Part shown: piece by piece, positions 1 to 31,746 of the stretch
How the letters are laid out: every line of letters starts with the position of its first letter
How positions within the stretch are numbered: the first letter of the stretch is position 1
Virus record (IMG/VR): IMGVR_UViG_3300017751_000110
Span: 1-31,746 of that record
DNA from: a virus
DNA length: 31,746 bases
Direction: 5' to 3' (one strand)
The notes under the pieces: generated by a model
Databases searched by the model: none
What the model saw: only the letters and a program-made list of their open reading frames with translations
Told to the model about the DNA's origin: nothing
Program-made: the position numbers and the translations under genes

Positions 1-477
1 CCTGCCACAGCTTATGCAGCAGAGTATCCAAATAATAAAGTAACACAAACAACATCTGGTCATATTATAGAAATAGATGATACGCCAGGTGCTGAAAGAA
101 TTAATGTAAGACATCGTTCTGGTACATTCGTAGAGATACATCCGAATGGTGATGTTGTACAAAATAATGGTAACCGATTCCAGATAACAACTGGTAACGA
201 TAATGTTCATATAACAGGCGTATGTAATCTAACAATCGATCAAGACTGCAATACAACTATTTTAGGTGATTGGAATATCGATGTTACTGGAAATAAAACA
301 GAAACGATTGGTGGTAACGTAACAGAAGACGTCGGTGGTGATGTTACTGAAACTTATAGTAAAAGTAAATCAACAGACATTGGTGGTACTATGACTGAAA
401 AAACTGGCGGAGCCGTTACTGAAAATTATGGCGGTGATCAAGTAACTAAGACAAGTGGTAAGATTTACTTAAACTAG
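1..477 (+). CDS. gp5: Baseplate hub / tail spike protein gp5-like, C-terminal part (5' end outside window)
   Basis: The frame is open from base 1 to a TAG at 475-477, giving the last 158 residues of a larger protein. The last ~60 residues (from about codon 95) show an eight-residue period with units such as VTGNKTET, IGGNVTED, VGGDVTET and TGGAVTEN. This matches the VxGxxxxx octad repeat of the T4 gp5 C-terminal triple-stranded beta-helix, the needle that pierces the outer membrane. The preceding part (GHIIEIDDTPGAERINV, then FVEIHPNGDVVQ) looks like the gp5/VgrG OB-to-helix junction. A PAAR protein follows at once, as expected for a spike tip. Whether the missing N-terminus has a lysozyme domain cannot be seen. 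Family call is firm; catalytic status is unknown. Confidence 0.85.
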   Translation, partial: PATAYAAEYPNNKVTQTTSGHIIEIDDTPGAERINVRHRSGTFVEIHPNGDVVQNNGNRFQITTGNDNVHITGVCNLTIDQDCNTTILGDWNIDVTGNKTETIGGNVTEDVGGDVTETYSKSKSTDIGGTMTEKTGGAVTENYGGDQVTKTSGKIYLN

Positions 478-486
478 GAGAATAAT

Positions 487-777
487 ATGCCGGGTATTAC
501 AAGAAAAGGTGACTCACATCAAGGGCATGCAAGTCCCACCCCCAACCCGTTTCATAAGACTTCTTATACGGCAGGTTCTCCTAATGTAAAAGTAAATAAT
601 AGAGATGCGATAAGAGAAGGAGATGCTACCGGTTGTGGAGATAAAGCCGTAGGTAAAAGTAGCAAGGTGATTGTAAATGGTAAAGGTGTTCATCGTATTA
701 CCGATTCAACGAGTGGTCACGGTAGCTGGGTTCCAAACGCTTCAGCAGCTGGATCAGGTAATGTGATTGCGGGATGA
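487..777 (+). CDS. PAAR-motif spike-tip protein (T4 gp5.4-like)
   Basis: A 96-residue protein with the PAAR layout: GDSHQGH near the N-terminus (His11, His14), a central GDATGCGDKAVG with Cys50, and VIVNGKGVHRITD (His69) followed by SGHGSW (His78). In PAAR proteins of known structure, three His and one Cys bind a metal ion at the point of a small cone that caps the spike trimer. Those residue types are present here, though which ones bind cannot be read directly. Length is normal for the family. The start ATG at 487 has an AGGAG sequence ending at 480 that overlaps the gp5 stop. Its place directly after the gp5 beta-helix supports a role as the sharpened tip of the needle. Confidence 0.88.
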   Translation: MPGITRKGDSHQGHASPTPNPFHKTSYTAGSPNVKVNNRDAIREGDATGCGDKAVGKSSKVIVNGKGVHRITDSTSGHGSWVPNASAAGSGNVIAG

Positions 778-780
778 TGA

Positions 781-1410
781 ATGGCTAAACCAGATTATGC
801 AACATTACTAGGTCAAATCGCAAGCACTCCAGCGGGATCAGCTAGAGATGCATTGATTGCTGAATGTTATCAGTTTTCAGAGCCATTAACAGCTGCTGAA
901 GAAGATTTATTTAATTATGTGTCGACTGATTATATAATAGGCAATCCGGGTCTACCTGTAGACCCTCCAATGACACCTTATAATATTGATGTTACACTTA
1001 ATACTCTTAGTGAAGCTCAACAAGCTGGGCAATTAAATGAAGAGAGATCAGGTGTATATAGAGGAGCTTTTGTATCTCCTCCTAGTACGTTTACTGCTGA
1101 ATATGTCGATGGGCAATCTGAGGGATTTTGGATATTTAATTCAGATACTAGACTGTTTAATGATTCTGGGGCATTATTAGATTCTATAATTACATTTAGT
1201 TCTGGCTCTAATACATTAACCGGTACTTTGAATTATAATGCAACTGCTATTAATTGGTATGATGTGTATAGTATAGCATTTACAAATGTAACAAATCTAG
1301 ATTTTTGGGCAAATTTAAGTTCGAACGATGTAATTAATTTAAATGTAGAATCTCCTGGTAAAAATTCTTATATTGGAACATATTACGATGAAGATGGTAT
1401 AATAGGATAA
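781..1410 (+). CDS. Hypothetical protein in the spike/baseplate cluster
   Basis: I do not recognise this 209-residue protein. It starts just after a double stop (TGATGA) of the PAAR gene, which suggests translational coupling; no strong ribosome binding site is visible. The first ~50 residues look helical and acidic (ATLLGQIASTPAGSARDALI, then LTAAEEDLFNYV). The remainder is rich in Ser, Thr, Asn, Asp and aromatics in a pattern typical of beta-structured virion proteins (GFWIFNSDTRLFNDSG, TLTGTLNYNATAINWYDVYS). There is no signal peptide, membrane segment or evident catalytic motif. Given its neighbours it is probably a minor structural protein of the tail tip or a small fibre component, but that is inference from position only. 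Confidence 0.75.
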   Translation: MAKPDYATLLGQIASTPAGSARDALIAECYQFSEPLTAAEEDLFNYVSTDYIIGNPGLPVDPPMTPYNIDVTLNTLSEAQQAGQLNEERSGVYRGAFVSPPSTFTAEYVDGQSEGFWIFNSDTRLFNDSGALLDSIITFSSGSNTLTGTLNYNATAINWYDVYSIAFTNVTNLDFWANLSSNDVINLNVESPGKNSYIGTYYDEDGIIG

Positions 1411-1414
1411 TACA

Positions 1415-2545
1415 ATGACAATAGTTAAAAGAGGAACAAAGGGTAGTGCGCTAACTTATAATGAGATGGATGAGAATATCCGAGATCTCTATGAGGACAC
1501 TACAATTAATCGTGTACTTGAAAATGATTCAGGTAGTGGATCAGATGTACAATATTTGACATGGACACCTCCGGCCGGTGCAGAGACTTATGGATTTATA
1601 ACTGTTAACCATAATGCTCGTATAAAATTTCCAGGGGAAGATGCTGGTGGTACTAGCTTTTGCTGTTCTAATATACTAGATTTAAACAATCATAATATTA
1701 TTGGTGTAAATCATCTTAAATTTTCTGACCCTGGCCCAGGCGAAGGATTAGAATGGTCTAATGTTAAAATACAAGAATCACCTAATGATTTAACTACTAA
1801 TACGGCTGGTAGTTTGCAAATTGTTCATAAAAATACTGGAACACCTGCAGGAGGTTCTGCTACAACAACATACGAAAGACGTGTTACTGTAGCAAATGAT
1901 CATACCGAAATACGTGGCCAAATTCAAGCAGATAGCAACCAATACGTACTTGTAGTTTCTGGTGAAGATAAGCACAATACAGTTGATCAAACTGCTAATT
2001 CTGGTGTTGGAATTAAAATAGAACTAGCTAATAATAGTGTCGCCGGAGAAAGTTTTATAGGCGCTGCAATTGTTGCAAAAAGAGTAGGTAATACTGATAC
2101 TAATAGCTCTACTGCTCTTGATTTTTATACAAGTGATAATGATGCAAATTTTGATAGAGGATTGAGAATTGATAAAGATCATGTTATAACAGTTGGTGAT
2201 GGTAGTAAAGACGCATATGTTAGCGTACTTTTTAATGATGGTAGCTCTACACGTTATAAAGGATACGGAATAGAATTTAATAGAGAATCTTCTTATCTTA
2301 GACCAACAACTGATGGTAATAAAGATTTGTATATAGGCGCTGCTGATGCGAGTTATGACTGGAGAAATATTAATATAAAATCAACTAGTGGAACTATCTT
2401 CACTGGCCCTATAATAATTCCTACTCATACACCTGCGTCTGCTACAGCGACAGGTGCACAGGGCCAAATAGCTTGGGATGCGGATTACATATATGTTTGT
2501 ACAGCTACTAATACATGGAAACGTGCTGCATTAACTACTTGGTAA
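1415..2545 (+). CDS. Putative virion/fibre-type structural protein
   Basis: A 376-residue protein with no enzyme motif. The N-terminus (MTIVKRGTKGSALTYNEMDE) resembles a start I associate with many phage tail and fibre proteins. The middle is beta-rich with fibre-like wording (ALDFYTSDNDANFDRGLRID, VITVGDGSKDAYVSVLF). The last ~45 residues (PASATATGAQGQIAWDADYI, then VCTATNTWKRAAL) match a C-terminal cap common in marine phage structural proteins. The ATG at 1415 follows the previous stop by 4 bases, with AGGA about 8 bases upstream. The gene ends 37 bases before gene 25 and that gap carries a late promoter, so this is probably the last gene of the gp5-PAAR transcription unit. A role as a small fibre or baseplate decoration protein is inferred, not shown. 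Confidence 0.75.
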   Translation: MTIVKRGTKGSALTYNEMDENIRDLYEDTTINRVLENDSGSGSDVQYLTWTPPAGAETYGFITVNHNARIKFPGEDAGGTSFCCSNILDLNNHNIIGVNHLKFSDPGPGEGLEWSNVKIQESPNDLTTNTAGSLQIVHKNTGTPAGGSATTTYERRVTVANDHTEIRGQIQADSNQYVLVVSGEDKHNTVDQTANSGVGIKIELANNSVAGESFIGAAIVAKRVGNTDTNSSTALDFYTSDNDANFDRGLRIDKDHVITVGDGSKDAYVSVLFNDGSSTRYKGYGIEFNRESSYLRPTTDGNKDLYIGAADASYDWRNINIKSTSGTIFTGPIIIPTHTPASATATGAQGQIAWDADYIYVCTATNTWKRAALTTW

Positions 2546-2569
2546 TAACTAAACGAATCGTATAAAGCG

Positions 2570-2577
2570 TATAAATA
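2570..2577 (+). promoter_or_regulatory. T4-type late promoter in front of gene 25
   Basis: The octamer TATAAATA is the T4 late-promoter -10 sequence read by gp55-type sigma factors. Here it continues as TATAAATACTATT, which as I recall is the extended T4 late consensus. The ATG of gene 25 follows directly at 2583, so transcription would start at or next to the start codon. It lies in the 37-base gap between the fibre-like gene and gene 25 and would drive the wedge genes. Exact octamers are expected a few times by chance in 32 kb of A+T-rich DNA; the intergenic position and the extended match argue that this one is real. Confidence 0.75.
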
Positions 2578-2582
2578 CTATT

Positions 2583-3110
2583 ATGGCTTATAATTACTCT
2601 CAACCAATTAGCACTGTTACTGACTCGACTCCAGTTTCTACTCCGAGTACGAGTACGAATACGAATATTACTAATGATGGTTATGCTAATGAAAAAACTC
2701 CAGCATCAGTAGGACATTCTCAAACTGATGCTGAGCGCTACAGCGATTTAAATTTACAAATGATAGTACATCCACAAAAACAAGATATTATACCGTTGAT
2801 TGGTGAACAGGCTGTAAAAAATGCAATAAGAACTTTGTTACTAACAAATTTTATGGAAAGGCCTTTTCAACCTAACTTAGGTGCAAATTTAAGAAGTTTA
2901 TTATTTGAACCTAATGATGCTGTAACTCGCCTAGCTTTAAAAGATACGATTTTTAATGTATTATCATTGCATGAACCAAGGATAGAAAATATAAATGTTG
3001 TAATCGAATCTACAACAAATGAAAATGGCTATAGAGTTACAATAATTTTTAGTATAAAGGAAAATGATTCGATTCAAGAAGTTGAAATTAATTTAAGAAG
3101 ACTAAGGTAA
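2583..3110 (+). CDS. gp25: Baseplate wedge protein gp25
   Basis: A 175-residue protein with the gp25/lysozyme-like family hallmarks. These are YSDLNL (residues 53-58), which aligns with the T4 gp25 N-terminus; AVKNAIRTLL and ERPFQPNLG (about 77-100); LFEPNDAVTR; and the EPR motif Glu131-Pro132-Arg133 inside LHEPRIE. The EPR segment is conserved in gp25/TssE proteins, where it helps build the wedge core with gp6, gp7 and gp53. The first ~50 residues are a Ser/Thr/Asn-rich extension (TPVSTPSTSTNTNITN) absent from T4 gp25, which is 132 residues. ATG 2583 is the only Met before YSDLN, but it has no Shine-Dalgarno sequence because the late promoter occupies that space. The gene is 6 bases upstream of gene 6. 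Confidence 0.95.
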   Translation: MAYNYSQPISTVTDSTPVSTPSTSTNTNITNDGYANEKTPASVGHSQTDAERYSDLNLQMIVHPQKQDIIPLIGEQAVKNAIRTLLLTNFMERPFQPNLGANLRSLLFEPNDAVTRLALKDTIFNVLSLHEPRIENINVVIESTTNENGYRVTIIFSIKENDSIQEVEINLRRLR

Positions 3111-3116
3111 AGAGAT

Positions 3117-4991
3117 ATGGCTACCAATTTAAATGTTACAGAACTAGATTTTGATCAGATAAAAGATAATCTAAAAAACTTTATGAAATCACAATCAAAA
3201 TTTAAAGATTATGATTTTGATGGTTCTGGTCTAAGCGTTCTATTAGACATACTTGCATATAATACTCATTATAATGCTATGTTGGCACATTTTGCATTAA
3301 ACGAAGCCTTTCTTGATTCTGCGCAAATACGTGGCAACGTTGTATCACGTGCAGGTTTGCTTGGATACGTACCTCGATCAGTTTTAGCGCCAAGAGCTGT
3401 TATAAAATTAGTAGTTGATGTTACTAATAGCGATTCTATTAATTTACCAACAACGCTTGTATTAGAAAGAGGAACAAAATTTACTACTATTGTTGATGGT
3501 GTATCATATACTTTTTCTTCATTAGAATCTCAAACTGCAATTAGAGATGATAGAATAATAGATGAGGTAACTTATAAAACATTTACATATGAGGCCATTC
3601 CAATAGCAGAAGGTACGATTCGTTCATTATCATATCGAGTCGATAACGACATTGAAAACCAAAAATTTCAAATATCAGATGCTGATGCTGACACATCAGC
3701 GTTAAGAGTACGAGTTCAAAATAACCAACAATCAGAAAGTTTTGATAGTTATCAATTATTTTCTAGTTTACAAGATGTTGTATCAGATACACTTGTGTAT
3801 CATCTACAAGAAAATTCAAGTGGCTTCTATCAAATATTTTTTGGTGATGGTATTATTGGTAAAAAACCAGTTAATGATAATATTGTAACTCTTGATTATC
3901 TTGTCACACAAGGTATTGCAGCAAATGGTGCTAATAGTTTTGACTTAGTTACAGCGTTCCCAACATTGAATGAACCAGAAATTGCAGTTACAACTGTTTC
4001 TGCTGCAAATGGTGGATCCGAATCAGAAACAACCGAGTCAATTCGCTTTAATGCTCCTATTACTTTCCAAGCTCAAGATCGAGCCGTAACATCTCAAGAT
4101 TATACAGCAATTATTCAGAAGAATTTCGCAAACATTGAGTCAATATCTACATGGGGTGGTGAAGATAATCTTATTCCGGATTTTGGTAAAGCTTACATTA
4201 GTATTAAGCCACTTATTGGTGATGCATTAACACAAAACGAAAAAGAAGAAGTTAAATCAATTATAAAAACAAAGAATATTGTATCAATTACACCTGAGCT
4301 AGTTGATCCTGAATTCACGAATGTTGAAATTGATGTGATTTTTAAATATAACCCATCACTTACAAGTCGATCAAATTCAGCAGTCGAAGCACTTGTTAAA
4401 GATGTTATATTAGATTATAACTTTAATCAACTAAATCGGTTTGATGGTGTATTTAGACATTCTGAATTACTAGGATTAGTTGATAATGCTGATCCAGCAA
4501 TTACAAGTTCTACTATCAGACCATTCTTAACAAAAACGATTATTCCTTCAGTAAGTAGAGTTGAAAACAATTTTAATCTGACTTTTGTTGGTAAATTTTA
4601 TCTTACTGATGGTAACGATTTTAATATTACGAGTACTCCTTTTAAGTTTAATGGCGTAGATCATTTCTTTGGAGACATTAAAATAGCAGATTCTGAAGAT
4701 AGACAGATTGTAACATATAAAATTGTAAATAACGAAAATATAATTGTAAATGGAAATATTGGACAAATTTTTGCCGAAACAGGTATTGTTACATTAAATA
4801 ATTTTTCTCCTGATGATACAACTCCAATTACTATTACTTTACTTCCAGATTCATTTGATTTAGCACCAAAACGAAATCAAATTATTAACATAGATTCTTC
4901 TAGAATTAATGCTAAGGGATCAATAGATACTATTGCATATTCGGGATCAGCTGGTACTATTGATTACAGTACTACTAGTAGAATGAGATAA
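3117..4991 (+). CDS. gp6: Baseplate wedge protein gp6
   Basis: A 624-residue protein close to the length of T4 gp6 (660). The N-terminal 60 residues are characteristic: LDFDQIKDNLKNFMKSQ, then FDGSGLSVLLDILAYNTHYN and a helix leading to SRAGLLGYVPRS. The middle holds a baseplate-J-like fold: FFGDGIIGKKP, then NGGSESETTESIRFNAP and DRAVTSQDYTAII at about residues 235-330. gp6 forms the dimeric ring core of the wedge that joins wedges to each other and undergoes the hexagon-to-star change on contraction. The C-terminal ~120 residues look like beta-structure. A purine-rich AAGGTAAAGAG precedes the ATG. The gene follows gene 25 by 6 bases and precedes the next wedge gene by 4, the usual 25-6-7 order. 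Confidence 0.95.
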   Translation: MATNLNVTELDFDQIKDNLKNFMKSQSKFKDYDFDGSGLSVLLDILAYNTHYNAMLAHFALNEAFLDSAQIRGNVVSRAGLLGYVPRSVLAPRAVIKLVVDVTNSDSINLPTTLVLERGTKFTTIVDGVSYTFSSLESQTAIRDDRIIDEVTYKTFTYEAIPIAEGTIRSLSYRVDNDIENQKFQISDADADTSALRVRVQNNQQSESFDSYQLFSSLQDVVSDTLVYHLQENSSGFYQIFFGDGIIGKKPVNDNIVTLDYLVTQGIAANGANSFDLVTAFPTLNEPEIAVTTVSAANGGSESETTESIRFNAPITFQAQDRAVTSQDYTAIIQKNFANIESISTWGGEDNLIPDFGKAYISIKPLIGDALTQNEKEEVKSIIKTKNIVSITPELVDPEFTNVEIDVIFKYNPSLTSRSNSAVEALVKDVILDYNFNQLNRFDGVFRHSELLGLVDNADPAITSSTIRPFLTKTIIPSVSRVENNFNLTFVGKFYLTDGNDFNITSTPFKFNGVDHFFGDIKIADSEDRQIVTYKIVNNENIIVNGNIGQIFAETGIVTLNNFSPDDTTPITITLLPDSFDLAPKRNQIINIDSSRINAKGSIDTIAYSGSAGTIDYSTTSRMR

Positions 4992-4995
4992 TTAT

Positions 4996-7900
4996 ATGGC
5001 TCAACAAAGCTTAAAAAACCTAGATTCATTTTCAAGAGGATATGTAGAAGACGTTAGGTCTAACATCGACTTTGATACTACACGCCGTTCAGAAACTGTT
5101 AATAAATACGAAGCAGCTACACAAATTGAATTGGTGTATGTTCCAATTCTTGTAAGCGATAGTAGTATTCCAGCTGAAATATTAAATCCTTTATTAGGTA
5201 AAGTAGTAAGTGGTAAAGGAATTGTAGGGGCTCCTCGAGTTACAGGTGTTTCGGCAGATAGATTAATAATTACAATAGATCAGCCTCAATCATTTGGTGG
5301 TACTGTTGAAAATACTATTCTTACATTTAGTGATACTAATTCTGGTATTGATCAATACGAATTGGTTGGATCTGCTAAAGCAAGATCTAAAGAAGATATA
5401 CGTATAGAAGACTTAGTACCAGAAGAGTTATTAGAATATGCGACTGAATCGAGTACTGGTGGTATACGTGATTTTCTAGAAAGTTATTATAAGTATATGA
5501 ACTTGGAAGAGTTTACATATAAAGCTGAAGAAACTTTTGAAGATGTTGTTATCGATAACACAGCAATATTTAGAATAAACGAACCAAATAAGTTTTTCCA
5601 AAGAGGATTAGTTCTCGCCGCGCAGTTTTTTGACGAAGACGGTGTTCCTTTACTCGTTGGTGATGAGGACGGATCTCCAGATTTAGTAGGTGATAATATA
5701 TTACTAGATGATACCGAGACTTTGAACGTCGGATCTAGTTATCAAATTATAAGTTTAGGTAATGGTACTTCTTTAAATATTGCAGCTGGAATTAATAATA
5801 TATCTGGAAGAGAAGAAGACGAATATTTTGTCGGAGATATTTTTGTTGCATCTAATAATGGAACTGGATACGATGCTACTTTAGGATCAGAACGAGTAAA
5901 TGTAAGACTTCTAGTATATCCAGAAGTTGTCGATGATATCTTTACTGGAAATGTTAGTATTAGTAATTCAAATAAATTACCTGGACGGGTTGCAGACTCT
6001 CCTGAACCAACTGGTCGTACAGTAAATATATATCGATTATCTCCAAGATTAAATAAACGAAAAATTACAATGAAAACTTTCGTTTATAATTATATTGATT
6101 CTGGCCCTTCTTATCGTTTAAATACAATAGAAGATTCTTTAAATTTAATGGAAGCTCATGAAGAGTTTCTAGATTTAATGCAAAAAGAAATTGCACCAGC
6201 TTTAGATAAAACTTCACCAGTCGATAAAAGAGCAGTATACGAAAAAATAATTGACTTCTATAAAATGCGTGGTTCATTTGAATCGATTGAAACCTTCTTT
6301 AAACTATTATATAATGAGCAAGAAATACAAGTTAATTATCCTTGGGATAATACATTAAAACCTTCTTCCGGTGTATATGATCCAAAATCTGCAATTGGTG
6401 CTAACTATAGTTTATCAGAATTAATTGAATCGAGCGATAACGCAAATAATGATGCATTCGGTAGATCTGTTTCAGTAAGTGGAGACACATTTGTTGCTTC
6501 ATCACCGAGAGATGATAATGGAATATATCTGGATTCTGGAGCAGTATATACATATGAAACAGTAGATAAAGGTAAAACTTTTGTACAAAAGCAAAAAATT
6601 GTAAGCGCAACAAGTGATTCTGATTTAAATTTTGCTCTTGATAAGTTTGGCACATGTGTATCATTAAGTGGTGATATATTAGCTATATCGGCTCCGGGTG
6701 ACGAAACAACTCATGGTGTTGCAGATACTGGTTCTGTTGAAATATGGAATCGCACAATTGATATTAACGGTAATAGCGTTTGGTCTTTTAATAGTAAGAT
6801 TATACCAGCTGCTAGTACTGGTATACACTTTGCTCATGGAAATGAATCGGTTTCATTAGACGGTGAATATCTTGCAATAGGTCATGTTGGTCGTACGCAC
6901 TCAAATGCATCTATACCCGAAGGATCTGTTAACATTTATAAGCAAGTGGGTTCAACTTGGCAATTAAAACAAGAACTAATATGTCCTTCAGAATTGTATA
7001 CGGGATCTGCATCAAATAATGGGTTTGGAGAAACAGTTGTTGTAAAAGGAGATTACTTAGTTGTTTCCTTTCAAAATTATTCCACAGCAAGTATAACAAA
7101 AACTGGCCGAGTAGTCATATATAAGAAAAATGCAATAAGTCAATTGTATGAAAAAGAAACAATTTTAGCTCCTACTAATGATGTACCCGGTCAAATTTTT
7201 GGTTATGCATTAGATATATCAGTAGTGGAAGGTAGTAGCCCAAGGATTGCATTAACGAGTCGTGATAATCCATATCATACAGTTTATATTTTTGAAAGAA
7301 GTGACAGCACACAAACCGGCCGTGCTGTATGGCATCCAATTAATTCTATTCCAAGCTATGTGGATCCAGCAATACGAGATAATACGAACTACGGTATAAT
7401 TGTAAGAATATTTGATGATCAACTAGTTATAGGCGAACAAGGCTATGACGATGTTAATATAATTGATAATGGTAAAATATATCACTATGAATTTGATCAA
7501 GATTTAGAAGTTTGGAATCCAAAGCTTCAATATAGAGGCGATCCCGTTATACAACATTCAAATTATGGTTTTGCTATCGATATATCAGATGAATCTGATA
7601 AAAATTATTTGGTGGTTGGTGCACCTGGTAAACCAGATGGTACAGGTAATCAAAAAGGATATGTTCGAACATATAATAGACCAGCATTAATTGGTAATTA
7701 TACTACTAATGCTGGATTTTTATCAGAAAAGAATATTAAAGTACATGATTCGGATTTTTATCAGAAATTTTCATATGTCGTAAAAGTTGCTCGCAATATA
7801 TCACAGTGGAGTGAGCCATTTAGTAAATTGGTTCATCCAGCTGGATTTAAATATTTTGGTGAAGTATTACTTATTATTCAGGCTGTACGTAATGTATTAG

Positions 7901-9561
7901 GAGATACCCAATCCGATACAACAGTAGGAATTGGACAAGATACACAAGTATATGAAAATTCATATAGCGCATCACCAGCATTTCGTAAAACATTGTCTTC
8001 TATGCCCGGTGTGCAACCAGGATATATTGGTATTGAAGATATAGGTTTACTTGTTGAAGCAATTGCTTCTACCTTCGGTATTGTTGGTATTGCTAGACCG
8101 AATAAAGACGCTAAATTATCAATGAAGCCTAGTTCAACTAATGGTGGCTTAATAGATATATCTATTTCAGAGGCAGGATTTGGTTATCCTTCGGCGCCAG
8201 CTGTAACGTTATCTGGTGCCGGATCTGGTGCGGCCGCAACAGCTGTTGTAAATACTAAGGGCGAAGTAACAAAAATAAGGATATTTGGTGGTCATAATTC
8301 ATTTAATATTGGTGAAATTGGAATCGACTCTGGTCGAACTGCAAACACATATACCAATATTACAACTGGTGGAAGTCGATCATCTGCCAATGGTGCTAGC
8401 GGTGTAGTGACAATTGCAGTAGGCTCAGACAAAAGTATTTTAAGTATTACTTCGACAACAACTGGTACTAATTATGAAGTCGGAGAACGTATTACAATAC
8501 CAGCCGGTCAGCTAGGGTCAGGCAGTGCAGGATTTTCCTTTACTGTTGCTAGTTGTGGTAGTGGATATATATTAGGATCTACTATAGTAAATATCCAAAC
8601 TCTTGCTCAAGAGTGTGCTGATGATGGCTTATCAGGAAACCAAGAAAGAGTATTTAGCAAAATTGGTCTACTGAACTCTACAACGTTAGGTCTTGATTTA
8701 GTAGGATTAAATAAGAAAACATACACACAAACACCTAGTATTACTATTTCTGCACCTGATGCTCGTGAGTCGAATGGAGAACCATTATCAACTAATGTGC
8801 AAGCGACAGCAACGCTTACAAGAAATCCTATAACTGGAAGAATTACAGGGTATACGGTTACTAACCCTGGTAGTGGATATTTAAATGATGCAACTATATT
8901 AGTATCAAATATTGAAGAAAAACGTGCACCAGATTATATGCACAAAAAGATTATTCCAGCTAATCATGATAAAGAAATTCAATCAATATTACCAGAAAAT
9001 GATTATTTCGAACGTAAAAATCGTATGCCAGTTAATGAATATAATATACATGTTAGTGCTAAGAGTGATGGCAGTGGCAATGCTTTTTATATTAATACTA
9101 CTGAAGCTGCATCGTTAACATTAATTCGTGGAGCCACATATAGATTTATACAAAGTGATGTCAGTAATACTAATCATCCATTCAGACTTTCTTTATTTGA
9201 GAATGGAATACATACTGCAGGTGCTGAAGAATATACAGTTAATGTAGTCTATGTTGGAGTTCCAGGGCAGGAAGGTGCTTATACTGAAATTAAAATTTCT
9301 CCAGAAGCACCAGATACATTATACTATTATTGTACAAATCACAATGGTATGGGATCTTCTTTAAATATATTTGGCCGAAACATGGCTAAAGAAAATCCTT
9401 CATTCTTAGGACAAAAGAAATTCCAAGGGAATTATCAAATACACAACTTCGATAATATTACAATCGAAGATATTTACAACTCAACAGCTGACGGAACTAG
9501 TATAAATAATATAAACGCACAAGCTAGTTTATCTGACGCAATTACGAATAAAACACTATAG
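4996..9561 (+). CDS. Large baseplate wedge protein in the gp7 position, with FG-GAP propeller insertion and cupredoxin-like domain
   Basis: A 1521-residue protein between gp6 and gp8, where T4 has gp7 (1032 residues). Segments I associate with marine T4-like wedge proteins are the N-terminus (LKNLDSFSRGYVEDVRSN), a helical block at about 374-452 (EEFLDLMQKEIAPALDK, KMRGSFESIETFFKLLYN) and a second block at about 912-956 (DSDFYQKFSYVVKVARN, FSKLVHPAGFKYFGE). Between the two blocks, residues ~462-905 form seven FG-GAP-like units of about 60 residues. After ~1040 come Gly-Ser-rich beta modules with GFGYPSAP and GSGYLNDAT. Residues ~1349-1459 are cupredoxin-like with His1394, Cys1446, His1449 and Met1452. 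The 5' end follows gp6 by 4 bases. Assignment as the gp7 equivalent rests on position and the two conserved blocks, and is moderately sure. Confidence 0.85.
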   Translation: MAQQSLKNLDSFSRGYVEDVRSNIDFDTTRRSETVNKYEAATQIELVYVPILVSDSSIPAEILNPLLGKVVSGKGIVGAPRVTGVSADRLIITIDQPQSFGGTVENTILTFSDTNSGIDQYELVGSAKARSKEDIRIEDLVPEELLEYATESSTGGIRDFLESYYKYMNLEEFTYKAEETFEDVVIDNTAIFRINEPNKFFQRGLVLAAQFFDEDGVPLLVGDEDGSPDLVGDNILLDDTETLNVGSSYQIISLGNGTSLNIAAGINNISGREEDEYFVGDIFVASNNGTGYDATLGSERVNVRLLVYPEVVDDIFTGNVSISNSNKLPGRVADSPEPTGRTVNIYRLSPRLNKRKITMKTFVYNYIDSGPSYRLNTIEDSLNLMEAHEEFLDLMQKEIAPALDKTSPVDKRAVYEKIIDFYKMRGSFESIETFFKLLYNEQEIQVNYPWDNTLKPSSGVYDPKSAIGANYSLSELIESSDNANNDAFGRSVSVSGDTFVASSPRDDNGIYLDSGAVYTYETVDKGKTFVQKQKIVSATSDSDLNFALDKFGTCVSLSGDILAISAPGDETTHGVADTGSVEIWNRTIDINGNSVWSFNSKIIPAASTGIHFAHGNESVSLDGEYLAIGHVGRTHSNASIPEGSVNIYKQVGSTWQLKQELICPSELYTGSASNNGFGETVVVKGDYLVVSFQNYSTASITKTGRVVIYKKNAISQLYEKETILAPTNDVPGQIFGYALDISVVEGSSPRIALTSRDNPYHTVYIFERSDSTQTGRAVWHPINSIPSYVDPAIRDNTNYGIIVRIFDDQLVIGEQGYDDVNIIDNGKIYHYEFDQDLEVWNPKLQYRGDPVIQHSNYGFAIDISDESDKNYLVVGAPGKPDGTGNQKGYVRTYNRPALIGNYTTNAGFLSEKNIKVHDSDFYQKFSYVVKVARNISQWSEPFSKLVHPAGFKYFGEVLLIIQAVRNVLGDTQSDTTVGIGQDTQVYENSYSASPAFRKTLSSMPGVQPGYIGIEDIGLLVEAIASTFGIVGIARPNKDAKLSMKPSSTNGGLIDISISEAGFGYPSAPAVTLSGAGSGAAATAVVNTKGEVTKIRIFGGHNSFNIGEIGIDSGRTANTYTNITTGGSRSSANGASGVVTIAVGSDKSILSITSTTTGTNYEVGERITIPAGQLGSGSAGFSFTVASCGSGYILGSTIVNIQTLAQECADDGLSGNQERVFSKIGLLNSTTLGLDLVGLNKKTYTQTPSITISAPDARESNGEPLSTNVQATATLTRNPITGRITGYTVTNPGSGYLNDATILVSNIEEKRAPDYMHKKIIPANHDKEIQSILPENDYFERKNRMPVNEYNIHVSAKSDGSGNAFYINTTEAASLTLIRGATYRFIQSDVSNTNHPFRLSLFENGIHTAGAEEYTVNVVYVGVPGQEGAYTEIKISPEAPDTLYYYCTNHNGMGSSLNIFGRNMAKENPSFLGQKKFQGNYQIHNFDNITIEDIYNSTADGTSINNINAQASLSDAITNKTL
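6380..7710 (+). other. Seven-unit FG-GAP-like beta-propeller segment within the wedge protein
   Basis: Residues ~462-905 hold seven related units beginning near 487 (AFGRSVSVSGDTFVASSP), 549 (KFGTCVSLSGDILAISAP), 609 (HFAHGNESVSLDGEYLAI), 674 (GFGETVVVKGDYLVVSF), 733 (IFGYALDISVVEGSSPRI), 797 (NYGIIVRIFDDQLVIGEQ) and 855 (NYGFAIDISDESDKNYLV). Each ends in a strand with an aromatic such as GAVYTYE, GSVEIWN or GSVNIYK. Seven units of ~60 residues match one closed seven-bladed propeller of the integrin-alpha/FG-GAP type. The acidic calcium loop is not clear in every unit. The function may be adhesion or packing on the baseplate surface; that is inference. Confidence 0.75.
9040..9372 (+). other. 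Cupredoxin-like domain near the C-terminus of the wedge protein
   Basis: Residues ~1349-1459 run YNIHVSAKSDGSGNAFYI, LTLIRGATYRFIQSDVSN, TNHPFRLSLFENG, then YYYCTNHNGMGSSLNIFG. This is the order of a plastocyanin-type fold: a beta sandwich with an early His (1394) and a late Cys-x2-His-x3-Met cluster (1446, 1449, 1452). All four ligands of a type-1 copper site are present. Similar segments occur, as I recall, in other marine phage virion proteins. Metal binding in this protein is not demonstrated. Confidence 0.65.
9501..9508 (+). promoter_or_regulatory. Possible late promoter upstream of gene 8
   Basis: An exact TATAAATA lies inside the last 60 bases of the wedge gene, about 57 bases upstream of the gp8 start after allowing for initiation near 9514. 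The distance suits a promoter that would raise gp8 and downstream fibre expression. It encodes part of the wedge protein C-terminus, so it could be a coding coincidence; exact octamers occur by chance in DNA this A+T-rich. Confidence 0.35.
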
Positions 9562-9570
9562 GAAAAAATC

Positions 9571-11343
9571 ATGGCTGCAATTATATCAGGAAATTTTAGA
9601 TCGCTTAATGCTGCATCTTTCGTAGAAGAAATACAAGGCGATAGAAGTAATATTTATGTTGGATTAGGCAAATCTAGTCCATGGGGAGGTACTACTACTG
9701 CTAATACAAGCGATGAAGATGCACCTACTCCAACAGACACAATAGATGCCATTAATGAAGCCCGTCAGCAGATGATAGGTATGAAATTGGTAACTGATAA
9801 TGACATATCACATGTTGTACCAAGATATGATTGGTTTCCAGGCGCTCAATTTGTTCCGTGGGATTCAACCGATCCCGCTATTTATGACAAAGCGTTTTAT
9901 TGTTTAACTTCAGACTTTAAAGTTTATAAGTGTATTTTTGCCCCTAATGCAGGCGGTGTATCTGATGTACCAACTCATATCGATGAAAACATTACTGCAA
10001 CAACCGATGGCTATCATTGGAAATATATGTATACTATTCTTGCAGCTGATTCAGAAAAATTCTTAACGAACTCTTATATGCCAGTTAAAACTTTAACTGA
10101 ATCAACTTTAGGTACAGTAGCTGCTGGTGCTTCCAATTCAACAACATTTACAATCGATAATGAAAATCCTAGGATTACTGTTGGGCAAGTAATTACCGGT
10201 ACTCAAGGAACTGCTGGTTCAAGTCCATCAATAAATGCTGATACGACTGTAATATCTGTTAGTGGTAAAACAGTTACAACATCATCTGTTGTGACAGTTT
10301 ACGATGGAAATGTCATAACATTTGGAGGTTTCTTAGCAACTGATCCAAGATTTGCTCAACAAAGTTCACAGGCAGCCTCTCGAGCATTAAGCACAGCTGG
10401 TGGTATTGAAAGATTAAAACTTATAAGTGGCGGTAGTGGTTATCCTAATGATGGTCAAGGTGTAACAATTAGTGTCACTGGTGATGCACCGGCCGGTTCA
10501 GAGTGTGTCACACCAGGTAATGTACTGTCAAGCTATATTGAAGGTAATTCATTTATAAGTGATATTATTATTGGCGGTAGCTTAGCAACTGATCAGGCTG
10601 ATGATGTTGGAGCTGACTTTAGTGTTGCTCAAACTACTATTAGTCATAGCGGAACAGGTACTGGGGCTGAATATATTCCAATCGTTTCGCCTCGAGGCCG
10701 ACCTGGATTTAGTTCTGTTGTCGCTGGAGGTGGCCATGGTTGTGATCCTGTATTTGAACTTGGTGGTTTTTATGTAGGAATTAATGTACAAATAAGCGGA
10801 TCAGCTGATAGTGAAATTGCTAATAGCCAAGACTTTAGACAAATTTCACTTATACGTAATCCTCTTATTAGCGGCAATATTCCTACTAGCCCAGCAAGTG
10901 CAATAAATACATTAAAATATATTTCATATGATACAGTACATACTAATAACGGCGGAGCTAGTGGTAATACTAATTATGCTGCAAAGGGTATTAGTTTAGC
11001 ATTAGCTGTTCAAGCTAATGATCATGTTATTGAAACCACATCTGGTTTTAAAGGATATATAGTTAATGTAGACACAACAAATAAAAGAATTTATTATTTC
11101 CAAAATGATTTAACCGGTTATGTGAAACCATTAGCTACTGATGATATGGTAATTAAAACTGGTGGACAGGAGCAAGATGCTTTTGCTATTACTGCTGGGG
11201 CAGGTGCTGATGATATTGCAGTTAATAATCCTGAGTTAAACTTTAATAGTGGATCTGGTGAAATGCTTTTCTTAGAAAATAGAGATCCAATTCAAAGAAG
11301 TACATCTCAAATTGAAGATGTTAAATTAATTATAGAATTTTAA
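9571..11343 (+). CDS. gp8: Baseplate wedge protein gp8
   Basis: A 590-residue protein carrying the gp8 pattern: an N-terminus with NFRSLNAASFVEEI, NIYVGLGKSSPWGG at about 27-40, then VPRYDWFPGAQFVPWDS and FYCLTSDFKVYKCIFAP. DGYHWKYMYTI (His149-Trp150) and the block ending SYMPVKTL follow. T4 gp8 (334 residues) forms a dimer in the wedge that contacts gp10, gp7 and gp6. The extra length comes from inserted modules. One at ~184-253 (ITVGQVITGTQG, then TVISVSGKTVTTSS) resembles segments in the two large downstream proteins. One near 285 is a GGSGYPNDGQG unit. The last ~35 residues (GEMLFLENRDPIQRS, then DVKLIIEF) are gp8-like. AGGAAA sits 8 bases before the ATG, overlapping the upstream stop. 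Confidence 0.88.
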   Translation: MAAIISGNFRSLNAASFVEEIQGDRSNIYVGLGKSSPWGGTTTANTSDEDAPTPTDTIDAINEARQQMIGMKLVTDNDISHVVPRYDWFPGAQFVPWDSTDPAIYDKAFYCLTSDFKVYKCIFAPNAGGVSDVPTHIDENITATTDGYHWKYMYTILAADSEKFLTNSYMPVKTLTESTLGTVAAGASNSTTFTIDNENPRITVGQVITGTQGTAGSSPSINADTTVISVSGKTVTTSSVVTVYDGNVITFGGFLATDPRFAQQSSQAASRALSTAGGIERLKLISGGSGYPNDGQGVTISVTGDAPAGSECVTPGNVLSSYIEGNSFISDIIIGGSLATDQADDVGADFSVAQTTISHSGTGTGAEYIPIVSPRGRPGFSSVVAGGGHGCDPVFELGGFYVGINVQISGSADSEIANSQDFRQISLIRNPLISGNIPTSPASAINTLKYISYDTVHTNNGGASGNTNYAAKGISLALAVQANDHVIETTSGFKGYIVNVDTTNKRIYYFQNDLTGYVKPLATDDMVIKTGGQEQDAFAITAGAGADDIAVNNPELNFNSGSGEMLFLENRDPIQRSTSQIEDVKLIIEF

Positions 11344-11360
11344 TAAGAGAAATATAAAAT

Positions 11361-14300
11361 ATGGCAATTACAACACTAAATACGAATCCTAATAGCGCGT
11401 ATACTTTAGATGATTTCGATGAAACTAAAAACTATCATCGAGTATTGTTTAAGCCGGGAGTCGCTGTTCAAGCCCGTGAACTTACGCAAATGCAAACTGC
11501 CATACAACGTCAAATTGATTATCATGGTCAATATAGCTTTACTGATGGATCGCGTGTTGTAGGTGGTAAAGTTTCTCTTGAAGTAAACTATGATTATATT
11601 AAAGTAGAAGATGCATTTACGGCAAGTAGTAATACATACGTTACATCTTCTTATATGGGAGATTATAAAGATAGTATTATTGAAGGCGCGACGAGTGGTG
11701 TAAGAGCTAAGGTGCTTCAAGTAATTAATGCTGCTGGTACTGATGTTAATAATCCTACTAAAACCGGTATTCTAGATGATCCGACTGGTGATGCTATTAC
11801 TTTTTATTTACAATATGTTAAAGGTGATGCTGATCCTTCAGATGTAACACAAGGTGGTAATAATAAAACGTTTTTACCTGGTGAAATAATTAAGCTTTTA
11901 GATTCAAATGGCGCCGAAATTACAACAAAGAAAACTCGTGTAGGTGGGTTTGGTAATGGCGATACTCTTGCTGGTGGAAGTGCATCTACTGCAACTTCTA
12001 GTAATTATATTGGAAGTGGTGCTTTTGTTTCGGATACGGCAAACGATTCTGAAATAACTTCAGCTGAAGCAGTTGGTAAAGGATCTACTGTTAATATTGA
12101 AGAAGGTGCATATTTTATTAAAGGTACATTCGTTTATGTACAACAGCAGGCAGTTATATTAAGTAAATATACCAATACTCCTTCACATTTTGTTGGATTA
12201 GAGGTTTCTGAAAAAGTTGTTAATTCTGCTACAGATTCAACACTAAATGACAATGCAGCTGGTACTACAAACCTATCAGCTCCTGGAGCTGATAGATATC
12301 AAATTAGCGCTAAATTAATAAAGTCAACAAAAAATTCTACTCCTAACTCAGAATTTTCTACTTATGTTCTATTAATGACAATTGAAAATGGCGTTGTTGC
12401 TTCAAATAAGTCTAGTGGTGATCCAAATAATACAACCGAACTAACTAGAAGGCTTGCACGAAGAACACAAGAAGAATCTGGAAATTATAGCGTTGAGCCG
12501 TTTAAATATGAAGTAAGAGAATATTTAAATAACGAAGGTGGAAATAACGGGTTTAAAACATCAACTACTATTCAATCAGACGAAGATACGGTAAATAATA
12601 ATGCTGATGCAATTGTGTTTGGTAAAAACAGACTGGCATTTGGTATTCAACCTAATACAATGTATGTTGAAGGATTTAGAGTACAAAACCTAAAAACCCG
12701 ATATATATCAGTCGAAAAGCCTCGAACAGAAACACTATCTATAACTGATGTAGAAAGAGAAATTAATTACGGAAATTATTTTAAAATTGATGCTAGTACT
12801 GTAAAAGGTATGCCAGACATTAATAATTTTAGTATTGCTACTTTACAAAAATCTGGTACTCCTAGTACAGCAATTTGTCATTTTGCTGCTGTTTCTGGAT
12901 CAGGACCGACTGCAAACAGAGATGCTAATCAAAAAATAAGATACGAACAGCTTAATGTTAATAGCTCTAATAATTTTAAACGTACTAATGCAGATGGTAC
13001 TACTAGCACTGTAACTCTTTCGAAAACTGGTAACGGCACCGGTCTTATATTTGAATTAACAGTTTTGTTTGATGGCTCTGTGAGAGTAGAAATTCTTAGT
13101 GGTGGTACTGGATATAATACGTCATACGATGTAGCAGTTCCTGCATCCCAATTTGGTGGTAGTTCTAATGCTCAGCTTCAACTAGATACTCCTCGATTAG
13201 GATTAGGTACATGTCGTGTACGCTCGCTTGAGCAACATCCATCCAGTGCTGATAACAGCGTTATGAGATTACATGTATTTGATGTAAATATTACATCTGA
13301 ATCTTTACAAGATGTTCAAAGAATTGATCAATTGCACGAACTTACATCTGGCCCAACTAGTGATGCAACCCTTACAGATTTTGAAGCTCAGCTTAATTCC
13401 AGTCATGTAGGAAAACTATTTACTAATTCACGTAATGGTCCAGCAACTATTCAAGTATTCCCAATGCCTTATACTTCAGTTAAACACATGGGATCGCATA
13501 ATAATGAAGTTCCTCGTGTTAAGATAAAGAAAAAAGTAAAATTTGATAAATCTACGGATTCGTCTACTAGTGTAACAATTCCAAATGCTTTTGCCGCAGG
13601 GGAAACTCTAGTAGGTTCAACTGCATTTTTAACACAAGATGATGCAGGTGCAACATTAATTACTAATGCGACACAATCTGGTAGTAGTCTTGTAATTGCT
13701 TCTGGCTTAGATGCAGATGAAGATGATACTGACTGTAATATCATTTTCACAATTGAAAAACCACATACTGATCCATCTGGAAATCTTTCTTTAAGAACTA
13801 GATCAAGAGCTTACTCTAATATTACAGCTTCTCCTTTTAATGGATATGGTTTTGATGGTCATTCGCCTATTTTATTAAACAAGGCTGATGTTCAAAAAGT
13901 TTATTATGTATACGATGAGCAATCTGCTATTAGAACTTCTGTAACTGCTAGTGGTGGTGCTGCTGCATCTTCACAACTTACTTTATCTTCAGCAAATACA
14001 GATATTATACCGGGAATGCAAATTGTAAAGCGTACCAGTGATGAATCTGCAGCTGAGCCAGTAAGTTACGGACAAGTTGTTGCAGTAAATGGTGCAGTAA
14101 TAACATTAAGTAGACCACTTCCGTCTTCGGCTAGTGGTCAAAACGTTACATTTTTTAACAATATTTTAAATCAATTTACATTCGATGACGGTCAAAGAGA
14201 TGCATTTTATGATGAATCTAAATTAATTCCAAAAAGTGCTAGTGCTGCTATCGCTAATTTAAAAATTAAGTTTAAATATTATAGTCATAGCGCAGGTGAT

Positions 14301-17300
14301 TATTTTACAGTTGATTCATTTACTGGAACTGGCGCAGCTACTGAAAAAGAGAATTTTAATAAAAGCTATAAGCATGTAATGTTAAGAGATTCTATCGATT
14401 TTAGACCAATTAAAGCTGTTACAAATGGTTCTTCAGCTCCTACTTTAGGTAAAGAATTTAGTTCTGGTGCTGGTGCTATAAAAGGCAGATCACCAGCTGA
14501 AGGTCAAAGAGTAGTTTCTGATATGCAATTTTATTTACCTAGGATTGATAAAATTATCGTTAATAGAGACGGTAAGTTTGAGGTGATCCAAGGGAAAGCT
14601 GGTTTAATTCCTACTGTACCTGAAGATAGAGCAAATGCTATGACTCTTTTTACTCTTAGTTTAAAAGGTTATATGTATCGTCAATTACCTTTAAAAGATT
14701 TTAAAGTTGAAACCCATAATTATAAACGATATCAAATGAAAGATATTGCTACGCTTGATGATCGTATTAAAAAATTAGAATATTATACCTCTTTAAATTT
14801 CTTAGAGTCTGCAGCAACTAATCACCACATGACAGATAGTACCGGCAACCCTATGTTTAAAAACGGAATTTTTGTTGATTCATTTAAAGGGCATAATAAA
14901 GGTAATGTCAATCATCCGGATTATTTAAACTCTATTGATCGTGCTGCTGGTGTTTTAAGACCACATACAAATACTCGAAATATTCTTTTACGTAGATATG
15001 CAAATGATAAAGGAGCATCGGGTATAGGCACCGAGCCTAAACAATCTAAGATTGTAGAAAAGAACTCGATATATACATTACCGTATACAAACACTGCATT
15101 CATTGAACAACCTTATGCAGCTGATAGTATTAAAGTCAATCCATATAATATCTTTACATGGGGCGGAGTAATGCATTTATCTCCAGACAGTGATGAATGG
15201 ATTGATACTATTCATCGTCCAGATGTAGTAGTTGATCAGGTTGGTGTTTATAATTCTTTACTTGCACAATTAGAAGAAAATAATACTATTGGTACTTTTT
15301 GGAATCATTGGGAAACACAACACACTGGAGTTAATGTTGGAGATTCTACAACATCTAGCACTCAGTTAGAAACTTCTAATACTGATAAGAACGGTGCTGC
15401 TCGAGCAATGGCTACTTCTACTGGCACACTAATGGATCATTGGTCAGCTGGAGAGCATAATTCTGGTTGGCAATCATATAACAATCAACACATCGATGTT
15501 AATTCTTTAATAAATGATACTAATGGTGAGTGGTGGGATACGGGCTTAAATGATAATAGTGGTATGAGAATTTTAGTTGAAGAAACTACTACTAGTGAAG
15601 TTACATTTCATGATCAAACAAGAGACGGGTTTAGAAACGATGTTGTAATTGATACTCAGCTTGAAACACAAGGTACAAAAGTAGTTGAAACACAAATCGT
15701 TCCGTTTATGCGCCCACGTGATATTTATTTTAGAGCTGAACATCTAAAACCTAATACCAAATTTTATCCTTTCTTTGATGGAGTAGATGTTAGTCAGTAT
15801 TGTGAATTAGTTTCTGCCGATTATGGTCCAAATGGTTTTGTTGAGTGGTCTAAGCAAGAAGCTGTAAAGACAGCATCTTTATATAACAAAGATAATTTAG
15901 TAGGAAATGGACCTTTAATAACAGATGCTGGTGGTAAATTATTTGGTAAATTCCGAATACCGAATAATGTTAATGGACTTCGATTTAAAAACGGCACTCG
16001 TGAATTTAGAATTTCAGATGATCCTTCAAATAATACTGAAATTGAAAATTCTTATGCAGAAGCAACGTATTACGCAGCTGGTGCAATTCAGCATTTAGAA
16101 GAAACTATACATTCGACTCGAGTGCCAAGAATTGAAACTACGCAATTAGCTGATTCACAAACAATTCACGAAGATCCGGTAACTAAAACAACTCAACGAG
16201 TACAATACATTGATCCATTAGCACAAACATTTATATGTGATCAGCCCGGTGGTATGTTTACAACCAAACTTGACTTATTTGTTGCAGGTGCCGATAAAAC
16301 TGGCGGTAATGGAGAAAAAACTAGTATTCCACTTCGAGTAAGTTTACGACTTGTAGAAAATGGCATACCAACTCAAAAAATTGTTCCGGGTTCTGATGTA
16401 ACAGTCTATTATAATTCTCAAACTAATGGTCATAATGCTTCTCAGTTGGTAGTAGGTGATACATATACAATTCATACTGTAGGTAATGCTCAATGGACTA
16501 ATTGCGGCTGGATTGCAAATCAACCTGGCCCTAATGGTGATAAGCATAGTGGAAGTCCATCAGTTGGTGATTCATTTATTTGTACACACGCGACGGCTGG
16601 TGCGGCTTCAGGAGATACTACAGGTATTGCTCGAGCCGAAAATACATGTTATCAAAGTGATATTACAGATGACGCTACTGTAGCATGTCCTATTAGTTTC
16701 GAACATCCAGTTTTCTTATCTGAGGCAACTGAGTATTCTATTGTATTAATTGCATCATCTGAGCTTTGGAAAGTATTCTTTTCTGAAACTGGACGATTCG
16801 ATATTACCGGTAGTGCTAGTGAACCAGCATTGATTACTAGACAACCATATAACGGTGTCTTCTTTACATCTCAAAATGCTTCTACTTGGACACCACACCA
16901 ATTAAGAGATTTAAAGTTTAATCTTTATAGAGCTAATTTTGATGTAAACGCAAATGATAATGCTGTAAACTATAAAGTTAACTTTGTAAATGACGATCTT
17001 GAAGCTGATAAACTAGAAACAAATCCATTTACATATATTTCCAAGCCAACTGGTAGTACAACTGTAATTAGAATACGTCATAAAAATCATGGTATGTACA
17101 GCGGTAACCAGAAAGGTTCGCCAAGTACTACTAATAACAGTAAAGTTGTATTGAGCGGTTGTGTTAATGAAAATGGTCTTACTGCAGCAAACTTAAATAC
17201 TGCAGCTGGATATCAGGTACATGATATTGAGCATGATTCATATTGTATAACTGTTCCAGGCCAAGCAGCTACTTTAGATATTAAAGGCGGCGGTAGTACA

Positions 17301-18200
17301 GTATTTGCAAATGGTAATGCTCAGTTTAATAATTTATATGTATATAATGAGAACTTCCAGCCTAATGGTACAAATATATCAGCATCATTTGTAGCAACAG
17401 CAGGCCGTTCAATTGATGGAGATAAAAGGTCACGTACTGGTCAGCAGCTTGATTATAATGATGTTTCTAGTTCAATAATTTCATTAAATAAAAATCATTC
17501 CCTTGAATTTCCATGCTTGGTAGCATCTCCTAAGAATGAAGTCTTTATGGAAGATACAATTGACTCCGTATTTAATCAAAAATCATTTGGTCTCACACTT
17601 ACGTTTACTAATAATTCTAACTTTATATCACCTGTAGTTGATGCACGTAGATTCTCTTTATACGCAACTCAAAATAGAATAAGTGATCCTTCTGCATATA
17701 ACGAAGGAAATATATATTATAAAACAGTAGAAGATGTAAATCAAAACGCTGGACAAGTTGTGACTTCAGGTGCAACTACTCAAAATAGTTTTTATAATAA
17801 TAGCGCTAGTGCTGGAAGATTTTATGTTCCCAACACATCACCGATCGGTTGTGATGATATAAATAATTACATAACTAAAACGGTAAGACTAGAAAATAGC
17901 GCAAATGAATTAAGAGTTCTTGCAAATGTATTAAGAGCATTTGATTCTAATGTATCTTTATACTATAAAACTTCTCCTAATCCAGATGCATCGTTTGATT
18001 TATTACCATGGACATACGCTCAACCAGAAAATAATATATCAATAGAATCTGGCTTTGATAACGTAGAATGGATTATTAATCCAGGATCAGGTCCAGGGTG
18101 GCGTGGATTTACAACCTTTGCATTAAAAATTGTATTATCGGGTAAAGATTCATCTAATGTTCCAATGGTAAGAAACTTTAGAGCTATTGCTGCAACATAA
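11361..18200 (+). CDS. DUF4815-type virion structural protein, 2279 residues
   Basis: Residues 30-45 (FKPGVAVQARELTQMQ), followed by YSFTDGSRVVGGKV, are the hallmark of the DUF4815 family of phage tail proteins. Further family-like pieces are FGIQPNTMYVEGFRVQN, KDIATLDDRIKKLEYYTSL (about 1128-1146), and a C-terminus with RLENSANELRVLANVLRAFD and SVSLYYKT-like wording. In marine T4-like phages this protein follows gp8 and takes the gp10/fibre-attachment position. At 2279 residues it is enlarged by inserts. A module at ~861-933 (DIIPGMQIVKRTSD) has relatives in gp8 and in the giant fibre; one at ~1695-1760 (LVVGDTYTIHTVGNAQW) has a relative in the fibre; and SGGTGYNTS lies near 580. The start ATG follows TAATAA and AAGAGAA. 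Its exact role, baseplate wedge or fibre linker, is inferred. Confidence 0.85.
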   Translation: MAITTLNTNPNSAYTLDDFDETKNYHRVLFKPGVAVQARELTQMQTAIQRQIDYHGQYSFTDGSRVVGGKVSLEVNYDYIKVEDAFTASSNTYVTSSYMGDYKDSIIEGATSGVRAKVLQVINAAGTDVNNPTKTGILDDPTGDAITFYLQYVKGDADPSDVTQGGNNKTFLPGEIIKLLDSNGAEITTKKTRVGGFGNGDTLAGGSASTATSSNYIGSGAFVSDTANDSEITSAEAVGKGSTVNIEEGAYFIKGTFVYVQQQAVILSKYTNTPSHFVGLEVSEKVVNSATDSTLNDNAAGTTNLSAPGADRYQISAKLIKSTKNSTPNSEFSTYVLLMTIENGVVASNKSSGDPNNTTELTRRLARRTQEESGNYSVEPFKYEVREYLNNEGGNNGFKTSTTIQSDEDTVNNNADAIVFGKNRLAFGIQPNTMYVEGFRVQNLKTRYISVEKPRTETLSITDVEREINYGNYFKIDASTVKGMPDINNFSIATLQKSGTPSTAICHFAAVSGSGPTANRDANQKIRYEQLNVNSSNNFKRTNADGTTSTVTLSKTGNGTGLIFELTVLFDGSVRVEILSGGTGYNTSYDVAVPASQFGGSSNAQLQLDTPRLGLGTCRVRSLEQHPSSADNSVMRLHVFDVNITSESLQDVQRIDQLHELTSGPTSDATLTDFEAQLNSSHVGKLFTNSRNGPATIQVFPMPYTSVKHMGSHNNEVPRVKIKKKVKFDKSTDSSTSVTIPNAFAAGETLVGSTAFLTQDDAGATLITNATQSGSSLVIASGLDADEDDTDCNIIFTIEKPHTDPSGNLSLRTRSRAYSNITASPFNGYGFDGHSPILLNKADVQKVYYVYDEQSAIRTSVTASGGAAASSQLTLSSANTDIIPGMQIVKRTSDESAAEPVSYGQVVAVNGAVITLSRPLPSSASGQNVTFFNNILNQFTFDDGQRDAFYDESKLIPKSASAAIANLKIKFKYYSHSAGDYFTVDSFTGTGAATEKENFNKSYKHVMLRDSIDFRPIKAVTNGSSAPTLGKEFSSGAGAIKGRSPAEGQRVVSDMQFYLPRIDKIIVNRDGKFEVIQGKAGLIPTVPEDRANAMTLFTLSLKGYMYRQLPLKDFKVETHNYKRYQMKDIATLDDRIKKLEYYTSLNFLESAATNHHMTDSTGNPMFKNGIFVDSFKGHNKGNVNHPDYLNSIDRAAGVLRPHTNTRNILLRRYANDKGASGIGTEPKQSKIVEKNSIYTLPYTNTAFIEQPYAADSIKVNPYNIFTWGGVMHLSPDSDEWIDTIHRPDVVVDQVGVYNSLLAQLEENNTIGTFWNHWETQHTGVNVGDSTTSSTQLETSNTDKNGAARAMATSTGTLMDHWSAGEHNSGWQSYNNQHIDVNSLINDTNGEWWDTGLNDNSGMRILVEETTTSEVTFHDQTRDGFRNDVVIDTQLETQGTKVVETQIVPFMRPRDIYFRAEHLKPNTKFYPFFDGVDVSQYCELVSADYGPNGFVEWSKQEAVKTASLYNKDNLVGNGPLITDAGGKLFGKFRIPNNVNGLRFKNGTREFRISDDPSNNTEIENSYAEATYYAAGAIQHLEETIHSTRVPRIETTQLADSQTIHEDPVTKTTQRVQYIDPLAQTFICDQPGGMFTTKLDLFVAGADKTGGNGEKTSIPLRVSLRLVENGIPTQKIVPGSDVTVYYNSQTNGHNASQLVVGDTYTIHTVGNAQWTNCGWIANQPGPNGDKHSGSPSVGDSFICTHATAGAASGDTTGIARAENTCYQSDITDDATVACPISFEHPVFLSEATEYSIVLIASSELWKVFFSETGRFDITGSASEPALITRQPYNGVFFTSQNASTWTPHQLRDLKFNLYRANFDVNANDNAVNYKVNFVNDDLEADKLETNPFTYISKPTGSTTVIRIRHKNHGMYSGNQKGSPSTTNNSKVVLSGCVNENGLTAANLNTAAGYQVHDIEHDSYCITVPGQAATLDIKGGGSTVFANGNAQFNNLYVYNENFQPNGTNISASFVATAGRSIDGDKRSRTGQQLDYNDVSSSIISLNKNHSLEFPCLVASPKNEVFMEDTIDSVFNQKSFGLTLTFTNNSNFISPVVDARRFSLYATQNRISDPSAYNEGNIYYKTVEDVNQNAGQVVTSGATTQNSFYNNSASAGRFYVPNTSPIGCDDINNYITKTVRLENSANELRVLANVLRAFDSNVSLYYKTSPNPDASFDLLPWTYAQPENNISIESGFDNVEWIINPGSGPGWRGFTTFALKIVLSGKDSSNVPMVRNFRAIAAT

Positions 18201-18201
18201 C

Positions 18202-18414
18202 ATGAAGGATTATCAAAAAGTTGAAAATAATTCTTCATTAGTTAGAGATAGTAACTCTGATGCGATTATAAATATAAATGAATCTGCTTATAATGCAAGA
18301 TTAAGACAGATTCAAGAGACTAAAAAGCATGCTCAACAAGCTGAAAAAATCGATAAGCTCGAATCAGACGTTGAAGAAATTAAAAACTTATTAAAACAAC
18401 TAGTGAGTAAATAA
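18202..18414 (+). CDS. Small coiled-coil protein between DUF4815 protein and fibre
   Basis: A 70-residue protein starting MKDYQKVENNSSLVRDSNSD and ending in a Lys/Glu-rich amphipathic helix (IDKLESDVEEIKNLLKQL, about residues 50-67) with a clear heptad pattern. I place the start at ATG 18202, one base after the upstream stop, rather than at the in-frame TTG 18187 inside the previous gene. No Shine-Dalgarno sequence is evident, so coupling to the upstream gene is likely. The stop overlaps the next start (TAATG at 18412-18416). The KVENNSSLVRD... start followed by a coiled coil resembles a small unnamed protein that recurs in marine T4-like phage structural clusters. Its function is unknown; a trimerising adaptor or assembly factor would fit. 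Confidence 0.8.
   Translation: MKDYQKVENNSSLVRDSNSDAIININESAYNARLRQIQETKKHAQQAEKIDKLESDVEEIKNLLKQLVSK
18267..18274 (+). promoter_or_regulatory. Weak candidate late promoter ahead of the giant fibre gene
   Basis: An exact TATAAATA inside the small coiled-coil gene, about 134 bases upstream of the giant fibre start if transcription begins near 18280. It is wholly coding, and the sequence (Asn-Ile-Asn codons) naturally yields such strings, so chance is a strong alternative. Confidence 0.2.
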
Positions 18415-21400
18415 TGGCAGAAAATAAAGAAACAAGAATATCAAAATCCTCAACGTTTGAAGAGTGGAGACGCGGTACTAATAAGGTATCTTTCGATTTA
18501 GGTCCAATTGCAAGTGACGATGATAAATCAGCTGACTCTTTGGATAAAGAAAGTAGACTAACTGATCAGGCTAAAGTTGTACAGGTTGCAAATACCGTAG
18601 TACAAAATAGTGTTGATATCGGATCTTCAGCTGGTTGGACTGGTTGGAATGCTTTTTATGCTGTAGTTAATTCTGGGGCAGGGAGCAGTAGAGGAGATAA
18701 AATAACAACTGGAAATCTTGATTATCAAGTTAGTAATGGTGTTTTGAATCCAGGATCTGCTAATGAAATACCTTTTCAAAAATTTTCTGTCGCGGCAAAT
18801 GGTAATATTACATTAGCGCCTAATACAAAGATTTATGAGCTTGATACTCACGGTGTATCTGCCGGCTTTGATCCTCGAGATAATGGCGACGGTGGTTACT
18901 ATATTGATCATTTTACATTCCTTGAAAATAATGATTTAAAAGGTAAAACTGCAACATTTTCCGGTACAGTAACACCAAATATGACTCTGCATTCTAGATA
19001 TAATGTAAAGGCATTTATTAAATATTTCAATAAGTTACAAAGTTATAACGTAGTAGAAGAAACAGTTGTTGATCTAAGAACAACTCCAAATGGTTTATTT
19101 TCTATAGAATTAGATATTCCTAATGCAGATTGGGTTGTACCTCAAGTCGGATTTATAGTAGAAGGTCAAAACGCAAATGCTGCGAATACATCGATTGCAG
19201 ATACCTCAGTTGAAATTACTAATGCTGCATTAACATTATCAGCGGGTCAAACTATTACTTCATCTGAAGAGTTTATTCGTGATCAATCTTATGGTTCTAA
19301 CGATCTTGGTATGAGAATTGATCTAGCTCCAGACGAAAAGCTAGATATGACTGCGGGTTATATTATTTTTACCGGAACACCTACTACACCTACTGATTTT
19401 ACAGTAGGATCTTCTATTGAGCAATATGTTGGAAATGATAATTCGAACGCTCGAGTGTTTAGCGCACAAATAGTAGGTATTGTTAAAAATAGTTCGAATG
19501 GCCTACAAAAGCTTCTTATTACTAATGCATCAGGTATATTTGATCCTACTTTAATATTGGGTTCAGCCACTAATTATTCAACAGCAGCACAACGAGTACC
19601 TGCAAATAATATTGTGAGACAAATCGTTGGATCATTAAATGTTGGTTATGTTCGAGTATATAAAACAGATTCAAGTAATAACGTGACACAATTAGAACAA
19701 AGTATTAGCGAACCAAATGGTTTCCATATACCGAAGATTACGGGAGCTATTCCATTTTCTCAGGCTGTAGGCACTATACCTGCTACATACTTAGAAGGCG
19801 AGCGTATTTATCAAACATCAAATAATAACCAAGAGAGTGGTTCTAATCGTGCATCTTTTAGCGCGAAGATTTTAGCAATAACTGCAAGCAGTAAATATGG
19901 ATTAGGATCATACGGCGGAATACTATTATATGATATAGATGGCGCATTTAGTCCATCGTTAAATTTAAGAGGTACTACTGCAGATGCAGTAGGTGGCAGT
20001 CCAGCTACTATCAGTAGTAGCAAATATACCGTTATTGCAAGTGACGTCGCTTTACCTAACACATTTGCTTCTATTATTAGATTAAATACTCCAGCGCAAA
20101 CCGGTGAAGCATATGAATTAGAATTTTCAAGTGCTATTGACGCAATCGTAGAATTACAAGATGATATCGGTAAAGTTGAAGATTTAGCATCTAATGCTAC
20201 TCAAGCTGAGTTTGGTGCTAGTGGCCAGAGAAAAGTTATTGATACTGAAGATATAGTTACAACACTAAATGCGTTACAGGATATGGTTGGTACTGCAACT
20301 ATTCCTACCTTTAGTAATAATACTCACTTAATTCCTAATAATGTATCAACAATTAGTGGTTTAGCTAAAAGCGTAGTTGATTTTATAGGTGATACTGATC
20401 TATCTAATAATGCATTAGGTGCTACAGTCAATACATCTTCTACTTTAACTGATGCGATTACAGCAATTAAAAACTTTATTGGTAGTGTTGCAATTAATGA
20501 TCTTGGTGTTAGTGAAACAATTACTGGAACAATTGCACAACTGCATGATGAAGTCGGTGATGTCACAACTCTAGATGCAGCTGGTTCGACAACTGCTGGT
20601 GGATTTGATACCGAAGTTCTTACAACAGCTCTTATTGAATTAAGAACTCTTGTATGTCCTGGCGATATTGATGATGCTGCTACTGCTTTATCTGCTAATG
20701 TTACACCTGCAGCAAACTTTGCTGCAACTACAAATACTGATGGTATTGTTGAATTACAAACTATTGTTGGTGATAGAGTTGGTATTAGTACAGCTAATCT
20801 TATTGGTACTGCTGCTGCAACAAACAATATTGTTGCACAAATTAATCATATTAAAGACGAAATTGGTACTACCGCATTAGGTACTACTGCAGCTGGTGAT
20901 ATTGCATCAGCTATTAATGAATTAGAAACAAATATCCGTGGAACAGTAAGTAATTACACTATTACAGATAATCTACCAACTGACATTACTTATACCGTCA
21001 ATAATGGTATTATAACTGCGATTAATACTTTAACATCATTTGTAGGTAATACAAGTGTTGATTCGATAGGGTCTTCAAATACAATTACTTCTGCTGTTGA
21101 TAAAATGCATGTTGAGCTTGGAAATCCGGATAGTTTAAATGAAACGCCTACTGCATATAACGATACTAGTGGTCAAGAGACTGATGGTATTGGTGGATTT
21201 AGAAATGCCGCGGCAGGAACAGCTACTGAGTCAACAGTAGTATCAGCGTTAACAGAATTAAGACAAGCACTTCTTGGTAACACTGCAAACTTAGCAGCAG
21301 TTACAAATGCTCGTGCAGATGCAACAACTAATGCTACAATTCAAAATGCAATTACTGACTTGGCCAATTTAGCTGGTTATAGTAAAACAAATATTATTGA

Positions 21401-24400
21401 TGCTATTCTAGAAATCCAAGATTTAATGGGTGATGTTACTTCACTCGATAATGGGGATAATGATTTTAATAGCGCAAGAATTACTGATTCTTTAGTAGAA
21501 TTAAAAACAGCTCTTGTTGGTACTGGTGATCTTACAGACACAATTGCTACTTTAAATGTAGGCGACGAAACTGATTTCTCATCTACAACTGTTGTTAATG
21601 CTATTGCCGAACTTCAAACTGATCTTGGTCAACAAAGTCTACTAACTGCAGCGCCATTCCATGCAGACTTATATACAACTACAGGATCGGATGCATATGC
21701 TAGTACAGATTTCCAATTGGCAATTAATGGTATTACTGCTGCAATCGGTAATGCTGATATTGGTAACGCAATTAATAGTGGTAGTAATGAAACTCTTACA
21801 CAAGCAATCAGGCAATTAAGAATTGATATTGGTGATGTTGGTAATAGTGGTGTAAATCTAGCTGCAGCTACAGGTTATTCAGCAACTAATTTAAAAGCGG
21901 CTGTACTTGAAATACAAGGTGATATTGGAGATGTAACTAATATCAATAATGCAACTGGTTATATAGCAACTAGTGCAGTAACTGGTATTACAGAAATTCA
22001 AGGATTAATTGGTAATCCTGTTGCTACTGCTGCTAACCTAGGAGCAATCAATACTCGAGTCCAAAAAGATACTAATAGCTCAGTTGCTGCCAATGCAAAT
22101 GAAATTCCAATGAGTGATACAACTGGTATCGTAGTAGGTATGAAGGTTTCAAATATAGAAACTGGTCGTACAGATAGTATTGCAACTGGAACTAAAGTTA
22201 CAACTGTTAATGCTGATAGTGTTGTTGTAGATACAGTTGTTGTTTCAACAATTGATAGTGGTGATACCTTACGATTTGATGTTTCTACTGTTGTAAATGC
22301 AATTAACGCGATTGATGCGCGCATTGGATCTGAAATAAATGCAACAACAATGGGTACAACTGCAACTACGCTAGTACCAGCAATTAGAGAAATTACTGAT
22401 GAAATTGGTGACGTAACTGCAGGTAATCTCGGAACTACATCACCTAATATTACTGCAGCTATTAAAGAAATAGTTGATGGAACGGGTGCTGCAACTATTA
22501 CAGTTAATAATGTAACAGCTCAACAACCAACTGGTAAATTAGATAAAGTATCAGATCTTAAGCAAACAATACTTGGTGATATTGATTTTGATTGTCCTGA
22601 TCCTGATGTTGGTGCAGCAACTACTACATTAAAATTTGGTCCTAACACAGTACTTGATTTAAGTGATAGCGCCGCAACTCTTAAAATGACTGCCGATGCG
22701 GCTGGAACATTTAATATTGTAGGTACGTTTTTAAGATTAGAGCCTTCGGCTCGTACCGGTACTGGTTTGGAAATTGAAAGAACTGGTATTACCGATGTGT
22801 CTCTTCAAACTGATACTAATGCATTCTTCCAATGGAAGGAACAGTCAATTAGTGCTACTGATCCAAGTACTGGCAACAACCAAAATGATCTTGCATGGGA
22901 AGTAAAAGGTTTTGAATCAAATACTACTGCTGAGCCTTATACTGAACCAAACCTTGATTTCCAAAATGCTTATCGTTTATTTAGTGTTGGTACAACTAAT
23001 GTTGCCAATAGCATGCAAAATGTAACTGTTACATGGGATGCTACAAATCATAACTTCGATGTTTCATTAAACGATACAACTACTAATATGACAGGTGGTG
23101 GTTCTGGTCCAGCTGGATCGGGAGCAACAAACGGTTTAACTGCATGGGGTACAACTGCTAAGATTCCTCAAATTCATGTAGATCGTCAGGGTCGAATTGC
23201 AGGTATTGCTGAAGTTAATATGGCAGATTTCCTTGGATCGTTTACTCTCCAAGGGGATTCTGGAACAGCTCAAACAGTGGAATCACTTGGTACAGTTGAT
23301 ATTGCTGGTTCAGCAAATAATATTGTATCGACTGTATCTGATGTTGGTGGTGTAAAAACCATTACATTAGCTTTAGATAATAGCATTAGTGTTACAAGTA
23401 ATGTTACGGCCGGAGGTAATGGTAGTATTGGTGGAACCCTAGGTGTTACTGGTAATACCACAATCGGTGGAACCTTTGGAGTTGCTGGAAACGTAAACCT
23501 TGTAAGTGATAATGCCGCAAGTAGTGCAATTACACTTGGTGGATCAAATACGACCACTACTATTGCTGGTATTCTTAATATTCCAGGAACACTAAATGTA
23601 ACTGGTACAAATAACTCTGTTACAGTATCTAATACAACAATCACCGGTGATGCTCTTGTTTTAAGGACTGAAGATGATTCAGTCCCTGCTAATAGCGATA
23701 CTCCTAAGTTTGTTATTAATAGAGGATTCAGTGCAACTAAGAATATTACTCAGCTTGCTGCTGGTAAACGATATAAGATTGTAAGTGGTACTGGATTTAC
23801 TTCAGTAGGTGCAGATAATGATACTGCAGGTACAGTCTTCACAGCAACCGGCGCCGGTGCGGGTAATGGCACAGCTAAAATTCAAGTAGATGAAGCAGCA
23901 ATCGTATGGAATGAGCAATATGATCAATTCGTATTAACTCGTGGTGGTGATGCTGGTGCAATTAGTACGAATACTCAGCAAGGTGCAATCATTGCTCAAG
24001 GCGATACAATGTCGGCTAATCAAGTATATAATTCGACTGAAGCTGACGATAATACGACTTACAGAGTATTGTTTCATGGCACTAATGCTAATACTGCAGC
24101 GGGCCGCAAAGGCAAGCTTCGAAGTGATAATGGCCTAACATATAATGCAAGTACTAATAAAGTTACTCTTGGTGGTCTTAGTGCTGGTAGAGTTCAAATT
24201 ACTCATGGCGCAGATAATCAACTTAAAGTTAATACAGATACTAATGCATTACCATTAGAAATAAGTCGTCACGGCGATAGTGACAGTCAGGTAATGAAAG
24301 TTGGTGTATCTGATCGAGAAGTGGTATTTAATTATATTGAAGATACACATAGTGAAAATAAAAACGCTTTCGGTACATACAAATTCTTCTTAAACGGTAA

Positions 24401-27400
24401 TCATCCGGATGCAGACGAAATAACTGATCGAATGGCGCTTGAGATTAATAAAGATCAAATAAAATCACGTGGTCTTGCAGTTAGCGATAATGGTATTACT
24501 GTTAGTGGTGGTAGTACTTCATTACTTGCAACAACAATTACTGGTGCAACAACAATTACTGGTGACGTAGGTGTTACAGGAGAAACAACTCTTACCGGTG
24601 ATACTGATATAGTTGGTGTTCTTGGGCATACTCCAGATAATATTTCACTGACCGGAAATAAGTTAGGCCGATCAGCTGGTAGTACAAAGGTTGCTGCGCA
24701 ATTTAGCTCGAGAGTTGCTCACACAGTAAACTATAGCAGATTGCGAATTAATGATGTCCGATTAACTACTAATAATACTGATCAAGAACACTTTAATACT
24801 TCCGAAAAACGTTTACAACATATGATTGATAGTAGTAATACTAGCTTTGTTGGTATGCAAGCAACTACTAGTGGTAAGTCATTCGCTAGACTCGGAGGTA
24901 TGAGAGGTAGTGCAACTAAAACTTATATTAGAGGTGGAACTGAAACAGCTACTGCGTTATATCATAACGTAGCTAGTAGTGCTGCATCAGATAAAGTTTT
25001 AGAAACAGTAATAGATGGTGTTAACGTTATTGGTAATATGGAAGCAGATTCGGCTGATGTAACTGGTAATTTAGTAATTAGAAATGCTCCATTCCCAACG
25101 GTTCAAGATCCAGCTGGCGGCTCTAGTTCTAATTATAATTTAGCTCCGGCTTCTCCATTACATATTCTTAAAAGAAATGTTGATTTTAACAATCAAACCC
25201 ATGTATTAGCTACATTCGAAGCACATGGGGCTGATTATGTTGCTAATCCAGGTAAAATCTCTATTGACTTAAGAGGTCAAGATACAAATAATAAAATAAA
25301 TTTTGCTCGAATTTCTCAAGCATCAGTTAATGCCAATACGCCTTACGGTGAAAATAATGAAGCTACTTCTAATCTAATCTTTGGTGTTACACAAAACGGT
25401 AATTACAACGAGAAAATGATTATCACCGGTAGAGGTGCTGTTGGTATTAATACGCTTAATCCGACTGAAAAACTAGATGTTGATGGTACAGCTAAAGCTA
25501 ATAGCTTTGTTGTCATACGTGATCCAGCTTCAGAAATTAAAATACAAAAGGCAACTGGTACTTCTACTCTTATCAATAAAGTTATATTATCTAATACTAA
25601 TAGTAACGATAAAGGTGGTGTAATATATGCACAAAGCACACAACTAGGTTCTACGATAGGTTCTAGTACTACTCAAGCTACATTCATAACTCGCAATAAT
25701 AACGAATCGTACTTACAAATAATTGATGAAAGATCTAGACTTTCTAATAGTTCCGCTACTCAGGATTGGTCAAAATCTCATAAGAGAATCGAGTTTGGTA
25801 TTGATTCTACTCGTATGGCTTATCTTGCTGCAAACTGGAATGAAAACTACGGCTTTGAAATTGGTAGTGCTGCTCGAAATGCATCTGATCCATTTAGATC
25901 AAACGCACGACCGTGGATCAGATTTAGAAAAGCTGCTGATTATAATGGTCCTGGTGCAGTAGAATTATATCATGGCCACACAAATGCGGCTGGGTCAACG
26001 AAGAAGTTTGAAACTTTAAATGTTGGTGCTAAAGTAACAGGTCAATTATCGACTACTGGTAAAGTAGGTATTGGCACTGATTCTCCTGCAAATGACGGAC
26101 TACACGTTACAAATCTGACTTCCAGTACGATCGGCGGCGCAACAATGGCAAATGCTAAGTTGCTGGTTGGTACTACAGCTTCTGGTATTGGTTTAGATAA
26201 TAATGAAATAGTTTGCTCGTCTGATAATTTTTATATCAGAACTTTAAACGGCTCAACAGGCCATATGTACTTTGGCACTGGAAGCAATTCAGCTGCCATG
26301 GTACTTACTGACGGAGGTAGTCTTGGTGTTAATGTAAATCCACCAACCCAAAGATTAGATGTTGGTGGCAATATTAAGTTAAGTGGCATCATCGATCAAA
26401 ACGGTACTGGCACTAATGACTTTGAAGGTCAAATTGATTGTAATCAGGATGTTAAAACAACTGCTTCAGGTAAAGGTTTCTATGCATTTGGTGGTGGTAC
26501 TGATTACCTTAAAATGACTCATGACGGAGCTGGTGGTCATATTGATTCATCTGATCAGCTAGAGATTGCAACACCAACGTTTAGAGTATTGAGTGGTAAT
26601 CGCGCTGAAACAATGATAAGAGCTTATCAAAATGAAAGGGTTGATTTATACTTTAATAATGCAATAAGATTCAAAACTACTTCTACTGGTGCTAGCTTAC
26701 CGGGAACTAATAGAGCTGTAGCAGCCATCGCAAATAATCAGCCTTTTGTTGATAATTCTAGATTAACTCTTGCTGAAATTAATTTTGCCCAAGGGGAAGG
26801 AACTAACGATAGTGCAGCAATAAGATATGTTTCTACTGCTGATGATGTTATAAACAGAGCAGCATTAGACTTTAGAATATCAGATGATTTTAGTAATACT
26901 GCATCACTGGCTGATAAATTTAGATTCCGCTTCGATCCTGCTGGTAATACAGTTAATAGTGGTAATGAATATTCATTGATAGAAATATATGCTAAGGCTA
27001 ATGGTTCTACAATGATGGATCTAACTTCATCTCCTGGTGGTACTTCAAATGTTAAGTCTGACGTATTTACTGGTAATTTAACTGGTAATGCTGCTACTGC
27101 AACAACAGTATCATCGACTCTTGCAATTAATAAGGGTGGTACAAACGCAATAAGCTTCTCTAATAAAGCAGCTATTGTTATGAATGATGCTGGAACTGCA
27201 TTTACTTCTAAGCAAATGGACGGCAATGGTGAACTACTTATTGGTGGTCCGACTGGACCAGAACCATCTACCCTTACTGCAGGTGAAGCTATTGATATTA
27301 CTAATGGTGATGGATCGATCACAATTGCAGCTGAAACTGCAACTGATACCAATCTTGGTGTTGCTAAGTTTAGTACTGATAACTTCTTGGTATCGAGTGG

Positions 27401-28514
27401 TAATGTTACAATTAAAGATCTTGGTATTTCTACTGCTGAAATTAAAGATGATAATGTTACATACGGAAAGATTCAAAATGTAACTAAGAAGAGAATGTTA
27501 GGTCGAACAGCAGATAGTAATGGTAATATACAAGAATTAACTGCTACTAATGTCAGAACCTTTATAAATGTAGCTGATGGCGCAAATAACTTTTCGTTTA
27601 AGATCCAGGCTAATAGTAGTGGGGCTGGCAGCGTAACTAATGGTCAGACGTTAACACTAAAAGGTGGTGGGGCAACAGCTGTTACGCGATCTGGTAACGC
27701 ATTTACAATAAAATCTACTAACACAACTTATAAAGCTGCTGGCGGAACTTCGAGCGCTAATACTGCAGGCATTTATCTAGATGGTACTACTTTTAAGCTT
27801 GGATATGTTATTAGACCTCATAAAAATCTGTATATTGGTAATAACTTAAAGACTCAAATATTATTCCACGGTAATGCTGGTCAAGGTAGAGATGAAGATC
27901 CTTATATAAACTTCTATACTTCGCAAAGTGGTAGTAGAGCAATGACAATGCGCGTTGCAAAACATATGACAGGAAGCGGAAGAGGAAATCCTGCTGGTGG
28001 TTCTGAACATAAAGCTGTTCTTTACGGAATGTGGTCAGCTGAAGTTGATAAGAAAACTCCAACATACGCGAATGAACTTACTAGTAAAGAATATGTTGAT
28101 AAACAAAGAACTAAAGTGGCGGCCGCATCCTGGAGCGGTAGCGCAAAGGTTAGAGCTGATCATTGTACTATTACTAAGGTAAGCACGGGGGTGTATCGTG
28201 TTGAACTAAGCGCATCGCATAGGAAAAGTGGCAGATGGCCAGTGGTTACGGCATCTCTTGGTTTAAATCCAGCTGCAGATTCTGATATTAATATTACTGG
28301 TAGTGATACAAACATCAACTCAGCTAACCCTTTAGAATACAATATTTACGTAAGACGAGATGGTAGCTCCACTAGTAAATTCATTATTGAAACTACTAAA
28401 ATTCGTTCATACGGACTGAAAGCTAAGTGGAATGATTACTATATAGCTACTAAATTTGCGAGAGACAATGTTGATGTTGCTTGGCAATGTATTGCATATA
28501 ATGGTGAGTTTTAA
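18414..28514 (+). CDS. Giant tail fibre protein, 3366 residues
   Basis: One uninterrupted frame of 10.1 kb. The N-terminus (SKSSTFEEWRRGTNKVSFDL) is followed at ~150-280 by a jelly-roll-like domain (LKGKTATFSGTVTPNMTL, then WVVPQVGFIVEGQNANAA) that resembles carbohydrate-binding beta sandwiches in marine phage fibres. Residues ~572-1385 hold about 24 degenerate repeats such as DAIVELQDDIGKVEDL. Then come Gly/Thr/Val-rich beta-helix-like sequence (GGTLGVTGNTTIGGTFGVAG), a LAAGKRYKIVSGTGFTSVG module near 1778, and SVGINTLNPTEKLDVDG-type fibre units. Late pieces are ISTAEIKDDNVTYGKIQN and LTSKEYVDKQ. The C-terminal ~140 residues form a tip domain with YYIATKFARD, ending CIAYNGEF. No intramolecular chaperone or enzyme motif was seen. 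Its start overlaps the upstream stop. The role as long tail fibre is strong by sequence style and position. Confidence 0.88.
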   Translation: MAENKETRISKSSTFEEWRRGTNKVSFDLGPIASDDDKSADSLDKESRLTDQAKVVQVANTVVQNSVDIGSSAGWTGWNAFYAVVNSGAGSSRGDKITTGNLDYQVSNGVLNPGSANEIPFQKFSVAANGNITLAPNTKIYELDTHGVSAGFDPRDNGDGGYYIDHFTFLENNDLKGKTATFSGTVTPNMTLHSRYNVKAFIKYFNKLQSYNVVEETVVDLRTTPNGLFSIELDIPNADWVVPQVGFIVEGQNANAANTSIADTSVEITNAALTLSAGQTITSSEEFIRDQSYGSNDLGMRIDLAPDEKLDMTAGYIIFTGTPTTPTDFTVGSSIEQYVGNDNSNARVFSAQIVGIVKNSSNGLQKLLITNASGIFDPTLILGSATNYSTAAQRVPANNIVRQIVGSLNVGYVRVYKTDSSNNVTQLEQSISEPNGFHIPKITGAIPFSQAVGTIPATYLEGERIYQTSNNNQESGSNRASFSAKILAITASSKYGLGSYGGILLYDIDGAFSPSLNLRGTTADAVGGSPATISSSKYTVIASDVALPNTFASIIRLNTPAQTGEAYELEFSSAIDAIVELQDDIGKVEDLASNATQAEFGASGQRKVIDTEDIVTTLNALQDMVGTATIPTFSNNTHLIPNNVSTISGLAKSVVDFIGDTDLSNNALGATVNTSSTLTDAITAIKNFIGSVAINDLGVSETITGTIAQLHDEVGDVTTLDAAGSTTAGGFDTEVLTTALIELRTLVCPGDIDDAATALSANVTPAANFAATTNTDGIVELQTIVGDRVGISTANLIGTAAATNNIVAQINHIKDEIGTTALGTTAAGDIASAINELETNIRGTVSNYTITDNLPTDITYTVNNGIITAINTLTSFVGNTSVDSIGSSNTITSAVDKMHVELGNPDSLNETPTAYNDTSGQETDGIGGFRNAAAGTATESTVVSALTELRQALLGNTANLAAVTNARADATTNATIQNAITDLANLAGYSKTNIIDAILEIQDLMGDVTSLDNGDNDFNSARITDSLVELKTALVGTGDLTDTIATLNVGDETDFSSTTVVNAIAELQTDLGQQSLLTAAPFHADLYTTTGSDAYASTDFQLAINGITAAIGNADIGNAINSGSNETLTQAIRQLRIDIGDVGNSGVNLAAATGYSATNLKAAVLEIQGDIGDVTNINNATGYIATSAVTGITEIQGLIGNPVATAANLGAINTRVQKDTNSSVAANANEIPMSDTTGIVVGMKVSNIETGRTDSIATGTKVTTVNADSVVVDTVVVSTIDSGDTLRFDVSTVVNAINAIDARIGSEINATTMGTTATTLVPAIREITDEIGDVTAGNLGTTSPNITAAIKEIVDGTGAATITVNNVTAQQPTGKLDKVSDLKQTILGDIDFDCPDPDVGAATTTLKFGPNTVLDLSDSAATLKMTADAAGTFNIVGTFLRLEPSARTGTGLEIERTGITDVSLQTDTNAFFQWKEQSISATDPSTGNNQNDLAWEVKGFESNTTAEPYTEPNLDFQNAYRLFSVGTTNVANSMQNVTVTWDATNHNFDVSLNDTTTNMTGGGSGPAGSGATNGLTAWGTTAKIPQIHVDRQGRIAGIAEVNMADFLGSFTLQGDSGTAQTVESLGTVDIAGSANNIVSTVSDVGGVKTITLALDNSISVTSNVTAGGNGSIGGTLGVTGNTTIGGTFGVAGNVNLVSDNAASSAITLGGSNTTTTIAGILNIPGTLNVTGTNNSVTVSNTTITGDALVLRTEDDSVPANSDTPKFVINRGFSATKNITQLAAGKRYKIVSGTGFTSVGADNDTAGTVFTATGAGAGNGTAKIQVDEAAIVWNEQYDQFVLTRGGDAGAISTNTQQGAIIAQGDTMSANQVYNSTEADDNTTYRVLFHGTNANTAAGRKGKLRSDNGLTYNASTNKVTLGGLSAGRVQITHGADNQLKVNTDTNALPLEISRHGDSDSQVMKVGVSDREVVFNYIEDTHSENKNAFGTYKFFLNGNHPDADEITDRMALEINKDQIKSRGLAVSDNGITVSGGSTSLLATTITGATTITGDVGVTGETTLTGDTDIVGVLGHTPDNISLTGNKLGRSAGSTKVAAQFSSRVAHTVNYSRLRINDVRLTTNNTDQEHFNTSEKRLQHMIDSSNTSFVGMQATTSGKSFARLGGMRGSATKTYIRGGTETATALYHNVASSAASDKVLETVIDGVNVIGNMEADSADVTGNLVIRNAPFPTVQDPAGGSSSNYNLAPASPLHILKRNVDFNNQTHVLATFEAHGADYVANPGKISIDLRGQDTNNKINFARISQASVNANTPYGENNEATSNLIFGVTQNGNYNEKMIITGRGAVGINTLNPTEKLDVDGTAKANSFVVIRDPASEIKIQKATGTSTLINKVILSNTNSNDKGGVIYAQSTQLGSTIGSSTTQATFITRNNNESYLQIIDERSRLSNSSATQDWSKSHKRIEFGIDSTRMAYLAANWNENYGFEIGSAARNASDPFRSNARPWIRFRKAADYNGPGAVELYHGHTNAAGSTKKFETLNVGAKVTGQLSTTGKVGIGTDSPANDGLHVTNLTSSTIGGATMANAKLLVGTTASGIGLDNNEIVCSSDNFYIRTLNGSTGHMYFGTGSNSAAMVLTDGGSLGVNVNPPTQRLDVGGNIKLSGIIDQNGTGTNDFEGQIDCNQDVKTTASGKGFYAFGGGTDYLKMTHDGAGGHIDSSDQLEIATPTFRVLSGNRAETMIRAYQNERVDLYFNNAIRFKTTSTGASLPGTNRAVAAIANNQPFVDNSRLTLAEINFAQGEGTNDSAAIRYVSTADDVINRAALDFRISDDFSNTASLADKFRFRFDPAGNTVNSGNEYSLIEIYAKANGSTMMDLTSSPGGTSNVKSDVFTGNLTGNAATATTVSSTLAINKGGTNAISFSNKAAIVMNDAGTAFTSKQMDGNGELLIGGPTGPEPSTLTAGEAIDITNGDGSITIAAETATDTNLGVAKFSTDNFLVSSGNVTIKDLGISTAEIKDDNVTYGKIQNVTKKRMLGRTADSNGNIQELTATNVRTFINVADGANNFSFKIQANSSGAGSVTNGQTLTLKGGGATAVTRSGNAFTIKSTNTTYKAAGGTSSANTAGIYLDGTTFKLGYVIRPHKNLYIGNNLKTQILFHGNAGQGRDEDPYINFYTSQSGSRAMTMRVAKHMTGSGRGNPAGGSEHKAVLYGMWSAEVDKKTPTYANELTSKEYVDKQRTKVAAASWSGSAKVRADHCTITKVSTGVYRVELSASHRKSGRWPVVTASLGLNPAADSDINITGSDTNINSANPLEYNIYVRRDGSSTSKFIIETTKIRSYGLKAKWNDYYIATKFARDNVDVAWQCIAYNGEF
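20130..22575 (+). repeat. About 24 degenerate protein repeats (xAIxELxxxIGDvTxL) within the giant fibre
   Basis: Residues ~572-1385 contain about 24 units sharing a short amphipathic helix that ends in Ile/Val-Gly, then Asp/Asn-x-Thr and a variable Ser/Thr/Gly-rich linker of 15-45 residues. Examples are AIVELQDDIGKVEDL, TIAQLHDEVGDVTTL, AILEIQDLMGDVTSL, AVLEIQGDIGDVTNI and AIREITDEIGDVTAG. The array is broken once, at residues ~1220-1290, by a different beta module (IVVGMKVSNIETG). It is a repeat at the protein level only; DNA identity between units is low. It probably forms a segmented trimeric coiled-coil shaft. Confidence 0.8.
24528..24563 (+). repeat. Perfect tandem 18-base direct repeat in the fibre beta region
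   Basis: GCAACAACAATTACTGGT occurs twice in direct tandem (24528-24545 and 24546-24563). It encodes two copies of Ala-Thr-Thr-Ile-Thr-Gly in the beta-helix-like part of the fibre. Being in frame and exact, it suggests a recent slippage duplication of one hexapeptide rung. Confidence 0.8.
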
Positions 28515-28546
28515 TAACTAATATATATATTATTATAACACATAAT

Positions 28547-29026
28547 ATGATTAGAGGTAAAATAGTGAATTATAATTATTTTGTAAAAGTTGACAATAAC
28601 CGTGTAGAGTTTTTACAATCAAACGATCCGGTTGAAATAGATGGTTTTTATATATCAATTAAAGATGAAGAAGTATTAGTACCGAAATATGCTAGGTTTG
28701 TAAAGTATATTGAATGTTGTATATTTGACGATAAAAACGAAATAGAGATTGATACTACTAAGGTATTAGCAATAAAACTTGCGTCATTAGAGCATGATGT
28801 TAATGACGCAATAGATAAGTTAAGAAGTTTAGTTAAAGAAGCAGTTGCTCTGGATAAAACCGATGTTGCAAAAGAAATTGCTGAAATGATTAGATCGATC
28901 GATAAATTTTTAGAAGAATCTGATTTTTCTAATGTAACGAATATAGATGATATTGAAAATATTGTATGTACTGAATTGATGGTTAATTATGAGAGTTATT
29001 TCTTTGAGAAAATATACGACCTATAA
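28547..29026 (+). CDS. Hypothetical protein, first gene of the accessory cluster
   Basis: A protein of 159 residues that I do not recognise. The first ~65 residues look like a compact beta domain (YFVKVDNNRVEFLQSNDPVE, then GFYISIKDEEVLVPKYARF). The rest is helical and acidic (LASLEHDVNDAIDKLRSLV, then AKEIAEMIRSIDKFLEES) and ends YFFEKIYDL. There is no signal peptide or membrane helix. The start is uncertain. ATG 28547 has only A+T-rich sequence upstream, whereas the in-frame GTG 28565 has GAGG seven bases before it and would give 153 residues beginning at VNYNYFVKVD. The gene lies 32 bases after the giant fibre and its 3' end overlaps the next gene by 38 bases. Its function is unknown. Confidence 0.8.
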   Translation: MIRGKIVNYNYFVKVDNNRVEFLQSNDPVEIDGFYISIKDEEVLVPKYARFVKYIECCIFDDKNEIEIDTTKVLAIKLASLEHDVNDAIDKLRSLVKEAVALDKTDVAKEIAEMIRSIDKFLEESDFSNVTNIDDIENIVCTELMVNYESYFFEKIYDL

Positions 29027-29540
29027 TATACATGGTAAAGGCGTTCCAGAACCGTTATACCCAGATGAATTGCACGATTTGCTTAAGCAATATGCAAATA
29101 AAAAGACATATGATAATAGCAAACAAATTGTTAAAAATGGTAAACATAAGGCAAATGCTTCACATGCAATAAACGGAAAAGTTTCTGAAATAAAAGAAAC
29201 TACTATTATTTCAATATTACCTGCATTAAAGAAATCATTCCCTAATTTAAATTTTAGATTATCTGGTCATTTTATTTATGGACCTAGTGATTTTATGGGT
29301 GAGCATACGAATAAAGACGATGCAACTGAGGTTATGTATTTAACATACGCTACTGGTAAATCTAAGTTTTCATATCGATTTTCACAAGATGAACCGTTTA
29401 TAGATACGTATGATAATATTGATGGACTTACAATAAGAGCATTTACTGCAAGTGCAAGAGAACCTTACACTTTTCATAAAGTAGATTGTGAATCCGGATA
29501 TAGAGTATCCATTGGATTAAGATATATCAATATAGGTTAA
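28989..29540 (+). CDS. 2OG-Fe(II) oxygenase-like (double-stranded beta-helix) protein, copy 1
   Basis: A 183-residue protein paralogous to its downstream neighbour. The second half has the layout of a double-stranded beta-helix dioxygenase: GHFIYGPSDFMGEHTN, with His106 and Asn108 where the usual HxD/E sits; then YLTYATGKSKFSYRFSQ and TYDNIDGLTIRAF; then a distal His163 in YTFHKV; and Arg172 nine residues later in GYRVSIGLRY. The His-to-His and His-to-Arg spacings suit 2-oxoglutarate enzymes, but the acidic ligand is Asn. The N-terminal helical part (PLYPDELHDLLKQYANKK) may bind a partner. ATG 28989 is used here; in-frame TTG 29004 has GAGAG eight bases upstream and gives an N-terminus matching the paralogue in length. 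The substrate is unknown, and loss of iron binding is possible. Confidence 0.78.
   Translation: MRVISLRKYTTYNIHGKGVPEPLYPDELHDLLKQYANKKTYDNSKQIVKNGKHKANASHAINGKVSEIKETTIISILPALKKSFPNLNFRLSGHFIYGPSDFMGEHTNKDDATEVMYLTYATGKSKFSYRFSQDEPFIDTYDNIDGLTIRAFTASAREPYTFHKVDCESGYRVSIGLRYINIG
29337..29389 (+). repeat. 53-base direct repeat, copy in first oxygenase-like gene
   Basis: This stretch is identical base for base to 29897-29949, a spacing of exactly 560 bases. It encodes the YLTYATGKSKFSYRFSQ core of both paralogues. The rest of the genes differ widely at DNA level apart from a second identical run at 29462-29494 (matching 30022-30054). Confidence 0.9.
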
Positions 29541-29551
29541 GTAATTAAATT

Positions 29552-30097
29552 ATGAGTTATGATCACATAGAATATAGTATTAATGGTAAACAAATTCCAC
29601 CACCGTTATATCCTGATGAATTAAAAAATATACTTAAAAAATGGGCAAATAAAAAATCATACGATAATGATTGCTATGCTGGTTCTAAGCTTGGCAATGA
29701 TTTGAATCCTTATGCAGATCATCCTGCTAATGCTAAGCTTCATTTCTTACGAGATGAAAAGATAATTAATATAATAGTACCTGCACTAAAACGTTCATAC
29801 CCCAACTTAAACTTTAAAGCTACAGGGCATTTTATTTATGGGCCTGGAGATTTTATGGATGAACATACAAACGTAAGTAATCCATCTAATGTACTTTATT
29901 TAACATACGCTACTGGTAAATCTAAGTTTTCATATCGATTTTCACAAGACGATGACTTAATTGAAACATATGATAATGTTAATGGACTAACTGTGAGAAC
30001 ATTTACTTTAACTAGTTCTCCACCTTACACTTTTCATAAAGTAGATTGTGAATCTGGGTATAGAGTATCCATTGGATTAAGATATGTCGAGTTATAG
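29552..30097 (+). CDS. 2OG-Fe(II) oxygenase-like (double-stranded beta-helix) protein, copy 2
   Basis: A 181-residue paralogue of the preceding gene, alignable over its length. Shared blocks are PPLYPDELKNILKKWANKK, VPALKRSYPNLNFKATGHF, GDFMDEHTN, LYLTYATGKSKFSYRFSQ, NGLTVRTFTLTS and YTFHKVDCESGYRVSIGLRY. Candidate active-site residues are His105, Asn107 (in place of Asp/Glu), His162 and Arg171. The middle region (DCYAGSKLGNDLNPYADH) differs most and is longer than in copy 1, hinting at a different partner or substrate. It starts 11 bases after copy 1 with only a weak ribosome binding site, and its last 14 bases overlap the next gene. The fold call is fairly sure by pattern; enzymatic activity is uncertain because of the HxN change in both copies. 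Confidence 0.78.
   Translation: MSYDHIEYSINGKQIPPPLYPDELKNILKKWANKKSYDNDCYAGSKLGNDLNPYADHPANAKLHFLRDEKIINIIVPALKRSYPNLNFKATGHFIYGPGDFMDEHTNVSNPSNVLYLTYATGKSKFSYRFSQDDDLIETYDNVNGLTVRTFTLTSSPPYTFHKVDCESGYRVSIGLRYVEL
29897..29949 (+). repeat. 53-base direct repeat, copy in second oxygenase-like gene
   Basis: The partner of 29337-29389, identical over 53 bases at a constant 560-base offset. The preservation of third codon positions here, against many differences elsewhere in the pair, points to recent exchange (gene conversion) or a very recent partial duplication rather than protein constraint alone. Confidence 0.9.
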
Positions 30098-30413
30098 CAA
30101 TCATCAATTGACACTTAGATCTTATATTAATGTTTCAAGTTTAATACGTACATTAAAAGCATTAAAAAAAGTTCAATACGTGGAAGAATATGATATTACT
30201 AATACGGGATGTCAAACTTTCCCATTAAAAGAAATTACAATGAATCACTATAGAAAACGCGGAGTATATCCGAAACCTATTGTAGTAACTGATGATAATT
30301 ATTGTTTAGACGGTCGACACAGAATTGCATATTATAAAGAAAATAATATTAATATATGCAGCGCATATATCGTTCCTCGATCTCAAGTTGATAAATTTAT
30401 TGAAAGTCTATAG
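30084..30413 (+). CDS. Small ParB/sulfiredoxin-fold-like protein
   Basis: A 109-residue protein whose central part reads FPLKEITMNHYRKRG, then PKPIVVTDDNYCLDGRHRIA with Asp76-Gly77-Arg78-His79-Arg80. A preferred-value strand followed by D-G-x-H-R and a helix is the signature of the ParB N-terminal/sulfiredoxin-like fold, a nucleotide-binding (CTP in ParB) or nuclease scaffold. No DNA-binding helix-turn-helix follows, so this is a single-domain version and not a partition protein. It overlaps copy 2 of the oxygenase-like pair by 14 bases and should be translated with it. It is the last gene before the two-promoter gap at 30414-30505. The biological role is unknown; a link to the oxygenase-like proteins is suggested only by the overlap. 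Confidence 0.72.
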   Translation: MSSYSNHQLTLRSYINVSSLIRTLKALKKVQYVEEYDITNTGCQTFPLKEITMNHYRKRGVYPKPIVVTDDNYCLDGRHRIAYYKENNINICSAYIVPRSQVDKFIESL

Positions 30414-30423
30414 AAAATACTTG

Positions 30424-30431
30424 TATAAATA
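30424..30431 (+). promoter_or_regulatory. Late promoter, upstream member of a tandem pair
   Basis: An exact TATAAATA in the 92-base gap between the ParB-like gene and the next fibre operon. Initiation near 30437 would leave a leader of about 70 bases before ATG 30506. Intergenic placement supports function. Confidence 0.65.
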
Positions 30432-30474
30432 TACTATATTACTGTAACTATTAATCAGATAAGACTGTAAATGA

Positions 30475-30482
30475 TATAAATA
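30475..30482 (+). promoter_or_regulatory. Late promoter, downstream member of a tandem pair
   Basis: A second exact TATAAATA 51 bases downstream of the first. Initiation near 30488 would give an ~18-base leader that still includes the AGGA ribosome binding site at 30493-30496, nine bases before ATG 30506. Two exact matches in 92 non-coding bases are unlikely by chance. Confidence 0.68.
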
Positions 30483-30505
30483 ATAGATAAATAGGATTTA
30501 AACAA

Positions 30506-30841
30506 ATGGCCATTATTTCAAATTTAACAGTAGACCAAGGGTCAACATTTAATGCAACTATAGATGTTACAGATACAAGTGGCAATGCTACTAGTTTGAC
30601 TGGTTATTCTGTTGCAGGGCAAGTGAGAAAAAGTTATAGCTCTAGTACTGCAATTGATTTTGTTTCTAGTATTACTAATGCTGCCAATGGTACTATTAAT
30701 ATATCGTTATCAGACACTGTTACAAATAATATGAAGGCTGGAAGATACGTCTATGATGTTGAAATCTTATCAGCAGGTGGAACTAAGACTCGAGTTTTAG
30801 AAGGCCAGCTGGAAGTAACACCAGGAGTTACTAAAATATAA
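30506..30841 (+). CDS. Small beta-rich virion-type protein, first gene of second fibre operon
   Basis: A 111-residue protein of beta-sandwich appearance: ISNLTVDQGSTFNATIDVTD, TSLTGYSVAGQVRKSYSSST, GTINISLSDTVTNNMKAGRY and VYDVEILSAGGTKTRVLEG. The VDQGSTFxxTIDVTD...LTGYxxxxQVRKSY... plan recurs, as I recall, in small proteins placed before fibre genes in marine phages and resembles the N-terminal domain of baseplate upper proteins. A clear AGGA precedes the ATG, and two late promoters lie upstream. It overlaps the next gene by one base (TAATG). It is probably a virion or fibre-attachment component; the function is not established. Confidence 0.82.
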   Translation: MAIISNLTVDQGSTFNATIDVTDTSGNATSLTGYSVAGQVRKSYSSSTAIDFVSSITNAANGTINISLSDTVTNNMKAGRYVYDVEILSAGGTKTRVLEGQLEVTPGVTKI

Positions 30842-31086
30842 TGTCTATAAAAGCTAAAATTAGACAAACTAATAGAGTTAATGCAAGAGTTAACCAAACT
30901 AGTAATATAGTTGCTGAAACTGTTCAAGTTTCAGCAACTGGCTTGAAACTAGAAGACCTAGCTAATGTTGATGGAAGTCAATTAGCAGAGGGCGCATTAC
31001 TTGTATATAACGCAACGACCGAGCAATTCGAAACAACGAATGAATTGTCAAGCGAAAACCTAACTATCAGCGCAGGATTATTTTAA
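30841..31086 (+). CDS. Small fibre-associated protein
   Basis: An 81-residue protein with a basic N-terminus (MSIKAKIRQTNRVNARVNQT) and a C-terminal part KLEDLANVDGSQLAEGALLV followed by YNATTEQFETTNEL. The LxDLxNVD...DGALLVYN...F wording is frequent in phage fibre proteins as a trimeric adaptor segment. The start overlaps the previous stop by one base, and AGGAG lies 13 bases upstream. The stop abuts the next ATG with no gap, so three genes are tightly coupled. I infer a connector between the preceding beta protein and the following fibre. Confidence 0.8.
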   Translation: MSIKAKIRQTNRVNARVNQTSNIVAETVQVSATGLKLEDLANVDGSQLAEGALLVYNATTEQFETTNELSSENLTISAGLF

Positions 31087-31746
31087 ATGGCAACTAAAAC
31101 ACGGATTAAAAATTTAACGAGCTCTACGACAAATGCACCTAGTATTCTAAAAACTGGTGAATTTGGTTACTCATACGGTAGCGGTACTCAAGCAAATGGT
31201 GGTGATCGTCTTTATATTGGTACAGGCGCTGAGGATGGAAATGGCGTAGCAGCTGCTGCAGCGGTTGTTGGTGGTAAATACTTTACTGATATGTTGGATC
31301 ATGCGGCAGGTTCATTAATTGCTAGTTCTGCGATTATCGTAGATTCTAATAGCAAAATAGGTGAATTAAAAGTTGATGATTTAGTTTTAGATGGTAGTAC
31401 TATTTCTAGTGCTCAAGCAATCACTATTTCAACGACGGGCGGCAACAATGATATAACGATATCACCTAATGGTACTGGTAAAACCGTTCTGAATAATCCG
31501 TATATTAATGGCACAGATGATACTCTGGCTGAATTTATTTACGACACTGTTGGTGGTGCGGTAACCGGTGGAACTGGAATTACTGTTACTAATGATGATG
31601 GCCCTAATACTTCAACAGTTAAAATTACAGACACAGGTGTTAGCGCTGGTTCTACGGGTAGCGCAACAGCGATTCCAGTAATAACATTTAATGCTCAAGG
31701 TCAAATCACAGCTGTAACTACTGCTTCTATTTCCTCTACCCTTACA
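31087..31746 (+). CDS. Tail fibre protein, N-terminal 220 residues (3' end outside window)
   Basis: The frame opens at ATG 31087, directly after the upstream stop, with AGGA nine bases before it, and runs open to the window end. The N-terminus (TRIKNLTSSTTNAPSILKTG) followed by EFGYSYGSG and GDRLYIGTG is typical of phage fibre N-terminal domains that bind an adaptor. Later pieces are LKVDDLVLDGSTISS, ITISPNGTGKTVLNNPYING and AIPVITFNAQGQITAVTT, all repeated-beta fibre wording. It is too short here to show the shaft or receptor-binding tip. It is a second fibre distinct from the giant one at 18414-28514. Confidence in the fibre class is high. Confidence 0.85.
   Translation, partial: MATKTRIKNLTSSTTNAPSILKTGEFGYSYGSGTQANGGDRLYIGTGAEDGNGVAAAAAVVGGKYFTDMLDHAAGSLIASSAIIVDSNSKIGELKVDDLVLDGSTISSAQAITISTTGGNNDITISPNGTGKTVLNNPYINGTDDTLAEFIYDTVGGAVTGGTGITVTNDDGPNTSTVKITDTGVSAGSTGSATAIPVITFNAQGQITAVTTASISSTLT

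Follow-up and report, generated by a model that had tools for sequence, protein, structure and literature searches.

A gp7-like baseplate wedge protein and its cupredoxin domain

The window, the whole 31,746-nt stretch of viral DNA that we analyzed, contains a series of baseplate wedge genes. One of them encodes a 1521-residue protein that the original prediction had labeled a baseplate protein, and this is borne out on several counts. Genes encoding gp25-like and gp6-like proteins lie upstream and a gp8-like gene lies downstream, the protein matches Pfam PF23786 (Baseplate_wedge) over residues 911-956 with 30.4 bits (cut-off 27), and the PHROG match for ORF 4996-9561 is PHROG_2885, baseplate wedge. 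The gene order gp25-gp6-gp7-gp8, together with the wedge profile match, supports its assignment as a T4-like gp7 wedge protein. The four residues proposed as copper ligands, His1394, Cys1446, His1449, and Met1452, proved correct in identity and position, in frame with this ORF. The features relevant here, all on the + strand, are as follows.

2583..3110, +, gp25-like baseplate wedge protein (Pfam GPW_gp25, 7e-14)
3117..4991, +, gp6-like baseplate wedge protein (PHROG_219, 3e-157; Pfam Gp6-like_1st)
4996..9561, +, gp7-like baseplate wedge protein, 1521 aa (ORF; carries the cupredoxin domain)
9022..9381, +, cupredoxin domain, residues ~1343-1462 (AF2 pLDDT 91.3; type-1 copper proteins as the 50 best PDB matches)
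9175..9177, +, His1394, N-terminal copper ligand in NHPF, equivalent to plastocyanin H37 (profile alignment)
9331..9333, +, Cys1446, thiolate ligand, equivalent to plastocyanin C84 (profile alignment)
9340..9342, +, His1449, C-terminal ligand, equivalent to plastocyanin H87 (profile alignment)
9349..9351, +, Met1452, axial ligand, equivalent to plastocyanin M92 (profile alignment)
9571..11343, +, gp8-like baseplate wedge protein (Pfam Phage-Gp8, 1.8e-18)

The sequence context of His1394 is VSNTNHPFRLSL, and the other three ligands are all found within TLYYYCTNHNGMGSS. The order His, Cys, His, Met is as originally proposed, but the spacing needs correction, since Met1452 follows His1449 at x2 and not at x3. 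The loop is thus Cys-x2-His-x2-Met (C TN H NG M), which is the loop length of amicyanin. Given the composition of the gp7-like protein, chance alone would produce a C..H.(2-4)M motif 0.0015 times. Cys1446 is the sole Cys in the domain, and there are only five in the entire protein. The 31.7-kb viral contig as a whole encodes a single copy of the domain.

The same gp7-like protein also carries FG-GAP_2 repeats, from 6427-6555 (residues 478-520) onward, in two stretches (E 3.5e-21) that correspond to an integrin-alpha-like β-propeller. Elsewhere in the window, 28989-29540 and 29552-30097 are tandem paralogous genes, 60% identical, for which no match was found in Pfam or PHROG; an H...TFHKV...R.S pattern, read by eye, suggests a 2OG-Fe(II) oxygenase-like fold. 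As for the presence of gp7-type wedge proteins in particles, purified cyanophage virions contain them, as evidenced by S-CREM2 ORF122, a "baseplate wedge protein, intermediate" detected with 91 unique peptides (PMC10665884).

Predicted fold and kinship with type-1 copper proteins

Structure prediction, which had been proposed as a check, returned a cupredoxin fold. The AF2 model of the domain, built on 30 aligned viral relatives (A1), has a pLDDT of 91.3 and nine strands, in keeping with a Greek-key β-sandwich of about eight strands. In this model, His55 (His1394) lies just ahead of strand 57-60, Cys107 (Cys1446) ends strand 102-107, His110 and Met113 are in the next loop, and the following strand starts at 114. 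This predicted placement of the four ligands on strands and loops is the cupredoxin arrangement. When the model was compared to the PDB using Foldseek, the 50 best matches were all type-1 copper proteins (best E 7e-5). The first is 2ux6, a pseudoazurin with an engineered amicyanin loop, and the best matches include pseudoazurin, rusticyanin, CotA, nitrite reductase, AcoP, and plastocyanin. A second AF2 model (pLDDT 91.8), seeded by the domain of a bacterial exoprotein from SAR116 (L134), agrees with the first. Pseudoazurin again ranks first, and engineered short-loop azurins are matched as well, whose loops CTPHPFM and CAAHAAM share the Cys-x2-His-x2-Met length with the gp7-like domain. Because the Foldseek TM-scores are only ~0.5, with an rmsd of ~5 Å, this is a divergent cupredoxin family. 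Among BFVD matches, the Pithovirus/Marseillevirus "β-sandwich" proteins A0A481Z6J5, A0A481Z7Q7, and A0A481YVH3 show fold similarity with a TM of ~0.65-0.7.

A link to known cupredoxins is also found by profile comparison. A profile of 45 diverse phage copies was aligned by hhalign with plastocyanin, amicyanin, and pseudoazurin (of the three, the amicyanin sequence was checked against 1aac), giving a probability of 93.4% over 72 columns, with all four ligands in register with plastocyanin H37, C84, H87, and M92. Controls were close to zero, with 40 column shuffles at or below 0.8% and the reversed profile at 0.7%, while the close-relative profile A1 alone reached 27%. When the ligands were masked in the cupredoxins alone, the probability was 35% and the register was essentially unchanged; masking on both sides reduced it to 4%, which shows that a large part of the sequence-homology signal comes from the ligand motif. 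Family databases place the domain below their thresholds. The gp7-like domain has no match to Pfam Copper-bind (PF00127) or Cupredoxin_1 (PF13473), and its best relative in this respect, a P-SSM2 copy, reaches 21.7 bits against Cupredoxin_1 (E 2e-4, cut-off 27) and 21.0 bits against Copper-bind (cut-off 21.2). A Pfam/NCBIfam search with the domain gave no family above cut-off, only weak At5g54830-like, CBM_4_9, and L31 matches, and searching PDB sequences with either the domain or profile A1 gave chance matches only.

The weak CBM_4_9 matches (best 2.7e-4, in 17 of 30 members) could be taken to mean that the domain is some other β-sandwich, Ig-like or carbohydrate-binding, whose motif arose by coincidence. 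We consider this very improbable, since type-1 copper proteins ranked first for two independent models, and the profile alignment, for which shuffled controls stay close to zero, has every ligand in register.

Comparison with characterized proteins shows where the phage domain stands within this fold. With amicyanin, pseudoazurin, and plastocyanin it has in common the fold and the ligand set in the order His...Cys-x2-His-xn-Met, as well as the amicyanin loop length x2 and aromatic residues before Cys. It differs from these three in having Pro after the first His (HPF/HPL) where they have Asn, in a long insert that separates the strand of the His from that of the Cys, and in falling below the Pfam cut-offs. 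The type-1 domains of multicopper oxidases (CotA and others) and nitrite reductase are among its best fold matches, and the type-1 His of laccases also occurs in an HPF motif. However, multicopper oxidases have the HxH of the trinuclear center (HPFHLH), whereas the phage domain is a single domain lacking those histidines (HPFRLS).

Distribution of the domain and retention of its ligands

The domain is not peculiar to this baseplate but occurs commonly, as a module, in the tails of marine phages. By tblastn, 159 of 50,697 phage records have it, almost all of them marine and from phages of Synechococcus, Prochlorococcus, Pelagibacter, and Methylophilales, and at least 590 stretches in IMG/VR encode it. 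The carriers include gp7, gp9-type connectors, T7-like tail fibers (L138), other fibers, and "structural" proteins. A single cyanophage genome can have as many as five or six matches, and some proteins have tandem copies. In bacteria, a SAR116 contig (L134:3947-5059) encodes a secreted-type exoprotein with an N-terminal cupredoxin domain, an RTX-like repeat, and DUF5648, flanked on one side by tuf, nusG, and an rRNA methyltransferase (read from sequence), and in Bacteroidetes contigs the domain is inside very long open frames. Marine phage tail fibers, gp7, gp9 connectors, and certain bacterial exoproteins share it as a mobile module.

An earlier count, in which the ligands were 100% conserved in 168-170 copies, was discounted because the retrieval patterns contained YYYCTNH. 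It was replaced by a survey in which a profile with the four ligand columns masked as X (A3) was searched against 21 whole phage records. This ligand-blind search yielded 63 places and 62 distinct pieces, from which two fragments and one doubtful frame were left out, leaving 59 usable copies; L253, an apparent copy with a stop in its frame, was excluded. In two of these, L226 (CETHGATM) and L236 (CTVHGIGM), the aligner stopped early, and they were scored by hand as ligand-bearing. A Cys-His-Met/Gln loop is present in 40 of the 59 copies (one with Gln for Met), and all 40 also have the first His. The other 19 lack Cys, His, and Met together, five of them retaining His at the first position, and no copy has a partial loop set (Fisher p = 9e-10 for co-retention, a value that ignores kinship among copies). 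Judged by eye, the 19 correspond to about eight orthologous groups. Since the 21 records were picked for having one copy resembling the gp7-like domain, the ligand-bearing fraction is no census; this choice has no bearing on the all-or-none pattern.

Even with the ligands masked during retrieval, the ligand columns rank among the most conserved in the set, and the full ligand set is still present in many copies with only 25-33% identity to the gp7-like domain. Loop length varies between x2 and x3 among copies, with Met kept; L226 and L236 (MED4-213 and P-HM2) have a loop one residue longer, Cys-x2-His-x3-Met. One copy (L252, cyanophage P-RSM6 87500-88300) has a natural axial Met-to-Gln change in CHHHTGQ, with His, Cys, and His kept. 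Gln is the axial residue of stellacyanins. A disulfide as the reason for Cys retention is ruled out, because exactly one Cys is found in 104 of 107 ligand-bearing copies.

The original prediction took the presence of all four ligands as a sign of selection on metal binding, and named homologues that routinely lose Cys or His but keep the fold as evidence against it. Such homologues do exist, to the number of 19 of 59, but Cys, His, and Met are lost jointly and never in part. Since the ligands are kept or lost as a set, selection on a metal site in this domain family is well supported. It could nevertheless be that the cupredoxin fold is reused without copper, its residues being kept for packing or by inertia with no metal bound in nature. 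The 19 copies without Cys, His, and Met, which presumably still fold, are in favor of this, and, as about a third of the surveyed copies are without ligands, a scaffold role needs no metal. However, packing is not expected to give an all-or-none pattern, ligands that persist at 25-33% identity vanish together, and a lone reactive Cys is retained with no disulfide partner. We therefore regard copper-free reuse as unlikely.

A proposed metal-riveted module on marine phage tails

On the computed fold, ligand register, and coupled ligand retention, we infer that the domain binds a metal and that copper is that metal, although Zn, Ni, or Hg can likewise occupy type-1 sites in vitro. The reading that we consider probable is that residues ~1343-1462 of the gp7-like protein form a cupredoxin with an intact type-1 copper site, working as a metal-riveted surface module. 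Since virion proteins would fold in a copper-poor cytosol, the site would probably be filled after lysis, from dissolved seawater copper. Copper would then fasten the C-terminal loop with Cys, His, and Met to the strand bearing the first His, without the help of disulfides. Because copies occur, in places as tandems, in gp7, gp9-like connectors, tail fibers, and bacterial secreted proteins alike, the domain may serve mainly as a surface-exposed, metal-riveted β-sandwich for particle stability and/or surface attachment.

Other functions for a bound metal have to be weighed. Type-1 sites are redox active in all characterized families, which, with the suggestive position in gp7, a wedge protein, would be compatible with a redox or copper sensor, or an electron-transfer site, that triggers a baseplate change on contact with reductants of the host surface. 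One would expect a sensor or electron carrier to keep to one location and one partner. This domain, by contrast, is shuffled, at times in tandem, among unrelated fibers, connectors, and bacterial exoproteins with neither a constant position nor a constant partner, and the 31,746-nt window shows no evident gene for a redox partner. A sensor is therefore improbable in our view, and a copper-riveted surface or adhesion module is favored over it. It is also unlikely that the domain acts as a soluble electron carrier. Unlike amicyanin, pseudoazurin, and plastocyanin, the phage domain is no soluble periplasmic electron carrier but one part of a 1521-aa virion protein. Cyanophages encode plastocyanin (petE) as an auxiliary metabolic gene, and this too is a cupredoxin in a marine phage genome, but it is produced during infection as a free electron carrier of the host type, unlike the virion structural domain of gp7.

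The tail-borne copper, or another metal in the site, might also be recognized by a host metal-uptake receptor, in the manner of a "Trojan horse." The domain is indeed found in tail fibers of Pelagibacter, Methylophilales, and picocyanobacterial phages, and a parallel proposal exists for iron in the HxH tail fibers of marine phages, iron-binding HxH fibers being those of T4 gp37 and Alteromonas phage R22Y (PMC11705849). Like the phage domain, these fibers have conserved metal-coordinating residues in a marine phage tail protein, but they bind octahedral iron at trimeric fiber tips, whereas the type-1 site is inside one cupredoxin domain of unrelated fold. Considering that gp7 and gp9-type connectors are not receptor-binding tips, and that the domain also occurs in bacterial exoproteins (L134), we find such recognition distinctly unlikely as the main explanation.

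In the open-access literature that we searched, we found no paper on a cupredoxin or blue copper domain of this kind in a phage baseplate, tail fiber, virion, or cyanophage. The known metals of virions are, to our knowledge, mainly iron and zinc, in tail tips. The coupled retention of ligands across ocean phage tails suggests that these virions carry a metal, and, given the all-or-none pattern, one recombinant domain would be enough to put the metal question to a direct test. A broader proposal, possible but put forward tentatively, is that marine phage virions with myo- and podovirus-like tails are copper proteins, with a large uncurated cupredoxin family loaded from seawater after lysis and serving infectivity or host contact.

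A type-1 copper site would give the domain a name where current annotation says "hypothetical," "tail fiber," or "structural." If virions do carry copper, phage particles would gain a copper inventory and possibly a copper sensitivity, and their blue color and EPR would offer a direct spectroscopic handle on them. The infectivity of abundant ocean phages would be tied to copper chemistry by such a site.
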